From the NCBI RefSeq assembly GCF_000517105.1, contig NZ_KI912149.1:1513946-1577945 (forward strand): a stretch of 64,000 nucleotides of DNA, given 5' to 3'. Positions within the stretch are counted from its first letter, which is position 1, and each line of letters starts with the position of its first letter. The stretch is from Fischerella sp. PCC 9605. GTDB taxonomy: Bacteria > Cyanobacteriota > Cyanobacteriia > Cyanobacteriales > Nostocaceae. Shown here one piece after another: positions 1-64,000 of the stretch. Under the pieces are notes generated by a model, which saw nothing but the letters and a program-made list of their open reading frames with translations, made no database searches and was not told the DNA's origin. The translations under genes and the position numbers were made by a program.

Positions 1-270
1 GCTTCTTGTGGGTATACAGCGATTTCTAAAATTGAAGCCAATCCACCAAACCTGGTGCTGTTGGATTTGATGATGCCAGAAATAGACGGCTATGAAGTAG
101 CCAGATGGATTAGACAGAATCATCCTTCTATTTCAGTGATGATAGTTACTGCTTATGATGAATTACCTGCATTTGAGCAGCAGCAAGTACAGGTAGATGG
201 GGTCATTCGTAAACCAATTAATATTGATGAATTAGTGACGCAAGTGCAAGCAATTTTAGAACATAAATAA
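1..270 (+). CDS. Response regulator receiver domain, 5' end outside window
   Basis: The reading frame is open from base 1, so this is the C-terminal part of a longer protein or of a single-domain CheY-like regulator. Visible receiver landmarks are the phospho-acceptor Asp (LLDLMMPEIDGYEV, D22 of the visible part), the switch Thr in MIVTAYDE and the conserved Lys in IRKPINIDEL. The protein ends right after the receiver domain, so no DNA-binding output follows. A histidine kinase gene lies 240 bp downstream on the same strand and may be its partner (inference). A GTG at base 55 is in frame but lies inside the domain, so it is not the start. Confidence 0.85.
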   Translation, partial: ASCGYTAISKIEANPPNLVLLDLMMPEIDGYEVARWIRQNHPSISVMIVTAYDELPAFEQQQVQVDGVIRKPINIDELVTQVQAILEHK

Positions 271-513
271 ATGCAGGAAAAAGTAAAATGTAATTTTTAG
301 TAATTAACTCAGACAATCTCAATCAATCGATCAACTATGAACACAATCTACCGTTTGATTGTAGATTCATAATATAGTTGTGTCTCAATGACGTTATAGA
401 TAATTGAGAACAGTTATAGTAATTAACCACTAAAAATCTACCAGTAGCCAGAGAAAGTATCTGCTTTGAGAGCGTAGTACATTTACTATTGTCTAGAGGA
501 GGCTAAATAATTG

Positions 514-1767
514 ATGCCTTCTAGATTTCTGCTCATGAAAGATTTCAGTGAATTGTTGGCTGAGAAAGTAGAAATAATTGCACAGCGTTGGGTGGATGCG
601 GTTATTCAAGACAAACAGATTAAAAGTACCGAACACCTATCTCCCAAAGCAGTTAGAAACCACATTTCGGATGTTCTCACTGCCATAACCACCGTATTGA
701 GTCAAACGCAGGAGAGCGATTTTGAGACAATTGCTCAAGCCAGTTTTAATCATGGTACGTTGCGAGCAGAACAAGATTTTGATCCGACAGAAGTGGTGCA
801 GGAGTATCACCTACTGCGTTCAGTGATTTTGGCACATCTACGTACAGAACTGTTGCAAGCCAATACTGAAGAAGTACTGCGAACAGTATCTGTGATTAAT
901 GAAGTCGTAGATGCAGCGATCACCGAATGTTTTAAGAGCTATGTTAGTATGCGATTGCAGGGATTAGAGCAGGTGCAAGCGCAGTTGAGCTTGACAGTAG
1001 AAGAATTAAAGCGGCTAGTCAATGCCAACCAAGATAATCTCTCAATATTGGCACACGAACTCAAAGCACCACTAACCTCAATCATCGGTTATTCAGACCT
1101 TTTTTTGCGCCAAAATCGTCAGTCTCAAGTGAGAGACACCATTCCTAGCCTTGAACATATTGAAAAAGTACTGAAAAACGGTCATCTGTTGCTGCGCTTA
1201 ATTAACGATGCACTGGAACTTTCCAGGTACGAAGCAGGCGCAATCGAGCTAGAATTAGCCTTAACAGATGTGCGTTCTGCGATCAACACAGCTGTAGAAA
1301 TCATGCAACCCTTAGCTGACGAGCGAGGATTACAGCTGGTGCTGAATATTGAAGATGCACCACCTCAAGTACTAACAGATCCGTTGCGATTGCAACAGAT
1401 TTTACTGAACTTAATTAGTAACGCCATTCGCTATACAGAAAAGGGTAGCGTTACTATAGAGTGCTGTACAAGAGCAGACAATCAATGGTCAATCTCAGTC
1501 ATCGATACAGGGATTGGCATCAGCGAGGAAGATCAAGCACGACTTTTTCAACCTTTTGTTCGTGCTAAATCTACTAAAAACCAGCATCCAGCTGATAGCA
1601 CTGGTTTAGGACTGGCGATTGTGGAGCGTCTTGTCGAACTGTTGCAGGGGAAAATAGATCTAGTCTCTCAAATCGGCCAGGGTTCTATATTTACAGTTAT
1701 TCTGCCACTAAAGATGAGCTATTCAGAAGAAGCAGAGGATAAAATAGAAAAAGCAACATCAGAGTAA
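514..1767 (+). CDS. Sensor histidine kinase with RsbRD-type N-terminal domain
   Basis: Cytoplasmic sensor kinase of about 417 residues with no membrane segment. Residues 1-150 are helical and resemble the RsbRD/RsbR N-terminal sensor fold. A HisKA domain follows (LAHELKAPLTS, phospho-His about 181), then a HATPase_c domain with an N box (NLISNAIRY, Asn about 303), a G1 box (DTGIGIS, Asp about 331) and a G2 box (GLGLAIVERL, about 364). The ATG at 514 is chosen because a GAGGAGG ribosome site lies at 496-502; a TTG sits just before it at 511 and another ATG at 535. It probably phosphorylates the receiver protein encoded just upstream or an unlinked one; the signal is unknown. Confidence 0.88.
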   Translation: MPSRFLLMKDFSELLAEKVEIIAQRWVDAVIQDKQIKSTEHLSPKAVRNHISDVLTAITTVLSQTQESDFETIAQASFNHGTLRAEQDFDPTEVVQEYHLLRSVILAHLRTELLQANTEEVLRTVSVINEVVDAAITECFKSYVSMRLQGLEQVQAQLSLTVEELKRLVNANQDNLSILAHELKAPLTSIIGYSDLFLRQNRQSQVRDTIPSLEHIEKVLKNGHLLLRLINDALELSRYEAGAIELELALTDVRSAINTAVEIMQPLADERGLQLVLNIEDAPPQVLTDPLRLQQILLNLISNAIRYTEKGSVTIECCTRADNQWSISVIDTGIGISEEDQARLFQPFVRAKSTKNQHPADSTGLGLAIVERLVELLQGKIDLVSQIGQGSIFTVILPLKMSYSEEAEDKIEKATSE

Positions 1768-1947
1768 AACTAATCTTAGAACGATTATAGATAGAAGCTT
1801 TGAGCTTGTGAACAAAAAGCTATTTGTCCAAGAATAAACTTAAAAGTCTAGTTGAAAATAGACTGCGGAAAATACGAATTTTTGGAGGCGCGGCTGGTCT
1901 TTGTGAATAGACATAAAAGTCAGAGGAACTTGCTAGCCGCAAAAACT

Positions 1948-2559
1948 ATGATTCATAATTTATTAAATAATAAAAAGCAACTGTTTGACAGCTGGGCACC
2001 AAGTTATGACTGGCTATTTCCTTCAGTGTTTTACCAAGCCATCCACAAACGGCTGCTAGAGTATGTTGATTTACCATCTCACTCATATGTACTTGACCTA
2101 GGTTGTGGTACTGGACGCCTGCTTGATCGTCTAGCAACTCGGTTTCCTGATTTATATGGTACGGGATTGGATCTATCTCCGCAGATGTTGCGCGTAGCGC
2201 GACAGAAGAACCGCCATCATCCACGTTTAATTTATATTGAAGGCAAAGCAGAATCTCTTCCTTTTGCTAATGGTCAATTTGATGCTGTTTTCAATACTTT
2301 GAGTTTCCTGCACTATTTGCAACCCGAAGTAGTTTTTGCTGAAGTAGCACGGGTGCTGAAAACAGGTGGACGCTTCTACTTGGCTGACATAACTTTAAAA
2401 AGTCAGGCAGAATCTCAGCTGATGCCTATAACCTCTGGTGGAGTTAGATTCTACAGTCCAAAGAACCGTGAGTTTCTTGGCTGTTCGGCAGGACTTGAAT
2501 GTGTAGGTAACAACTATTTACTTGGCCCTGTCTTGCTGACGATTTTTGCTAAAAAATAG
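1948..2559 (+). CDS. Class I SAM-dependent methyltransferase
   Basis: About 203 residues with the Rossmann methyltransferase pattern: motif I VLDLGCGTG (residues 48-56), an acidic residue in the next strand (GTGLDLSPQML), motif II around GQFDAVFNTLSFLHY and a post-motif region VARVLKTGGRFYLAD. This is the Methyltransf_11 type common in small-molecule, quinone or lipid methylation; the substrate is not evident. The frame stays open upstream to a TTG at 1852, but the ATG at 1948 begins where family similarity starts. Its stop lies only 3 bp from the end of the convergent GNAT gene. Confidence 0.8.
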   Translation: MIHNLLNNKKQLFDSWAPSYDWLFPSVFYQAIHKRLLEYVDLPSHSYVLDLGCGTGRLLDRLATRFPDLYGTGLDLSPQMLRVARQKNRHHPRLIYIEGKAESLPFANGQFDAVFNTLSFLHYLQPEVVFAEVARVLKTGGRFYLADITLKSQAESQLMPITSGGVRFYSPKNREFLGCSAGLECVGNNYLLGPVLLTIFAKK

Positions 2560-2562
2560 GGA

Positions 2563-3042
2563 CTAGGAACTAGGGAAGACAGAATCTTGATAATGCATGA
2601 ACACTACAGGAACAATACGCAGTTTCCTTGCAAATTCAGACAATCGAAACTTAGCCTGGATTGATGGTGCTAAGTCTCTAAAACAAACGGGTACAAAACC
2701 GAAGCGATTGTAAAATTCTGCCAGTTGTTGACCCAGACATTCCAAATACAGTGGTTGAGTAGCAGAGTGAATTAGATGCTGAGTGAGAAAACTTCCCAAA
2801 CCACGACCCCGCCAAGCTGATGCTACAACCAAACTACCCAGTTCTTGTGCACCAGAAAAGTTACGTAACTGTCCGCAAGCTACTATTTGCCCATTGCATT
2901 GAATCACCCAAAATTGCTGCCAACGTATTTGTGTTGGGTCAAGTTTTGCTGATAGTACCAACCACCGAATTGACCAAATGTCAGCAGACGTTGCCTTGCG
3001 AAGGGTACAACCAGTAGGCAATGATAAATCTTTTTGTTTCAT
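2563..3042 (-). CDS. GNAT family N-acetyltransferase
   Basis: A 159-residue protein of typical GNAT length. Residues 14-30 (TLRKATSADIWSIRWLV) form the first strand and helix. The acetyl-CoA pyrophosphate loop is RGRGLGS, preceded by the beta-4 strand LGSLVVASAW, and the C-terminal part YLECLGQQLAEFYNRFGF is the usual alpha-4/beta-6 region. It should transfer acetyl from acetyl-CoA to an amine, with unknown acceptor. It converges with the methyltransferase gene, so the pair shares a very short terminator region. Confidence 0.85.
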   Translation of the reverse strand: MKQKDLSLPTGCTLRKATSADIWSIRWLVLSAKLDPTQIRWQQFWVIQCNGQIVACGQLRNFSGAQELGSLVVASAWRGRGLGSFLTQHLIHSATQPLYLECLGQQLAEFYNRFGFVPVCFRDLAPSIQAKFRLSEFARKLRIVPVVFMHYQDSVFPSS

Positions 3043-3298
3043 ATTCTGTAAAAATTTATTTTTATAAATACAAACAAAAATAAACTTATAGTTAATTCCA
3101 AAAACAAAAATTTGTCATAATGAGTAAAATTGGCTGCATATTAAACAAAGTCCGTAAAGCCAGACTTTATCAAAAAGAGAAAATAAAACTAAATTTGCTA
3201 TCAACTATTAGCTAGCTATCTTAAGTGCCAATAAATACAGAAAAGCAAAAGCTAATTAGTAGAAATGGCTGATTTTAATTAACAGACACGAGTGAAAA

Positions 3299-3607
3299 TT
3301 ATAATATCCATTCTGCCGAGCGTTCCCCTAAATCTAGAGGAATACTAACAGCTTTGCCAAGTCGGGGACGTTCGCGTGTCCGTTCAATATATTTTTGCAC
3401 CTGCGTGCTTCCACCCAAGTAATTCAGATAATTAGCAATGCTATCGAGATGCTCTTGGTACTCTGCCTCACTCAAAGGAAAAGAAGCTTGTTCTAGGTAC
3501 TTCCACATCACTTGCACGAATATTTTACCTTGAGTGCGGCGCAGCTGGACATCATAAGACCGCCCCCACTTCTCAAGCAACAGTTGACGTAATTCTTGTC
3601 CTGTCAT
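3299..3607 (-). CDS. DUF3067 family protein
   Basis: Small soluble protein of about 102 residues beginning MTGQELRQLLLEKWGRSYDVQLRR and ending ERSAEWIL. This matches what I recall of DUF3067, a family restricted to cyanobacteria and plastids and often found beside petC. The ATG at 3607 is preferred over a TTG at 3619 because family similarity starts at MTGQEL. It is transcribed divergently from petC across a 227-bp region that must hold both promoters. Its position suggests a link to photosynthetic electron transport or b6f biogenesis, which is inference only. Confidence 0.8.
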   Translation of the reverse strand: MTGQELRQLLLEKWGRSYDVQLRRTQGKIFVQVMWKYLEQASFPLSEAEYQEHLDSIANYLNYLGGSTQVQKYIERTRERPRLGKAVSIPLDLGERSAEWIL

Positions 3608-3834
3608 GGCTGTTCTCAATTATATTTTACATTTGGTTATGATGTTAAGTTCGGTTACTCAAGTATGATAAGAATATAAAGAAATGTAATGCTACAAGAA
3701 GAGATGCTAGAAATATCTTGAAGAGAAAAACTGGCTTCTTTGCGGGCATGGGTATCTTAGGATAGACGTGAGTTTCTCGATAATTAGAACTCAAGTCAAA
3801 GTTGTTAACAAAACACACCAAGAACGCGTAGATT

Positions 3835-4374
3835 ATGGCTCAATTTTCTGAATCAATGGACGTGCCCGATATGGGGCGTCGCCAGTTTATGAATCTTCTC
3901 ACTTTTGGAACTGTAACCGGAGTTGCTCTAGGGGCATTGTATCCTGTTGTCAAGTATTTTATTCCACCTTCTAGTGGTGGTGTTGGCGGTGGTACAACTG
4001 CTAAAGACGAACTGGGTAACGATGTTAGTGTCAGCAAGTTTTTAGAAAGCCATAATGTGGGCGATCGCGTTTTGGTTCAGGGACTCAAGGGCGACCCCAC
4101 TTATATTGTGGTAGAAAGCAAAGAGGCGATTACCGATTACGGTATTAATGCCGTCTGCACTCACTTGGGTTGTGTTGTACCTTGGAACGCTGCTGAGAAC
4201 AAGTTCAAGTGTCCTTGTCATGGTTCCCAGTACGATGCAACTGGTAAGGTTGTTCGGGGCCCTGCGCCGTTGTCTTTGGCTTTGGCTCATGCTACACCAC
4301 AGGACGATAAAATTGTCCTCACCCCTTGGACTGAAACCGACTTCCGTACCGGTGAAGACCCTTGGTGGGCTTAA
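3835..4374 (+). CDS. petC: Cytochrome b6f complex Rieske iron-sulfur subunit
   Basis: The Rieske [2Fe-2S] protein passes electrons from plastoquinol to cytochrome f on the lumen side of the thylakoid. At 179 residues it has family length. The N-terminal hydrophobic segment (about 20-45) is the uncleaved membrane anchor and follows the Arg pair of GRRQF, as in Tat-exported Rieske proteins. A Gly-rich hinge ([10 protein letters not shown]) follows. Cluster ligands are in CTHLGC (C108, H110) and CPCHGS (C126, H129), with C113 and C128 forming the disulfide. petA begins 96 bp downstream, giving the conserved petCA operon. Confidence 0.98.
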
Positions 4375-4407
4375 AAGTTTCGTCATTTGTCATTTGTCCT
4401 TTGATAA

Positions 4408-4442
4408 TGACCAATGACCAATGACCAATGACCAGTGACAAA
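4408..4442 (+). repeat. Heptameric short tandem repeat between petC and petA
   Basis: About five tandem copies of a 7-base unit, TGACCAA, with small variations in the last two (TGACCAG, TGACAAA). A related inverted set (CATTTGTCATTTGTC) lies just upstream at 4384-4399, so the two could fold back on each other. Heptameric short tandem repeats of this kind are common between genes in filamentous cyanobacteria. It sits inside the petCA operon. Confidence 0.8.
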
Positions 4443-4470
4443 TTTATCAGAGAAACTTAGTCCTTAAGAG

Positions 4471-5472
4471 ATGAGAAATGCTTGTACACCCGCGAGACTA
4501 ACTCGCAGTGCTAGAGCAATTATGAAAACATTGCTCATAGCGATCGCTACTGTGACATTTTTCTTCACCAGCGATCTCGTCCTTCCCCAATCCGCCGCTG
4601 CTTATCCGTTTTGGGCACAGCAAACCTATCCAGAAACACCCCGCGAACCGACTGGACGGATTGTGTGCGCTAACTGTCACCTAGCAGCAAAGTCTGCTGA
4701 AGTAGAAGTTCCCCAATCAATTCTGCCTGACACGGTGTTTAAGGCTGTGGTGAAAATTCCCTACGACACCAATGTGCAGCAGGTGGGTGCTGACGGTTCC
4801 AAAGTTGGTTTGAACGTCGGTGCTGTGTTAATGCTGCCAGAAGGCTTCAAGATTGCGCCCGAGGATCGCATTCCCGAGGAACTGAAAGAGGAAGTTGGTG
4901 ATGTTTACTTCCAGCCTTACAAAGAAGGCCAAGACAACGTCCTCCTCGTGGGACCCATACCCGGAGAACAGTACCAAGAAATCGTCTTCCCAGTTCTTTC
5001 TCCTGACCCCGCTACCGACAAGAACATTCACTTCGGCAAATATGCAGTTCATTTAGGTGCTAATCGGGGACGCGGACAAGTTTATCCTACTGGTGAAAAG
5101 AGCAACAACGCTGTTTACAACGCTTCCGCTACTGGCACAATCACCAAGATTGCCAAAGAAGAAGACGAGTATGGAAGCGTTAAATACCAAGTCAATATCC
5201 AAACCGACTCTGGCGAAACAGTTGTTGATACAGTTCCAGCTGGCCCCGAGTTGATTGTTTCTGAAGGACAAGCTGTCAAAGCTGGAGATGCACTGACCAA
5301 CAACCCCAACGTTGGTGGCTTTGGCCAAGATGACACAGAAATAGTGTTGCAAGATCCTAACAGAGTTAAATGGATGATTGCATTTATCTGTTTGGTAATG
5401 TTGGCTCAAATTATGCTGATTCTAAAGAAGAAGCAAGTTGAGAAAGTCCAAGCCGCCGAGATGAATTTCTAG
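4471..5472 (+). CDS. petA: Cytochrome f, b6f complex
   Basis: Cytochrome f is the c-type cytochrome of the b6f complex; it takes electrons from the Rieske protein and reduces plastocyanin or cytochrome c6. The 333-residue precursor has a cleavable signal peptide ending in SAAA, so the mature protein starts at Tyr45, whose amino group is the axial haem ligand. The haem-binding site is CANCH (C66, C69, H70). A single membrane anchor (about 298-318) leaves the short stromal tail [15 protein letters not shown]. The start [12 protein letters not shown] matches Nostoc petA as I remember it; an internal ATG at codon 18 is less likely. A clear terminator follows at 5501. Confidence 0.98.
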
Positions 5473-5500
5473 ATTTTCACTGAAAAAATCATCAGTTGTG

Positions 5501-5527
5501 AGACAGGCAAGATGCCTGTCTTTTTTT
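5501..5527 (+). terminator. Rho-independent terminator of petCA
   Basis: A perfect 9-bp stem (AGACAGGCA at 5501-5509 and TGCCTGTCT at 5513-5521) with a 3-nt loop is followed by a run of T to 5527. It lies 29 bp after the petA stop and should end the petCA transcript. Confidence 0.9.
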
Positions 5528-5589
5528 GCGATCGCATTCTTTTCATCTAATTGTCACTTTACGTTCACATTGGGTAGTTACATTCGTAT

Positions 5590-5668
5590 TTAGCAAACAT
5601 CTTGTTTGCTCCTCACATCACACTTCACTCATGCTCTCTTGTAACCTAAAGAACAAGAGAGCATTTTC
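5590..5668 (+). ncRNA. yfr1: Yfr1-like small RNA, copy 1
   Basis: Same layout as Yfr1, the near-universal cyanobacterial small regulatory RNA that pairs with mRNAs through an unpaired CUCCUCACAC-type core. The 5' hairpin is AGCAAAC (5592-5598) with GTTTGCT (5604-5610). An unpaired pyrimidine/A-rich stretch follows with CTCCTCACATCACAC (5609-5623). The 3' hairpin has a perfect 12-bp stem, ATGCTCTCTTGT (5631-5642) with ACAAGAGAGCAT (5653-5664), but only a short T tail. The core has T where copy 2 has C (CACATCAC against CACACCAC). A possible promoter is TTGTCA (5551) and TAGTTA (5575). Confidence 0.75.
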
Positions 5669-5811
5669 ATATCCTTGAGATACGAGGTTGACAAGAGTTG
5701 ACAGATGTTATGAATCTGTTTTGTAACATCGATTCAGTAATCTTCATCGACTGCTACGTATCTACACATAATTTTTATAAGCCTGTCATTAATTATTCAC
5801 ATAAAATCTGG

Positions 5812-5817
5812 TAGAAT
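5812..5817 (+). promoter_or_regulatory. -10 element (TAGAAT) of Yfr1 copy 2
   Basis: TAGAAT lies 7-8 bp before the first base of the 5' hairpin of the second Yfr1-like RNA, the expected place for a sigma-70-type -10 box. No good -35 hexamer is visible at the usual spacing (TTAATT at 5789-5794 is weak). Confidence 0.55.
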
Positions 5818-5823
5818 CGCTGG

Positions 5824-5897
5824 TAGCAAACATTAAATTTGCTCCTCACACCACACCGCAGCTCTCTTGTGTGCTAAAGGCAAGAGAGCTTTTTTTT
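5824..5897 (+). ncRNA. yfr1: Yfr1 small RNA, copy 2
   Basis: Best match to Yfr1. The 5' hairpin is AGCAAA (5825-5830) with TTTGCT (5838-5843). The single-stranded core GCTCCTCACACCACAC (5841-5856) is the hallmark motif. The 3' terminator hairpin has a perfect 10-bp stem, AGCTCTCTTG (5860-5869) with CAAGAGAGCT (5881-5890), followed by seven T. The deduced RNA is about 74 nt, close to known Yfr1 sizes. In unicellular cyanobacteria Yfr1 represses outer-membrane porin mRNAs; the targets here are unknown. Copy 1 lies 155 bp upstream. Apart from these RNAs, 5528-6178 holds nothing I recognise. Confidence 0.88.
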
Positions 5898-6178
5898 GGC
5901 TATCATTTATTGCATAGATGCACAAAACTTACGCAACTGGCACAATTGTGTAAATTCCCTAGTTGTGGCACTAAGCCAAACTGTCTACCAAAAACTCACA
6001 CCTGCTGCCGTAGTTATTACTTTTTACCAAAGAATTACTTAGGACATTAAACTAACTGCCCAAATATAGTTACCATCCAGGCAAGCTTTAACTTAGATTT
6101 ATATCAACATGCCATTTCACATTATTCCGCTCTCGATGAATCACGTCGAGTCTAAATAAGAGAATTACCAATCAGTCC

Positions 6179-7135
6179 ATGTCAAACAGCCCGGTCGTTC
6201 CTCACCCAGATCAAAGTGACACACAAGAACTAATTTTGCCACCACTGACAAAAGAAACAATCCAGCGCGCAAAGGAGGGTGTTGCCTATGCACGCGATCG
6301 CCACGCTCAGGAAATGATCCGCCAAGCGCTACAGTCAACAGAAGCTTTTGCTGAAGGTGCTTCGGAACATAAAGTTAGCGGTGAGGTACGCCGAAGCGTG
6401 TTGCGAACTCTAATTCATACTCTGTTTAGAGTGAAAGTTGAGTTTCCAGAGCGGCTTCCTGTCCAACCAACGCTGTTTGCAGCCAACCATTTGAACCACA
6501 TCGATCCACTTCTTCTGCTTTCTGAATTACCACCGCGTCCCTACTGCCATATTTTAGGTGATGCTCGCACACTTTATAACCAGTGGTGGAAGCGTCAATT
6601 TCTAAATTTTGCTAAAGGTGTCATACCTATTGAACGGATCTGGAAAGAAGAAATAGCAGTGATTGAAGCTGCTAAAGCGGGATGTGAAGATTTAGCCGAA
6701 TTGGCAGAATCTATTGAAGAGTATGTCCCTACAGGTAACTCTATAGAAATGATGCGACGGCTAGATCGCATCGTTCAAGGTATTTTTGGGCGTGGGGAGA
6801 GTATTTTATTATTTCCAGAAGGGAGGCTTGGCAATGCTGAGGGTCATTTGTCTGTGCCCTTGAAACGAGGAGTGGCAATTTATGCTTTGCGTTCTGGAGT
6901 ACCAATTTTACCTATAGCGCTAATTGGCACGCAAGATCTGTATTTCCGCAAAGAATTAACTGTCCGGTTCGGGGAACCTATCATCTTTCCACAATCTAAC
7001 CGTCCAAAAGCACAGCAAGTACAAGCAGTGATAGATGAGTTAGAAGCAGCGCTGATAGAGTTGTTGCCAAAAGACTATCGAGAACCAAAAGAACCAAAGT
7101 TTTTGCATCACTTTCTCAATCACATGTTTTGGTAA
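6179..7135 (+). CDS. 1-acyl-sn-glycerol-3-phosphate acyltransferase (PlsC-like)
   Basis: A 318-residue acyltransferase of the PlsC/LPLAT superfamily, expected to acylate a lysophospholipid or related glycerolipid at the membrane surface. Motif I is NHLNHID (H-X4-D with catalytic His and Asp, around residue 103), and motif III is FPEGRLG, a variant of FPEGTRS. A third conserved segment, VPILPIALIGT, gives motif IV. Residues 1-75 form a helical N-terminal extension not seen in the short PlsC enzymes, and an extra segment (about 165-195) separates motifs II and III. The acceptor may therefore differ from lysophosphatidate. The gene stands alone and converges with the exoprotein gene 12 bp away. 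Confidence 0.85.
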   Translation: MSNSPVVPHPDQSDTQELILPPLTKETIQRAKEGVAYARDRHAQEMIRQALQSTEAFAEGASEHKVSGEVRRSVLRTLIHTLFRVKVEFPERLPVQPTLFAANHLNHIDPLLLLSELPPRPYCHILGDARTLYNQWWKRQFLNFAKGVIPIERIWKEEIAVIEAAKAGCEDLAELAESIEEYVPTGNSIEMMRRLDRIVQGIFGRGESILLFPEGRLGNAEGHLSVPLKRGVAIYALRSGVPILPIALIGTQDLYFRKELTVRFGEPIIFPQSNRPKAQQVQAVIDELEAALIELLPKDYREPKEPKFLHHFLNHMFW

Positions 7136-7147
7136 AAACTGTTAAAC

Positions 7148-9913
7148 CTATCTCGGCTCAATCGCACTACAAGATACAGGCTGGAACAAAGGATTATGGA
7201 GTGCCACAGTAGGTGCAGCATCAACTAGAATCACTTCACCATTGGCATCTACTACCCACCCTTGGGCTTCCACTATTTGAGTAGGGGGATTGGCAGAATC
7301 AGCTGAATCTCGCTCCGCAAGTCTGCTTCTTTGTTGTTCCTCTGCTGTATCAAAAAGCGTTATCCAGTTAGTTACTACCCCATCACCGATCAAAGGTTCT
7401 GTGGGACTGGGTGGTATGCCACCACGCCCAGTGACAATAAATGAACTTCTTGCTTGATTTTCACCTCCATTGCAGCCAGTCGCAATTTGCTGTGAAGCAT
7501 CAACGAGATTTGCACGTAGCTGCACTAATCCCCGGCTAGGATCGACATCGGGTGTATTGATTTGTACTGTACCGCTTAACTCAGGACTTGCCCCTGTGGC
7601 GGTAATGTCACTTTCTAAAGTTGGTGACGGTCGGAACTGTGTACCAAAGAAGCCTTTAGTATTGATTACTACCCGACCACCAAAGAAATTATCAGAATTA
7701 GCACTGATATCGCTATTTTCAGAAGCAGCGAGAACATCATTGTCGATGGTGATATTGCCGCCAATGATATTACTACCTGTGGCATTGGTGGTAATGCTAC
7801 TGCCGCGACGCAAAATCAAGTCCCGCGATCGCAATGTAATATTACCCGCACCTCCTCTAGTATCTGCACTGATTTTTGCTTGATCCCAAAGACGAATCGA
7901 GTTAGCATTAACTTTTAATGAGCCTGCAATTCCAGTCCCAGTACTGCTCACTGTTAGTTGTGCGCGATCGCGAATATTTAACTTCCCAGTATTAATCGTG
8001 AATTCTCCCCCCTGACCCGTGGAAGAACTGGATGTGTTGGCAAAAAATCCACTTGTAGGGCCTATATTCGGAGCTATAACTGGAGTATATTGACGAACCC
8101 GATCAAAATGTGTGGGATCGGTGCCAGCAAGAGTGATACTGTCACTGATGTTGAGGGTAATGTTACCTGCCTTGCCACTACCAAAGCTCGTGGTAAAAAT
8201 TTGTCCACCGTTAATGGCCTCTAAAGTTTTAGCGTTAAGGACGATGCTGCCTCCATCTCCTTTACCACGGGTTCTCGCACCCAGGACAGCGCCATTTTGG
8301 ATCGCAAGTGATCTAGTGGTGATGTTGACATTGCCACCCTTGCCTTCACCTGTTGATTCTACATTGCTGACCGCTCCACTAGAGTATCCATTCAGACCAA
8401 CACCATCAAAAACAACAGCATCGCGGGCATTTATATTCACATTGCCTGCATTTCCTCGTCCAAAAGTGTTAGCAACCAGTCGAGCGCCATTAGTGACAAA
8501 AAGTGACCCGGTAGTAATATTGATGGTTTTACCATTACCTACAGCATCTGCTACCTCTGTCGATCCCACAGAGCTAGCTGCACCACTAATATTTGCGAGA
8601 TTAAAACTATACCCATCGAAGGAAACCGTATCGCGGGCAACTATATTTATACCGCCTGCATCTCCCTGCCCTTGACTTCTCGCATTTACAACAGCGGCAT
8701 TTTTGATAAAAAGTGACCCAGTGGTGATATTGATATCGCCACCGTTACCCACGGCTTTTGGTTCTACAGTGCTGTATGACCCAGTGGGAGTATCGCTACG
8801 CATACGATCAAAAGTAACTGTATTGCGGACAAGTATATTTATATTGCCTGCATTCCCCTGTCCAGATGTCGTGGTTCTGAGTTGACCGCCACTCGTTAAG
8901 GCAAGCGATCCAGTAGTAATGTTGATGTTGCCACTGTTGCCTATAGCATTTGGTTGCACTGTGTTAGAAATTTGACTTGCATCTACGTTTATTGCTTCTA
9001 TAGCATTAATGTCAATATCGAACGCCTTTGCGTCAACAGAACCTTTGCCTGAGTCTATCCCCGCCTGCACCGTACTATCTCCCAAAATATTTAAGTTTTG
9101 GGCATTGATGGCAATACTACCGCCACCACCAGCAAGTACATTCACTTGAGCGCCATTGCTGATAGATACATCTTTTCGCAGTTCAGCGTCAGGAAAATTT
9201 AAACCAAGATTCGAGCTATTAGAATTCAGCCCAACGTTACCCTGTTCTGCTATACCTGCCAACTCAACTCGACCACCAGCAGCTAGCAGTTGCCCACCAT
9301 TGATTCCCACGTTGCCGCCTGCAAGTGCTAAGGTCTTGCCAGGAGTTACTTTTAGATTAGCCCCCTGTACCTGAATACTCCCAGTATTGCTCCCGTATTG
9401 CAAGCCAATCGGTACATTGATGCTTAGCAAAGGCGTGGTAGTGATATTTGGTGTAGCACTGAAGTCTGTGCCATCAGCAAATTTCAGGCTACTAGCTGTA
9501 CTAGCCAAAAACGAGCCGCCAATATCTAAGCGCGCGTTTTGACCAAAGATAATGCCATTAGGATTAATTAAAAACAGGTTAGCTGTACCGTTAGCTTTGA
9601 TTAAACCATCAATATTAGAAATTGATCCACCTGTGACTCGTGTCAGAATATTCTGAATATCTGTAGCATTATTAAATAAAGCAGTGCTATTAGTTGGAAC
9701 AGAAAATTCCTGAAAGCTATGGAACAAGTTGCTACCAGCTTGGCTTCCTCCAGTGATATTGAAGGTGTTGCCCTCTGTAGTGACGTTGGAATTATTGGGT
9801 AAAGTGCGATCGGGAGTAATTTGAGCGAGTGCACAATTGGCAAACAAAGCGTACACACTACCTATCGCAATTCCCAAGAAGCAGCCCAAACGAGTACCCC
9901 TCAAACTAGTCAT
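7148..9913 (-). CDS. Filamentous haemagglutinin N-domain exoprotein (TpsA-like)
   Basis: A 921-residue secreted protein. Residues 1-30 are a signal peptide ending ...FANCALAQ. The two-partner-secretion domain follows at about 31-160, with the hallmarks NLFHSFQEFSVP, NGTANLFLINPNGIIFGQNARLDIGGSF and FLAST. The rest is a beta-helix of repeated units such as GNAGNINI and VGNGGDINITTGSLFI, typical of large adhesins. The C-terminal 100 residues (with Cys in TGCNGGENQ and PVSCSAIEPR) are non-repetitive. TpsA proteins cross the outer membrane through a TpsB pore; no tpsB gene is in the window. It probably acts in adhesion or as a cell-surface fibre. Long open frames on the opposite strand only reflect the repeat composition. 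Confidence 0.9.
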   Translation of the reverse strand: MTSLRGTRLGCFLGIAIGSVYALFANCALAQITPDRTLPNNSNVTTEGNTFNITGGSQAGSNLFHSFQEFSVPTNSTALFNNATDIQNILTRVTGGSISNIDGLIKANGTANLFLINPNGIIFGQNARLDIGGSFLASTASSLKFADGTDFSATPNITTTPLLSINVPIGLQYGSNTGSIQVQGANLKVTPGKTLALAGGNVGINGGQLLAAGGRVELAGIAEQGNVGLNSNSSNLGLNFPDAELRKDVSISNGAQVNVLAGGGGSIAINAQNLNILGDSTVQAGIDSGKGSVDAKAFDIDINAIEAINVDASQISNTVQPNAIGNSGNINITTGSLALTSGGQLRTTTSGQGNAGNINILVRNTVTFDRMRSDTPTGSYSTVEPKAVGNGGDINITTGSLFIKNAAVVNARSQGQGDAGGINIVARDTVSFDGYSFNLANISGAASSVGSTEVADAVGNGKTINITTGSLFVTNGARLVANTFGRGNAGNVNINARDAVVFDGVGLNGYSSGAVSNVESTGEGKGGNVNITTRSLAIQNGAVLGARTRGKGDGGSIVLNAKTLEAINGGQIFTTSFGSGKAGNITLNISDSITLAGTDPTHFDRVRQYTPVIAPNIGPTSGFFANTSSSSTGQGGEFTINTGKLNIRDRAQLTVSSTGTGIAGSLKVNANSIRLWDQAKISADTRGGAGNITLRSRDLILRRGSSITTNATGSNIIGGNITIDNDVLAASENSDISANSDNFFGGRVVINTKGFFGTQFRPSPTLESDITATGASPELSGTVQINTPDVDPSRGLVQLRANLVDASQQIATGCNGGENQARSSFIVTGRGGIPPSPTEPLIGDGVVTNWITLFDTAEEQQRSRLAERDSADSANPPTQIVEAQGWVVDANGEVILVDAAPTVALHNPLFQPVSCSAIEPR

Positions 9914-10059
9914 TACAATCTCCCTAGCTCCATAGCAGCTGCACCATTAGTATTGAGTAAACCACAATCAGAGCTAAAAGTATTACTTACACTTTCATTT
10001 CAGTCAATAACAGGAAAATCCCACAACCAAGGATAAAAATACCTTTTCCCTGTTAAGAG

Positions 10060-10090
10060 TTCCCTATTCCCCAATCCCCAATCCCTATTT
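10060..10090. repeat. Short tandem repeat (CCCCAAT/CCCTATT units)
   Basis: Tandem variants of a 7-base CCCCAATC-type unit between the exoprotein gene and the DUF6671 gene. The same class recurs at 50930-51015. Intergenic, with no coding potential. Confidence 0.6.
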
Positions 10091-10138
10091 TCAAGACAGA
10101 GTTTGTTTTTCTTAACAACAAGCATTTATCCAGCACAA

Positions 10139-11002
10139 TTATGGATTGCAGTATATACATTGTGCTGGATCGGCATAATTATTGCCATCTGACAATAATT
10201 TTTCTTGACTAAAATCACATTTTTGACATTGATAAACTACAGCACGAGTTAAGGGAGTTGGCATATAGCAGATTGCACAGGGCAATCCTTTAATTCTCCT
10301 GGTGATTTCAAAACCAGGCATAGAACAACTTGGGCAGAGGCTGTTTATTTTTCTTAATAAGTCATGGGTGGCTTTTTCAATATTTTTCATGCGTGTGGGG
10401 TTATACATCGCCCGCATATCTGTTTCTAGATGGGCTGTTCCTGTTGGTGAATTTATCAGCACAAATTCTACTGCTTCAGCAAGTTTTTCTTCTGTAGTAA
10501 TTCCTTTAATTATCTCGCTGCTATCTTTGGCTGAGTTGCCAAACATGACGACTAAACCGTGTTCAGGAAAGCCAGCTTTTTTAGCAAATTGAAATGCTTG
10601 TTCAACGCTCTCTACAACCAAATGATTATGATTCGTGTCACAAGACAACTCTTCTCCAATAATTTCTAAATTATGTGTTTGATCTAATAAAATGACAATT
10701 TCTCGATTACTAGAAATTAAAGGTAGACTGGGGTGCAGTCCAAAACTTCCTTCACTGGCGATCGCTAAAGTTTCACCTGTTAGTTCTAATGCTTTTTCTG
10801 CTTTCAATCTTGCGGCTTCAATTTGATTGCCAGGACGTTTAATTTCTCTGGTAAATGTACCAAAAGCATCAGTATTAAAATTTTCTGGTACTATAACTTT
10901 AATTCCTAAGTTTTCTTCCAAAATTGGGGCAATTACCCTCTCTTTTTGATGCATTGTTGCTAGCACTGCAACTCGATTGGTAAATAACGAATTTTGTTGC
11001 AT
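10139..11002 (-). CDS. DUF6671 family protein with C-terminal Cys-pair (zinc-ribbon-like) region
   Basis: Soluble 287-residue protein starting MQQNSLFTNRVAVLATMHQKERVIAPILEE. I place it in DUF6671, a bacterial family of unknown function, from the VAVLATMHQKE start, the FGTFTREIKRPGNQIEAAR motif and a conserved ETDMRAMYNPTRMKNI segment. The last 65 residues carry four Cys-x2-Cys pairs (CPSC, CAIC, CQKC, CIYC), which look like two zinc ribbons. The Arg/Asp-rich core hints at an enzyme acting on phosphorylated ligands, which is inference. It stands alone, with about 230 bp of non-coding DNA before hemJ. Confidence 0.7.
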   Translation of the reverse strand: MQQNSLFTNRVAVLATMHQKERVIAPILEENLGIKVIVPENFNTDAFGTFTREIKRPGNQIEAARLKAEKALELTGETLAIASEGSFGLHPSLPLISSNREIVILLDQTHNLEIIGEELSCDTNHNHLVVESVEQAFQFAKKAGFPEHGLVVMFGNSAKDSSEIIKGITTEEKLAEAVEFVLINSPTGTAHLETDMRAMYNPTRMKNIEKATHDLLRKINSLCPSCSMPGFEITRRIKGLPCAICYMPTPLTRAVVYQCQKCDFSQEKLLSDGNNYADPAQCIYCNP

Positions 11003-11163
11003 TCTTTACCTCTTTTGATATTGCTGCTAAATCAACGGCGCAATTCTTCTTGTATGACCAATTTATATCACCCGTAGTACAGCATCCCTGTAACTACAGA
11101 CAACGGACAACATAATTACTCGCCATAAGAGACGGGGTGTACCCAAAGATTTATCGTTCATAC

Positions 11164-11226
11164 TTATGCCTGAGATGTCAAAGATATTTTGTTTACATTT
11201 CTTAATTTATGTCATCTCAGGCATAA
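11164..11226. terminator. Perfect 14-bp inverted repeat downstream of hemJ
   Basis: TTATGCCTGAGATG (11164-11177) and its exact complement CATCTCAGGCATAA (11213-11226) flank a 35-nt A/T-rich spacer, ending 5 bp from the hemJ stop. It may act as a terminator or 3' mRNA stabiliser for hemJ, read on the minus strand. The long loop and absence of a T-run make classic termination uncertain. Confidence 0.5.
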
Positions 11227-11230
11227 TTAC

Positions 11231-11815
11231 TTAAGCTTGCTGTTGGGGAACCTGTGTTATTTCTGCAAGTTGCTTCTCTTTATCCAGTCTGCGCTTTCTG
11301 GCGTAAAGCTGAATAGTCACCGCCATCAAAATAACTAAGCCAAAAATTACCCAAACGGTCAGGTCTGTAGGTAGGCTATTCTTAAACACTGCCAGCATGA
11401 CAATTACCACTAGCAAAACGGTGGGTGCTTCATTCATAGCACGCATCTGTTTGCTACTCCATTTGCACGTGCCTTTTTCTAGCTGCTTCATTAAACGAGC
11501 GCAATAATGATGATATACAAGTAAAAGCGCCACAAATCCGAGTTTGAAGTGCAACCAAGTTTGTTTTAAAAATTCTGGTTGCGTTACCAGCAACCCAATC
11601 GCACACCCCACCGTCACTAGCATCCCGGGAGTGGTGATGATGTTATAGAGGCGCTTTTCCATGATTTGATATTGATTTTTTAAGATTGTCTTCGCTGGTT
11701 CTGGTTCTTGTTCAGCTTCGATGTGATAGATGAAAAGACGTACCAGGTAAAACAACCCAGCAAACCAAACGACAACACCGATGATATGAAATGCTTTAAA
11801 CCAGGAATAAGCCAT
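11231..11815 (-). CDS. hemJ: Protoporphyrinogen IX oxidase HemJ
   Basis: HemJ oxidises protoporphyrinogen IX to protoporphyrin IX, the last step shared by haem and chlorophyll synthesis, in the cytoplasmic or thylakoid membrane. The 194-residue protein has four or five membrane segments and the characteristic N-terminus YSWFKAFHIIGVVVWFAGLFYLVRLF. His10 lies in that helix, and other conserved segments are MEKRLYNIITTPGM, WLHFKLGFVALLLVYHH and the RAMNEAPT motif. The C-terminal tail RKRRLDKEKQLAEI is charged and cytosolic. This is the slr1790-type enzyme, which replaces HemG/HemY in most cyanobacteria. Confidence 0.95.
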   Translation of the reverse strand: MAYSWFKAFHIIGVVVWFAGLFYLVRLFIYHIEAEQEPEPAKTILKNQYQIMEKRLYNIITTPGMLVTVGCAIGLLVTQPEFLKQTWLHFKLGFVALLLVYHHYCARLMKQLEKGTCKWSSKQMRAMNEAPTVLLVVIVMLAVFKNSLPTDLTVWVIFGLVILMAVTIQLYARKRRLDKEKQLAEITQVPQQQA

Positions 11816-11918
11816 GAATTGTAACCTGCGTTTCTACTCTCAAATATCCAGGTTACGGCAAAATCTTGTATGGCAATTGCTGGGAATGGCGTTGAGTGAT
11901 AAAGAAGTGTGAAGTTTT

Positions 11919-13022
11919 TCAAGTAGGAGGATTATTTTTGTTTCTAATCTGCTCAGCATATTCCTGTAACCTTTGAAAATAATCGAGGTTCATAATCTCG
12001 GCAACCTCATTTTCTTTTTTCACTTGGTCAATTTGAATTTTCAATTCTAATACTTGTTGTTTGAGCTTCTGTTCTCGTTTGTGAAACTTGCGATACATAT
12101 GAATAGCTGCTGCGGCTTGATTAGCCAAAGCGCTCAAAAACTCTAAATCTTCGTCGGTATAGCTGACAGAAGGTGATAAATTATCGACGTATAACACTCC
12201 GATAACTTCCGTATAGTTTTTAAGAGGTACGCACATGCAATTCTGAATTGCTTCTCGGACAATCGAGAAAGAATCATTAAATCGCTGATCGCGCTTGGCA
12301 TCCTCAGTGATAATTGCATCCCCGCTTTGATAAGCGAGATTGACGATTTTGCGACTGTAAAGCTGTCGATCGCCAGTAAGATTCTCTCGTAACTTGGTGG
12401 CTTTTGGTTCGAGTTGTTGAGACTCTTCATCGACCAAGAGAATCACCGCGTGATCGATTCTCATAATTTGAAAGAGTAGATCGAGGATCTTGTGGAGAAG
12501 TTGGTCGGGTTCGTCAGGCGAACAGAGTTGTTTGCTGACTTCTAAGAGAATTTTGAGTTTGTTGACTGTTTGTTGTTCGCTATTGCGAGACTTAAATTTG
12601 AGAATTGAGTCGTCGCTAGGCTTCTGGGCCACCAAATTCTCAAGTTTAGCTTCGCTTTGGGGCAGAGGAATTTGTTTTAAATTCTCGCTTAATAATTCTT
12701 GATTATCTCCGACAGGTTTCGACTTGGATTTTGCCAGGGAATGAACGAATTTTAACTGGAGTTGACCGCAAGCGATCGCATCGCCGTCACGGAGTTGACA
12801 GGAATCAACTTTGACTTGATTGACATAAATATGGTTGCGACTGCGACAATCTTTAATCGTCACTCCATTGGGGCTGACATGAATCTGCGCGTGGTAACGA
12901 GATACGGTTTCTTCCAGCAAGACAATGGTATTATCGATTTGACGACCAAGGGTGTTAACTCCTAGTTTCAATTCATAAACTCTCTCATTCGGCGTTTCAG
13001 GAGCGTAGATTAAATACGGCAC
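11919..13022 (-). CDS. FHA-GAF domain signalling protein
   Basis: A 367-residue cytoplasmic protein. Residues about 20-95 are a forkhead-associated (phosphothreonine-binding) domain: LGVNTLGRQ, then SRYHAQI, then the RSRNHIYVN loop, where His replaces the usual Gly of the NG/NGT motif. Residues about 150-310 are a GAF domain (LLHKILDLLFQIMRIDHAVILLVDE ... CVPLKNYTEVIGVLYVDN). The last 55 residues form a charged coiled coil likely to mediate dimerisation. No catalytic output domain is attached, so it probably links a Ser/Thr kinase signal to another protein. A TerY-P kinase and phosphatase lie 4-6 kb away, but a functional link is unproven. Confidence 0.85.
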   Translation of the reverse strand: MPYLIYAPETPNERVYELKLGVNTLGRQIDNTIVLLEETVSRYHAQIHVSPNGVTIKDCRSRNHIYVNQVKVDSCQLRDGDAIACGQLQLKFVHSLAKSKSKPVGDNQELLSENLKQIPLPQSEAKLENLVAQKPSDDSILKFKSRNSEQQTVNKLKILLEVSKQLCSPDEPDQLLHKILDLLFQIMRIDHAVILLVDEESQQLEPKATKLRENLTGDRQLYSRKIVNLAYQSGDAIITEDAKRDQRFNDSFSIVREAIQNCMCVPLKNYTEVIGVLYVDNLSPSVSYTDEDLEFLSALANQAAAAIHMYRKFHKREQKLKQQVLELKIQIDQVKKENEVAEIMNLDYFQRLQEYAEQIRNKNNPPT

Positions 13023-13105
13023 TTTTGCTGCTCGGATGTTCTGTGGCTTAGCTGATTACTTTAAATAGTAACTATCTTTTTAGGTACTCGCACAGATGTA
13101 GTTTT

Positions 13106-13366
13106 CTAACGCCCAAACCAAGAACGAACCCAACGCCACAGCCGACTTAGCCATCCCCAAAACCCGCGACGGGATGTAACAATAAGTGCTGGCGGTTGTG
13201 AAAGACGCTCAATTGCATTGTTACAATCTTGAACCTTTGCATCAAGTCTCATTACTTGATAAAGTTGACAGGCGTTACGATAAGCACCCATCGCATTTGA
13301 TTGGCGATTGACTTTTTCTAAAGTGTAGCGATAAAGGGCTAACAGAAGTATTTGTAACGGTGGCAC
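13106..13366 (-). pseudogene. C-terminal remnant of a TPR-like protein, 5' end lost at an IS junction
   Basis: The last 86 residues of a protein survive. The helical segment SNAMGAYRNACQLYQVMRLD resembles a tetratricopeptide hairpin, and the end is an unusual Trp-rich amphipathic tail (GFWGWLSRLWRWVRSWFGR) that could bind a membrane. The frame starts only at a chance GTG at 13366, exactly where the transposase remnant begins on the other strand. The N-terminal part was therefore removed by insertion or deletion. I found no matching 5' portion on the far side of the IS. Confidence 0.6.
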
Positions 13367-14649
13367 TATCTGCGGCTCGGAAATTTGGTGTCAAAATGGA
13401 CAGTCTACATCTAGATTCAAGTTCGTTTCATGTTGATGGTAAGTATATAAGTAACAGCAAAGATGAAAAAGAAGAACCTGGAGCAATAGAGATAACATAC
13501 GGCTATTCAAGAGATCATCGACCTGACCTGAAGCAATTTATTTTAGACCTGATGTGCAGTGGGGATGGGGATATTCTACTGTACTTGAGGGTAGGAGATG
13601 GAAACGAGGCAGACTCAACCATGTTCGCAACGCTGCTTGCAAACTTTAAACAGCAGTGGCAAATTGATGCTTTGTTTGTAGGCGATGCCGCGCTCTACAC
13701 AGAAGATAACCTACAACAAATGCAACAACTACGTTGGGTATCAAGAGTACCCGCAACCCTGAGTGCTTCTAAACAACTACTAGACAACATTCATGAGGAT
13801 GCATTTATCGCTAGTTCGTTGTCAGGATACCGTATCGCCTTATGTTGTAGCAATTATGGTGGCATACAGCAACGTTGGATAGTAGTTGAAAGCCAAGCAC
13901 GTAAAGAAGCTGACCTCAAACAGTTAGAAAAGCGTTTAGACAAACAATTGACTAAAGCCCAATCGGAACTTAAGCTGTTATGTCAACAACAATTTGCATG
14001 TGAGAAAGATGCTCTACTAGCTGCTGAACGCTTTGAACGTAAGTTAGTTTTACACCAGCTTTGCGATCTCAAAGTACTTGAAAACAAGCAACACAAAGGT
14101 CGTGGTAGACCTCGAAAAGATGCTGTTGTGACATATTACGATCAACTTTGTGCAACACTATTGCCCAAGCAGATTGCCATAGCATAGACGTTGAACTCCA
14201 AAGAAGTGGAAGATTTATCTTGGCTACCAACGTTCTCGAACAACAGGAGTTAAGTGACGATGATGTACTACGTGAATATAAGGCGCAGCAGTCTACTGAG
14301 CGTGGTTTCCGCTTTCTCAAAGACCCTTTATTTTTTACCAGCAGTGTTTTCCTCAACTCTACAGGGCGCGTCGCGGCCTTAGCAATGGTCATGGGTCTGT
14401 GCTTGTTAGTTTACAGCTTGGGTCAAAGGGCGCTACGTCAAGCCCTTGAACGAGCTAAACAGACCATCAGCAATCAGTTGGGCAAGCCGACTGCCACCCC
14501 CACAATGCGCCCTTGTGTTTCAATGTTTTATGTCTATTCATCTGGTAACATCGCGCCCCGTTAAACAGATTGCCAATCTCACGGACGAACGACATTGGAT
14601 TCTTCAGTTTCTCGGTGCCTCTACCCGAAAATATTATCTACTTACCTGA
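13360..14649 (+). pseudogene. IS1634/IS4-type transposase remnant, 5'-truncated and frameshifted
   Basis: Transposase fragments in three successive frames. 13360-14187 gives SLHLDSSSFHVDG, a typical DDE first-Asp region, and ITYGYSRDHRPDLKQF and LFVGDAALYT (second Asp). 14148-14564 continues with SIDVELQRSGRFILATN and STERGFRFLKDPLF (Glu region). From about 14446 a third frame carries the end, QCFMSIHLVT ... LTDERHWILQFLGAS. The roughly 150 residues that normally precede SLHLDSSS are missing, and at least two frameshifts separate the parts. The element is dead and its left end is lost at the junction with the truncated TPR gene. Confidence 0.8.
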
Positions 14650-14760
14650 CAGACATGCGGAATGTGGGTTCTAGATCAAGCAACTATGTTTTAGGCTAAC
14701 TGATATTGGCTCACCAAGTTTTACAAAAGTTAGCTTGAATAAGCCAAAGTCTTACCGCCA

Positions 14761-14892
14761 CTATTTGAAGCTATCTATTACTGCTTGTAAATATCGAGTA
14801 GAGGCAGCTTCTGCTTGGGAGTGCAGAATTAACTCTGGCATTTTTAATGCATCTCGAAGCTGAAGATAAAGTGCGATCGCCTCTTGAAGTCC
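14761..14892 (-). pseudogene. Decayed gene tail of unknown family
   Basis: Read on the minus strand, these 43 codons encode a helical C-terminus beginning GLQEAIALYLQLRDALKMP and ending YLQAVIDSFK before TAG. Codon use and amphipathic pattern look like real protein. A stop lies just upstream in frame, and the plausible continuation (REIAQDFK) is in another frame. I read it as the frameshifted relic of a gene whose 5' part has eroded. No function can be assigned. Confidence 0.4.
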
Positions 14893-15289
14893 TGGGCAAT
14901 TTCACGAACTTCATGCTGGCAGGGAATAGTCTAGCAAAAATCGGATACTAGATGGGGAAGTTCCCTTTCAAGATTCCTGACACCGCACGGTAGTAGCCCA
15001 GCTTGTACTTAAATTATCTTACTCCTCCTGCATCCCCCACGATTTCTTCCTCCTTTCCTTGTCTTCCTTGTCCTCCAAGTCTTGCGAACGATTAAATATT
15101 TTTTGATTTGGAAGTCCTTAAAATTGGGTACAGGTGTCACAAAGAGGATTTGTGATAGACATCACTGGCGCAGCGGTGATAAATCACTTGTCTCATATAT
15201 GATTTTCGCCTAGCTTGAGAAAAATAGATATTCTCGTTAAAACTAAAAGTAGGGGCGATTTAATTACTTTTGTGGTTGGGGGGATTACT
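14893..15289. other. Non-coding gap after the decayed genes
   Basis: Between the decayed gene tail and the small membrane ORF I see no convincing gene. There is a C/T-rich stretch (15021-15080) and a possible short imperfect repeat around 15130-15190. This is probably eroded sequence belonging to the IS/pseudogene patch. Confidence 0.4.
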
Positions 15290-15436
15290 ATGGTGGAAAA
15301 ACTTTTGCTAGCAATTATACTCACATTTACTCTTAGCTTATTTGCCGAACTAAGATGGTCTGCTTCCACTCAGACTACAAGAGTAATTAGCAGGCAAAAT
15401 AGGCTGGTTTTCACTCTCAAGCACAGCAATAACTGA
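15290..15436 (+). CDS. Small membrane protein, hypothetical
   Basis: A 48-residue ORF starting MVEKLLLAIILTFTLSLFAELRW: a single hydrophobic helix (residues 4-19) followed by a polar, basic tail. The ATG at 15290 is preferred over an upstream start at 15215 because a GGGGG stretch lies about 10 bp before it as a possible ribosome site. No family is recognised. It could be a secreted or membrane micropeptide, or chance. Confidence 0.35.
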   Translation: MVEKLLLAIILTFTLSLFAELRWSASTQTTRVISRQNRLVFTLKHSNN

Positions 15437-15599
15437 ATATTTCCTGCAAAGATAGCCTTTGTTTGTATAATCACGCCCTTGCAGGGGTAGTCACAGCTTC
15501 AATTCATGAGCTTTTTGGCGATCGCATCGGGTGGGATATAAATAGATATAGGCTAAAATATGGTGCAAAAATTTTGTTATAAATTTATGCAATGTTATA

Positions 15600-17006
15600 C
15601 TAAGCCAAATGCATAAACACCATTTTAAGTAAATCTGCGCGAGTAAAAGGTTTAGTTAAATACCCCGATGCTCCGACAAATCTAGCTCTTACTTTATCCA
15701 CCAAACCTTTATTGCCTGTCACCATCACAATGGGCGTTTGTTTAAACATGGAGTTATTGCGGATAATGCGACATAACTCATACCCATCAATCCCTTCCAT
15801 GTTTAAATCCAGTAAAATCAAGTCTGGTCTATGCCGAATTATCGCCATTACTGCTTTCACTGGATCGCTAACTGTTACTACAGAAAAGTTTTCTTCTTCT
15901 AAAAAACGGCTAATTTCTTTGAGAAATGTCGGGCTATCATCTACAGAAACGATTTTGTATTTTTTTCGAGCAACTGCTTGAGCAGGGCTAGCTTTTTGCA
16001 GAATAGGATTTGTGTTAATTGGTTTTGTTAATTCTTGTAGCTTTTTCCTTCTGAGATAAATACTCTGCGGTAATTGCTGATGAGTAGCTTTAGTCTCTGT
16101 ATTACCAATGGCTGTAGATTGTGTGTCTGCTAATTCTTTATTAGCTGGTTCATCTATATAATCAACAGGTTCTGAGACTTGCTCGAATGTTTTAGGTAAT
16201 TTATCAAAGGGTGGATCTGGCTCGTGCAATACAATCGAACCATTTATAATGTAAGGGTATAAACTTTTCGCCATCTGTATTTCATCTTGATTCATAATCA
16301 CTGCCAGATGACGCAAGCTAAAGCCCTTCATCCATTCAGCTAAATTGTGCTGTATTGCTGGTAAGCTTTTTTGCTCACTTATGGTTTTAACCCGTAGGTA
16401 CGGACGTTGATACGGAGAAGAAATGTGTGGAGCTAAAGACTGCCAATCCTGCAAATGCTCTTGACAGCGTTCTATCATTTTTCCTACGTCAAGCCTGCAT
16501 ATAATCGGGTTTCGCTCTGGAAGAGACTTTAATTCATAAGTGCCTTGTTTGATGAGCAAAAATGATTCAATTACTTCTTTGACTAATTCTTGTAGTAGTA
16601 CAACTGCTTGTGTAGGGTTTAGATATTTTTGACTTACTAACCAGCAAATCGCTTGATATTCAGGAGGTAGCTGAGAAATAATAGATTTTTGTGATAAAGA
16701 GCCGTAATTTTCTGATAGGAGACTGTTTGACTGGCTAGATGAATCAGGTTCAAATATTAGACGTAATTGAACACGAATTTCGCTAGTTAAGGTAGGAATT
16801 CGATGGCTGAGGCGACGTAAGTGACATTCTAGTCTATCAAAGGGTTCAATTGCATGAGTGGCATAGGTAATTTTGCCTTGATCGAGAAAAATTAACCAAG
16901 AAACTGAGTTGCTCAATGCTTGTAAACAAGTACTCTCGGAACTATTAGATAATTGCCTTAACAAACTGGAGGGGCGTAGTTTTGTAAATGTGCCGTAATT
17001 ATTCAT
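15600..17006 (-). CDS. PatA-like response regulator (N-terminal PatA domain plus receiver)
   Basis: A 468-residue protein. Residues 1-270 resemble the PatA N-terminal region (TFTKLRPSSLLRQL, WLIFLDQGKITYATH, ISQLPPEYQAICWLVSQKYL); a variable Gln/Thr/Lys-rich linker follows; residues about 350-468 are a receiver domain with D400 (LILLDLNMEGIDGYE), Thr430 (VMVTGN) and Lys452 (YLTKPF). In Anabaena PatA shapes heterocyst pattern; paralogues act in type IV pilus or Hmp chemotaxis-like clusters. No che or hmp partners adjoin this gene, so its system is unknown. The ATG at 17006 is preferred to a TTG at 17054. It is preceded by a long A/T-rich leader. Confidence 0.85.
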   Translation of the reverse strand: MNNYGTFTKLRPSSLLRQLSNSSESTCLQALSNSVSWLIFLDQGKITYATHAIEPFDRLECHLRRLSHRIPTLTSEIRVQLRLIFEPDSSSQSNSLLSENYGSLSQKSIISQLPPEYQAICWLVSQKYLNPTQAVVLLQELVKEVIESFLLIKQGTYELKSLPERNPIICRLDVGKMIERCQEHLQDWQSLAPHISSPYQRPYLRVKTISEQKSLPAIQHNLAEWMKGFSLRHLAVIMNQDEIQMAKSLYPYIINGSIVLHEPDPPFDKLPKTFEQVSEPVDYIDEPANKELADTQSTAIGNTETKATHQQLPQSIYLRRKKLQELTKPINTNPILQKASPAQAVARKKYKIVSVDDSPTFLKEISRFLEEENFSVVTVSDPVKAVMAIIRHRPDLILLDLNMEGIDGYELCRIIRNNSMFKQTPIVMVTGNKGLVDKVRARFVGASGYLTKPFTRADLLKMVFMHLA

Positions 17007-17599
17007 TGCCTTGGAGAATTTACGGAGGAGCAGAGGAATTTTGTCAACATGCAATAGTGGCAGAGATGATATTCTACAAATTCTAATTTTTTTTCAAAAA
17101 TGTTTTTATTTAACGTCTATGAGTGACAAGCTATAAATATTACACTTAAGTAGTTATGTTAAATTTTGTATAGAAATTGAGACAGGTTTATATATTTTTT
17201 GTTTTTGATTCTGTATTTTTATACAGGTTTCATAAAAACGCTGAGTATGCTAATTATGCTGAATTACTTTTATCTAAAATATGAATTTCCTACATGAAAT
17301 CTTTAAAATGCTACGTTAGCGAACACACGCAGTTATTGTATTCTATATCTATTATGTATAAAATTTGTTAAATGTATTTCTACAAGTAATGTCAATTCCT
17401 AGTAATCTCCCTTTTTCGCTACTAAATCCAAGGAAAGATTTTTTAGAATTTTTGCGTAAATTGGCAGCAGCTAATTGTTTAATAGTGAGTAAACTATCTG
17501 AGACTCCACATTCTCTAAGTAGTCTTACCAGCGGTGTAAACTATATACTTTGGAAAAAAGGAAAATAGTACATAAGAGGTTTAACATAACACGAAAGTT
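17007..17599. other. A/T-rich divergent promoter region
   Basis: A 593-bp non-coding stretch between the divergent PatA-like and TerY-like genes, rich in A/T runs, and expected to contain both promoters. A 67-codon frame at 17365-17568 has no recognisable features and no ribosome site, so I leave it unannotated. Confidence 0.5.
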
Positions 17600-18274
17600 A
17601 TGACTGATACATTAAGACTTGATGAAGTAGTTGAATTTGCTGAGAACCCCGAACCGCGTTGTCCTTGCGTGTTACTACTGGATACATCCGGCTCAATGCA
17701 AGGTTTAGCAATCAATGCTTTGAATGAGGGCTTGTTGAGTTTTAGGGATGAATTAATTAAAAATTCCCTAGCTGCCAGAAGAGTAGAAGTCGCAATTATC
17801 ACGTTTGATAGCCATGTCAATGTAGTACAAGACTTCGTGACTGCCGATCAATTTAACCCGCCAATACTAACAGCACAGGGACTGACTAATATGGGTTCTG
17901 GCATCCATAAGGCCTTGGACATGATTCAAGAACGTAAAGCTCAGTATCGAGCCAACGGTATTGCTTACTATCGTCCCTGGGTGTTCATGATTACTGATGG
18001 AGAACCTCAAGGAGAGGCAGAAAATCTTGTGGAGCAAGCCGCTCAGCGGTTACAAGCGGATGAAGTGAACAAACGTGTTGCTTTTTTTACGGTAGGTGTG
18101 GAAAATGCTAATATGGCACGCTTAAGTCAAATTGCTGTGCGTACTCCCCTGAAGCTAACAGGATTAAATTTTGTGGAGCTGTTTGTCTGGCTATCTGCCA
18201 GTATGTCAGCTGTCTCCCATTCTAAAGTAGACGAACAGGTGGCACTACCTCCGATTGGCTGGGGTTCTGTTTAA
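17600..18274 (+). CDS. terY: TerY-like VWA domain protein (TerY-P triad)
   Basis: A 224-residue von Willebrand factor A protein. The metal-binding MIDAS motif is DTSGSM (D28, S30, S32), with the downstream Thr in GLTNMGSGI and Asp133 in MITDGEP. The whole protein is one VWA domain, as in TerY of tellurite-resistance loci. It heads a cluster of VWA, PP2C phosphatase and Ser/Thr kinase genes, the arrangement described by Aravind and co-workers as the TerY-phosphorylation triad. The VWA protein probably acts as a metal-dependent scaffold or substrate of the kinase and phosphatase. Confidence 0.88.
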   Translation: MTDTLRLDEVVEFAENPEPRCPCVLLLDTSGSMQGLAINALNEGLLSFRDELIKNSLAARRVEVAIITFDSHVNVVQDFVTADQFNPPILTAQGLTNMGSGIHKALDMIQERKAQYRANGIAYYRPWVFMITDGEPQGEAENLVEQAAQRLQADEVNKRVAFFTVGVENANMARLSQIAVRTPLKLTGLNFVELFVWLSASMSAVSHSKVDEQVALPPIGWGSV

Positions 18275-18322
18275 GGTAAGATAGCGTCTTCTAGACTTAC
18301 ACAGCTGTTGGCAGATGACTCT

Positions 18323-19102
18323 ATGAAAACTTCAACAAGGACACCTCAATGGCGAGTAGTTGCCGCATCAGTATGCGGCACAAGCCATATAAAAAATAAG
18401 CAGCTGTGTCAAGATGCTCACCACTTTTTAATATTGCCAGACAATATTTTGGTGGTGTCAGCGGCAGATGGCGCTGGTTCGGCGATTTTGGGAAAGGTTG
18501 GGGCGATGGTTGCAACAGAAACAGCAGTAGAAACTATATCTACTAAGGAAGTTACCCGACGCATGTTAACCAATGACGCTGTTGTGCGATCGCTCTTAAC
18601 CGAAGCCATGCTGACTGCCAAACAAGCTGTAGAAGAAGAAGCAGTTGCCTGCAACAAACAACCGCAGGATTTAGCCAGCACCTTAATCGTTGTCATTGCC
18701 ACACCAGAAATCGTAGCCGTAGCGCAGATCGGAGATGGTGTGGCGGTGGCAAAAGATAGCATCGGCAATTTGATTGCACTTACCACTCCTGACAATGGTG
18801 AATACATGAACGAAACCATTTTTTTGGTTTCTCCAGGCGCGATGGAGAAAGTGCAGGTGAGGCTATGGCGTCAACCAATAGTAAACGTGGGTGTTCTTAC
18901 CGATGGACTACAATTGCTAGCGATGAATATGGCTGTGAGTGCGCCTCACAAACCTTTCTTTGTTCCTCTGTTTGACTTCGTCGCCAGTGCCGAAGACAAA
19001 ATAGTGGCAAAAGAGCAGCTAGTAAAGTTTCTACGCTCAGAGCGAATTTCTCAAAGAACTGATGATGATTTAACGCTGGTCATCGCAGCGTTAACAGATT
19101 AG
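18323..19102 (+). CDS. PP2C-type Ser/Thr phosphatase (TerY-P triad)
   Basis: About 259 residues of the PP2C_2 subfamily. It should remove phosphate added by the adjacent kinase. Metal-binding motifs are CQDAHHF (first Asp), AADGAGSA (D49-G50) and a C-terminal DDDLTLV with the last metal Asp. STLIVVIATPEIVAVAQIGDG is the central beta strand pair. The first ATG (18323) is chosen over a TTG at 18308; neither has a strong ribosome site. It starts 48 bp after the TerY-like gene and ends 54 bp before the kinase gene, consistent with one operon. Confidence 0.88.
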   Translation: MKTSTRTPQWRVVAASVCGTSHIKNKQLCQDAHHFLILPDNILVVSAADGAGSAILGKVGAMVATETAVETISTKEVTRRMLTNDAVVRSLLTEAMLTAKQAVEEEAVACNKQPQDLASTLIVVIATPEIVAVAQIGDGVAVAKDSIGNLIALTTPDNGEYMNETIFLVSPGAMEKVQVRLWRQPIVNVGVLTDGLQLLAMNMAVSAPHKPFFVPLFDFVASAEDKIVAKEQLVKFLRSERISQRTDDDLTLVIAALTD

Positions 19103-19156
19103 CGATCGCATTGCTATTTAAAATTACATATACCTACCCCCAACAATAAATATATC

Positions 19157-21340
19157 ATGCAGGTACTACGTTGTCTTCCCAACCAAAAAGTTATTCCTCT
19201 GAACCTCACAGTCAGTCTAGGACGTGGTGGTGAAGCATGTATTTACACAGTGCCAACCGATGCCAATTTGGTAGCAAAGGTTTATCACAAGCCGTCTGAA
19301 GCACAAGCTCGCAAACTTGAGGTGATGCTGAATCACCCGCCGGAAAACCCAACGGCTAGTTTGGGGCATATTTCTATTGCTTGGCCTGTAGAACTTTTGC
19401 GGTCAGCAGATGGTAGCGATCGCACAATCGGCTTTTTAATGCCACGCATTCGGGGAATGCGTCCAATTATCGACTTTTACAACCCCAGAACTCGTCGGCA
19501 ACACTGTCCTTTATTCAGCTATCAGTACCTGCTTCGCACTGCTCGCAACCTAGCTGCGGCTTTTGCTGCTTTGCATGCGAGTGGCTACTGTGTAGGTGAT
19601 GTGAATGAATCAAACATCCTCGTCAGCGACACAGCACTGGTAACAGTTGTAGACACAGACTCATTCCAAGTACACGATCCAGACAACGATGTTGTTTACC
19701 GCTGTCCAGTAGGCAAACCAGAGTTTACCCCACCAGAATTACAGAATAAAACTTTTGCTCACTGCGATCGCGCTGTTCCCCATGACTTATTTGGCTTGGC
19801 GGTATTAATATTCCAAGTATTAATGGAAGGTACTCATCCATTTTCTGGTATCTTTCAAGGCGCAGGTGAGCCACCACCCTACGAAGCACGCATAGCAGTC
19901 GGTCATTTTACTTATAGTCAAAACCGACGTGTACCTTACACTCCTACCCCAATCGCACCTCCTTGGGAAATTCTCCATCCCAGCTTGCAGGAATTATTTG
20001 TACGCTGTTTTGAGGATGGTCACACTAACCCTCTCCTTCGTCCTAGCGCTCAAACTTGGGTTTTGGCTTTGGCTGAAGCTGAAGAATCTACGATCACTTG
20101 CAACGCCAACCCCCAACATCGTTACAGCAACCACCTAGAAACTTGTCCTTGGTGTGAACGTAGCTTGCGATTGGGTGGACGCGACCCCTTCCCATCATCG
20201 CAGGCGATCGCGGCAAGAGAACATCTCAAACCTCGCATTCCATCAAGAAGGCGTTCTTCTCATACGCGACGCCTACCGCAACCAGCTATCCCATTCCAGC
20301 AACTGAATTATTACAGTTCAGTAACTCCACACAAAATTCCATTTTACCAGCCTCGTAGAAAGACTGGATTGTACACGATTATTTTCTGTTTACTTGGTCT
20401 TGCTAGTTTAGGATATTTAGACTTAATCAATAACTTTACCAGTCGTAACTATCTCAACCAAAATTCTTACGCTCAACAAACCTTGCTTTCTCCTCGTAAT
20501 GCTGAGCAGAATAATCTCGCCTTCGCCGATTACTATAAGCAGGGTCATGCAGCCTACAAAGTCAAAGACTATGAGCAAGCAATTGAAAACTTTACCCTAG
20601 CAATCCAAAAAGAGCCTCAACATGCTAAAGCTTATGTGAACCGGGGCAATGCACATTACAACCTCAAAGATTATGAAGCAGCAATTGCAGACTACAACCA
20701 AGCAATTAAACTCAATCCTAAAGAAGTAAAAGCTTTTGTCAATCGAGGTAATGTTTACTACATCCAAGCTGAATATAGCAGCAACCATGACAAGAACTAT
20801 GACCTCGCAATTGCTGACTTTAATGCCGCCCTACGCCTCAATCCTAAAGAAGTTGAAGCTTACATTAGAAGAGGTATTGTCCACGCTCAATTAGCCAAAT
20901 ACAGTGGTGATTCTCAGCTAGATTACAAAAAAGCAATTGCGGATTTTAACCAAGCAATAAATATTAATCCATCTCGAGCAGAAGCTCACTTTCAACTAGG
21001 TCTTGTCCGCTATCAAATTGCCCAATATAGCAGCAACTTTGAGCAAGAATATACCCAAGCAATCAAAGACTTTAACCAAGCCTTGAATCTCAATTCACGA
21101 ATGGCAAAAGTTTATCTCAAACGAGGAACAGTTCATTATGAACTTGCTCAATATGGTGGTAGCAAATCAAGCCTACATCAAAAGAAAGCTGTAGAAGATT
21201 TACAGGCAGCTGCCAGACTTTTTCTTGAGCAAGAAGATATGGATAGTTATCAACAAGCACTTAGCAGTATTTGTGTAGCTGTTGAAAACAAATGTGATAC
21301 TTTCTTCCGCAACGCAACTTTCTTAGAACAGAATCAATAA
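19157..21340 (+). CDS. Ser/Thr kinase with membrane segment and TPR domain (TerY-P triad)
   Basis: A 727-residue protein in three parts. Residues 1-330 are a eukaryote-like kinase of the TerY-P type: glycine loop LGRGGEACIY, VAIK-type Lys in LVAKVYH, catalytic loop GDVNESN (D148; no classic HRD) and DTDSF in place of DFG (D166). A Cys-x2-Cys segment (CNANPQHRY ... CPWCE, about 315-335) resembles a zinc ribbon. A single membrane helix lies at about 403-423, and residues 455-700 hold five or six tetratricopeptide repeats with NPKEVKAFVNRGN-type units. The TPRs would be on the far side of the membrane. It is the last gene of the triad. Confidence 0.9.
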   Translation: MQVLRCLPNQKVIPLNLTVSLGRGGEACIYTVPTDANLVAKVYHKPSEAQARKLEVMLNHPPENPTASLGHISIAWPVELLRSADGSDRTIGFLMPRIRGMRPIIDFYNPRTRRQHCPLFSYQYLLRTARNLAAAFAALHASGYCVGDVNESNILVSDTALVTVVDTDSFQVHDPDNDVVYRCPVGKPEFTPPELQNKTFAHCDRAVPHDLFGLAVLIFQVLMEGTHPFSGIFQGAGEPPPYEARIAVGHFTYSQNRRVPYTPTPIAPPWEILHPSLQELFVRCFEDGHTNPLLRPSAQTWVLALAEAEESTITCNANPQHRYSNHLETCPWCERSLRLGGRDPFPSSQAIAAREHLKPRIPSRRRSSHTRRLPQPAIPFQQLNYYSSVTPHKIPFYQPRRKTGLYTIIFCLLGLASLGYLDLINNFTSRNYLNQNSYAQQTLLSPRNAEQNNLAFADYYKQGHAAYKVKDYEQAIENFTLAIQKEPQHAKAYVNRGNAHYNLKDYEAAIADYNQAIKLNPKEVKAFVNRGNVYYIQAEYSSNHDKNYDLAIADFNAALRLNPKEVEAYIRRGIVHAQLAKYSGDSQLDYKKAIADFNQAININPSRAEAHFQLGLVRYQIAQYSSNFEQEYTQAIKDFNQALNLNSRMAKVYLKRGTVHYELAQYGGSKSSLHQKKAVEDLQAAARLFLEQEDMDSYQQALSSICVAVENKCDTFFRNATFLEQNQ

Positions 21341-21657
21341 ACCAAAGTAAAAAAATAACTATTAGTAGCTGAATTTTGACTTGGGGAAAGCAAATTTCCT
21401 CATGAAAGATTGCTTTTAAGCTAGCTAATTTGGTTGTTTTTTCCATGTTTTTCTCAGCTTTCTAACCATGAATGGATCTTTTCCATTTTTTTACAGATAA
21501 AGCAAGTTTATTCACCTTGTCTTCATACTTAATTGTGAAAATACGGTTAGATTATATACTGAGAAAATTGGCAATGAATTTTGCTCTAAGTACAGCAAAA
21601 ATCAGGTATTGATCTATTCATCTACCAAAAAATTCATAGAGATTCAGAGGCAATTGC
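21341..21657. other. Intergenic region before the polysaccharide locus
   Basis: A 317-bp A/T-rich gap between the kinase gene and rfbF with several T-runs (around 21435 and 21483) but no clean hairpin terminator. It should contain the promoter for the first genes of the polysaccharide locus; I cannot pick a convincing -10/-35 pair. Confidence 0.4.
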
Positions 21658-22431
21658 ATGAAAGCAGTGATTTTGGCTGGAGGGCTTGGTACACGCCTCA
21701 GTGAAGAAACTAGTGTCAGACCAAAGCCTATGGTTGAGATTGGTGGCAAGCCAATCTTATGGCACATCATGAAGCTTTACTCTGCCCACGGCATTAATGA
21801 CTTTATCATCTGCTGCGGTTACAAAGGGTACGTTATTAAAGAGTATTTTGCCAATTACTTCTTATACATGTCAGACGTGACCTTTGATATGCGCTTTAAC
21901 CAAATGAATGTGCATTCAGGTTATGCTGAGCCTTGGCGCGTCACTCTAGTAGATACAGGTGACAACACCATGACTGGCGGAAGATTAAAGCGAGTCAAAG
22001 AGCACATTGGCAATGAAACTTTTTGCTTCACCTACGGTGATGGAGTCAGTAACGTCAATATAACTGAGTTAATTAAATTTCACCAAGAGCAGAAGACGTT
22101 GGGAACACTCACCGCAGTTCAACCACCAGGACGCTTTGGTGCGATTATTTTAGGCAATGAGCAAACTAAGATCAGTAGTTTTCACGAAAAGCCGGAAGGT
22201 GATGGTGCTTGGATTAATGGTGGCTTTTTTGTATTAGAACCAGAGGTAATTAATTTTATTGCTGGTGATTCCACTGTTTGGGAAAAAGAACCACTAGAAA
22301 AGATTGCTGAAATGGAGCAGCTATCTGCGTTCAAGCATGATGGCTTTTGGCAGCCTATGGACACTTTAAGAGATAAAAATTATTTGGAGGAGCTGTGGAA
22401 GAGTGGTCAAGCTCCTTGGAAAGTATGGTAA
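21658..22431 (+). CDS. rfbF: Glucose-1-phosphate cytidylyltransferase
   Basis: It makes CDP-glucose from CTP and glucose-1-phosphate, the entry step to CDP-linked deoxysugars. The 257-residue protein has the nucleotidyltransferase signature [12 protein letters not shown]...RPKPM (7-24), the metal Asp in TYGDGVSNV, and [11 protein letters not shown] and the tail [17 protein letters not shown] typical of RfbF. It opens the polysaccharide locus. I recall the Anabaena PCC 7120 HEP island beginning with an rfbF-like gene (around alr2825). No rfbG (CDP-glucose 4,6-dehydratase) follows, so CDP-glucose is either used directly or processed by the epimerase-like genes here or by an unlinked enzyme. Confidence 0.93.
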
Positions 22432-22553
22432 GCATCAAAAGTTGCGAATTATGAATCATAAAAAATTATTTATAATTCATGATTCTTGATTTTTTACTGT
22501 TTACTCTCCACTCTTGAACTTGTATTTACTGTACTAACAGGGCGATAATACCA

Positions 22554-23765
22554 ATGTACGATTTTGCAATCATAGGTGGAGGAATTGTTGGTCTTTCCAC
22601 CGGCATGGCTTTATGTAAACAATATCCCAATGCACGAATTCTAGTATTAGAAAAAGAAAGTCAGTGGGCATTTCATCAAACAGGCAATAACAGCGGCGTA
22701 ATTCACTCTGGTATTTACTACAAACCAGGAAGTTTTAAAGCTAAATTTTGCCGTGACGGTTGTCGCTCAATGGTGGAATTTTGCCAAGAGCATGGGATTG
22801 ACTATGAAGTTTGTGGTAAGGTAATTGTTGCCACAGATGAAGAAGAACTACCTCGCTTAGAAAACTTGTATCAGCGAGGTTTAGAGAATGGTATTAAAGT
22901 AAAAAGAATTAGTCCTGAAGAAGTTAAAGAAATTGAGCCTCACGTTAGCTGTGTAGGTGGAATTCATGTATATTCAACTGGAATTGCAAACTATAAGCAA
23001 GTTTGTCTAAAATATGCTGAAATCATCGCACAACAGGGAGGTGAACTGCGACTTAATACAAGAGTTGAGAATATAGTTGCTAGTGGTGAAAATCTAGTAC
23101 TAGAAACAAATAATGGCTCTTTTGAAACTCGCTTTGTTATCAATTGTGCTGGATTACATAGCGATCGCATTGCCAAATTAGGTAAAGTCGATCCCCAAGC
23201 AAAAATTGTACCCTTTCGGGGAGAATATTACGAACTGAAGCCAGAAAAACGTTATTTAGTCAAGGGCTTGATTTATCCGGTTCCTAATCCAGATTTTCCC
23301 TTTTTGGGCGTCCATTTTACCCGGATGATTGACGGCAGCGTCCACGCTGGACCAAATGCTGTTCTCAGTTTCAAGCGCGAAGGTTATAAAAAAACTGACT
23401 TTGACTTGCGTGACTTTGTTGAAGTCATGACCTATCCCGGCTTTTGGAAATTAGCAGCAAAACACGCCGACGAAGGAATCCAGGAAATTATTCGTTCCTT
23501 TAGTAAAGCAGCCTTTACAAAAAGTTTGCAAAAATTAATTCCGGAAGTCCAATCTGATGATTTAATCCCCACCCACGCCGGAGTTCGCGCTCAGGCGTTG
23601 ATGAATGACGGCAAGTTGGTGGACGACTTTTTAATTATTCATGGACAAAACACAGTTCATGTATGCAATGCTCCTTCCCCGGCGGCTACTTCTTCAATTG
23701 AAATTGGTAAAGCCATAGTCGCCCAAATTCCCCAGCAACAGCACCTACGAACCATGATAGCCTGA
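22554..23765 (+). CDS. lhgO: L-2-hydroxyglutarate oxidase (LhgO family)
   Basis: FAD-dependent oxidoreductase of 403 residues. The dinucleotide motif is IIGGGIVG (6-13), and HQTGNNSGVIHSGIYYKPGS is the diagnostic LhgO segment. Other family landmarks are NCAGLHSDRIA, VPFRGEYYEL and THAGVRAQ. Characterised members oxidise L-2-hydroxyglutarate to 2-oxoglutarate and feed electrons to quinone. It lies in the polysaccharide locus between rfbF and an acyltransferase. Its role there is unclear; it could act on a sugar acid rather than hydroxyglutarate (inference). Confidence 0.9.
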   Translation: MYDFAIIGGGIVGLSTGMALCKQYPNARILVLEKESQWAFHQTGNNSGVIHSGIYYKPGSFKAKFCRDGCRSMVEFCQEHGIDYEVCGKVIVATDEEELPRLENLYQRGLENGIKVKRISPEEVKEIEPHVSCVGGIHVYSTGIANYKQVCLKYAEIIAQQGGELRLNTRVENIVASGENLVLETNNGSFETRFVINCAGLHSDRIAKLGKVDPQAKIVPFRGEYYELKPEKRYLVKGLIYPVPNPDFPFLGVHFTRMIDGSVHAGPNAVLSFKREGYKKTDFDLRDFVEVMTYPGFWKLAAKHADEGIQEIIRSFSKAAFTKSLQKLIPEVQSDDLIPTHAGVRAQALMNDGKLVDDFLIIHGQNTVHVCNAPSPAATSSIEIGKAIVAQIPQQQHLRTMIA

Positions 23766-23810
23766 TACCATAAGTGCTTGATAAATAAAAAAGCACATTG
23801 GTTATCAGGC
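23760..23810 (+). promoter_or_regulatory. Two-tier hairpin across the lhgO stop codon
   Basis: GCCTGATA (23760-23767) and TATCAGGC (23803-23810) are perfect complements; inside them AGTGCTT and AAGCAC also pair. The structure spans the lhgO stop codon and ends 7 bp before the next start codon. Without a T-run it looks more like an attenuator or mRNA-processing hairpin than a terminator. Confidence 0.45.
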
Positions 23811-23817
23811 GTTTAAT

Positions 23818-24519
23818 ATGAACATTATAGCTGATGCAAACAGTTGGGGAAAACCAAGAACTTCTTCTAAACTAGACCGTATCAAGGAGGTCTTAATAAC
23901 AACGCTTTTAGAGAAAGTACCAGCAATTGCCTTAGGAGTACAATTACGACAAGGAGTGTATCCTTTAATTTTTGCTGCGTTTGGTAGTTCCGTCTACATT
24001 GAAACTGATGTCAAATTTTACGGAACTTCAGGTATAGAAATAGGAGACGGAGTGAAAATCTCTAGTGGCGTACGCATCAATGCACTAGGTCATGAAAACA
24101 ATAAAGTTTCTATTGGTTCTAGAGTTTTTCTTGAACGTGGAGTTGATATTGGAACATTAGAAGATTCCTATATCGAAATTGGCGAAGGTACATACATCGG
24201 TTTGTATACCTGCATTGCAGGTTATGGCAACATTAAAATCGGTAAAAACTGTTTAATTGCTGCACATACAGGAATATACGGTAACAGTCATACTTTTGCA
24301 GACCCAAACCTAACAATTGCAGCCCAGGGAGTTACAAAAAAGGGAGTTGTAATCGGGGATGACTGTTGGCTCGGTCATGGGGTGACAGTAGTAGATGGTG
24401 TCACCATTGGTCAGGGAAGCGTCATCGGAGCAGGAGCAGTAGTAAACAGAGATATTCCTCCTTACTCAATTGCAGTTGGTGTACCGGCTCGGGTTATTTC
24501 TAAACGTAATCAAACTTAA
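23818..24519 (+). CDS. Left-handed beta-helix (hexapeptide) acyltransferase
   Basis: A 233-residue protein; residues about 65-225 are imperfect hexapeptide repeats such as IEIGDGVKISSGVRI and VVIGDDCWLGHGVTVVDGVTIGQGSVIGAGAVV, which fold as a left-handed beta-helix. The loop HTGIYGNSHTF holds the probable catalytic His. Members O- or N-acetylate sugars (WbbJ/NodL/LacA type). The C-terminal IPPYSIAVGVPARVI is the family closing motif. It probably decorates the polysaccharide or a nucleotide-sugar precursor. The gene lies between lhgO and an epimerase gene on the same strand. Confidence 0.88.
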   Translation: MNIIADANSWGKPRTSSKLDRIKEVLITTLLEKVPAIALGVQLRQGVYPLIFAAFGSSVYIETDVKFYGTSGIEIGDGVKISSGVRINALGHENNKVSIGSRVFLERGVDIGTLEDSYIEIGEGTYIGLYTCIAGYGNIKIGKNCLIAAHTGIYGNSHTFADPNLTIAAQGVTKKGVVIGDDCWLGHGVTVVDGVTIGQGSVIGAGAVVNRDIPPYSIAVGVPARVISKRNQT

Positions 24520-24548
24520 CCAATCAGCACAAAGGATTTTTTTAATCA

Positions 24549-25577
24549 ATGAAAGTACTAGTAACTGGAACAGAAGGTTATCTTGGCTCATTATTACCTC
24601 CCCTGTTAATTCAACGGGGACACGAAGTTATCGGTGTAGACACTGGCTTTTATAAAGTTGGTTGGTTGTACCACGGTACTGAAGTCACAGCTAAAACTCT
24701 CAACAAAGATATCCGTCATATTACCCTTGAAGATTTGCAAGGTGTCGAAGCAGTAGTTCACATGGCAGAACTCTCCAACGATCCCACTGGACAGCTTGCA
24801 CCCCATATTACCTACGATATTAACCACAAAGGTTCAGTTCGCCTTGCCAAACTGGCAAAAGAAGCAGGAGTGCGTCGCTTTGTCTACATGTCTTCGTGTA
24901 GTGTCTATGGTGTAGCAACAGAAGGAGACGTTACAGAACAATCTCCTGTTAATCCCCAAACAGCTTACGCAGAATGCAAAACACTAGTAGAGCGAGATGT
25001 CAAACCATTAGCTGATGATGATTTCTCTCCTACCTTTATGCGGAATGCCACAGCCTTTGGTGCTTCCCCCAGGATGCGCTTTGATATTGTTTTAAACAAC
25101 TTGGCGGGTTTGGCATGGACTACTAAAGAAATCAAAATGACTAGCGATGGTACACCTTGGCGTCCACTAGTCCACGCATTGGATATTTGTAAGGCTATTG
25201 TCTGTACTCTCGAAGCTCCTCGTGACATTGTACATAACCAAATTTTTAACGTTGGAGATACTGCAAATAACTATCGAGTTAAAGAAATAGCTGAAATTAT
25301 TGCTGATGTTTTCCCTGGCTGTCAATTAAGTTTTGGCTCTCAAGGAGCAGACAATCGCAGTTATCGGGTTTCGTTCGAGAAAATTAATACTATGCTACCT
25401 GGCTTTAAGTGTGATTGGAATGCCGAACAGGGTGCTAAACAATTATTTGATTTATTTTCCCAAATTGACATGACAGAAGATATTTTCTTATCTAGAGGCT
25501 TTACTCGCTTAAAGCAGCTAGAGTATCTAATTCGCACTCAGCAAATTGATCAAGATTTCTTCTGGGCTAAGAAATAG
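24549..25577 (+). CDS. NAD-dependent nucleotide-sugar epimerase/dehydratase (extended SDR)
   Basis: A 342-residue extended short-chain dehydrogenase. It has the NAD-binding TGTEGYLG (6-13), the catalytic SSCSVYG strand and the YxxxK pair Y140/K144 (YAECK). RPLVHALDICKAI is the usual substrate-side motif. It should oxidise a sugar ring position during epimerisation or dehydration of a CDP- or dTDP-sugar. An AAGGA ribosome site lies about 14 bp before the ATG. As no rfbG is present, this enzyme is one candidate to process the CDP-glucose made by RfbF (inference). Confidence 0.88.
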   Translation: MKVLVTGTEGYLGSLLPPLLIQRGHEVIGVDTGFYKVGWLYHGTEVTAKTLNKDIRHITLEDLQGVEAVVHMAELSNDPTGQLAPHITYDINHKGSVRLAKLAKEAGVRRFVYMSSCSVYGVATEGDVTEQSPVNPQTAYAECKTLVERDVKPLADDDFSPTFMRNATAFGASPRMRFDIVLNNLAGLAWTTKEIKMTSDGTPWRPLVHALDICKAIVCTLEAPRDIVHNQIFNVGDTANNYRVKEIAEIIADVFPGCQLSFGSQGADNRSYRVSFEKINTMLPGFKCDWNAEQGAKQLFDLFSQIDMTEDIFLSRGFTRLKQLEYLIRTQQIDQDFFWAKK

Positions 25578-25689
25578 CCAGATGAACTGAATGGCAGTAA
25601 AATCTTTTGAAGCTTCCGAATCAAAAATTTTGGTTCGGACTTCTCTTTTAGGGCAATATAGTTCATGTAGCAGAATTTCATTCTTGAAT

Positions 25690-25766
25690 ATCCCCCCAAA
25701 TCCCCCTTGCCAAGGGGGACTTCAAAACTTTATTTCTCCCCTTTAAAAAGGGGGGATAGGGGGATA
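25690..25766. repeat. Palindromic intergenic repeat (CCCCCTT/AAGGGGG type)
   Basis: Contains CCCCCTTGCCAAGGGGG and a second arm pair (CTCCCCTTTAAAAAGGGG), inside an outer pair TATCCCCCC...GGGGGATA. This is the G/C-rich foldback repeat scattered between genes in many filamentous cyanobacteria. It fills part of the 297-bp gap before the glycosyltransferase gene at 25875. Confidence 0.75.
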
Positions 25767-25874
25767 AAAACGTTAACTGAAACGTATTGTCTTACAGGGG
25801 AAATGATGCTTTCCTTTAGCATTGTACCTAATTTTGTTTTTTGTGTTTTTAGACAAATACGAATATATCCAAGT

Positions 25875-26825
25875 ATGAACAAATTACTCACCATCGCCAT
25901 TCCCACTTACAACCGTGCCGAATTACTTGACAAGCAACTGGCATGGTTGGCTCAAGCCATCAAAAACTTTGAATCACAATGCGAAATTATAGTTTCTGAC
26001 AACTGTTCAAAAGACGACACTCCCAACGTAATTAAAAAGTGGCAACCTATTTTCAGCAACACAGAGTTTCAACTCAAAAAAAATAGCGAAAATATTGGTG
26101 CAGTCCGAAATATTGCCTCTTGCATTAAGGCTGCTAAGGGCAAATTTGTTTGGGTAATCAGTGATGATGATAAAATTTTTAACAATACCATATCTTACAT
26201 AGTAAATAATTTAATTGAGAATCCGGACTTAGGATTAATAATTTTAAACTTTTCTAAAAGCGATGCAAAAACAGGTGAAGTATTTGAGCCGCGTTGCTTT
26301 GATATTGAGAATGACGAATTAAGTACAAACGGCAAAATTTTGTTTGAACGATGTGCAGAGCAAAGCATTGGTGGTGTGGGGCTGACAACTGCTCTTGTGT
26401 ATCGAACAGATTTAGCACAGCGGGCGATTGATAATTGGTCTTCTGGTTTAAATAACATGGCTGTTCAAATATATTGGACTGGCTTTTGTGCTTATCATGC
26501 CAGTGTCAAAGTAACCAAAGACAATTATCTAGAATGTGTTGCTGGCACTCATTATTTTATGCAAATCCCCAAGTTACTCGTTACCTTAGAATACGCAGAT
26601 ATACCTGAAGTTTTGCTCAGACTAAGAAAAATAGGATACTCCAATAATTTTAGTAGAAAAATGGTTTTAGGTTGCTTGTTTAAATTCAATTGGAGAGTTT
26701 TGTTAGGAGCTTTCAGAAGATGGCCTTTAATAGCAATTGAAGCGATGATGCGTTACATAAGATATTTATTTGATTCACTTTTTACTTCTTATGTGGTAAA
26801 TCAAATGGAAGATAAAAAATCATGA
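25875..26825 (+). CDS. Glycosyltransferase family 2, tandem copy 1
   Basis: A 316-residue GT-A fold glycosyltransferase starting MNKLLTIAIPTYNRAELLDK. Nucleotide-sugar and metal sites are IVSDNCS (40-46) and WVISDDD (DxD-type, 94-99). The frame is open upstream to 25707, but that extension runs through a non-coding repeat, and the ATG at 25875 is aligned with the paralogue 1 kb downstream. The C-terminal third has basic, hydrophobic helices likely to touch the membrane. It adds one sugar to the lipid-linked repeat unit; donor and acceptor are unknown. Confidence 0.88.
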   Translation: MNKLLTIAIPTYNRAELLDKQLAWLAQAIKNFESQCEIIVSDNCSKDDTPNVIKKWQPIFSNTEFQLKKNSENIGAVRNIASCIKAAKGKFVWVISDDDKIFNNTISYIVNNLIENPDLGLIILNFSKSDAKTGEVFEPRCFDIENDELSTNGKILFERCAEQSIGGVGLTTALVYRTDLAQRAIDNWSSGLNNMAVQIYWTGFCAYHASVKVTKDNYLECVAGTHYFMQIPKLLVTLEYADIPEVLLRLRKIGYSNNFSRKMVLGCLFKFNWRVLLGAFRRWPLIAIEAMMRYIRYLFDSLFTSYVVNQMEDKKS

Positions 26826-26874
26826 AAGTACAAAATCAACCAAGAACTAATCAAAAAATGCAAATAACTCCAAT

Positions 26875-27882
26875 ATGAACAAATTACTCACCATTGCCAT
26901 TCCCACTTACAACCGTGCCGAATTACTTGACAAGCAATTGGCGTGGCTGGCTCAAGCTATCAAAGGTATTGAATCAGAATGTGAAATTTTTGTTTCCGAT
27001 AATTGTTCCACTGACAATACTCAGGAAGTTATTAAGAAGTGGCAAGAAATACTCAGCCACGTCACATTTAAATATTCTAGACATCCTGAAAATTTAGGTG
27101 TAATGAAAAATATCATTCATTGCATCAAAAGCGCTACTACAAAATATGTTTGGACTATTGGCGATGACGATCCGATTCAGGACAGAGCCGTTCCTTACGT
27201 AATTACAAAAATCAAACAACATCCAGATTTATCATTATTATTTCTCAACTTTTCTGGTCGGAACAAAATCACAGGTGAACCAGTCCATCCACCAACAATA
27301 GTTGGCAATCGCTGGTTTGATATTGATAGCGAAGATGGCAATGGTGACGGTAAAGCCATTTTTGAACATTGTTTTTTCAAAAGTATTGGTGCTGTAATTT
27401 TCCTCACTGCTTCTATTTATCGAACTGATATCGTACAACGCGCTTTGCAAATCTGGCCAAACGCCGCAGATAACTGGATATCTTTGGCATATTTAGCTGG
27501 TTTTTGTGCTGCTAATGGGAGAACCATTGTAACTAAAGATACCTATCTTGAATGCGTTGTCGGCGTGAGTTATTGGCAAAAAGAGCCAAGGTCAGCATTA
27601 TTGATGCAATACAAACATACATCTGAAGTGCTGATGAAACTAGAAGAAAATGGCTATTCTAAGCTATTTTGCCGACAGATGATTTTAAAGAGCTTTAAAG
27701 ATGCTAATTTCAAAGTCTTTTTAGGTGCTTTGAGAAGATGGCCTGTATTCGCCCTACAAACAGCACTTCCCTTTTTTGCTTTAGTCAGCCTATCTGCTTT
27801 TGACGCTATGGCAGCTAAAAACATTGAAATAGCAGAAACAAATAATCAGTCTACTTCCAGGTTAAGAAAATATCAACAATAA
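26875..27882 (+). CDS. Glycosyltransferase family 2, tandem copy 2
   Basis: A 335-residue paralogue of the preceding gene. The first 30 residues are identical (MNKLLTIAIPTYNRAELLDK then QLAWLAQAIK) and the first ~95 bases nearly so, after which the two diverge while keeping the same layout: FVSDNCS (39-45) and WTIGDDDP (93-100). A longer acceptor-binding part follows. The last segment (LPFFALVSLSAFDAM) is hydrophobic and may sit at the membrane. The pair probably arose by tandem duplication and now adds different sugars or linkages. Confidence 0.88.
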   Translation: MNKLLTIAIPTYNRAELLDKQLAWLAQAIKGIESECEIFVSDNCSTDNTQEVIKKWQEILSHVTFKYSRHPENLGVMKNIIHCIKSATTKYVWTIGDDDPIQDRAVPYVITKIKQHPDLSLLFLNFSGRNKITGEPVHPPTIVGNRWFDIDSEDGNGDGKAIFEHCFFKSIGAVIFLTASIYRTDIVQRALQIWPNAADNWISLAYLAGFCAANGRTIVTKDTYLECVVGVSYWQKEPRSALLMQYKHTSEVLMKLEENGYSKLFCRQMILKSFKDANFKVFLGALRRWPVFALQTALPFFALVSLSAFDAMAAKNIEIAETNNQSTSRLRKYQQ

Positions 27883-27932
27883 GCTGCAAAAACAATATCC
27901 AAAATATATCTAATGCATGAGGTAATCATCTG

Positions 27933-28778
27933 ATGCTTAACGCTATCAAAAATAAAGTAACAGCATTAAACTCCGAAATTGACTATAGATTTGCTCTTGG
28001 TAAGCATATTAAAAATCTACCCGCAATTGCAGAGCGCGATCGCGTAATTGTTGACGCTCTCAAACGCGAAGGAGTTTACGTTACTACACTCGCCGATCTG
28101 GGGTTAGATTCCACTACCAATTTGCTTAATGCTGCTCGCAATCAACTGTCCACAATGGCAGCAGTGCAAAATAGTCAGATCGCTCAAAGACTACCGCAAA
28201 TTTACACAGTTACAGATTTACCAGAATTTTTTACCTGGGGAAGCGAACAAAAACTACTCAATATCGTCGAAAATTATATCGGTCTTCCTGTCACCTTTCA
28301 AGGTGTACATTTACGCAAAGATTTTCCCAATGAAAATCAATTTGGTACGCTGCTGTGGCATAAAGATTCAGAAGATCGCCGGATGGTCAAAGTCATTATG
28401 TATTTGACTGATGTAGAAGAAAAACACGGGCCTTTTGAATACGTTCCGTTATCTTTAACTCCTTTACATAGCTTGAATTACTACCGCATTTACTACAAGT
28501 TATGGCAGTCAGGATATTTAGGAATCAACGATGAACAATTGCAAGAAATTATTCCCAAGTCAGCTTGGAAATCCTGTCCCGGGCCAGCAGGAACTGTGAT
28601 TTTTGCAGATCCAAAAACTGCCTTGCATCACGGAACTCTTAGAACAGAAGAAAGGTCAGCACTGTTTTTTGTGTACACCGCTAACCCACCCAAACGACCA
28701 GAACTTTGTACTCAGTACTGGGACGATACTTTCCCCAAACCAGAATTACGCCAAACATCAGAATTACTTAATAGTTAA
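27933..28778 (+). CDS. Phytanoyl-CoA dioxygenase (PhyH)-like 2-oxoglutarate/Fe(II) oxygenase
   Basis: A 281-residue protein with a jelly-roll dioxygenase pattern. The iron-binding H-x-D is WHKDSED (H143, D145), the distal His is in LHHGTLR (H232 or H233) and R237 is placed to bind 2-oxoglutarate. VKVIMYLTDVEEKHGPFEYVP is the core strand pair. PhyH-like enzymes hydroxylate diverse small molecules and sugars using 2-oxoglutarate and O2. A GAGG ribosome site precedes the ATG. In a polysaccharide locus it may oxidise a sugar or lipid precursor; the substrate is unknown. Confidence 0.8.
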   Translation: MLNAIKNKVTALNSEIDYRFALGKHIKNLPAIAERDRVIVDALKREGVYVTTLADLGLDSTTNLLNAARNQLSTMAAVQNSQIAQRLPQIYTVTDLPEFFTWGSEQKLLNIVENYIGLPVTFQGVHLRKDFPNENQFGTLLWHKDSEDRRMVKVIMYLTDVEEKHGPFEYVPLSLTPLHSLNYYRIYYKLWQSGYLGINDEQLQEIIPKSAWKSCPGPAGTVIFADPKTALHHGTLRTEERSALFFVYTANPPKRPELCTQYWDDTFPKPELRQTSELLNS

Positions 28779-28840
28779 TAGTTAGTAGTTAGTAGTTATC
28801 TACCACTAACTACTAACCACTATCCACTAACCACTAACCA
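28779..28840. repeat. Heptameric tandem repeat (TTAGTAG/CTAACCA units)
   Basis: Several 7-base units of TTAGTAG on one side (28779-28798) and the complementary CTAACTA/CTAACCA on the other (28806-28840), so it forms a foldback. Same class as the repeat at 54540-54590. Confidence 0.75.
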
Positions 28841-28867
28841 AATCATATTCATTCAACGAGGTTGTCA

Positions 28868-29425
28868 ATGATTTTCATCGAAACCGAACTCAAAGGCGCA
28901 TATATTATTGAACTAGAACAAAAGCACGACCATCGTGGTTTCTTCGCTCGCACTTTCTGCGCTAAAGAATTTGAGGCACATGGTTTAAAGCCAGCAGTTG
29001 CTCAGTGCAATTTGTCTTTCAACTATAAAAAAGGAACCTTACGGGGAATGCACTATCAAATTTCCCCAGCAGCGGAAACTAAATTAGTTCGCTGTACTCA
29101 AGGCGCTATCTACGACGTAATTATTGATATGCGTCCTGAGTCACCCACTTTCTTGCAACATATTGGTGTGGAACTAACCGCAGAAAACCATCGTGCTTTA
29201 TATGTACCGGAAATGTTTGCTCACGGCTATCAAGCACTCACCGATGGGGCGGAAGTAGTGTATCAAGTCGGGGAGTTTTACACACCAGGGTATGAAAGGG
29301 GTCTGCGCTATGACGATCCATTTTTTAACATTCAATGGCCTCTAGAAGTAACTGAAATTTCTGAGAAAGATGCAAATTGGCCTTTGATGAGAATGATGAG
29401 TGTCGGTGGTACGCAACCTAGATAA
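28868..29425 (+). CDS. rfbC: dTDP-4-dehydrorhamnose 3,5-epimerase family protein
   Basis: About 185 residues of the RmlC cupin family, which epimerises C3 and C5 of a 4-keto-6-deoxy nucleotide sugar. The core motif HRGFFARTF is near the start, and catalytic-site segments KGTLRGMHYQ (catalytic His), DMRPESPTF and FAHGYQAL (second His/Tyr) are present. The ATG at 28868 is chosen over a TTG at 28862 because a CGAGG ribosome site lies 7-12 bp before it. Companion rml genes (A, B, D) are not in the window, so the substrate may be a CDP-sugar (inference). Confidence 0.92.
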   Translation: MIFIETELKGAYIIELEQKHDHRGFFARTFCAKEFEAHGLKPAVAQCNLSFNYKKGTLRGMHYQISPAAETKLVRCTQGAIYDVIIDMRPESPTFLQHIGVELTAENHRALYVPEMFAHGYQALTDGAEVVYQVGEFYTPGYERGLRYDDPFFNIQWPLEVTEISEKDANWPLMRMMSVGGTQPR

Positions 29426-29569
29426 ATGTTTAACTGCTCTAGAAAATTGATTAGTTGAGCGAATGAATCTGGGAATGCATATACCAACTAGATCTATCAA
29501 TCACATTGGCTATTTTATATCTTTTATCTTCACAAAGATAAAAAGCACATCAAGTATATGCAATTTCTC

Positions 29570-29599
29570 AAGGTTGTTTCTCTATGGAGAAACAACCTT
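29570..29599. terminator. Strong 13-bp hairpin between rfbC and the SAF oxidoreductase gene
   Basis: AAGGTTGTTTCTC (29570-29582) pairs perfectly with GAGAAACAACCTT (29587-29599) around a 4-nt loop. No T-run follows on the plus strand, so it may slow polymerase or protect mRNA rather than terminate. Confidence 0.5.
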
Positions 29600-29687
29600 C
29601 TCTAGTGAAATATACCAATAAGAAGTGAGATCACACTTCTTTATTTCCTTCAAGAATAAACAGACAATTTCTACAGGAGTTTAGATA

Positions 29688-30998
29688 ATGATTATTGTCG
29701 ATCGCGCTTTAGCTGCTCGTGCAGAAGCTGGCAACCCCATTAAAGTTGGGATGATCGGTGCTGGCTTTATGGGTCGAGGAATTGCCAATCAAATTGCTAA
29801 TTCCGTTCCCGGCATGGAGTTAGTCGCTATCTCTAACCGCAGTATTGATGCAGCAAAACGAGCCTATTCAGAAGCGGGAATTGAGAATTTTAAGGTTGCT
29901 TCGACTGTCACCGAATTAGAAGATGCGATCGCCAGTGGCGGCTATGCAGTCACCGAAGATGCGATGTTATTGTGCCGGGCTGAAGGCATCGATGCTTTAA
30001 TAGAGGTGACAGGCGCAGTTGAGTTTGGCGCTCATGTAATTATGGAAGCGATCGCTCATCGCAAGCACGTGATTATGATGAATGCCGAACTCGATGGCAC
30101 CATCGGTTCAATTCTGAAAGTGTACGCTGACAAAGCAGGTGTCATCCTCACCGCCTGTGATGGCGACCAGCCAGGGGTACAAATGAACCTCTACCGCTTT
30201 GTGAAAAGTATAGGTCTAACTCCTCTGTTGTGTGGTAATATCAAAGGCCTGCAAGACCCATATCGCAACCCAACCACCCAAGAAGCATTTGCTAAGCGTT
30301 GGGGACAAAAAGCCCACATGGTCACTAGCTTTGCTGACGGCACAAAAATTTCCTTTGAGCAGGCGATCGTTGCTAACGCCACAGGGATGAAGGTTGCCAA
30401 ACGGGGAATGCTGGGATACAATTTCGACGGTCATGTTGATGAAATGACCAAAATGTATGACGTTGAACAACTCAAAGAATTGGGCGGCATAGTAGATTAC
30501 GTCGTTGGTGCAAAACCCGGCCCGGGAGTTTTTGTTTTTGGCACTCACGACGATCCCAAACAACGTCATTACCTCAACTTGTACAAATTAGGTGAAGGCC
30601 CCTTATATAGTTTCTATACTCCTTATCACCTTTGTCACTTTGAAGTGCCAATCTCTGTTGCACGTGCAGTTCTCTTCGGAGATTACGTTCTCAGTCCTTT
30701 GGGTGCCCCCATTGTCGATGTTGTCACCACTGCCAAAATTGACTTGAAAGCTGGGGAAACTTTAGATGGCATAGGCTATTACATGACCTACGGACAGTGT
30801 GAAAACTCTAACATAGTCCAACAACAAAATCTCCTACCTATGGGTTTAGCTGAGGGATGCCGTCTCAAGCGAGATATTCCCAAGGATCAAGTTCTCACCT
30901 ATGATGATGTGGAATTACCAGCAGGTAGGCTTTGTGACAAACTCAGAGCAGAGCAAAATGCTTATTTCGCTTCTTCTAAAACACTGACGGCAGTCTAA
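29688..30998 (+). CDS. NAD(P)-dependent oxidoreductase with C-terminal SAF domain
   Basis: A 436-residue protein with an N-terminal Rossmann domain similar to homoserine dehydrogenases (VGMIGAGFMGRGIANQI, 20-36; VTGAVEFG; MMNAELDGTIG) and a C-terminal SAF domain (CRLKRDIPKDQVLTYDDVEL, about 393-412). This fusion occurs in polysaccharide clusters of cyanobacteria; one sits in the PCC 7120 HEP island as I recall (near alr2831). It may reduce or oxidise a sugar acid precursor. An AGGAG ribosome site precedes the ATG. A MITE-like repeat begins 2 bp after the stop codon. Confidence 0.85.
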   Translation: MIIVDRALAARAEAGNPIKVGMIGAGFMGRGIANQIANSVPGMELVAISNRSIDAAKRAYSEAGIENFKVASTVTELEDAIASGGYAVTEDAMLLCRAEGIDALIEVTGAVEFGAHVIMEAIAHRKHVIMMNAELDGTIGSILKVYADKAGVILTACDGDQPGVQMNLYRFVKSIGLTPLLCGNIKGLQDPYRNPTTQEAFAKRWGQKAHMVTSFADGTKISFEQAIVANATGMKVAKRGMLGYNFDGHVDEMTKMYDVEQLKELGGIVDYVVGAKPGPGVFVFGTHDDPKQRHYLNLYKLGEGPLYSFYTPYHLCHFEVPISVARAVLFGDYVLSPLGAPIVDVVTTAKIDLKAGETLDGIGYYMTYGQCENSNIVQQQNLLPMGLAEGCRLKRDIPKDQVLTYDDVELPAGRLCDKLRAEQNAYFASSKTLTAV

Positions 30999-31000
30999 TA

Positions 31001-31113
31001 GTCCACCACACTAATTTTGATAGGTTTGTAGTGAGGGCTTTAGCCCTCATTTAAGCACGCTTAGTACTTACTACGAACTCCCTTAGCCTGTCAAAATCTT
31101 TGTGGCAGACTCT
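31001..31113. mobile_element. MITE-like element, copy A
   Basis: A non-coding element of about 110 bp with imperfect terminal inverted repeats (left CACTAATTTTGATAGG, right CCTGTCAAAATCTTTGTGG), an internal GAGGGCTTTAGCCCTC hairpin and flanking TA dinucleotides (30999-31000; after 31112). A near-identical copy lies at 57918-58015. Its ends resemble those of the IS630 elements at 58018 and 59325, so it could be moved by an IS630 transposase (inference). Confidence 0.7.
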
Positions 31114-31251
31114 AAGTTAAGTAGCTCAGAGCGCAGCTTGCACTAGCTTCTGCAATGTGTATATTTAGCCTATGAGTAAGTTTTGGCCTTTAGCTAAAAC
31201 TAGTAAAACAGATTAATAACAAGTTCGCATGATTACTTATAATTCTCGTTT

Positions 31252-31316
31252 AACCTCACCTCGCCTCTGGCACCCCTCTCCTTGGCAAGGAGAGGGGATG
31301 GGGGTGAGGTTTTTTA
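31252..31316 (+). terminator. Long G/C-rich hairpin with T-run after the SAF oxidoreductase gene
   Basis: CCCCTCTCCTT (31273-31283) pairs with AAGGAGAGGGG (31287-31297) inside an outer stem AACCTCACC (31252-31260) with GGTGAGGTT, followed by TTTTTT. This common cyanobacterial repeat should terminate transcripts entering from upstream. Confidence 0.75.
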
Positions 31317-31376
31317 TTATAAGTGACTAAAAGAACTTGATATAACACTCCAACCTTATTCATCCAAAACTGACTT

Positions 31377-31404
31377 GACCAGGCGGTAAATTTACCGCCT
31401 GGTC
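31377..31404. promoter_or_regulatory. Perfect 28-bp palindrome
   Basis: GACCAGGCGGTAAA followed directly by its exact complement TTTACCGCCTGGTC. It lies about 190 bp upstream of the next glycosyltransferase start. A related 20-bp palindrome with the same arms (AGGCGGT...ACCGCCT) but a different centre is at 56058. It could be a protein-binding operator or a dispersed foldback repeat. Confidence 0.5.
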
Positions 31405-31596
31405 ATAACTCGTTTTTTCTGATCTTACTTACCGAAATTTTCAGTGCGGAGCCTGTATATTTATTTGTGTAAATATAATGAAATTTGTATTTACGCTATC
31501 TTCAGTCTTAACTTTCATCAGCTACAGTCAGTAGGAACTCAACAATCAAGTTTTCAAAAAACTTTGATTATTCATGGCAATAAGGGGTATGCACAA

Positions 31597-32820
31597 ATGA
31601 ACTTGATCAAGAGCTTAACAAGTAATATTACTGTTTTGGCAGGCAAAATACAAGGTCGCATGGAAAGACAAAGAATAGTTTCACTCCAGCCAAATCGTCC
31701 TGCCGTAGGTAATGTACTTATCTCCTATATTCTTAAACCATTTCTATTAAAGCCAGGTGAACCTATTCCAACTTCCCACACTCACTATTGGGAATGCCTG
31801 CAAATGGCAAAGACTTTTTTAGAAATGGGATATTGTGTAGATGTGATTCGTTTCGATAATGACGTCTTTCTTCCGCGAAAAGATTATGCATTTTTTATTG
31901 AAACTCGTTGGAATTTGCAAAGAAGCGCACCATACCTAAGTAAAGATTGCATAAAAATATTCCATGCAGATACAGCTCATCTTTTGTTCCATAATGCCGC
32001 TGAAGCCAACAGGATACTGGCACTACAACAACGACGGGGCGTTACTCTGATGCCTCGTAGATTTGAGGCTCCTAACAAAGCAATTGAACATGCAGACTGT
32101 GCTATTGTTCTGGGTAATGAATTTACTTTAAGTACCTACAGATATACTCAAAAACCTCTCTATCGTGTTCCTATATCTAGTCAAGTAACTTATCCTTGCC
32201 CAGAAGAAAAAGATTTTGAAGCTTGTCGCAAGCATTTTCTCTGGTTTGGTAGTGGTGGTCTAGTTCACAAAGGATTAGATTTGCTTTTAGATGCCTTTGC
32301 ACAAATGCCTGACTATCATTTAACTATTTGTGGGCCAATCAACAAAGAAGAGGATTTTGTCAAAGAATTCTACAAAGAACTTTATCAAACTCCTAATATT
32401 CATACTGTTGGATGGGTTGATTTAGACAGCCAGAATTTTATCAATATTCTTAATAGTTGTATTGGTATTGTCTATCCTTCCTGTTCAGAAGGTGGTGGTG
32501 GTTGCGTTATCAATTGTATGCATGCAGGTCTTATACCACTTGTCAGTTATGAAGCGAGTGTGGATGTGAGTGATGATTATGGTGTGATTTTCAAAGAATG
32601 CTCGATTGAAGAAATCAAGAGTTCTATTCAAATGATTTCTAGCCTCCCTGCACAAAAGCTAAAACAGATGGCAAGAAACTCTTGGGAGTTTGCAAGAGCC
32701 AATCATACAAGGGAAAGATTTGCTCAGGTTTATAAAAATACCATAGATACAATTCAAAAATCTCACAGTCACAAAGCAAACCTTGCTGTTCCAGAACCTG
32801 CTCTTTTAGCAAAAGGATAA
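31597..32820 (+). CDS. Glycosyltransferase family 4
   Basis: About 407 residues with a GT-B fold. The C-terminal nucleotide-binding domain shows FWFGSGGLVHKGLDLLLDAF, YHLTICGP, IHTVGWVDL and the donor-binding segment GIVYPSCSEGGGGCVINCMHAGL, in which Glu replaces part of the usual EGFG/E-x7-E motif. The ATG at 31597 is chosen because AAGGGG lies 10 bp upstream; the frame is open to 31444 but that part runs through leader DNA. It is preceded by a terminator and a palindrome, so it may start a separate transcript within the locus. Confidence 0.85.
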   Translation: MNLIKSLTSNITVLAGKIQGRMERQRIVSLQPNRPAVGNVLISYILKPFLLKPGEPIPTSHTHYWECLQMAKTFLEMGYCVDVIRFDNDVFLPRKDYAFFIETRWNLQRSAPYLSKDCIKIFHADTAHLLFHNAAEANRILALQQRRGVTLMPRRFEAPNKAIEHADCAIVLGNEFTLSTYRYTQKPLYRVPISSQVTYPCPEEKDFEACRKHFLWFGSGGLVHKGLDLLLDAFAQMPDYHLTICGPINKEEDFVKEFYKELYQTPNIHTVGWVDLDSQNFINILNSCIGIVYPSCSEGGGGCVINCMHAGLIPLVSYEASVDVSDDYGVIFKECSIEEIKSSIQMISSLPAQKLKQMARNSWEFARANHTRERFAQVYKNTIDTIQKSHSHKANLAVPEPALLAKG

Positions 32821-32860
32821 GGCTGTTAAACAGTATGTTTTCCTAACTAAGGAAAGTTCG

Positions 32861-32885
32861 GGCGTTGCTGAATCAAAGATATGAA
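32861..32885 (+). repeat. Solo terminal repeat of the GGCGTTGCTGA element
   Basis: GGCGTTGCTGAATCAAAGAT followed by ATGAA matches the terminal inverted repeat of the complete element at 56100-56210. No partner end is seen nearby, so it is a broken or half copy. Confidence 0.55.
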
Positions 32886-32890
32886 TCCAG

Positions 32891-32946
32891 AAGTAGAGAC
32901 GCGAAATTACCCTGCGGGAACGCCTGCGGCGTACGCGTCTCTACTT
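32891..32946. repeat. Foldback repeat with 13-bp arms (AAGTAGAGACGCG)
   Basis: AAGTAGAGACGCG (32891-32903) and CGCGTCTCTACTT (32934-32946) are perfect complements; the centre holds CCTGCGGGAACGCCTGCGGCG. This palindromic repeat is frequent in Nostoc-type genomes. The rest of the gap 32947-33247 is A/T-rich with nothing recognised. Confidence 0.75.
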
Positions 32947-33247
32947 CGTCTCTATGCCTGCAAGAAATATTTCAATATTCACAAGCGGAGATATCCAAAG
33001 CCTATTCTCTATACAAAATTCACATTCTAACGATATATCTTATCTAAAATATACGCAATTTTAACTAAAATTTTACAAAAAGAATGCAAGGCAATGTTAA
33101 GTATATCCACCGGTGTGCATGAATATCCTTAGAAATACAGTGTAAGCCAGGATATCCCATTACGAATTTATAAAAGCAAATTAAAGTTTTCGTAAACAAC
33201 ATCATATAATACTAAACTTTTTCGCTCAATTCAAGGAAAATTTCGAC

Positions 33248-33670
33248 ATGAGGACTTTAAAAGCGCTAATTAAACAACCGTTGATGTTGCTGCTCGACAA
33301 ACCACCGCCCAAGTTACTCAATAACTCACTGATAGGAGTGCCCGAAAAGTGTAATCAATGGTCAATCGGAATCTATATAGGCAAATCTTTATTTGATTTG
33401 TATTCTCCAGATCAGCAAAAAAACCCTTTTCTGACCCGCCGAGATGTATCAGATGTTCGTGCAGGATTTGTTGCCGACCCATTTATGCTCAACAGAGCAA
33501 GAAATTTGTTCGCACGTATGATTAAGTGCGATCACCTAATGGTTTTCACAAATCGTAAATATTCATCAAAACTTTACAAAATCCGGACACTTACAGCTAC
33601 TTTTTTAAATCTTAAAAACCATTTCAGGATTTCTCTGCCGACAAACTGTATTAAAAACAACGATGGGTAA
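33248..33670 (+). pseudogene. Truncated glucosamine-inositolphosphorylceramide-transferase-like protein
   Basis: The first ~80 residues (WSIGIYIGKSLFDL, NPFLTRRDVSDVRAGFVADPFML) match what I recall of a beta-propeller family annotated as glucosamine inositolphosphorylceramide transferase-like, found in polysaccharide clusters. After VADPFML the similarity stops; the expected beta-propeller continuation (a WYMFFE-like strand) is absent, and the remaining 60 residues are basic and unrecognised. Full members are far longer. I read it as a 3'-deleted relic between two glycosyltransferase genes. Confidence 0.55.
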
Positions 33671-33723
33671 ATGGCTAAGCAGTGGGTGTAGCTGTTGTAT
33701 AGAGTAAATTCACAAGGAATACT

Positions 33724-34824
33724 ATGAAAATTGCTTTAGTACATGATTACTTAACCCAGAAAGGGGGCGCAGAAAGGGTCTTTGAATTACTCTGCAAACG
33801 CTACCCTCAAGCAGACATATACACCTCAGTGTACGACCCTGAGCAAACTATCGATCTAGGTGAGCGAATCGTCAACACGACCTTTTTACAGAATATTCCT
33901 GGTGCGGCTAAACATTTTCGCCTCATGGCTCCTTTCTATTTTCCTGCCTTTCGGGCCTTGGATTTACAAGACTACGATTTGATTATCAGTAGTAGCACCA
34001 GTTTTGCTAAGGCCGTGCGAAAAAAACCTTCAGCAAAGCACATTTGCTTCTGTCACAATATCACCCGTTTTTTGTGGGATACAGAAACCTATTTGCGTGA
34101 GTACGGAGACTATCGATATTTTGCTCCTCTCATCGAACAAGTCTTCCAAGTCATGAGAAAGGTGGATCTTACATATGCACAAGAACCAGATCTTTACATT
34201 GCCAACTCCAGTGTTGTAGCTCGTCGCATCAAACAAACTTACGCGAAGCAGGCCATTGTTATTAACTATCCTATAGATACGAGTAAGTTCGTTTTTGCAG
34301 ATACCAAAGAAGATTACTACCTCGCCTCCGCTCGGATGATCAGCTACAAGCGTCTTGATATAATAATCGAAGCTTTTAATTGGCTGGGGTGGCGACTACT
34401 AATATCAGGAAATGGGCCAGAACGGGAGCGCTTACAATCTAAAGCCTTGAGCAATGTAGAGTTTTTAGGACACGTCACAGATGCCGAACGTACGCAGTTA
34501 TTTGCTAAAGCTAAGTCAGTTATAGTAGCAGCCCTAGAGGACTACGGATTAGTTCCAGTAGAGGCCAATGCCAGTGGAACACCAGTGATTGCCTATGGTG
34601 CAGGTGGAGTATTAGATACTCAAGTACCTGGTAGAACTGGAGTCTTTTTTAAGAGGCAAACGCCCGAATCCATACAATCTGCACTACTAGAAGCCAGGGA
34701 AATAGCTTGGAATTACGATTATATTCGTAATTATGCAGTATCAAATTTCTCAGAACAAGCCTTCTTTAGTAAAGTTGAACAAGTTATTAACCAAACTTGT
34801 AACTTAAATCCATCACTCGTTTAA
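33724..34824 (+). CDS. Glycosyltransferase family 4 (WbaZ-like)
   Basis: A 366-residue GT-B glycosyltransferase. MKIALVHDYLTQKGGAERVFE is the acceptor-domain start typical of WbaZ-like mannosyltransferases. The donor domain carries RMISYKRLDIIIEAF, LLISGNGPERERL, VEFLGHV and ALEDYGLVPVEANASGTPVIAYGAGG, the conserved E-x7-E donor motif. It has an AAGGAAT ribosome site. The stop lies 27 bp before the wzc-like gene, so the two are probably cotranscribed. It likely uses a GDP- or UDP-sugar to extend the lipid-linked unit. Confidence 0.92.
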   Translation: MKIALVHDYLTQKGGAERVFELLCKRYPQADIYTSVYDPEQTIDLGERIVNTTFLQNIPGAAKHFRLMAPFYFPAFRALDLQDYDLIISSSTSFAKAVRKKPSAKHICFCHNITRFLWDTETYLREYGDYRYFAPLIEQVFQVMRKVDLTYAQEPDLYIANSSVVARRIKQTYAKQAIVINYPIDTSKFVFADTKEDYYLASARMISYKRLDIIIEAFNWLGWRLLISGNGPERERLQSKALSNVEFLGHVTDAERTQLFAKAKSVIVAALEDYGLVPVEANASGTPVIAYGAGGVLDTQVPGRTGVFFKRQTPESIQSALLEAREIAWNYDYIRNYAVSNFSEQAFFSKVEQVINQTCNLNPSLV

Positions 34825-34851
34825 TTGATTAGCTGAGGAATAGTAAACGTG

Positions 34852-37080
34852 ATGCAATCTAGTCTGAGTCCCCATGTAAATCCAGTTACTGAAACAGAAC
34901 CGGGTTATGGGCAAATATTCGCGGTTTTAATCCGCCGATTTCCTTGGTTTTTGGTAGTATTTATCGCTTCTATTGCCATTGCTGCCGCCATAACGAAAAA
35001 AACACCACCTACTTACAAAAGCTCAATGCAGTTGTTGATAGAACCAAACTATAAAAGCAACCCACAGGGGGGAGGTGCTGAAGAAAATAGGTTTATCGAC
35101 TCTGGCGTTAAGATAGATACTGCCACTCAACTCAACTTGATGCAGAGTTCCAAACTTCTGCAAAAAGCTGCTGATAAACTCAAGCCTGAGTATCCGGACA
35201 TTACTGCGGAGCAAATCCAGGCTGCTTTAGTTTTAAATCAATTAAAAACAAAAGAAGATGATCCTACTAACATTTTCCAAGCAGAATTCACCGATACAGA
35301 TCCAGAAAAAACACAAAGAGTCTTAAAGGTATTACAACAAGTTTATTTGGAATACAACAGAGAACAGCAGGATGAGCGTTTAAAAAAAGGTCTTAGAGTT
35401 GTAAGAGAACAAATAACCAAAGTAACTACCGAACTGAATGCCGCAGAAGCAAATTTGCAGCGCTTCCGCAGAGCCCAGAATTTAATCGATCCTGAGGCAC
35501 AGGCAAAAGCTCTAGAAGATAATTTAAATAATATTCTGCAAGAAAGACGCACAACTCGTTCTCAGTTTGAGGAGGGAAGGGCCCGCTATGCTAACTTGCA
35601 ACAACAACTGAACCGTAGTCCAAAAAATGCTCTGGTTGCTTCTCGTCTGAGTCAGTCTTCTCGCTATCAGGCGTTACTCAACGAAGTCCAAAAAACAGAA
35701 CTGGCCTTAGCACAGGAACGTTTACGTTTCACCGATGAAACTCCCCAAGTGCAAAAACTACTGGAGCAACGTCAAAGCCAATTAGCATTATTGCAACAAG
35801 AAGCTGGACGTGCTTTAGGAGGTCAATCTGGAGATGCTAGCGCTCAACAAGGGGATAGCTCACTCCAACAAGGACAGTTTGGTCAAATTGATCTGAATCT
35901 CGCTGGCCAGTTAGTAGAGACACAAACAAATCTACTAGCCTTAGCAGCTCGCGACCAAACTCTGGTTGAGAAAGAAAAACAAGTGCGTGAGGAACTCAAA
36001 AGCTTCCCAGCGAAGTTAGCTGAGTACGGTCGCTTACAACCCCAAATTCAACTTAATCGTGAAAGGTTGCAGCAACTGTTGAAAGCAGAACAAGAATTAC
36101 GGCAGGAACTCGCCAAAGGCGGGTTTAACTGGCAAATGGTGGAAGAACCGCGCGAAGGTTCTTTTTTAGGCCCGAATCTCCAGCAAAACCTCATGTTGGG
36201 TGCAGTAGTTGGATTGATGTTGGGAGCTGTTGTCGCTTTTATTCGTGATGCATCTGATGATTCCGTTCACACCACTGCTGAGCTAGAGAAGCAGCTTGCC
36301 TTACCAGTGTTAGGAACCACCCCCAAGTTACCCCTAGCCAAAACTAGAGAATCAGTATTCAAGTTACCTTTCGGTAAACCAGAGGTGCTTGCACCTTGGA
36401 CAATTCAGGTATTGCAATCTTCACCACGCTGGGAATCGCTGGATCTGATTTATAAAAATATTGAACTTGTGAATTCAGTTTCCACGTTCAGATCTCTGAT
36501 GGTGACTTCGGCATTACCCGACGATGGCAAATCAGGTTTAGCATTGGGTTTGGCAATGAGTGCTGCTCGTTTGCATAAACGAGTGCTGCTCATCGATGCT
36601 AACTTGCGCGCCCCCAGCCTCCACAAACAACTCAATCTTCCCAACGAACAGGGACTTTCTACTCTATTGGTAAGTGAGTCTACTCTACCCAACCAAATTA
36701 GTATTCCATCTTCCGGTTCATCCTACATTGATATTTTAACTGCCGGACCAACACCAGCTGACCCAGCCAATTTGTTGAGTTCTCCTCGAATGGAGGAATT
36801 GATGGCAGCATTTGAGGAGAACTATGATTTGGTAATTGTAGATGCTCCTCCAGTTCTAGGTTTGGTGGATGCCCTACTTACAGCATCATCTTGTCGTAGT
36901 GTCGTAATGGTAGCAAGTATTGGTAAGGTGACAAAAGCCCAACTGGCACAAGCTACAGCCATGCTCAATCGGTTAAACCTGATTGGTGTTGTGGCAAATG
37001 GAGTATCAAACTCTGAGAGCACTTACATACCTTATGCAAAACAACACACACTTGCACTGCAACAAGCTATGGAAAAATAA
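34852..37080 (+). CDS. wzc: Wzc-like polysaccharide chain-length regulator and tyrosine autokinase
   Basis: About 742 residues. An N-terminal Wzz domain is flanked by two membrane helices (about 27-45 and 446-466; the second contains LMLGAVVGLMLGAVVAF), with long periplasmic coiled coils between. The cytoplasmic BY-kinase follows: Walker A SALPDDGKSG (K560), Walker A' LLIDANLRAPSLH and Walker B VIVDAPP (D664). The tail has only two Tyr (STYIPYAKQ), fewer than in E. coli Wzc. It controls polymer length and export by cyclic autophosphorylation. The ATG at 34852 directly follows a GTG; a GAGGA ribosome site is at 34835-34839. Confidence 0.93.
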   Translation: MQSSLSPHVNPVTETEPGYGQIFAVLIRRFPWFLVVFIASIAIAAAITKKTPPTYKSSMQLLIEPNYKSNPQGGGAEENRFIDSGVKIDTATQLNLMQSSKLLQKAADKLKPEYPDITAEQIQAALVLNQLKTKEDDPTNIFQAEFTDTDPEKTQRVLKVLQQVYLEYNREQQDERLKKGLRVVREQITKVTTELNAAEANLQRFRRAQNLIDPEAQAKALEDNLNNILQERRTTRSQFEEGRARYANLQQQLNRSPKNALVASRLSQSSRYQALLNEVQKTELALAQERLRFTDETPQVQKLLEQRQSQLALLQQEAGRALGGQSGDASAQQGDSSLQQGQFGQIDLNLAGQLVETQTNLLALAARDQTLVEKEKQVREELKSFPAKLAEYGRLQPQIQLNRERLQQLLKAEQELRQELAKGGFNWQMVEEPREGSFLGPNLQQNLMLGAVVGLMLGAVVAFIRDASDDSVHTTAELEKQLALPVLGTTPKLPLAKTRESVFKLPFGKPEVLAPWTIQVLQSSPRWESLDLIYKNIELVNSVSTFRSLMVTSALPDDGKSGLALGLAMSAARLHKRVLLIDANLRAPSLHKQLNLPNEQGLSTLLVSESTLPNQISIPSSGSSYIDILTAGPTPADPANLLSSPRMEELMAAFEENYDLVIVDAPPVLGLVDALLTASSCRSVVMVASIGKVTKAQLAQATAMLNRLNLIGVVANGVSNSESTYIPYAKQHTLALQQAMEK

Positions 37081-37109
37081 CCAGATTTTTCCCGCTTAGC
37101 TACAAACTT

Positions 37110-37156
37110 AGGGTAGGTTAGGAGCACAGTTAAGCTTTTATACGCCTAACTACCCT
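37110..37156 (+). terminator. Inverted repeat after wzc
   Basis: AGGGTAGGTTAGG (37110-37122) and CCTAACTACCCT (37145-37156) pair with one bulge around a 22-nt loop, 30 bp after the wzc stop. There is no clear T-run. It may be a terminator or a repeat. Confidence 0.4.
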
Positions 37157-38038
37157 CCAATTGCTTGATTCAGGCTGTTTGAAGTTTGGCAAGCAGAAAA
37201 TCTATAAATAAAATCTAACTTAGTTATTTTTTTGATAAGAGTTTCAAAATTACTAATTTAAAATAGTATGTGCAATGTACTTATTTTTTAGTTGTATCCA
37301 ATTTTAGAAACAATGTATAAATTTTAACATAGCATGTATAGGAAATTCAAAAAGGCGATCGCCTCGGTTACTACTACGGAAGACATAAGTAAAATTCCTA
37401 CTCCTGAAAGAATTTCCAGCCTTCTAGGAAATATTATGCTTATTTCGCATAAAAGGTAAATAGCCATATTGAAATCAAGTAAGCATGAAAACATGACATA
37501 AAAACATGAAATCAGCAGAATTTTAATTCTGCGCACAACTGCTTTCTTGCTTCATCACGTTTTATATTATTCATAATAATTAAGATTGTGTTAAACGCTA
37601 ATTTAAAATTATTAAAAAGCAATTGTCATAATTTCACTTTTTAGCTGATTCATAATAACTTAATAATCGCTGAGGAAAGGCGCAAGCTATTTAAAGAGTG
37701 AATAAAGAATCTATTTTTACGTCCGCTATTTTTACGGATTCTTATATCCTAGTTATTGAAGCACATTGTCATCAAAATTCAAAGTCCGAAATGAAAATTT
37801 ATAGATAAATCAAAGCGCTAACAAATACCTTTAAGTATTTATAGATATTCATCTCCTAAAATCTGGAAACTAACAAACAAGATGTGTAGAAGACTATAAG
37901 GTAATTAATCCTGTTTTATCTACTCGATTGATTCCAGATTTTGTCTAGTAAAAAATTAAGTACGGTTCAAGTTCTTTTGCTCAATAGTGATATCAGGTAA
38001 GCAATCTACCTTCTTATATATTTAAGTATCAATACATT
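37157..38038. other. Long A/T-rich leader region upstream of hepC
   Basis: More than 880 bp with no convincing gene between the Wzc-like kinase and the hepC-like gene, the longest gap in the polysaccharide locus. It has one GCGATCGC site (37355) and many A/T runs. A GTA-N7-TAC sequence at 37997-38009 is one base short of the NtcA consensus. It probably contains the regulated promoter of the hepC-hepA part. Confidence 0.5.
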
Positions 38039-38857
38039 ATGACTACCTCAATTATTTCAACTTTAGACGATCGCTACACTGCTGGCCAGCAACACAAAGA
38101 CCGCTACTCATATTGCACACTTGTGTGGCGGCGGAATCAACTTTTGGTAAAGCCTGCTGGGCAAATTAAACAGCCATACATAGCATCGTTAGATGACGAA
38201 CAATCCTTAGTGGAGTGCTTAAAGCATTCGCCAGTAAATTTAGTTCGCATAGACCCAAAGTTAGGAGAAGCAAGATTAAACTTTTGGGCTAATGCCTGCG
38301 AAAAAGCGTCAAAGCCGATATACTTGCGTGTACCATCTGGACAAAAGCGAAAACCCCAAAGCTTAATCTTGAGGCAGTTAAAGCGCATGGTAGATTGGAT
38401 AGTTGCCTTAGTGTTTCTGGTGGCAATGAGTCCACTCATGCTGGGATTAGTGTGGCTGATGCGCTTGTACTCTCCAGGACAAATTTTGGAGCAGGAGTGG
38501 CGTGTGGGAGAACGGGGTAGGTTGTTTAGAATGTTCAAGTTCCGCACAACTGCGATCGACCAAAAAACACACCTCAATGTTCGGGAAGCGGGTTCTGTGG
38601 AACTTAGCGAAGACGAGCAGGGTATCACGATTTTAGGGCGTTGGATGCAGAGATACGGATTTCAAAATCTGCCGTTGTTGTTGAATGTACTGCGCGGTGA
38701 AATGAGCTTGAGCGGACCCCGTTGCTTGACATTGACAGAAGCGGTGCAACTAAATTCAGAAAGGCAAGGACAACTGAATAAGCTGCCGGGGATTATTGAT
38801 TCATGGCAAGTAGAAGCAGAATCTCAACTATTGCCTTTAGATAGCCAAGCTCTGTAA
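38039..38857 (+). CDS. hepC: Heterocyst envelope polysaccharide sugar transferase HepC
   Basis: A 272-residue polyprenyl-phosphate sugar-1-phosphate transferase that should start the repeat unit on a lipid carrier. Residues 1-100 form a soluble N-terminal domain; a membrane helix follows at about 117-140 (VDWIVALVFLVAMSPLMLGLV), then the catalytic part with QEWRVGERGRLFRMFKFRT, LGRWMQRYGFQNLPLLLNVLRGEMSLSGPR and PGIIDSWQVEAE. The Phe-for-Leu/Asp-type changes in GRWMQRYGFQNLPLL resemble HepC more than WcaJ. The call rests on this and on hepA following directly, as alr2834-alr2835 do in PCC 7120. Confidence 0.85.
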   Translation: MTTSIISTLDDRYTAGQQHKDRYSYCTLVWRRNQLLVKPAGQIKQPYIASLDDEQSLVECLKHSPVNLVRIDPKLGEARLNFWANACEKASKPIYLRVPSGQKRKPQSLILRQLKRMVDWIVALVFLVAMSPLMLGLVWLMRLYSPGQILEQEWRVGERGRLFRMFKFRTTAIDQKTHLNVREAGSVELSEDEQGITILGRWMQRYGFQNLPLLLNVLRGEMSLSGPRCLTLTEAVQLNSERQGQLNKLPGIIDSWQVEAESQLLPLDSQAL

Positions 38858-38876
38858 CTTGTAACTGACTTAATTA

Positions 38877-38912
38877 AGTAGTGAATTTAATTTCAGCGGC
38901 AAGTTCACTACT
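38877..38912 (+). promoter_or_regulatory. Inverted repeat between hepC and hepA
   Basis: AGTAGTGAA (38877-38885) and TTCACTACT (38904-38912) are perfect 9-bp complements with an 18-nt loop, in the 232-bp gap before hepA. It could end the hepC transcript or attenuate hepA; no T-run follows immediately. Confidence 0.45.
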
Positions 38913-39089
38913 CAATTTATACAGAGTTATTATGCTTGGACTGCCAAAGCAAATCTCATAAAAATGAGTTGATGAGAGCTATACTTATGTGCGACTGCTT
39001 GCAATGCCAAGGCTTGCAAGCAAAAGCATAGTAATATTGCTCTATCAATTTGTACATAGAACTCAAGCATTCTGTTCTGCCTTGTCAAG

Positions 39090-40952
39090 ATGATCTTAGA
39101 AAAAACACCCATGCATCTCAGAGTTTCCAAGCCAATCCGTAATCTCATCAAGAGCTTAGTCAAAACTACCAATTTCTGGCAGGAAAACTATTTAATATTA
39201 CAAGAATTTAAACACTTTCGCAAAATAGCAATTTTAGCTGTTGTTTTTTCTTTCCTAGCAGCAACATTTGAAGGTGTTAGCATTGGTTTTCTACTTTCTT
39301 TTTTGCAGAGCTTAACTAATCCTAATGCCCAACCTAAGATAGGTATTGCTTGGTTGGATGCTTGGATTGCCAATACACCAGGCATTAATCCTCTATATCT
39401 GATATCTATTTTAATCTTAGTAAGCACTTGGTTGCGTGCAACCTTCAACTACTTTTCAGCAGTTTACACTGACTCTGCTCAACTAAATCTTGCAGATCGC
39501 CTGCGAAAGCAAATATTTGAGCAATTGCAAGCATTGCCACTGAGTTATTTTGCCAAAAGCCGTGGTGGCGAACTCATTAACACAATGACAACGGAGATAG
39601 AAAGGTTAAAACAGGCATTTGGTGGTGTTGGTTTTTTAATTACGCGAACAATGACAGTCAGTGTCTACTTGCTCGCGATGTTTATGATTTCATGGGAACT
39701 TTCAATTATTTCAGTACTGGTATTTTCACTATTAGCAGTAGGATTATCAACATTAAATTCCAGGATTAGAGAAACAAGTTTTGGAATTTCCAATGCCAAC
39801 GCTAATTTTGCATCTACAGCTACAGAATTTATTAACGGTATTCGTACCATTCACTCATTTGGTACACAAGAATTTGAACGTCAGCGTTTTTACAAAGCCA
39901 GTAATAACTTACTCAACTCTTCCATGAAAGTTGTCATGGCTTGGACGCTGGTGAGACCTTTAGCAGAAGGTATAGCTACTACAGTTCTGATCAGTTTAAT
40001 TGTTATTTCGTTTACGAAATTAACGCTGCCAGTCGCTTCATTGCTGACATTTTTCTTTGTATTAGTTCGCCTCGTACCGAATATTCAGGATATTAACGGC
40101 ACAGTAGCATATCTCAGTACTTTGAAAGGCTCGCTAGAAAAGCTTAAGGAAATTCTCAGAACTGACAATAAAACATACTTCTACAACGGCAATATTTTAT
40201 TTAGCGGCTTCAAACGCTCGATTGATATAGTATCTGCGGATTTTGGCTACGATCCCAGTAGCTTGGTTTTACAAAACATTACACTAACAATTGAACGGGG
40301 AAAAATGACAGCGCTGGTTGGAGCTTCTGGCGCTGGTAAAACAACATTAGCGGATCTAATTACTCGATTTTACGATCCAACACAAGGGCAGGTTTTAATT
40401 GATGGAGTTGATCTGCGGCAGTTTGAAATTAACTCACTGCGCCGCAGAATGGCTGTAGTTAGCCAAGATACATTTATTTTTAATACTTCTATTTGGAACA
40501 ATATTGCCTATGGTACATCAGGAGCAAGCGAGGCTCAAATTCGAGAAGTAGCTCGACTAGCAAATGCACTCGAATTTATTGAAGAGATGCCTGAAGGTTT
40601 TGATACACAATTAGGCGATCGCGGCGTCCGGTTATCTGGAGGACAAAGACAGCGGATCGCGATCGCTCGTGCTTTGCTACGCGATCCAGAAATACTGATA
40701 TTGGATGAAGCTACCAGTGCTTTAGATTCTGTATCAGAGCGATTAATTCAGGAATCAATCGAAAAGCTATCTGTGGGTAGAACCGTAATTGCGATCGCCC
40801 ACCGTTTATCAACAATTATTAGAGCTGACAAGGTAGTGGTGCTTGAACAGGGACGGATTGTAGAACAAGGGCAATATCAAGAGTTGCTAGAACAACGTGG
40901 AAAGCTTTGGAAATATCACCAAATGCAACATGAAATGGGACAGATAAATTAA
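39090..40952 (+). CDS. hepA: Heterocyst envelope polysaccharide ABC exporter HepA
   Basis: A 620-residue half-transporter ABC exporter. Residues about 45-345 are a six-helix membrane domain (ILAVVFSFLAATFEGVSIGFLLSFL and later helices). Residues 365-615 are the ATPase: Walker A GASGAGKTT (K417), Q-loop VVSQDTFIF, signature LSGGQRQRIAIARALL (515-519) and Walker B ILILDEATSAL with the switch His in AHRLS. In Anabaena hepA mutants fail to deposit the envelope polysaccharide layer that keeps oxygen out of heterocysts. The ATG at 39090 has little ribosome site; a second ATG at 39111 is possible. Confidence 0.92.
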   Translation: MILEKTPMHLRVSKPIRNLIKSLVKTTNFWQENYLILQEFKHFRKIAILAVVFSFLAATFEGVSIGFLLSFLQSLTNPNAQPKIGIAWLDAWIANTPGINPLYLISILILVSTWLRATFNYFSAVYTDSAQLNLADRLRKQIFEQLQALPLSYFAKSRGGELINTMTTEIERLKQAFGGVGFLITRTMTVSVYLLAMFMISWELSIISVLVFSLLAVGLSTLNSRIRETSFGISNANANFASTATEFINGIRTIHSFGTQEFERQRFYKASNNLLNSSMKVVMAWTLVRPLAEGIATTVLISLIVISFTKLTLPVASLLTFFFVLVRLVPNIQDINGTVAYLSTLKGSLEKLKEILRTDNKTYFYNGNILFSGFKRSIDIVSADFGYDPSSLVLQNITLTIERGKMTALVGASGAGKTTLADLITRFYDPTQGQVLIDGVDLRQFEINSLRRRMAVVSQDTFIFNTSIWNNIAYGTSGASEAQIREVARLANALEFIEEMPEGFDTQLGDRGVRLSGGQRQRIAIARALLRDPEILILDEATSALDSVSERLIQESIEKLSVGRTVIAIAHRLSTIIRADKVVVLEQGRIVEQGQYQELLEQRGKLWKYHQMQHEMGQIN

Positions 40953-41080
40953 AGCTGTCCTCAAGGATCTTTAGTCATTAAAGATTCGCTATAGGAAAGA
41001 TATTGTAATCAATCCAAACTATAATCGTCAAAGCTGACAGGAGCATCTACCAATGTTGTAAATTTACTTAAAAACATGAA

Positions 41081-42220
41081 ATGATTAAAGTTTTTCTAAT
41101 ATGCTCAGGACTCGGTCAAGTCAACCGTGGCTATGAATCTTTTACTCGGGAATGCTTCGATGTTTTATCAGAAGCTAATTGCTTTGACATCACTCTTTTC
41201 AAAGGTGGCGGACAGCCCTCTAAAAAAGAGATTACTTTATGGAACTTACCGCGGCAAAAATGGCTAACAACTCAAATTAGCCAATTTGTTATCGGCACAA
41301 TTTACAGAAGGAAAGACCCTTACTTCACTGAACAATTGTCGTTTTTCATTAGCCTATTGCCATACATTTATTTTGGCAAACCAGATGTTATTTACTTCAG
41401 TGATGAAAGTGTAGGCGATTTACTTTGGCATTGGCGTCGTTTGACAAAACAAAGCTATAAGCTTTTATTTCGCAACGGAGGCCCAACATCAACAATTAAT
41501 AATATCTTTCGCTGGAATTATGTGCATCAATTAGCACCTACTCATTTGCAAGCTGCTTTGGATGTAGGATTGCCAGCCCAAAAGCAAACCTTGCTTCCCA
41601 ATGGATTCAAAATGCTATTCAAGTTAGAGATATTGAGACCAGAACAACGACAAGCTTTGCGGCGTAAGCTGGAATTACCCGAACAGCGACCTTTGATTCT
41701 CTCAGTAGGAGCCATTGGTAAAGCTCACAAGCGTATGGATTACCTCATTCGTGAAATAGCTGCTTTACCTGAACCGCGTCCCTATCTTCTCATGTTAGGG
41801 CAAAAAACCGAGGAATCACCGGAAATTTTTAAACTTGCCAACGAACTACTTGGAACTGAAAATTTCCAGATTAGAACTGTTCCTCATCAGGAAATGCCAA
41901 ATTACTACAAAATTGCCGATGCTTTTGTACTAGCCTCTCTACACGAAGGCTTCGGACGAGTTTTTGCAGAAGCAATGTCTTATGGTTTACCCTGTATGGC
42001 GCACGATTATGAAGTTGCTCGCTTTGTAGTAGGAAAAGAAGGATATTATGCAGATTTTAATAATCAGGGTAGTTTAGCAGGTTTAGTACCCCAAGCTTTA
42101 GCAGAATCTCACGACTCATCTAAGCGCATTCTTCGTCATCAAAGTGTTTACAATCGCTTCAGTTGGGAGAAATTACGCCCAGACTATATTAAACTAATTC
42201 AAACTTGTTACACTTTTTGA
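41081..42220 (+). CDS. Glycosyltransferase family 4 downstream of hepA
   Basis: A 379-residue GT-B glycosyltransferase. The N-terminal domain starts IKVFLICSGLGQVNRGYESFTRE. The donor domain has ILSVGAIGKAHKRMDYLIREI, YLLMLGQ, the loop VPHQEMPNYYKIADAFVLAS and LHEGFGRVFAEAMSYGLPCM, with the E-x7-E catalytic/donor motif. It follows hepA by 128 bp on the same strand; a glycosyltransferase gene also follows hepA in the PCC 7120 HEP island as I recall. It probably adds a sugar to the envelope polysaccharide repeat. Confidence 0.9.
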   Translation: MIKVFLICSGLGQVNRGYESFTRECFDVLSEANCFDITLFKGGGQPSKKEITLWNLPRQKWLTTQISQFVIGTIYRRKDPYFTEQLSFFISLLPYIYFGKPDVIYFSDESVGDLLWHWRRLTKQSYKLLFRNGGPTSTINNIFRWNYVHQLAPTHLQAALDVGLPAQKQTLLPNGFKMLFKLEILRPEQRQALRRKLELPEQRPLILSVGAIGKAHKRMDYLIREIAALPEPRPYLLMLGQKTEESPEIFKLANELLGTENFQIRTVPHQEMPNYYKIADAFVLASLHEGFGRVFAEAMSYGLPCMAHDYEVARFVVGKEGYYADFNNQGSLAGLVPQALAESHDSSKRILRHQSVYNRFSWEKLRPDYIKLIQTCYTF

Positions 42221-42308
42221 GATTTCTAATCTTAAATCAATGGAGCATAACTAATATGCTGGAATCTTTACTAAGACGCAAAATTATTTGGGGAGAAATA
42301 GATAGATC

Positions 42309-43250
42309 ATGAATATAGAGCAGCCTTTGGTGACTATTTTAATTAATAATTACAATTATGCTCTGTATATAAAAGATGCGCTCAATAGCGCTCTTAATCA
42401 AACGTATCCCAACACAGAAATAATTGTAGTAGACGATGGTTCCACAGATCGCTCGCGGGAAATCATTGCTGGCTACGAAGATAAAATCATTCCTATATAT
42501 AAAGAAAATGGTGGGCAAGCCTCGGCGTTCAATGCAGGATTTGCTGTCAGCCAAGGTAAAATAATTTGTTTTTTAGATTCAGACGATGTATGGTTGCCTC
42601 AAAAAGTCGAAAAGGTAGTTGAAGCTTTCAATACCTATCCCAAGGCTGCGGTCGTTTACCATAAAGTAGAAAATATTGATACAGCAGGCAAAATCATCAG
42701 TGCACCCTGGCCACCTTACAAACCTATAAAAGGAGATATTTCCAGTCAAGTAGCAAGAACAGGAGGTTGGTGGCCCTTTCCACCTTCTACAGCACTGAGT
42801 TTCAGTAGAGATTTTCTGTGCAAAGTTATGAACATCCCAGAAGCAGAATACCGAATTTGTGCAGATTCTTACCTGGCTGATTTAGCTCCGTTTTTGGGAG
42901 AAGTAGTAGGCATAGATAGAGTTTTATCTCAGTATCGTACTCATGGCTCCAATAATTGGAGTAACTCTAGTGGAGCGCAGAAAGATACCCGGGATATGCG
43001 TATATTGCTAGACCATGAATTCCGTGCCAAGATGCTGAATAGTAAACTGAAAGATTTAGGTATTGATCGAGAAGTTAATCTTGCAGGTCATTGGCCTTAT
43101 CAACTGCTCAAATACAAATTAGGTAACAGAACAAGTTTGGTCTTACTTAGTCTTTTAGCATTGCAAAATCCGTGGGAGACGAAATTACCTTCAAAGTTAA
43201 ACACTGTGGTTAAACTTTGGTTAGAAAGACGTAGTTTGAACAGAATATAG
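42309..43250 (+). CDS. Glycosyltransferase family 2 (first of a run of four)
   Basis: A 313-residue GT-A enzyme. VTILINNYNYALYIKDALNSAL is the N-terminal nucleotide-binding strand, VVDDGSTD (41-47) and FLDSDDVW (88-95) hold the donor and metal acidic residues, and ENGGQASAFNAGF is the family loop before DxD. The C-terminal region (residues 170-313) is unlike the neighbours and should set acceptor specificity. It begins a run of four GT2 genes after hepA and the first GT4 gene. Confidence 0.92.
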   Translation: MNIEQPLVTILINNYNYALYIKDALNSALNQTYPNTEIIVVDDGSTDRSREIIAGYEDKIIPIYKENGGQASAFNAGFAVSQGKIICFLDSDDVWLPQKVEKVVEAFNTYPKAAVVYHKVENIDTAGKIISAPWPPYKPIKGDISSQVARTGGWWPFPPSTALSFSRDFLCKVMNIPEAEYRICADSYLADLAPFLGEVVGIDRVLSQYRTHGSNNWSNSSGAQKDTRDMRILLDHEFRAKMLNSKLKDLGIDREVNLAGHWPYQLLKYKLGNRTSLVLLSLLALQNPWETKLPSKLNTVVKLWLERRSLNRI

Positions 43251-43341
43251 CTAATTTTTTGTTATTCCAAATTAAGTCTTTATCTCAATATATACCTGTT
43301 AATGTAAAAATTTTCCATACCTTAGAAACTAATTCAAGACT

Positions 43342-44340
43342 ATGGTTGTATCCACTGAATTACAAAAAACTTTACACACTAATTCTCAAGAGCCTTTAGT
43401 CAGTGTTATTACTCCCACTTACAATCGTCCAGACTACTTGCAACAAGCTTTGCAAACTGCTGTTCGACAAACCTATAAAAATATAGAAATTATAGTTTCT
43501 GATAATTGTAGTCCGGAAAACCCACAAGCACTGGTGGAGTCTTTTAATGATCCGCGAATTCGCTTTTCACGCAATGAGACGAATTTAGGAATGTTCGCAA
43601 ATACCATGAAAGCCTTCAAAATGGCACGCGGGAAATATATTGCTACCCTGCTTGATGATGACATGTGGGAAGAAAACTTTTTAGAAAAGCTTATTCCTCC
43701 CCTAGAAGCTAATCCTAATTTGGTTTTGGCTTTTTGTGACCATTATGTCATTGATGCTGATGGTACAATCAATGATGCCATTACAGAACATTGTTCAGAG
43801 CTATTTAAACGGGCTAATCTTCAAGAGGGCATTTACCAACCTTTTTACAAAATTGGTTTAGTGGATCAAGCAGTAGCCACAGCAATGGCGGCTGTAATTC
43901 GCACAGAGGCTATAGACTGGGATAAGATTCCGGAGGAAGTGGGTGGCTCGTGGGATATTTACTTGACCTACCTTTGTTGCTGTACTGGAATGGGTGCTTA
44001 CTATTGTCCTGAAAAATTAACTAGATATCGCAGACATGACCAAACGGAAACAATGATGAGTGGTAGACAAAACTACCAAGCAAAAATCCGCAAAGCTCAA
44101 GCGGATATGTTCTGCTTCGAGCGTTTTATGGAAGATGAAAGACTCAAGGAATTTAAACCCTATTTTCAACAGCAATGGGCAAAAGTAAGTACTAACCTAG
44201 GAGTCGGCTTAATGCGATCTGAACAAACCAAGCAAGCGCGTCCTTATTTCTGGCGTTCTTTGCAAAGAAAGTTTAGTTTGCGGGCAATTGCAGCACTGGT
44301 TTTAAGTTTTACTCCATCATCATTTGCACGTCGTTTCTAA
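43342..44340 (+). CDS. Glycosyltransferase family 2
   Basis: A 332-residue GT-A enzyme with PLVSVITPTYNRPDYLQQAL (18-37), IVSDNCSPENP (51-61) and the metal-binding LLDDDMW (103-109). The acceptor part includes a Cys-rich stretch, YLTYLCCCTGMGAYYCPEKL, with RYRRHDQTETM further on; four clustered Cys are unusual in this family and might bind metal or be structural. It shares its SDNCS motif with the tandem pair at 25875 and 26875, suggesting a common origin. Confidence 0.9.
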   Translation: MVVSTELQKTLHTNSQEPLVSVITPTYNRPDYLQQALQTAVRQTYKNIEIIVSDNCSPENPQALVESFNDPRIRFSRNETNLGMFANTMKAFKMARGKYIATLLDDDMWEENFLEKLIPPLEANPNLVLAFCDHYVIDADGTINDAITEHCSELFKRANLQEGIYQPFYKIGLVDQAVATAMAAVIRTEAIDWDKIPEEVGGSWDIYLTYLCCCTGMGAYYCPEKLTRYRRHDQTETMMSGRQNYQAKIRKAQADMFCFERFMEDERLKEFKPYFQQQWAKVSTNLGVGLMRSEQTKQARPYFWRSLQRKFSLRAIAALVLSFTPSSFARRF

Positions 44341-44391
44341 TTGTCAAAAAAATTAATTGTAGGTATCACTTGCAAATTCTTATAGAAAAGT

Positions 44392-45261
44392 ATGTCTGAA
44401 AAATTTACGGTTGCTATTTGTATTTGTACAAGAAATAGACCAGAGAATTTAAAAAAAGCGTTAGATTCTCTTGAGAAATCAACCTATCCAATCCATGAAA
44501 CAATCGTATCAGATGACAGTACTAACAGTGATACCGAAGCCCTTATCTATTCGCATTATCCAAGTGTGAAATATTTACCTGGACCGAGACAAGGTCTAGG
44601 GGCTAATAGGAATAATGCTTTAAAGGCTGTAACTGGTTCTCATGTACTCTTTCTCGACGATGATGCTGTTTTAGGCGAAACTTTTTTGGAGACAGTTTTT
44701 GCCTATTTAGAAAATTACGTCAAAGAATCAGGAGATGATATTGATAAAATCATTGTGACCGGACCTCAGTTAGATCATGGGCATTTAATGTTCCCTGGCA
44801 AACAAGATTTTCTAGGGTTTCAGAAAATTCCCTATCAAGACGGTGAAGAGATGGAATCTGTGGTAATCAATAGTGCAGTTTTTCCAACTGATATCTTCCA
44901 AAAAGTGTTATTTGATGAAAAATTAGTCTACGGTTGTGACGAAATAGATTTTACGACTAGAGCGGTTAGGCAAGGATTTAAAATCAAACTTTGCCCAGAG
45001 GCTGTAAATATCCACTTGCCATCGCTTGTTAATCGTGACTTTTATAAACCGTATCACGAAGCTTCACGAATTTACGTCACTTTCAAGCGATATTTATCCA
45101 CCGAGCAAAAAGTGCTAAAGGCTTGGTTTTACTTAGTAATAGCCTCACTGCACACAACTGCTCACAGTTTAAAAGCAGCAGGTATGCAAGGAATTGTGAA
45201 AACGATTCAAACCTTGCGTTTAGTATCATCTTATTTGTCTCTCGAATATTCCAGAAGGTAA
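44392..45261 (+). CDS. Glycosyltransferase family 2, tandem copy 1 of a recent duplication
   Basis: A 289-residue GT-A enzyme with CICTRNRPENLKKALDSLE (10-28), VSDDSTNSD (39-47) and FLDDDAVLGE (88-96), where DDD binds the metal. Its neighbour 22 bp downstream is a near copy. Residues 1-128 and 218-285 are almost identical between the two, while 130-215 differ (for example INSAVFPTDIF against IISTVFPAGVF, and NIHLPSLVNRDFY against NHHFGSDINRDFY). The variable middle is where acceptor specificity usually resides, so the copies may add the same sugar to different acceptors. Confidence 0.92.
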   Translation: MSEKFTVAICICTRNRPENLKKALDSLEKSTYPIHETIVSDDSTNSDTEALIYSHYPSVKYLPGPRQGLGANRNNALKAVTGSHVLFLDDDAVLGETFLETVFAYLENYVKESGDDIDKIIVTGPQLDHGHLMFPGKQDFLGFQKIPYQDGEEMESVVINSAVFPTDIFQKVLFDEKLVYGCDEIDFTTRAVRQGFKIKLCPEAVNIHLPSLVNRDFYKPYHEASRIYVTFKRYLSTEQKVLKAWFYLVIASLHTTAHSLKAAGMQGIVKTIQTLRLVSSYLSLEYSRR

Positions 45262-45283
45262 GTAACGTAAATTCTAGAAAATT

Positions 45284-46159
45284 ATGTCTAAAAAAATCAC
45301 AGTTTCTGTTTGTATTTGTACAAGAAATAGACCAGAGAATTTAAAAAAAGCGTTAGATTCTCTTGAGCAATCAACCTATCCAATCCATGAAACAATCGTA
45401 TCAGATGACAGTACTAACAGTGATACTGAAGCATTGATTCATGCTGAATATCCAAGTGTGAAATATTTACCTGGACCGAGACAAGGTCTAGGGGCTAATA
45501 GGAATAATGCTTTAAAGGCTGTAACTGGTTCTCATGTACTCTTTCTCGACGATGATGCTGTTTTAGGCGAAACTTTTTTGGAGACAGTTTTTGCCTATTT
45601 AGAAAATTACGTCAAAGAATCAGGGGATGAAATCGATAAAATCATTGTGACTGGAACTCAGACAGATGATGGTCATGTAATTTTTCCTGGCAAACAAGAC
45701 TTTCTAGGTTTTCAGAAAATTCCTTATCAGGAAAATGAAGAAATGGAAACTGTGGTAATTATTAGCACAGTTTTCCCCGCTGGTGTTTTCCAAAAAGTGT
45801 TGTTTGATGAAAAATTAGTCTACGGTTGTGATGAAGTAGATTTTACAACTAGAGCGCTGAAGCAAGGATTTAAAATCAAGCTTTGCTCAGAGGCTGTAAA
45901 CCATCACTTTGGTTCGGATATTAATCGTGACTTTTATAAACCGTATCACGAAGCTTCACGAATTTACGTCACTTTCAAGCGATATTTATCCACCGAGCAA
46001 AAAGTGCTAAAGGCTTGGGTTTACTTAGTAATAGCCTCACTGCACACAACTGCTCACAGTTTAAAAGCAGCAGGTATGCAAGGCATTCTTAAGACAATTC
46101 AAACCTTGCGCCTAGTCTCATCTTATTTGTCTTTGGAGTATTTCCCAGAAGGTAAGTAG
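45284..46159 (+). CDS. Glycosyltransferase family 2, tandem copy 2 of a recent duplication
   Basis: A 291-residue paralogue of the preceding gene with the same motifs (CICTRNRPENLKKALDSLE, DDSTNSD, FLDDDAVLGE) and no gap in the alignment until the last few residues, where FPEGK replaces SRR. The start is ATG at 45284. Long stretches of identical DNA (for example around 45470-45640 against 44578-44748) alternate with divergent stretches, a pattern that points to gene conversion after duplication rather than uniform drift. Confidence 0.92.
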   Translation: MSKKITVSVCICTRNRPENLKKALDSLEQSTYPIHETIVSDDSTNSDTEALIHAEYPSVKYLPGPRQGLGANRNNALKAVTGSHVLFLDDDAVLGETFLETVFAYLENYVKESGDEIDKIIVTGTQTDDGHVIFPGKQDFLGFQKIPYQENEEMETVVIISTVFPAGVFQKVLFDEKLVYGCDEVDFTTRALKQGFKIKLCSEAVNHHFGSDINRDFYKPYHEASRIYVTFKRYLSTEQKVLKAWVYLVIASLHTTAHSLKAAGMQGILKTIQTLRLVSSYLSLEYFPEGK

Positions 46160-46295
46160 CTTAATTCAAAGTTAGTTTTTTTCGATGATGCTAATTTCAT
46201 AATCTGCATAGATATAAGAATTTAGCATCACATTTGTATCAGAGAGGTGAGTTTCATAGTAGTAAAAGTGATCTTTAAATACAGGATATTAAATT

Positions 46296-47450
46296 GTGAA
46301 GGTTTGCATTGTTACCCACAGTGTTGTTAAAGGTAATGGTCAGGGACGGGTAAATTATGAGGTAACAAAGGAAGCGATTCGTCGTGGCTACCACGTTACC
46401 TTATTAGCAAGTCAGGTAGCTTCGGAATTACAAGAAAGTAGCCAAGTTAGATGGGTTTGCATTCCGGTAAAAGGCTGGCCTACGGAATTTGTCCGTAACA
46501 TGATTTTTTCTTGGCGAACTGCAAATTGGTTGCGCCAACATCGGTCTGAGATTGATCTAGTCAAAGCCAATGGTGCTATTACAATGGCCCCGGCAGATGT
46601 GAATGCAGTGCATTTTGTCCATAGCTCTTGGCTGAAGTTTTCCGCGAAAGGGGCTACACCTGATTCAGATTGGACTGTACTGAATCCACGCGGAGTTTTA
46701 TATGATTTTTACCAGTGGCTGTATACAGACGCAAACGCACGTTGGGAAAAAAAAGCTTTCCATCAGGCGCAAGTTGTTGTAGCTGTCTCAGATAAAGTAG
46801 CTAAGGATTTGATCGAAATCGGTGTACCACCCGAAAGCTTGCAAGTGATTGTAAATGGCGTTGACTTGCAGGAGTTTTCACCAGGTATCAGCGATCGCCA
46901 AAAGTGGGGGCTTCCACAAGAAGTACCCCTCGCACTGTTTGCAGGAGATATCAGAATCCCTCGCAAAAATTTGGATACGGTATTACATGCCTTAGTGAAA
47001 GTTCCTCAGTTACACCTAGCAGTTGCGGGAATTACCGAAGGCAGCCCATATCTACAACTATCGGCATCGCTGGGATTGAGCGATCGCGTACATTTTTTGG
47101 GACTTCAGCATGATGTCCCGGAATTAATGAAAGCAGTAGATTTCTTAGTCTTTCCTTCACGTTATGAGCCTTTTGGCTTAGTAGTAATTGAAGCGATGGC
47201 TTGTGGTCTACCTGTGATTACGGCTAGTACAACTGGCGCGGCTGAACTGATAACACCGGAAGCTGGGATAGTTTTACCAGATCCAGATGACACCGAGGCT
47301 TTAGCGCAGGGACTGCTGTTGCTAGCAAGCGATCGCAACTTGCGAAGCCAGATGGGAAAAACCGCCCGCACGATTGCAGAACAACATAGCTGGGATCGGA
47401 TGGCCAAAAGTTATGTGGATTTGTTTGAACAGTTGAAAAAAAGTGTGTAA
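46296..47450 (+). CDS. Glycosyltransferase family 4
   Basis: A 384-residue GT-B enzyme starting at GTG 46296 (MKVCIVTHSVVKGNGQGRVNYE). The donor domain shows IPRKNLDTVLHALVKV, LHLAVAGI, VHFLGLQHDVPELMKAVDFLVFPSRYEPFGLVVIEAMACGLPVIT, with EPFG-x-V-x2-E the classical GT4 donor motif, then SDRNLRSQMGKTARTIAEQHSWDRMA. GCGATCGC sites inside the gene are translated without effect. It sits between the duplicated GT2 genes and an FkbM methyltransferase, so probably adds an outer sugar of the repeat. Confidence 0.92.
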   Translation: MKVCIVTHSVVKGNGQGRVNYEVTKEAIRRGYHVTLLASQVASELQESSQVRWVCIPVKGWPTEFVRNMIFSWRTANWLRQHRSEIDLVKANGAITMAPADVNAVHFVHSSWLKFSAKGATPDSDWTVLNPRGVLYDFYQWLYTDANARWEKKAFHQAQVVVAVSDKVAKDLIEIGVPPESLQVIVNGVDLQEFSPGISDRQKWGLPQEVPLALFAGDIRIPRKNLDTVLHALVKVPQLHLAVAGITEGSPYLQLSASLGLSDRVHFLGLQHDVPELMKAVDFLVFPSRYEPFGLVVIEAMACGLPVITASTTGAAELITPEAGIVLPDPDDTEALAQGLLLLASDRNLRSQMGKTARTIAEQHSWDRMAKSYVDLFEQLKKSV

Positions 47451-47501
47451 ATTTACCTAGACTCGATAATTCTACAACACCCTGCGAAGAAGTTTATCCT
47501 T

Positions 47502-48350
47502 ATGAACTCGTTACTTTCTCTTTGGAAAACCGTCAGACAAACATTGCATGAAGTACGACAAGCATGGTCGTTAGCAGGCGATTTCAGTTCGCGTCTGCGT
47601 CTAGTGTCTGACTTAGTTCTCTACAGGATACTAAAAGTTATTGATCTCAAATCTCGCAATCAAGAGCGTACCATCCGCTGCTCGAATGGTCTTGTCCTCA
47701 CATATCGTCTTAATCGCGGAGATATCCAAAGTATACGTGAAGTGTGGCTTGACGATGCATACCGCTTGCCATTCTCCCTCAAGCCCGGTTTAGTAGTTGA
47801 CCTTGGTGCAAACATTGGTTTGACAAGTCTGTGGCTACACCAGCAATATGGATGTGACAAGATTATCGCCATAGAGCCAAATCCGAGTAACGCTCAGCTA
47901 GTACGTAAAAATCTTATCAACAATAAAATTAATGCCACTGTCATAGAAGCAGCGATCGGCCCAACTGATGGGGTAGTCACTTTTGAGTCATCCCAAGATT
48001 CCAATATGGGAAGAGTGGCTGTAAATGGAGAACAAGCCACAACAGGGGAGCAGGTGAAAATGATATCTATGACAACGCTGCTTGCTGAACTGCCTCACGA
48101 TCAAGAAGTGGACTTGGTCAAGCTGGATATAGAAGGCGGTGAGCAGCAGCTACTATCAGGCAATCTCTCGTGGCTGAAGAGAGTGAAGGCAATCATTGCA
48201 GAGTTCCACCCAGAAGTAGTAGATTATCCAGGTTTAATTAAAACTATACAGCAACAAGAATTCCAATACATCCCCGCTCATACCCTAGACCATGATAATA
48301 TGGATGCTTTTGTGCGTGAATCCATAGCAGCGAGTGTCTTGGCAGGGTAA
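47502..48350 (+). CDS. FkbM family methyltransferase
   Basis: A 282-residue SAM-dependent methyltransferase of the FkbM type, which O-methylates sugars or polyketides. Motif I is VVDLGANIGLTSLWL (about 103-117), followed by IIAIEPNPSNAQLVRKNL (acidic loop binding ribose of SAM). VDLVKLDIEGGEQQLL is the diagnostic FkbM motif and IIAEFHPE the C-terminal strand. In this setting it probably methylates a sugar hydroxyl of the polysaccharide. It starts 51 bp after the GT4 gene. Confidence 0.9.
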   Translation: MNSLLSLWKTVRQTLHEVRQAWSLAGDFSSRLRLVSDLVLYRILKVIDLKSRNQERTIRCSNGLVLTYRLNRGDIQSIREVWLDDAYRLPFSLKPGLVVDLGANIGLTSLWLHQQYGCDKIIAIEPNPSNAQLVRKNLINNKINATVIEAAIGPTDGVVTFESSQDSNMGRVAVNGEQATTGEQVKMISMTTLLAELPHDQEVDLVKLDIEGGEQQLLSGNLSWLKRVKAIIAEFHPEVVDYPGLIKTIQQQEFQYIPAHTLDHDNMDAFVRESIAASVLAG

Positions 48351-48429
48351 AAGCCTGAAAGTGAGCAAACCAAGCAAAATTAGTTTTATTTTCAACTGTT
48401 CAACTAAACAAATTTAGGAAACTATAGTT

Positions 48430-49491
48430 ATGAATTCCAAGTCTCTTTTAGTCACAGGTTCATCAGGTCTAATTGGTTCAGAGGTTTGTACCTATTTTTC
48501 AGCCCAGGGCTGGATGGTTCATGGCGTTGACAATAATAGTCGGGCTGCCTTTTTCGGGCCAAGCGGCGATACTCGTTGGAACCAAAAACGATTAGAAGAT
48601 GAATTGAGTAACTTTAAGCATCATGAACTTGACATCCGCGATCGCGCTGGCGTACTCAAACTAATTGAAGAATTAAAACCAACAGCAATTGTACATACCG
48701 CCGCCCAACCATCCCACGACCGGGCTGCACAAATACCCTTTGATGATTTCGATACCAATGCTGTCGGTACGATGAATTTGCTGGAAGCAACACGACGCTA
48801 TACTCCCGAAACCATTTTCGTACACATGTCAACAAACAAAGTGTATGGAGATGCTCCCAACGAGTTACCACTAAAAGAGTTGGACACTCGTTGGGAATAC
48901 GCACGCGAATCAGACTATAACGGTATAGCTGAAAACTTCCGCATCGATCAATCCAAACACTCTCTGTTTGGAGCCTCTAAAGTTGCAGCCGATATTATGG
49001 TGCAAGAATACGGACGATATTTTGGTATCAGAAGCTGTTGCTTGCGTGGGGGTTGCCTGACTGGCCCAAATCACTCTGGTGTAGAATTGCATGGATTTTT
49101 GAGCTACCTAATCAAGTGCAATTTAGAAGGCAAAAAGTATTTCGTTTACGGTTACAAAGGTAAGCAAGTCAGGGACAACATCCACTCATTGGATGTAGCC
49201 AGATTTATTGAAGCCTTCATCGAAAATCCCAGAGTTGCAGAGGTTTATAACCTAGGTGGAGGTCGGGGTAATAGTTGTTCTATTCTAGAAGCTTTTTCTT
49301 TAGCTGAAGCAGTTTCTGGCAAAAAAATGGTGTGGGAATACGTCGATAAAAATCGCGAAGGCGACCATATCTGCTACATCAGCGATTTAACTAAAATGAA
49401 AGCTCACTACCCAAATTGGGATCTAACTAAAAGTCTGGATGATATCTTCAGCGAGATTCATCTAGGCTGGTTAAAACGTCAAACAGTTTAA
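48430..49491 (+). CDS. NAD-dependent epimerase (CDP-paratose/tyvelose 2-epimerase-like)
   Basis: A 353-residue extended SDR with [11 protein letters not shown] (9-19), [23 protein letters not shown] and [21 protein letters not shown], motifs I associate with RfbE-like CDP-tyvelose epimerases. The usual catalytic Tyr of YxxxK is Phe here (LFGASK: F180, K184), so proton transfer must use another residue or the activity is altered. With rfbF at the start of the locus, it fits a CDP-sugar branch. However, rfbG and rfbH, needed to make CDP-paratose, are missing from the window. Confidence 0.85.
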
Positions 49492-49500
49492 GAAATGAGT

Positions 49501-49577
49501 TTCCTTGGTGTCTTAGTGTCTTTGTGGTGAAAAAATTTATTTTTGAAACACCAAGACACGAAGGCACAAAGAAGAAT
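49501..49577. repeat. Foldback repeat (CTTGGTGTCTT/AAGACACCAAG type)
   Basis: TTCCTTGGTGTCTTAGTGTC at the left and CACCAAGACACGAAGGCACA at the right of a short A/T loop pair with each other imperfectly. This is a widespread cyanobacterial intergenic repeat and may serve as the terminator of the epimerase gene. Confidence 0.65.
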
Positions 49578-49739
49578 AGGAAAGAGTCTTATCTATGTGT
49601 TGCATTCTTTTTTATTGGTATTACTTTACAAGTCAGAAGGCTTTTGATGTGAGATTTCTGCCTTTTAACTTCCGCCTTCTACTTGCCTAGTGTTGGTGGC
49701 AACAATATTGAATCTCTATATATTTTGTTAGAACTTCTT

Positions 49740-50876
49740 ATGAAAAAAGTTTTACTCATCACAACTTTTTTGCCAAATATAGGCGGTGGTTCGGTAATTT
49801 TAAGGAGCTTGATTCCGGCCTTAAAAGAAAAAGGTATTGATGTTGAATGGATTTATTTGACTGAAAAAGAAGTAGATTTCCCAGAAGCCAAACGACTTGG
49901 AGAAGGGTTAATGGGAGGAAAATTACTCAAAGATATTGTTAATAGTGGATTACTTTGGCACGGAATCAAAACTCCCCAACTAAATAGCACAATCAACAAA
50001 ATTCTTTCTCTCAAAGCCGATGCTTACTGGGTGATTGGACATAGTGACGGGATTTTAATTGCTAAGGAACTTGCTCGCAGAACAAGTATTCCCGTACATT
50101 TGACGATTCACGACGATTTAGTTGGTGGGTGGTTTGGCAGAACTCGCCGCTATCGATGGCTATCAAAACAAGCGAAAAAGGTGTTCGCGGAAGCGATGCA
50201 CGCTGTTAATTCAGTGGATGTAGTCAGCGAAAGCATGCGCCGCTATTATCAGCAAATGTTGGGCGTTGACTCTGTTGTTGTGCATCGTTATTTGCCGAGT
50301 TTACCTAAGCTGGAATCAAAACCAAGCGAACAAAATACATTAGTTGTTGGACATATCGGTTCGATTTATTCTGCTGATGAATTTCGCCTGTTTTGTCAGG
50401 CTTTAGAGAACTACGGTAAACAGCAAAAATTATCAGTTAAGTTTATTGTCATTGGTGCAGATCGTAGGTTTTTACCCACAGATTTTTCGGAACTCATTGT
50501 AGATATACCGCAACTGACTGAAAATGAAGCGATCGCCAAATTAGCTCAGTGTCATTTCATGTATGCAATGTATCCTTTTGACAACGCATTTGCGATTTTT
50601 CGTCAGACCAGCTTACCAACAAAAGTTACTACCTATATACAAGTGCAAAGACCTATCCTCGCACATACCCCAACTGACAGCAGCCTCGCAGAAATTGTTA
50701 ATACCCACAGATTAGGAATTACCACAGAGGCTTTGAGTGTAGCTGACCTAACTGAAGCGATCGCACGGATTTGTGAATATAAACTCAGCGATCGCGCTTT
50801 TGAGTTGGCACATAACGGTTTGTTTGGTATGGAAAACGTCAATCGCATGGTCGCTTGTCTGGATAAAAATGCATAG
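49740..50876 (+). CDS. Glycosyltransferase family 4-like protein
   Basis: About 378 residues of GT-B type. The start MKKVLLITTFLPNIGGGSVILR is typical of the N-terminal domain; an upstream extension to 49683 is unlikely since it runs into leader DNA. SVHLTIHDDLVGGWFGRTRRYRW-like residues (in PVHLTIHDD) and VDVVSESMRRYYQ mark the acceptor domain; the donor half (TLVVGHIGSIYSADEF, FIVIGAD, AIFRQTSLPTKVTTYIQVQ) lacks the strong EGFG motif, so the family fit is looser. It resembles glycosyltransferases that add side branches. Confidence 0.8.
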   Translation: MKKVLLITTFLPNIGGGSVILRSLIPALKEKGIDVEWIYLTEKEVDFPEAKRLGEGLMGGKLLKDIVNSGLLWHGIKTPQLNSTINKILSLKADAYWVIGHSDGILIAKELARRTSIPVHLTIHDDLVGGWFGRTRRYRWLSKQAKKVFAEAMHAVNSVDVVSESMRRYYQQMLGVDSVVVHRYLPSLPKLESKPSEQNTLVVGHIGSIYSADEFRLFCQALENYGKQQKLSVKFIVIGADRRFLPTDFSELIVDIPQLTENEAIAKLAQCHFMYAMYPFDNAFAIFRQTSLPTKVTTYIQVQRPILAHTPTDSSLAEIVNTHRLGITTEALSVADLTEAIARICEYKLSDRAFELAHNGLFGMENVNRMVACLDKNA

Positions 50877-50884
50877 CACAAGAA

Positions 50885-51015
50885 GACAAGAGGCAATGGG
50901 CATGGGGCAAGGGGCATAGGGCATAGAAAAGATCCAATTCCCAATCCCCATTGCCCCTAATCCCCACTAAGAGCGGTCGTGGGGGCCCCGAGTTCCCCAA
51001 TCCCCAATCCCCGAT
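50885..51015. repeat. Heptamer-type intergenic repeats (GGGGCAT/CCCCAAT)
   Basis: GGCATGGGGCAAGGGGCATA-like units at 50895-50925, then CCCAATCCCCATTGCCCC at 50939-50957 and again TCCCCAATCCCCAATCCCC at 50994-51012. The two sides complement each other. A CTAAGAGCGGTCGTGGGGGCCCC stretch lies between. Non-coding. Confidence 0.75.
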
Positions 51016-51040
51016 TCCCTTGAAAAGGAGTTAATTATCT

Positions 51041-52072
51041 GTGTCAGAGTTTCCCTTAGTAGCCATTTGCATTCCCACTTACAATCAAGCGCGTTACTTA
51101 GTTCAATCGGTAACTAGTGCTTGCAATCAAACCTATCCCAACATAGAAGTATGGGTTGCTGACGATGCCAGTACTGATGAGACACCAGAAGTGATGGCAA
51201 AGCTCTGTCAGCAGTTTCCGCAGGTGCGTTACTATCGGCAACCCAAAAACCTTGGTATCGCAGGTAACAATACTTGGCTTTTGAGCCAGCCACAAACAGA
51301 ATTTATTGTGCGCTTAGACTCCGATGATGTGTTGTTGCCAAATTATGTAGAGACTTTAGTCCCACTACTGCAAAAATATCCAGAAGCTGGTTATGCTCAT
51401 AACGCTGTTCACGAAATAGACGAGCGTGGAGAAAATCGCTCTGTGCGGCGCATCGCCAGAACCCAAGAGTTTCAGAACGCTGAAGATGCATTGCGAGCCT
51501 CAGTTTCTGGCTATCGCGTGGCGGCAAACATTTGTATGTTTAGAAGCAAGGCATTAAGAGAATTAAAGTATTATGAAAACCGCCCAGAATTTGTTGAAGA
51601 TTACGATTTAGCAGTCAGAATAGCAGATGCTGGTTATGGTAATGTTTATAGCAACGAAATATTAGCTTGCTATCGCGTCTGGACAGACATAAATACACCA
51701 CGTCCCAAACGAAAAAATCTGCAATTGAAAGGATACATCCGCATTTTTGAAGAAAGCTTGCAGCCTGCCTTTCAGCAGCGGGGCTGGGATACAAAAGTGC
51801 TGAAGAAACAGCGCCAAAAGTTTGCGATTATACATTCAGCTTACTGTTTTCTGCCCATCTACAATCAACAAGAACGCGATGAACTGGTGGGATTATTGAA
51901 ACAATTAGGTGATTCAACTGCATTGCGACTGCGTATATTTTTATTGTCTTTGGGTCTAGCTCCATTCTTTGAATGGCAGCTACACACAGAATTAAAGTTA
52001 AAAGGTATGGTCAAGAGTTGGTTAAGTAAACTCAAGACTGGTTCCACAGTTAAAACAGCAGAACCAACGTAA
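51041..52072 (+). CDS. Glycosyltransferase family 2
   Basis: A 343-residue GT-A enzyme starting at GTG 51041; AAGGAG lies at 51024-51029 as ribosome site. Motifs are PLVAICIPTYNQARYLVQSV (5-24), VADDASTDETPEV and the metal site RLDSDDVLL (91-99). The acceptor half has RFAVRIADAGYGN-like features (LAVRIADAGYGNVYSNEILACYR), and the C-terminal 60 residues are hydrophobic and basic, possibly membrane-associated. It starts a pair of GT2 genes that precede the polymerase-like gene. Confidence 0.92.
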   Translation: MSEFPLVAICIPTYNQARYLVQSVTSACNQTYPNIEVWVADDASTDETPEVMAKLCQQFPQVRYYRQPKNLGIAGNNTWLLSQPQTEFIVRLDSDDVLLPNYVETLVPLLQKYPEAGYAHNAVHEIDERGENRSVRRIARTQEFQNAEDALRASVSGYRVAANICMFRSKALRELKYYENRPEFVEDYDLAVRIADAGYGNVYSNEILACYRVWTDINTPRPKRKNLQLKGYIRIFEESLQPAFQQRGWDTKVLKKQRQKFAIIHSAYCFLPIYNQQERDELVGLLKQLGDSTALRLRIFLLSLGLAPFFEWQLHTELKLKGMVKSWLSKLKTGSTVKTAEPT

Positions 52073-52086
52073 ATTTGCATACAACC

Positions 52087-53058
52087 ATGATGACCATCAC
52101 TGCCATCATTCCCACCTATCGTCGCCCTAAAGACTTAACTCGTTGTTTAGAAGCACTCAAACAACAAACTCGCCCAGCAGATGAAGTGCTGGTGACAGTG
52201 CGAGACATCGATAACGACACTTGGGCATTATTCAAAGAATCAAACTTTCATCCCTTGCCAATCCGTACTCTCACTGTCACGGTTTCAGGAGTAGTTGCAG
52301 CTCTCAATGCAGCTTTAGATGCTGCCAAAGGCGATATCATCACAGTCACTGATGATGATGCTGCACCTCATCCTGATTGGCTAGAACGGATCGAAACATA
52401 TTATTTGTCAGATGACCGCTTAGGTGGTGTGGGTGGACGAGACTGGGTGTACTGGCAAGGTAAATTGTTAGATCATGGCGATACTGAATTAGTCGGTCAA
52501 CTTCAGTGGTTTGGGCGTGTAATTGGCAACCATCACAGAGGTGTAGGAACAGCCCGTGAGGTAGACATACTTAAGGGTGTAAATATGAGTTTCCGCCGGA
52601 GTGCGATCGCCGAAGCCCAACTTCGCTTTGATGAGCGGATGCTGGGTACAGGAGCGCAGGTGAACTTCGAGATGGCCTTATGCTTGGCATTGAAGCGCAA
52701 TGGCTGGAAGCTTGTTTTCGATCCGGCGATCGCAGTGGATCACTATCCAGCACAACGTTTTGACGAGGATAAGCGAGACAGATTAAATGAGGTCGCTCTT
52801 GTGAACGCCGTACACAATGAAACCTTAGTTTTGCTGGAACACTTACCGCCTGAACGTCGTGCAGTGTTTATGGCATGGGCTATACTGGTGGGTACGCAAG
52901 AATCTTTAGGTTTCGTGCAGTGTTTGCGATTCTTGCCCAAGGAAGGAAAATTGGCTGTAAGAAAATGGCTGACATCCCTCCGGGGTCGCTGGCTGGGTTT
53001 GCAAACTTGGCAGCAATGTCTGCGGGAAGCCTCAAAAAAAGAGATAACTAGTAAATAG
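52087..53058 (+). CDS. Glycosyltransferase family 2
   Basis: About 323 residues with TAIIPTYRRPKDLTRCLEAL (5-24), a short donor loop LVTVRDIDND, VSGVVAALNAAL and the metal-binding TVTDDDAAPHPDWLE (87-100). The next segment GGVGGRDWVYWQGK and ILKGVNMSFRRSAI resemble chitooligosaccharide and exopolysaccharide glycosyltransferases (EpsO/WcaA style). Two ATGs at 52087 and 52090 are equally good starts; a TTG at 52075 is rejected. The gene begins 14 bp after the previous stop, so they are cotranscribed. Confidence 0.9.
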   Translation: MMTITAIIPTYRRPKDLTRCLEALKQQTRPADEVLVTVRDIDNDTWALFKESNFHPLPIRTLTVTVSGVVAALNAALDAAKGDIITVTDDDAAPHPDWLERIETYYLSDDRLGGVGGRDWVYWQGKLLDHGDTELVGQLQWFGRVIGNHHRGVGTAREVDILKGVNMSFRRSAIAEAQLRFDERMLGTGAQVNFEMALCLALKRNGWKLVFDPAIAVDHYPAQRFDEDKRDRLNEVALVNAVHNETLVLLEHLPPERRAVFMAWAILVGTQESLGFVQCLRFLPKEGKLAVRKWLTSLRGRWLGLQTWQQCLREASKKEITSK

Positions 53059-53078
53059 TCTCTGGATGGTGATGCTCA

Positions 53079-54512
53079 GTGATTTACAGGCACGTAAATA
53101 TCAATAGTTCTTCCGCAACAAACGTTAAGCAACAAAATCCGCCGCTTCTGGGTTGGCTGGCAATTCTGGCGCTAGTGGTTTTTTCCGCAGCGTCTATTGC
53201 TGCGGGTGCTGGTTCCATATTTCGCCCAGCATACGTAGTGATTTCTTTCGCTGTGGGTGTTTTTTTGTATCTGCGATATCCCGTACTTTACATGGGTTTT
53301 CTTTGGTGGATGTGGTTTCTCACCCCTTTGATTTCTCGTTTAATTGATTATCGCAGTACCTTCGATCAGAGTCGCTTCATACTGGTATCGCAGTATTTAG
53401 TCACACTCATCACTATGCACACCGTCTTGAAAGAACTGCCTCGATCATATCGTCAAGGTGGTTTGCCCTTTATCTTGGCTCTTTCGGGTGTGTTGTACGG
53501 TTCCCTAATCGGATTCATCAAAACCTCACCTGTTACCGCTGTTAGGGGTCTTTTCGATTGGTTAACTCCTATTAGCTTCGCTTTTTACGTATTTATAAAA
53601 TGGCGTGACTATCCTCAGCATCGCCAAAATATTACGCGAGTATTTCTTTGGGGGGTATTAGTAACGGGAGTTTATGGAGTCATACAATACTTAGTTGCAC
53701 CTGAATGGGATAGATTTTGGTTGATCAGCACAAAACTCCAAAGCTTTGGCAGACCCGAACCTTTAGGAATGCGGATCTGGAGTACGATGGCATCATCTGG
53801 GCCTTTTGCCACAATGATCATGACAGGTTTACTGTTGTTATTTAATAGCAAAGATGTTTTACGTATCCCTGCATCAGCAGCTGGCTATTTAGCATTACTA
53901 CTAACACTAGTAAGAACCATGTGGGGAGCATGGTTGGTAGGTATACTCACCCTACTCTCTTCACTCAAACCACATATCCAAATGCGTCTGATTGTCACTA
54001 TTTTAGTCATGGCAATCTGTGTCATCCCCCTAGCTACTGTAGAGCCATTCTCTGAGGTGATTGCCACTCGACTAGAAACTTTTTCTAATCTCGATGAAGA
54101 TAGCAGCGCCCAAGCCAGGCAAGGGATTTATGAAAGAGGAGTCAACAAAGCCCTAACAAACTATTTAGGTAACGGCATCGGCAATACATTTATTGTTAAC
54201 GAAAAGGGTGTACTAGAACCTATTGTGATTGATAGCGGCATTTTAGATACGTTTTTCACACTAGGTTGGTTTGGTGCTGTCTTTTACTTAGGTGGATTAA
54301 TTTTGTTGTTGTTTCAAGTATTTCAGTATTCTGAGCTTGGCATAGATCCTTTTATGGCTGCTGCACGCGCCATTGGTATTGCTTGTGTTGTGACTCTACC
54401 CATTGGTAGCGGTATGCTAGGAGTCTCCGGCATGATTCTTTGGGGATTCTTAGCCATTGTGATGGCAGCACATAAATACCATGTACATCAACGAAACTCC
54501 GGATTTAATTGA
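53079..54512 (+). CDS. O-antigen polymerase/ligase-like membrane protein
   Basis: A 477-residue integral membrane protein with about ten to twelve predicted helices, for example LLGWLAILALVVFSAASIAAGAG and VISFAVGVFLYLRYPVLYMGFLWWMW. A large loop (about 325-385) after helix nine contains NKALTNYLGNGIGNTFIV, similar to the periplasmic Wzy/WaaL loop. It probably polymerises or ligates the exported repeat units. The start is GTG at 53079 with GGATGGTG upstream. It is the last plus-strand gene of the polysaccharide block, followed by tandem repeats and two minus-strand P450 genes. Confidence 0.82.
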   Translation: MIYRHVNINSSSATNVKQQNPPLLGWLAILALVVFSAASIAAGAGSIFRPAYVVISFAVGVFLYLRYPVLYMGFLWWMWFLTPLISRLIDYRSTFDQSRFILVSQYLVTLITMHTVLKELPRSYRQGGLPFILALSGVLYGSLIGFIKTSPVTAVRGLFDWLTPISFAFYVFIKWRDYPQHRQNITRVFLWGVLVTGVYGVIQYLVAPEWDRFWLISTKLQSFGRPEPLGMRIWSTMASSGPFATMIMTGLLLLFNSKDVLRIPASAAGYLALLLTLVRTMWGAWLVGILTLLSSLKPHIQMRLIVTILVMAICVIPLATVEPFSEVIATRLETFSNLDEDSSAQARQGIYERGVNKALTNYLGNGIGNTFIVNEKGVLEPIVIDSGILDTFFTLGWFGAVFYLGGLILLLFQVFQYSELGIDPFMAAARAIGIACVVTLPIGSGMLGVSGMILWGFLAIVMAAHKYHVHQRNSGFN

Positions 54513-54524
54513 CTCCTGTGCGTA

Positions 54525-54620
54525 GTCAATAGTCATTGGTCATTGGTCATTAGTTAGTAGTTAGTGGTTAGTAGTTAGTGGTTATTCTCCCCATCTCCCC
54601 CTCTCCCACTCTCCCCAAAT
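54525..54620. repeat. Heptameric tandem repeats (CATTGGT and TTAGTAG units)
   Basis: CATTGGT units at 54534-54550 and TTAGTAG/TTAGTGG units at 54553-54584, then a CTCCCC tract to 54616. Forms the border between the polysaccharide locus and the P450 genes. Non-coding. Confidence 0.75.
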
Positions 54621-54635
54621 GGGTAAATTCAAAAC

Positions 54636-56003
54636 CTAACAGCTTACTAGATTGGGGGCTTTCACCTTTTTTCCTGTCACTACCATTGACACACCACCAC
54701 CTGGTGTGGTAGCAAGACCACGACGCACAGCACGTACCGGACGATGATCGGCTAGATCCAGTTGCCAGCGTGTCAAAATAGTTGCCAGTACAAGTTTCAT
54801 TTCAAACTGGGCAAACGCCATACCCAGACAGCGACGGTTGCCGCCCCCAAAGGGCATATATTCATAAGGTGAAAATTGGCGTTCCAAAAAACGCTCTGGC
54901 TTAAACTGCTTCGGTTCTGGGTATATATCCTCGCGCTGGTGGGTCAAATAAATACAAGGAGATAAATACGTACCTGGCTCAAAGTCGTAGCCCATCAGTT
55001 GAAATGGTGCTTTCAAAATGCGACTGAAAGTAAATAAAGCAATAGGATATATACGCAATGTCTCTTGGCAAACTGCTGTGAGATAAGGTAGCCGAGCAAT
55101 TTCACTGGGATCTGTATCGTCGCTGATGTTTTCCAATTCCTTCAGTAGTTTATCGCAGACTGTTGGTAGCTTGTGAATCCAATATAATGCCCATGCTAAA
55201 GCAGAAGCGGTGGTTTCATGACCTGCCAACAGTAATGTAATCAATTCATCGCGTAATTCTCGATCTGTCATTGACCGTCCTGCTTCATCACAAGCCGACA
55301 TCATTAAACTTAAGATATCTTCACCAGAAGTATCGGATTGCTGACGACGTTCCTGAATTTCAGCATAAATAAGTTCGTCAATTCGCTCTCGTTGACGGAC
55401 AAAGCTTCCCCAAGGACTCCAAGGGCCTAAATCTTTTTGCAGCGTCTTCAGAAACAGGAAACCAGACTTGACAGGTGAGTCAAAATTATCCAGCATCTGA
55501 CTGAATAGTTGTCGCAATTCCTCGAAACGTTCTCCCTCATCAACGCCAAAAACAGCACGAAGGATGACTCGCAGCGAAATTTCTTGCAGGGCGGAACGGG
55601 CGATGAAAGATTTACCAATAGTCCAGTTATCGGTGACTTTCTCGGTGATGTCACAAATTAGCTTGCCATAGGTTCGCATTCTCTCGCCATGAAAGGGAGG
55701 AGTTAACAGACGTCGCTTGCGTTGGTGGCGATCGCCATCTAATAATAACAGCGAGTCATCTCCTACTATAAAATGGAAAATTTTGTTAGCTGGCCCAGAC
55801 TCAAATAGTTTGGAGTCAGCAGTCATGATTTGCTGAAGTGCTTGTGGGTGGCTAACAACTATTAATGGGGGAAAGCCAGTTATTCGAGATGTAAAGCAGT
55901 CTCCATAGCGCTTTGCATTCTCTTCTAAGAATTCTAAAGGGCGAAAGAGCACCTGAATTAGTTGTACGAAGGCTGGTGTACGCGGGCCATCAGGGAGTTT
56001 CAT
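54636..56003 (-). CDS. Cytochrome P450 (CYP110 family)
   Basis: A 455-residue haem monooxygenase. The I-helix oxygen-binding motif is AGHETT, the K-helix ExxR is in ETLRIYP, PERF follows (FKPERFLERQFSP), and the haem-binding loop is FGGGNRRCLG with C392 as ligand. The N-terminus MKLPDGPRTPAFVQLIQVLFRPLEF lacks a membrane anchor. CYP110 enzymes are near-ubiquitous in filamentous cyanobacteria and hydroxylate fatty acids, alkanes or terpenes. It is the downstream member of a tandem pair; no terpene synthase or other partner gene is adjacent. Confidence 0.93.
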   Translation of the reverse strand: MKLPDGPRTPAFVQLIQVLFRPLEFLEENAKRYGDCFTSRITGFPPLIVVSHPQALQQIMTADSKLFESGPANKIFHFIVGDDSLLLLDGDRHQRKRRLLTPPFHGERMRTYGKLICDITEKVTDNWTIGKSFIARSALQEISLRVILRAVFGVDEGERFEELRQLFSQMLDNFDSPVKSGFLFLKTLQKDLGPWSPWGSFVRQRERIDELIYAEIQERRQQSDTSGEDILSLMMSACDEAGRSMTDRELRDELITLLLAGHETTASALAWALYWIHKLPTVCDKLLKELENISDDTDPSEIARLPYLTAVCQETLRIYPIALFTFSRILKAPFQLMGYDFEPGTYLSPCIYLTHQREDIYPEPKQFKPERFLERQFSPYEYMPFGGGNRRCLGMAFAQFEMKLVLATILTRWQLDLADHRPVRAVRRGLATTPGGGVSMVVTGKKVKAPNLVSC

Positions 56004-56057
56004 ATAAAACCTCGCGATAAGCGTGGAAACCCACTACATATCTTTAATATAGTTGAA

Positions 56058-56077
56058 AGGCGGTTGTACAACCGCCT
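56058..56077. promoter_or_regulatory. 20-bp perfect palindrome upstream of the first CYP110 gene
   Basis: AGGCGGTTGTACAACCGCCT, 54 bp upstream of the P450 start at 56003. Shares its arms with the longer palindrome at 31377-31404. It is in the right position to affect transcription of the P450 gene or be an operator, but could equally be a dispersed repeat. Confidence 0.45.
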
Positions 56078-56099
56078 ATACCGAAGCTATCAAAATTCA

Positions 56100-56210
56100 G
56101 GCGTTGCTGATTGAAAGTATGAAACTGTTAACATCAGATTTACAATCTACTACTGTAGAAGCAATTCATGAATTGCTTCTACAAAATTCATACCTCGATT
56201 CAGCAACGCC
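56100..56210. mobile_element. MITE with 8-bp target duplication
   Basis: A 111-bp element with terminal inverted repeats GGCGTTGCTGATTGAAAG (left) and its near complement ending CAGCAACGCC (right); 11 outermost bases match exactly and GTATGAA recurs inside. The centre holds a perfect hairpin TAGAAGCAATTCATGAATTG. It is flanked by a perfect 8-bp direct repeat AAAATTCA (56092-56099 and 56211-56218). The right-hand copy overlaps the stop codon of the upstream P450 gene. No transposase inside, so it is non-autonomous. Confidence 0.85.
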
Positions 56211-56215
56211 AAAAT

Positions 56216-57586
56216 TCAACCAGAAATAGTCTCTAGAGTTCGAGACTGAACCTGATGCCGATCTTTCACAACCATTTGGATGGGGCGATTTGGCCCTGTT
56301 ACCAAACCACGCCGTCTAGGTTGCACATCTGAGTTATCCACCAGTGCCAATTCCAAGCGCGAGAGGATGGTTGCTAGTACCAATTTCATTTCAAATTGAG
56401 CAAAGGCGTCACCAATACAGCGTTTTGCACCACCCCCAAATGGCAAAAATTCATAGGGTGAAAATTGCCTTTCTAAAAAGCGTTCTGGTTTAAATTGCTT
56501 AGGCTCAGGGTATAAATCTTCGCGTTGGTGTGTGAGATAAATAGATCCCATTACCTGTGTACCTGGTTCAAGTTCATAACCACATAGGGATAGGGGTTGT
56601 TTTACTACGCGGGCAAAAGTGAGCATTGCTACAGGGTAAATTCGCAAGGTTTCGTAACAAACGGCATTTAGATAGGGTAATTTCAAAACACTGTTGGAGT
56701 CAGGGCGATCGCCAAGGGAATCAAGTTCTTGCAGTAGCTTTTCGCGTACTGCTGGCAATTTGTGAATCCAATATAATGCCCAAGTCAAGGCTGTTGCTGT
56801 GGTTTCATGACCAGCTACCAACAAGGTCATCAATTCATCACTTAACTCTGCATCGGTCATAGGCTGACCTGCTTCATCCCGTGCTGCGATTAATAAGCTA
56901 AGAATATCTGTGCGAGATGAGTCTGCTTGCTCTCGACGTTCCTGAATTTCTTCGTACAAAAGTTTATAAGCTTGCTCTCGGCGGCGCAGAAAAGTTCCCC
57001 AAGGAGTTAGCGAGCCTAAATCCCTTTGCAATGCTGGGAAATAAAGCATTAGCGCCCTCAAGGGAGAACTTCCGCCCCTATCCAGCATTATTTTCAAAAT
57101 ATCTTCCAGTGCTTGGGCACGAGGACTATCATATAGCCCAAACACAGCTTGCATGATTATCCGCATAGTAATAGCCTGCATGGCAGATCGCACGCAAAAG
57201 GGTTTACCGATTTGCCATTGGCTAATGATTTCTTCTGTAACCTTGTTAATTACTTGTGCGTAGGCTCGCATTCTGTCACCATGAAAAGGAGGCATCAACA
57301 ACTGGCGTTGACGCCGATGCACTTCACCACTGACAGTAATTACAGAATGCTCACCTAATGTTGGTAAAAAAAGCGGTTCTCCGGGAGCTTCAAACTCTTT
57401 AGTGTCTCTAGTTAGTATCTGCTGTAGCGCTTGGGGGTTACTCACAAAAACCATAGGACTTGTCAGCTGCAATGTAAAGATGTCCCCATAGCGTCTAGCA
57501 CAGTCTTCCATATACGTCATAGGATTTAAAATCCACTGGAGAATTTGTACCAATTGTGGAGTTTGCGGGCCGTTTGGTAATTTCAT
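56216..57586 (-). CDS. Cytochrome P450 (CYP110 family), upstream paralogue
   Basis: A 456-residue haem monooxygenase closely related to the P450 at 54636. It has AGHETTA in the I helix, YETLRIYP (ExxR), FKPERFLERQFSP and the haem loop FGGGAKRCIG with C390. The C-terminal tail after the haem loop differs from the paralogue and ends TLETISG; its stop codon lies within the target duplication of the MITE at 56100-56210. The tandem pair probably arose by duplication and may have divergent substrates. Confidence 0.93.
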   Translation of the reverse strand: MKLPNGPQTPQLVQILQWILNPMTYMEDCARRYGDIFTLQLTSPMVFVSNPQALQQILTRDTKEFEAPGEPLFLPTLGEHSVITVSGEVHRRQRQLLMPPFHGDRMRAYAQVINKVTEEIISQWQIGKPFCVRSAMQAITMRIIMQAVFGLYDSPRAQALEDILKIMLDRGGSSPLRALMLYFPALQRDLGSLTPWGTFLRRREQAYKLLYEEIQERREQADSSRTDILSLLIAARDEAGQPMTDAELSDELMTLLVAGHETTATALTWALYWIHKLPAVREKLLQELDSLGDRPDSNSVLKLPYLNAVCYETLRIYPVAMLTFARVVKQPLSLCGYELEPGTQVMGSIYLTHQREDLYPEPKQFKPERFLERQFSPYEFLPFGGGAKRCIGDAFAQFEMKLVLATILSRLELALVDNSDVQPRRRGLVTGPNRPIQMVVKDRHQVQSRTLETISG

Positions 57587-57917
57587 AGGCTCTACTCGCT
57601 GCTTTCACGCTTTGTCGCCACTGTAATTAATAAGTGTAATCAATTCAGGGTTGATGCGAGCTTTGCATATAAATTGTGATTCTGATGTTCGTAGTAGGCA
57701 CTATGAGGTGTATTCGCAAGCGATCGCCACTACTAATCAAATCCTCATGGCTGCATGGTTTATTCTCAATTAATCGAGATTTGCTCAGGTTTATAGAGTG
57801 AACCCTGATGTGATTTAAAACAGCGATCGCGTTGACTGTATTCACTAACTTGCGATCTAAGCTCGACTGCGATCGCGCTTTCGGTAAATGGATAAAATCG
57901 ATTCAAACAAACCAAGC
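57587..57917. other. Non-coding region upstream of the P450 gene
   Basis: 331 bp upstream of the minus-strand P450 gene, containing three close GCGATCGC sites (57720, 57822 and 57870) and no convincing ORF. It should hold the P450 promoter. A 66-codon minus frame (57645-57845) has no family resemblance and is not annotated. Confidence 0.45.
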
Positions 57918-58015
57918 TTTTGATAGGTTTGTAGTGGGGGCTTTAGCCCTCATTTAGGCACGAAAGTGCTTACTAAGAACTCCCTTAGCCTGTCAAAATC
58001 TTTGTGGCAGACCAC
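57918..58015. mobile_element. MITE-like element, copy B
   Basis: About 98 bp nearly identical to copy A at 31001-31113, including CCCTTAGCCTGTCAAAATC and TTTGTGGCAGACC. The right end GGCAGACCAC is followed by TA (58016-58017) that is also the flank of the IS630 element that follows. The left end is more degenerate than in copy A. Confidence 0.7.
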
Positions 58016-58030
58016 TAGTGGTCTATCGCA

Positions 58031-59252
58031 TTAATTTTGCTGGGTTGGATAAATATTTGAAAGCTTAACTCTTGCATCTTCTGTACGAAAGCTCCAATCC
58101 ACACAAACTTTGTTTCTATCACGTTCACATTCCCAACTCGAAACCTCTTTTTCTAAAGTTTTGGTATCGGGAATTCTTCTTTGAAGACATTGGCGTACAA
58201 GTACAGATAACTCACATTCAACCATATTTAACCCTTCGGGTTCGCCAGTCGCACCCTGCACCGAAGCCACCCTGCGGGCGTCTACATGGGGGGACCCCCT
58301 TTGGAGCGCGCTGGCTCACCAACTACCATGTTTGGGCGTATGATGAATCTCTAATTTTTTGGCAATTCGCCTTGCTTCCCTGGGCTCAAACGCTTCATAT
58401 AAAGCACTGATTGTATGAGTATTTAAGTTATCCATTACTAATCGAATTAGTTCTGCATCTGGAAAATGAATATCAACCAATTCTTTCATACAATTAGCAA
58501 AATCAATTTTAGTTCTTCGTTGAGTAACTTTAATATGCCTCCATCCTAAATATGAAGCAAAAAAGGCGAATAAATTACAACTGCCCAAAGCGTTCATATT
58601 CGTAATCAACTTTTTCCACTATTGGGGGTTTATTTTCTGTTTTTGGTGTTGGTGCAAGCGGTTGATGAACATCCCTAATTAATTGACACAATCTTTCATC
58701 GAAGCATACTAATGGGCGTTTTGGGTCAACACTTTGAGCAACCTAATCCAGTACATCTTCCATACAGCAAACAAATTCTGCACTAACTTGTGGGATGCAC
58801 CATTGTTCTTTTAACCAAGGTTTAAGTTCGTTTTTTTTAGTATGCGTCCTACTGTATCAGCACTAACACTGTCTACTATTTCTAGGCTAACTAACTTGTC
58901 TGCCAACAATTGTAATGTCCAACGCTAGTGTCCTGTTGGTGGCTGACTGCAAGTGGTAGCAATCACAAATGCCTCTGCCCTTGGAGTTAGCTTACGTAGT
59001 TTTCCAGGACGCTTACGCTCGCTTAAAGTATTTTTCAAATTTTCTTGGACAAACTGTTTGCGCGTCCTTTCCACTGTTGGCACACTTATGTGTAAAATTT
59101 TGGCGATCGCTTCCAGAAGTTTCACCTGACGCAGCCATGAGTAAAGTGTGCGCCCGACGAATCATTCGCGCCGTTGCTTTTCCTTTCTTCACTATTTCAA
59201 CTAACTGTTGATGCTGTTCTTGTGTCAGCTTTACTATGTGCTTTTTTGGTAT
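58031..59252 (-). pseudogene. IS630 transposase A, frameshifted and interrupted
   Basis: Minus-strand relic of an IS630-type DDE transposase. The probable start codon is now ATA (59250-59252). It begins with the helix-turn-helix region KKGKATARMIRRAHTLLMA, continues in another frame with ISVPTVERTRKQFVQENL, loses frame at PTGH-stop, and retains MKELVDIHFPDAELIRLVMDNLNTHT (second Asp) and YEAFEPREARRIAKKLEIHHTPKHGSW. An 87-bp repeat sits between GSW and LNMVECEL, placing a TGA immediately after GSW. The C-terminus RFRTEDARVKLSNIYPTQQN-like end is intact up to 58031. Confidence 0.8.
58231..58320. repeat. 87-bp repeat inserted in the IS630 A transposase
   Basis: Foreign segment starting CTTCGGGTTCGCCAGTCGCA and containing a GGGGGGACCCCC foldback, flanked by ACC on both sides (58231-58233 and 58318-58320), consistent with a 3-bp duplication. 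It separates the conserved GSW and LNM codons of the transposase. Confidence 0.7.
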
Positions 59253-59337
59253 AGCCTATTATTTGCGATCGCTCAACTCTCTGTTTCGATTTTAACCCTG
59301 CAAAATTAATGCGATAGACCACTAGTACTCTGTCCCA

Positions 59338-60602
59338 TTAATTTTGTTGGGTTGGATAAATCTTTGAAAGCTTAACTCTTGCATCTTCTGTACGAAAACG
59401 CCAATCTACACAAACTTGATTAATATTGCGATCGCCTTGCCAAGTTGAAACCTCTTTTTGTAAAGTTTCAATATTAGGAATTCTTCGTTGAAGACATTGA
59501 CGGACGAGTACAGACAATTCAGATTCAAGCATATTCAACCAACTAAGTGGGCCGACTGGAAAAAACCGAGCCAGCCTTTATTAATTAGTTTTCCTTTAAA
59601 GTCTCTCGTGGAGGTCGTCCCAGCCCGCAGGGCTGGGACAAGGCTGGCTCGCTCGGTTTTTTTGTGTCTATGTGCTTACCATGTTTCGGAGTATGATGAA
59701 TCTCTAAATTTTTGGCAATTCGTCTGGGCTCATCTGGTGCAAAAACTTCATATAAGGCAGCGATTGTATGAGTGTTTAAGTTATCCATTACCAATCGAAT
59801 TAAATCGGCATCGGCAAAATGGATATCGACCAATTCTTTCATACAAATTGCAAAATCTACTTTCGTACGACGCTCTGTGACTTTGATGTGTCTCCATCCT
59901 AAATAGGAGCAAAAAATGCGAACAAATTACAACTACCATTCCGTTCATATTCGTAATCATATTTTTCTACTTGTCCTGGCTTTTCTGAGGTTTTAGGGAT
60001 AGGTGGTATTGGTGAATGTACATCCGCAATTAATTGGCATAATCTCTCATCAAAGCATACTAGTGGGCGTTTTGGCTCAACTGGTTGACTATATAAATCC
60101 AGCACATCTTCCATTCTGTATACAAATTCTGAACTGATTTCTGGGATACACCATTGTTCTTTTAACCAAGGTTTCAGTTCGTTTTTTTTAAGATTCGACC
60201 AACTGTACTTTTACTCAAGCTATCCACTATTTCTAGACTCACAAGCTGGTCTGCTAACATTCTTAAAGTCCAACGTGTACTCCCAGCAGGTGCATCACTA
60301 CAAGTTGTTGCTATTAAGTATGCTTCCGCAAAATTAGTTAACTTTCTTGGCTTACCTGGACGCTTTTTCTCTTTTAATGTTTCTTTTAAATTTTCACAAA
60401 CGAACTGTTTACGAGTTCGCTCCACTGTGGCCACAGACACATGTAACGCTTGTGCTATTGTCTCATCCTTCTTGCCATCTGCTGCCATTAATTATGTATG
60501 TGCGCGACGAATTTCTCTGGCTTTTGCTGAACCCTTTGTGACTAGATCCAGTAATTCTTGCCTCTGCGAGATGCTGAGATTAATTTCATACTTCTTGTTC
60601 AT
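59338..60602 (-). pseudogene. IS630 transposase B, interrupted
   Basis: Minus-strand relic beginning MNKKYEINLSISQRQELLDL at 60602; a stop (TAA) interrupts codon ~34 after EIRRAHT, and reading resumes at LMAADGKKDETIAQAL. HVSVATVERTRKQF is the helix-turn-helix, SLSKSTVGRILKKT leads to a frameshift, and MEDVLDLYSQPVEPKRPLVCFDE then MKELVDIHFADADLIRLVMDNLNTH hold DDE Asp residues. A 133-bp insert follows HHTPKHG, after which LNMLESELSVLVRQ and the C-terminus resume. Despite nonsense and frameshift lesions most of the protein is recognisable. Confidence 0.8.
59546..59678. repeat. 133-bp palindromic insert in the IS630 B transposase
   Basis: Foldback with arms AAAAAACCGAGCCAGCC (59560-59576) and GGCTGGCTCGCTCGGTTTTT (59642-59661) and a nested perfect hairpin GTCCCAGCCC (59616-59625)/GGGCTGGGAC (59629-59638). 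It is inserted in the codons for HGSW, 5 bp away from the different insert in element A. Confidence 0.7.
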
Positions 60603-60819
60603 ACACCCTTTTTCCTTATGGGATCTCGGTGAAAATAAAATGTCGGTGCTCTATCAAATATATTTTGGCTCAACCCAAGGACTGGCGGGCGTTGCGCCCC
60701 CAGGCGCAACGCGAGGGCACGCTCCTTTTTGCGCCCGAGGATTGGCCTATGCACGCGATCGCCTGTCAGCTTGTGGGTACAGACGCACCCACATTGCTAT
60801 TTAATCACGATCTAGTGCT
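60603..60819. repeat. Extra segment at the right end of IS630 B
   Basis: Between the transposase start and the right inverted repeat lies about 215 bp not found in element A. It holds a perfect hairpin, GTTGCGCC (60691-60698) with GGCGCAAC (60703-60710), plus GCGATCGC-bearing sequence. It looks like a dispersed G/C-rich repeat inserted in the element. Confidence 0.55.
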
Positions 60820-60830
60820 ACCCAACAAAA

Positions 60831-61214
60831 TTAATGGGACAGACCACTAGATGCATCTCCTCGATCGCGAAGTTTCTGGTGATTAATTTGACTGAAGTGC
60901 TGAACAGCCCAGTCGTGCATCGCATAGAGAATTGGTTTAAGACTTTCCCCTAAAGGAGTGAGCGAATATTCCACCTTTGGGGGTATTTGTGCATACACCT
61001 GACGATGAATAATACCATCTTCTTCCATTTCCCTGAGTTGCTGCGTCAGCATTTTTTGCGTGATCCCTGGCAATGTTCGCTGCAACTCGCCAAAACGTCT
61101 GACTCCAGCCATTAGTTCTCTAATAATCAATACTTTCCAGCGTCCGCCTATCACCTTCAGCGTGGTTTCCACTTCGCACGTGAGTCTGTTGTGATTTTCT
61201 GCTTCAGCTTTCAT
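60831..61214 (-). CDS. HxlR-family transcriptional regulator with IS-derived C-terminus
   Basis: A 127-residue winged-helix regulator. TLKVIGGRWKVLIIRELM, RFGELQRTLPGITQKMLTQQL (recognition region) and the DGIIHRQVYAQIPPKVEYSLTPLG wing are characteristic of HxlR/YodB-type redox or aldehyde sensors; a Cys at position 13 (LTCEVETTL) is the usual sensor residue. The last residues, SGLSH, and the stop come from the inverted repeat of IS630 B, inserted at TA 60848-60849. The conserved domain is intact, so it may still function. Confidence 0.85.
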   Translation of the reverse strand: MKAEAENHNRLTCEVETTLKVIGGRWKVLIIRELMAGVRRFGELQRTLPGITQKMLTQQLREMEEDGIIHRQVYAQIPPKVEYSLTPLGESLKPILYAMHDWAVQHFSQINHQKLRDRGDASSGLSH

Positions 61215-61318
61215 AGTTCCTTGGAGAATGGGGTTGAGAGAATAGGGAAATAGGAATTTTCATGCTTTGATTGTACCCAAGCTAACGTAGTCGTTCGTCT
61301 TGAAAATAGAGAAAGTGA

Positions 61319-61352
61319 AAGGCCAAAGGGATTGGAAAAACCTTTTGGCCTT
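61319..61352 (-). terminator. Hairpin between the small secreted protein and HxlR genes
   Basis: AAGGCCAAAGG (61319-61329) and CCTTTTGGCCTT (61341-61352) pair with a one-base bulge. Read on the minus strand, a short T/C-rich tail follows. A likely terminator for the gene at 61381. Confidence 0.5.
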
Positions 61353-61380
61353 GCTAACTGAACTATATTGGAAATTGCTA

Positions 61381-61668
61381 TTAATTAGGACAAGCTGGCA
61401 AAGATTTGTGAGCATAGTTACAGTCGAAGTACTCTAATGCATCTTGACTAGACTCAAAGCTGTGAGTCGTCAAGGAAGCTTCTTGTTTACCGTAAGACTC
61501 ACGTCTCCAGATTTTCAGATAGTACCCAGTATTACCCGTATTTTGCCACAGTTCGTAACTATAATCACCACCCGAACCGTTGCTTACTAAAGAATCAGCA
61601 TTCGCGACTGAGGATAAGCTTAGGAGGGTAATAGTAGTTAATAAAGATACTAAAAATTTTTTAACCAT
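61381..61668 (-). CDS. Small secreted protein, hypothetical
   Basis: A 95-residue precursor. Residues 1-24 are a clear signal peptide (MVKKFLVSLLTTITLLSLSS then ANA, predicted cut after VANA). The mature part (about 71 residues) has two Cys (FDCNYAHKSLPACPN) that could form a disulfide, plus conserved-looking SYELWQNTGNTGYYLKIWRRES. No family is recognised. The product is probably periplasmic or extracellular. Confidence 0.65.
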   Translation of the reverse strand: MVKKFLVSLLTTITLLSLSSVANADSLVSNGSGGDYSYELWQNTGNTGYYLKIWRRESYGKQEASLTTHSFESSQDALEYFDCNYAHKSLPACPN

Positions 61669-62046
61669 AATTAGCTAACTGATAAATATTACACCTTTAG
61701 TGATAATTTATTTAGTAGCAAAAATGGTAAATATATGCTTTTAATAAGATAAAGTAGTTTTAAATAGTTAAACTTAAAACATTTATTATCTACGTGTTGA
61801 CACTGAGACAAGTTCCTAATACCTAGATAACTTTATATAATTTTAATCTACTTATTTAGCTAGCATTTCATATAGAATCTAGACAAAATCTTACTTTGAG
61901 CAGATAGCGATTTCCTAACAACAAATCTACTTACGTAAATCTTCGATGAAGTGAGGTACAAGTCATTGATTTTAATTACTTGAACAATAAGACTTACTTC
62001 TGTAGTTTCAACAACTATAAGCGCAAACATTGCTAGCGCTTCAGAA
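61669..62046. other. Intergenic region with no recognised gene
   Basis: A 378-bp A/T-rich stretch upstream of the small secreted protein gene (minus) and the PEP-CTERM gene (plus). Contains the promoters of both but no feature I can name. Confidence 0.45.
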
Positions 62047-62197
62047 ATGATAACAATTTCAAAACTTTTAGCTGGAATTACTGCGATCGCTAACCTTGTT
62101 CCTTGTAATAGGTGTTTTTGCGTGCTATTTTCCAGCAGCTAGCGGATCTCGCTCCAGGGTAAATCTACCAATAATTGTTGCCCATTCACAGGAGTGA
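62047..62197 (+). pseudogene. Frameshifted small secreted or membrane ORF
   Basis: ATG at 62047 opens MITISKLLAGITAIANL, a signal-peptide-like start that stops at TAG 62142. In the +1 frame from about 62102 the sequence reads LVIGVFACYFPAASGSRSRV and then NLPIIVAHSQE before TGA (62195-62197). Together they would make a hydrophobic start and a short mature region if one base were deleted or added. It may be a decayed small gene or chance. Confidence 0.3.
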
Positions 62198-62202
62198 TTT
62201 GA

Positions 62203-63048
62203 ATGACAAAATTTCAAATTAGAAAGAGATTACGTCAGGCTACAGCTAAGGGGAAAACTGTTTTTCTTGGTTTGGGAACCGTCTCAACCGTGGTGACGCT
62301 GGGTGTATTATCTCCATCTACATCTTTCGCTGCCACTATTGTTAGTACCGAACTAGTACTCTCTGTTGACGTTTCTGGGAGCGTTAATAGCAGTGAGTTC
62401 AACTTACAGCGACAAGGTTACGCAAACGCATTTAGGAATCCCACAATTCAGGAGCAAATCGCAGCCTTGCCAGGAGGTATTGCAACAACTTTATCCTATT
62501 GGGGTAGTAATGCAGAACAGTCTTTACCTTGGTTCCATATCACTGATGCTGCTAGTGCTAATGCTTTTGCTGATGCAATCGCAGCTACTACAAGACCATT
62601 TTCTGGTGCGACTGGTATTGCTAATGCCATTGACTTTGCGAAGAATCTCCTCGACACAAACGATTATGATGGCAACAGAAAAGTAATTGATGTGTCTGGT
62701 GATGGAAGGGATAATGTTTCCGGTCTTGCAAAGCTTCAAGCCGCACGAGATAACGCAGTTAACGCTGGGGTTGTTATCAATGGTTTACCAATCTTAAGTA
62801 ATCGGTCAGACCTTGATAAATACTACCAAGACAACGTGATCGGGGGTTCAGGTTCCTTTACAATTCCAGCAAATGACTTCTCAAACTTTGAGAAAGCTGT
62901 CACACAGAAGATAGGACGTGAGATTGTCGAATCTAAAAAACCAGTCCCGGAACCCTTAACTATCCTCGGCTCCCTCGCCGCTGGTAGTATGGGTGTAGCT
63001 CTGCGCCGGAAAAAGATGCAACAAAGCAAAAGTGTAGAGAAAGCTTAA
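62203..63048 (+). CDS. PEP-CTERM protein with DUF1194 (VWA-like) domain
   Basis: A 281-residue exported protein. Residues 1-44 are a signal peptide (KTVFLGLGTVSTVVTLGVLS ... SFAA). The domain at 45-235 matches DUF1194, a von Willebrand A-like fold, with ELVLSVDVSGSVN (MIDAS-like DxSxS) and KVIDVSGDGRDN. The C-terminus carries the sorting signal PVPEPLTILGSLAAGSMGVA followed by LRRKK, so it is cut and processed by exosortase and anchored or secreted. AGGAG at 62190-62194 is a good ribosome site. Its role is probably extracellular matrix or cell-surface. Confidence 0.88.
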   Translation: MTKFQIRKRLRQATAKGKTVFLGLGTVSTVVTLGVLSPSTSFAATIVSTELVLSVDVSGSVNSSEFNLQRQGYANAFRNPTIQEQIAALPGGIATTLSYWGSNAEQSLPWFHITDAASANAFADAIAATTRPFSGATGIANAIDFAKNLLDTNDYDGNRKVIDVSGDGRDNVSGLAKLQAARDNAVNAGVVINGLPILSNRSDLDKYYQDNVIGGSGSFTIPANDFSNFEKAVTQKIGREIVESKKPVPEPLTILGSLAAGSMGVALRRKKMQQSKSVEKA

Positions 63049-63264
63049 GCTGATTTTTCTGTTTTTATCTGTTTTCAACGCTGAGAAATACTAATAACTT
63101 AAGGTTGAGGGCGAGCTGTTTTTTGGTTCGTCCTGTTTCTGAACAGCCTTAGTAACTTCACCTAAGTTTTAATTAGTCGTTATTCTTAATGAGTATAAGC
63201 TCAATCAACTTATGCACTTTTGCGATAGAAACAAAAAAGAATACACGAGGAGCGATCGCACTCT
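63049..63264. other. Short gap before the O-methyltransferase gene
   Basis: 216 bp with no feature except the AGGAG ribosome site around 63247-63251 and a GCGATCGC octamer at 63252 just before the start codon. Confidence 0.4.
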
Positions 63265-63927
63265 ATGGCGAATAAAACGCTTGGACTGGAAAAACATCTT
63301 TATGACTACTTGCTCTCAGTATCTCTGCGAGAACCAGAAGTTTTGAGCAAACTGCGCCAAGAAACAGCACAGCATCCCATGGCCGCAATGCAGATTGCAC
63401 CTGAGCAGGGACAGTTTATGGCGTTGTTGGTGAAGTTAATAGGAGCAAAGAAAACTTTAGATATCGGTGTATTTACTGGTTACAGTTCTCTGGTGGTAGC
63501 ATTGGCATTACCACCAGATGGCAAAGTCATTGCCTGTGATGTTGATGAAGAACCTACGTCAATAGCCCGTCGCTACTGGCAGCAAGCAGGTGTAGCAAAT
63601 AAAATTGACTTGCATATTGCCCCAGCCCTAGAAACTCTAGAAAAATTGCTGGCAGCAGGAGAAGCAGAAACATTTGATTTTGCCTTCATTGACGCTGATA
63701 AAAGCAACTATGATAATTATTACGAACTAGCTTTGCAACTTGTGCGTCGGGGAGGGCTGATTGCGATCGATAATGTGCTGTGGTCAGGTCAAGTTGCAGA
63801 TCCCCAAGTGCAGGATAATAGAACTAAAAAAATTCGTGCTTTGAATCAGAAGTTGCATCAAGACCAAAGAGTAACTATCAGTATGCTGCCAATTGCTGAT
63901 GGGTTGACATTAGCAATGAAAAATTAA
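63265..63927 (+). CDS. SAM-dependent O-methyltransferase (caffeoyl-CoA OMT family)
   Basis: A 220-residue class I O-methyltransferase. KKTLDIGVFTGYSSLVVAL (about 62-80) is motif I, VIACDVDEEPTSIARRYW motif II, DFAFIDADKSNYDNYYEL (metal-binding Asp) and GGLIAIDNVLWSGQV complete the catechol-OMT pattern. Members methylate catechols or related phenolics using Mg2+. In cyanobacteria the substrates are mostly unknown. Unusually for a defined role, no neighbour hints at a pathway. Confidence 0.88.
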   Translation: MANKTLGLEKHLYDYLLSVSLREPEVLSKLRQETAQHPMAAMQIAPEQGQFMALLVKLIGAKKTLDIGVFTGYSSLVVALALPPDGKVIACDVDEEPTSIARRYWQQAGVANKIDLHIAPALETLEKLLAAGEAETFDFAFIDADKSNYDNYYELALQLVRRGGLIAIDNVLWSGQVADPQVQDNRTKKIRALNQKLHQDQRVTISMLPIADGLTLAMKN

Positions 63928-63968
63928 CAATCAGAAATCAAACATTTTGCGTCATTTTATACAAATAA

Positions 63969-64000
63969 CTCTGCGAGCCTCTGCGAAAACCTCTGCGAGC
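63969..64000. repeat. Tandem CTCTGCGA-type repeat at the window edge
   Basis: Two or three copies of a CTCTGCGA(G/A)-containing unit run into the end of the window. Cut off, so its extent is unknown. Confidence 0.5.

Follow-up and report, generated by a model that had tools for sequence, protein, structure and literature searches.

A small TGAGCC hairpin repeat occurs recurrently at a single codon of IS630 transposases in Nostocaceae

The window analysed is a stretch of 64,000 nucleotides from the 8.08-Mb genome of the cyanobacterium Fischerella sp. PCC 9605. All relatives used for comparison belong to the same family or order. Two adjoining IS630-type elements, A and B, are located on the minus strand of the window (Table 1). 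Both have the DDE_3 transposase (matched at 5.5e-11 in element A) and the TA/CTAG-flanked terminal repeats, ending in CTAG, by which IS630 elements are recognised. A run of eight A on the coding strand is kept in the orfA/orfB overlap of both elements (58832-58840 and 60186-60194), which agrees with the programmed frameshift typical of IS630 elements. Element A carries further frameshifts and stops outside its insert. A GC-rich stretch of ~150 bp (GCGTTGCGCCCCCAGGCGCAACGC..., 60640-60850), situated between transposase start and terminal repeat, is found in B and is absent from A; it is possibly another nested repeat. A further B-type element (L011, C6:2700587-2701421) has an internal deletion that starts less than ~10 bp from the HGSW/LN region and ends at a CCACTAT match, its remaining parts being 98-99% identical.

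Table 1. Features of elements A and B in positions of the window. Here and in the text a slash within codons or residues marks the insertion point.
Feature	Position	Strand	Remarks
IS630-type element A	58016..59324	-	terminal repeats TAGTGGTCTATCGCATTAATTTTG / CAAAATTAATGCGATAGACCACTA; transposase frames degenerate
A transposase, C-terminal part downstream of insert	58031..58231	-	LNMVE..., predicted catalytic Glu, to stop
87-bp hairpin repeat in A	58232..58318	-	TGAGCC...CCCGAAGGG on coding strand, after Trp codon of HGSW/LN
A transposase, part upstream of insert	58319..58609	-	second Asp region, ends HTPKHGSW
IS630-type element B, adjacent to A	59324..60849	-	from A/B alignment and terminal repeats
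B transposase, C-terminal part	59338..59538	-	NMLESELSVL...
133-bp insert in B	59546..59678	-	TA[AGTGGGCC...GTGCT]TA, between Gly and Ser codons of HGS

Alignments of A and B to each other and to intact relatives place an 87-bp insert in A and a 133-bp insert in B within the HGSW/LN codons, with empty sites 5 bp apart, as the initial annotation had claimed. The A insert lies between TGG and TTA (W/L), its boundaries being ambiguous by up to 3 bp owing to ACC at both ends; uninterrupted relatives such as Nostoc desertorum read ...AAACATGGGAGTTGGTTAAATATGG... here. The B insert is located at GGTA/GTTGG (G/S), and its 133 bp count one copy of a duplicated TA. The two inserts were described as dissimilar, and this is borne out: the sequences are unrelated and a common origin is rejected.

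At the insertion point in B, the TA is duplicated (empty site CAACTACCATG versus filled CAACTA...TACCATG). The insert is palindromic and ends in a terminator-like hairpin. One near-full copy, also TA-flanked, and two fragments are present elsewhere in the genome, and scattered partial matches occur in the genomes of relatives. No relative of this repeat was found at the same position in other IS630 copies. The insert looks like an ordinary TA-target MITE. It resembles Tc1/mariner-type MITEs in its subterminal inverted repeats and in the TA at both ends, but differs from them in that an autonomous parent was not found and only two near-full copies were seen. Since element B contains ~100 TA dinucleotides, 2 of them within ~5 bp of the site used in A, an insert near that site is unremarkable and is most simply due to chance. 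For two random positions in a 1.3-kb element, a distance of 5 bp or less has p ~0.008, a post hoc figure. The reading in which both inserts are accidents, two unrelated repeats having each entered the best-conserved part of adjacent IS630 copies without any preference, fits the B insert with its TA flanks, low copy number and lack of a second case at the position. It is highly improbable as an account of A, whose position recurs in at least seven lineages and in one orientation.

The A insert read in frame 0 gives HGSW*ASALQRG...GEPEGLNMVE. The stop at its first codon, which had been pointed out before, is a real TGA, and the frame is open after it and continues into the downstream half. With its conserved ends, TGAGCCA and ACCCGAAGGG, and its central hairpin, the insert is a member of the TGAGCC...CCCGNNGGG family, at 87 nt in place of the 56/57-nt family length. 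The hairpin GCCAG...CTGGC plus CCC-GAA-GGG is found in most folded variants of the family. The repeat has ~46 BLAST matches in the genome, many of them inside heptamer arrays such as (GTTGGTT)n. A known structured RNA was ruled out as its identity, as no Rfam covariance model matched up to E 1 at five insert-bearing loci. The interrupted element A has a second copy at C12:137926, 100% identical over 1099 bp and with other flanks; A was thus mobile after its interruption, and presumably transposed in trans after the insert had arrived. The A insert is a decayed example of a real, recurrent phenomenon.

A tblastn survey of the relatives gave split matches at query position 171/172 (W/L) in five other genomes. 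At each of these, TGAGCCA follows TGG directly and CCCGAAGGG (once CCCGTTGGG) directly precedes the Leu codon, which varies (TTA, TTG, CTC, CTT, CTG). The middles of the inserts vary as well, with lengths of 56, 79, 80 or 87 nt, usually 56, so that enlarged repeats of 79-80 nt are also found at this site in other IS630 copies. No target duplication is seen. A junction pattern matched 22 places in 12 of 218 family genomes, compared with 4 matches of a reversed control pattern; 21 of the 22 are in IS630 context (11 genomes, 7 genera), the match in G049 being outside it. The repeats at W/L are always in coding orientation and occur in several IS630 subfamilies of the Nostocaceae, including a distant branch (HSSW/LNQIEIWF). 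Members of the family at other IS630 positions or in reversed orientation were not seen; the junction pattern covered the W/L place and one orientation only, while the tblastn screens were free of that restriction. Thus TGAGCC inserts in IS630 are not scattered evenly but all lie at W/L. Repeats of other types are found elsewhere in IS630 transposases, near query positions 129 (L077, Okeania), 58 (L218, plasmid of Nostoc cf. commune) and 46 (L157 in G032), and another small CGTAGCGTCTC-type repeat lies further downstream in the transposase of L183. In L188 and L175 a secondary growth of 24 nt is present inside the repeat. A search of the PDB for mapping the insert site returned no relative.

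On the IS630 tree, the inserted state requires nine changes, at least seven of them on well-supported branches, and therefore the insertion recurred; judged from this tree, the inserted state has arisen, or has arisen and been lost, many times. The real excess is at the codon used in A, at which members of this repeat family are present in independent IS630 lineages. A single ancient IS630 insertion, spread by recombination between subfamilies and rewritten by gene conversion in each genome, is a quite unlikely source of this distribution. The short homology tracts could rest on the conserved flanking codons, and repeat variants are indeed genome-specific: in G486, two IS630 subfamilies bear that genome's own variant. 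However, exchange would be required between IS630s with ~50% identity and also across IS630a and the HSSW branch, and independent equivalents would be needed in TnpB, IS4-, IS1182-, DUF29- and MazF-like genes. On the tree, moreover, empty copies are found in between the insert-bearing ones.

The element was found in 61 of 210 genomes by patterns that cover its entire 56 nt together with the left flank. The host genes include TnpB, other transposases, DUF29 and a MazF-like gene, and the Pfam matches among them are DDE_Tnp_1, DDE_Tnp_1_2, IS1, OrfB_IS605, DUF29 and a methyltransferase. In many host families, long ORFs are restored by in silico removal of the repeat, which is near-identical across hosts, partly since the search patterns required such sequence. 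By our reading of the motif, several of the sites appear to lie a few residues from the conserved Glu motif of DDE transposases. In the first sample, 17 sites were in sense and 2 in antisense orientation. All 13 of the TnpB copies tested are read through in frame. An antisense repeat, also in frame, lies near the same conserved TnpB motif (GM(V/I)RN^HxLAK) in L349 and L358. In the MazF-like toxin gene (L359-L361 in G405, G071 and G495; also G431), a 57-nt hairpin is located at codon 4. Its first codon, TGA, takes the place of the stop codon that ended the overlapping ORF upstream, and both frames thus survive.

The length of the repeat is related to the codon phase of the insertion. Among distinct gene sites on the sense strand, assembled by hand into a table after the data were seen, the 56-nt form is in phase 0 at seven sites and in other phases at two, and the 57-nt form is in phase 0 at none and in other phases at eight (Fisher p 0.002 for the first sample, with later sites excluded). 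TGG is in phase 0 in 22% of cases in the ORFs of the window, and against this expectation 7 of 9 for the 56-nt form has p 5e-4. The seven sites are IS630a, the IS630 HSSW branch, ERW/W, RRW/Q, ISW/W, DUF29 RSRSW/L and IS5-like LNW/C; in phase 0 the 56-nt form always follows a Trp codon. The first codon of the repeat is then the stop TGA, giving UGGUGA with an overlapping GUG. The overlapping GTG frame (GTG AGC CAG ...) is stop-free and, 56 being 2 modulo 3, leads on into the downstream half of the gene. Its predicted peptide in Nostoc sp. UHCC 0302 is VSQCVGRVPRLEATGEPEG-LNQVEIEL. The 87-nt copy in A does not join this frame. As an IS630 gene has 5-6 Trp codons, phase alone is insufficient to explain the constant use of W171.

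The 57-nt form is found in phases 1 and 2, where it can usually be read in frame. Once this rule had been formulated, a further search yielded three new sense sites, L350 (601-codon ORF), L351 (547-codon ORF) and the MazF-like gene (L359-L361, several genomes), all with the 57-nt form, outside phase 0 and readable. This search, directed at the 57-nt form, also gave antisense sites that are likewise readable. The openness of the 57-nt form says little by itself, since antisense and most sense frames are open anyway; more weight attaches to the link of phase with length. This link has exceptions. The 56-nt form occurs in phase 1 in ISAs1-like L224/L274 and in phase 2 in L292/L289, and in L247/L290 it lies antisense within an IS1634-like gene. 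Some copies of the 57-nt form (L265, L300, L208 and some of those in IS1182) contain an internal stop.

Site-specific homing, in which an enzyme or RNA recognises the HGSWLN coding DNA of IS630 and other conserved transposase motifs and the frame effects are secondary, could account for the identical position in at least seven lineages. It also agrees with the age of the inserts, which post-date the divergence of their hosts (0-4 differences at a host dS >1), and with the near-identical core copies, which in 8 chosen genomes lie mostly in IS630 at the W/L codon. It is nevertheless an unlikely explanation. The flanks of other copies have only NTGG or GG in common, the IS630 targets differ at many synonymous positions (TCATGG/CTT, TCCTGG/CTC, AGTTGG/TTA), and a rule at the level of DNA predicts no link between repeat length and codon phase. 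The initial annotation had suggested a preferred site, or a location that leaves both halves readable. For the A insert this stands, on the same W/L codon, the single orientation, the seven or more changes forced on the tree and the match of length to phase across unrelated genes. The B insert lends it no support, being another kind of element, flanked by TA on either side, with ~100 TA choices and with no relative found at the position. The window therefore does not present one preferred site used twice.

Both halves of interrupted genes are under purifying selection in three pairs, namely the IS630 pair L180/L189, the syntenic DUF29 pair L267/L268 and the TnpB pair L259/L279. The tests of the C-terminal halves, with p 0.02-0.03 for IS630 and DUF29, are modest in strength and assume that the insert is ancestral to each pair. 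Between L180 and L189, insert-bearing IS630 copies of G038 in a supported clade, dS is 0.43 and dN 0.035 upstream, dS is 0.17 and dN 0.033 downstream, and the insert is unchanged. The DUF29 and TnpB pairs follow this pattern too. In copies mobilised in trans, purifying selection could be inherited from active relatives. Three of the interrupted IS630 copies of G038 are identical and a fourth differs by 1 nt; no uninterrupted full-length IS630 copy of this genome is among the matches listed. G433 (L325, L363) has six near-identical copies of an IS4-like transposase gene, which all hold the 57-nt form, in frame, at one shared codon, an amplification after insertion. On the plasmid of Nostoc sp. 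UHCC 0302, the PGAP/NCBI annotation has two abutting ORFs, the second starting at GTG. Taken at the level of sequence, these observations are consistent with continued function of the interrupted genes; the copy data can also be explained by movement in trans and by homogenisation through gene conversion.

The explanation that we consider probable is that the A insert is a coding-tolerated mobile hairpin of the Nostocaceae at a recurrent permissive W/L site, the B insert being a separate chance MITE. The intact family form would be 56 or 57 nt long, consisting of TGAGCC, the hairpin and CCCG-NN(N)-GGG, and would insert without target duplication, usually directly after NTGG. Within genes, the hairpin would persist mainly where translation can continue, and may be retained there by selection. 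In phases 1 and 2, the 57-nt form would usually add 19 in-frame codons. In phase 0 after Trp, the 56-nt form would create UGG-UGA, at which the ribosome may terminate the first half and restart at the overlapping GUG, in the frame that crosses the repeat into the second half. The W/L junction beside the catalytic Glu of IS630 transposases would be a permissive site occupied repeatedly in different lineages, and insert-bearing copies would have multiplied after insertion. Element A would descend from such a copy and would have decayed and been mobilised in trans, its repeat having expanded to 87 bp. The B insert would be an independent TA-target MITE whose arrival close by was accidental. A further and more tentative suggestion, possible but rather doubtful, is that a minimal hairpin with its own stop-restart signal, inserted behind a Trp codon next to the catalytic Glu, turns a transposase into two translationally coupled, cooperating polypeptides, while the 57-nt form passes through other genes as an in-frame peptide; if the halves still cooperate, the interrupted transposons would keep multiplying.

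Genes interrupted by in-frame palindromic repeats are of an already known kind, the Rickettsia palindromic elements (RPE) and intragenic REPs (PMC3733652; RPE in PMC5656822). By analogy, the TGAGCC hairpin resembles these, since both are short structured palindromes inside protein-coding genes. The in-frame insertions lie in genes that are probably still functional, and the 57-nt form is alike in being read in frame (TnpB 13/13). The 56-nt form and the A insert are not read in this way; the 56-nt form instead gives a stop/start overlap after Trp. The TGAGCC family further differs in being cyanobacterial, in its unrelated sequence and in having mainly transposases as the hosts found. Its ends, TGAG and AGGG, have neither a sequence relationship to RPE or the CGTC tag nor the GTAG tag of RAYT-associated REP (both tags as given in PMC3733652).

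The small dispersed repeats (SDR) of Nostoc punctiforme described by Elhai et al. 2008 (cited in PMC4390886 and PMC3733652) are a second point of comparison. Likenesses are the very small mobile Nostocales hairpins, the nested insertions and the copies in heptamer arrays. SDRs are reportedly 21-27 nt long and defined by other sequences. The TGAGCC repeats are longer, and SDRs are not known for recurrent gene-internal, phase-dependent placement. Translational bypass elements are known from T4 gene 60 and from the mitochondrial byps. They are similar in being hairpin inserts of ~50 nt whose first codon, immediately following a sense codon, is a stop. In the TGAGCC repeats, however, the take-off codon TGG does not match GGG, the last codon before resumption, and bypass was ruled out on this ground. 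A dependence on phase and length is also unexpected for bypass.

No description of TGAGCC-type placement was found in the literature searched. As far as this search extends, the cyanobacterial family, its recurrence at a single codon in transposases and the two-length phase rule are new. Palindromic repeats within genes are known as in-frame passengers from Rickettsia and certain other bacteria. A cyanobacterial hairpin family unrelated to these, found many times at single codons of unrelated genes and in two lengths that differ by one base and suit different codon phases, offers a testable system for the survival of very small mobile DNA within genes, and possibly a natural split-transposase arrangement. 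Many transposases that Nostocales annotations show as 'broken' may carry tolerated insertions and not be simply decayed.
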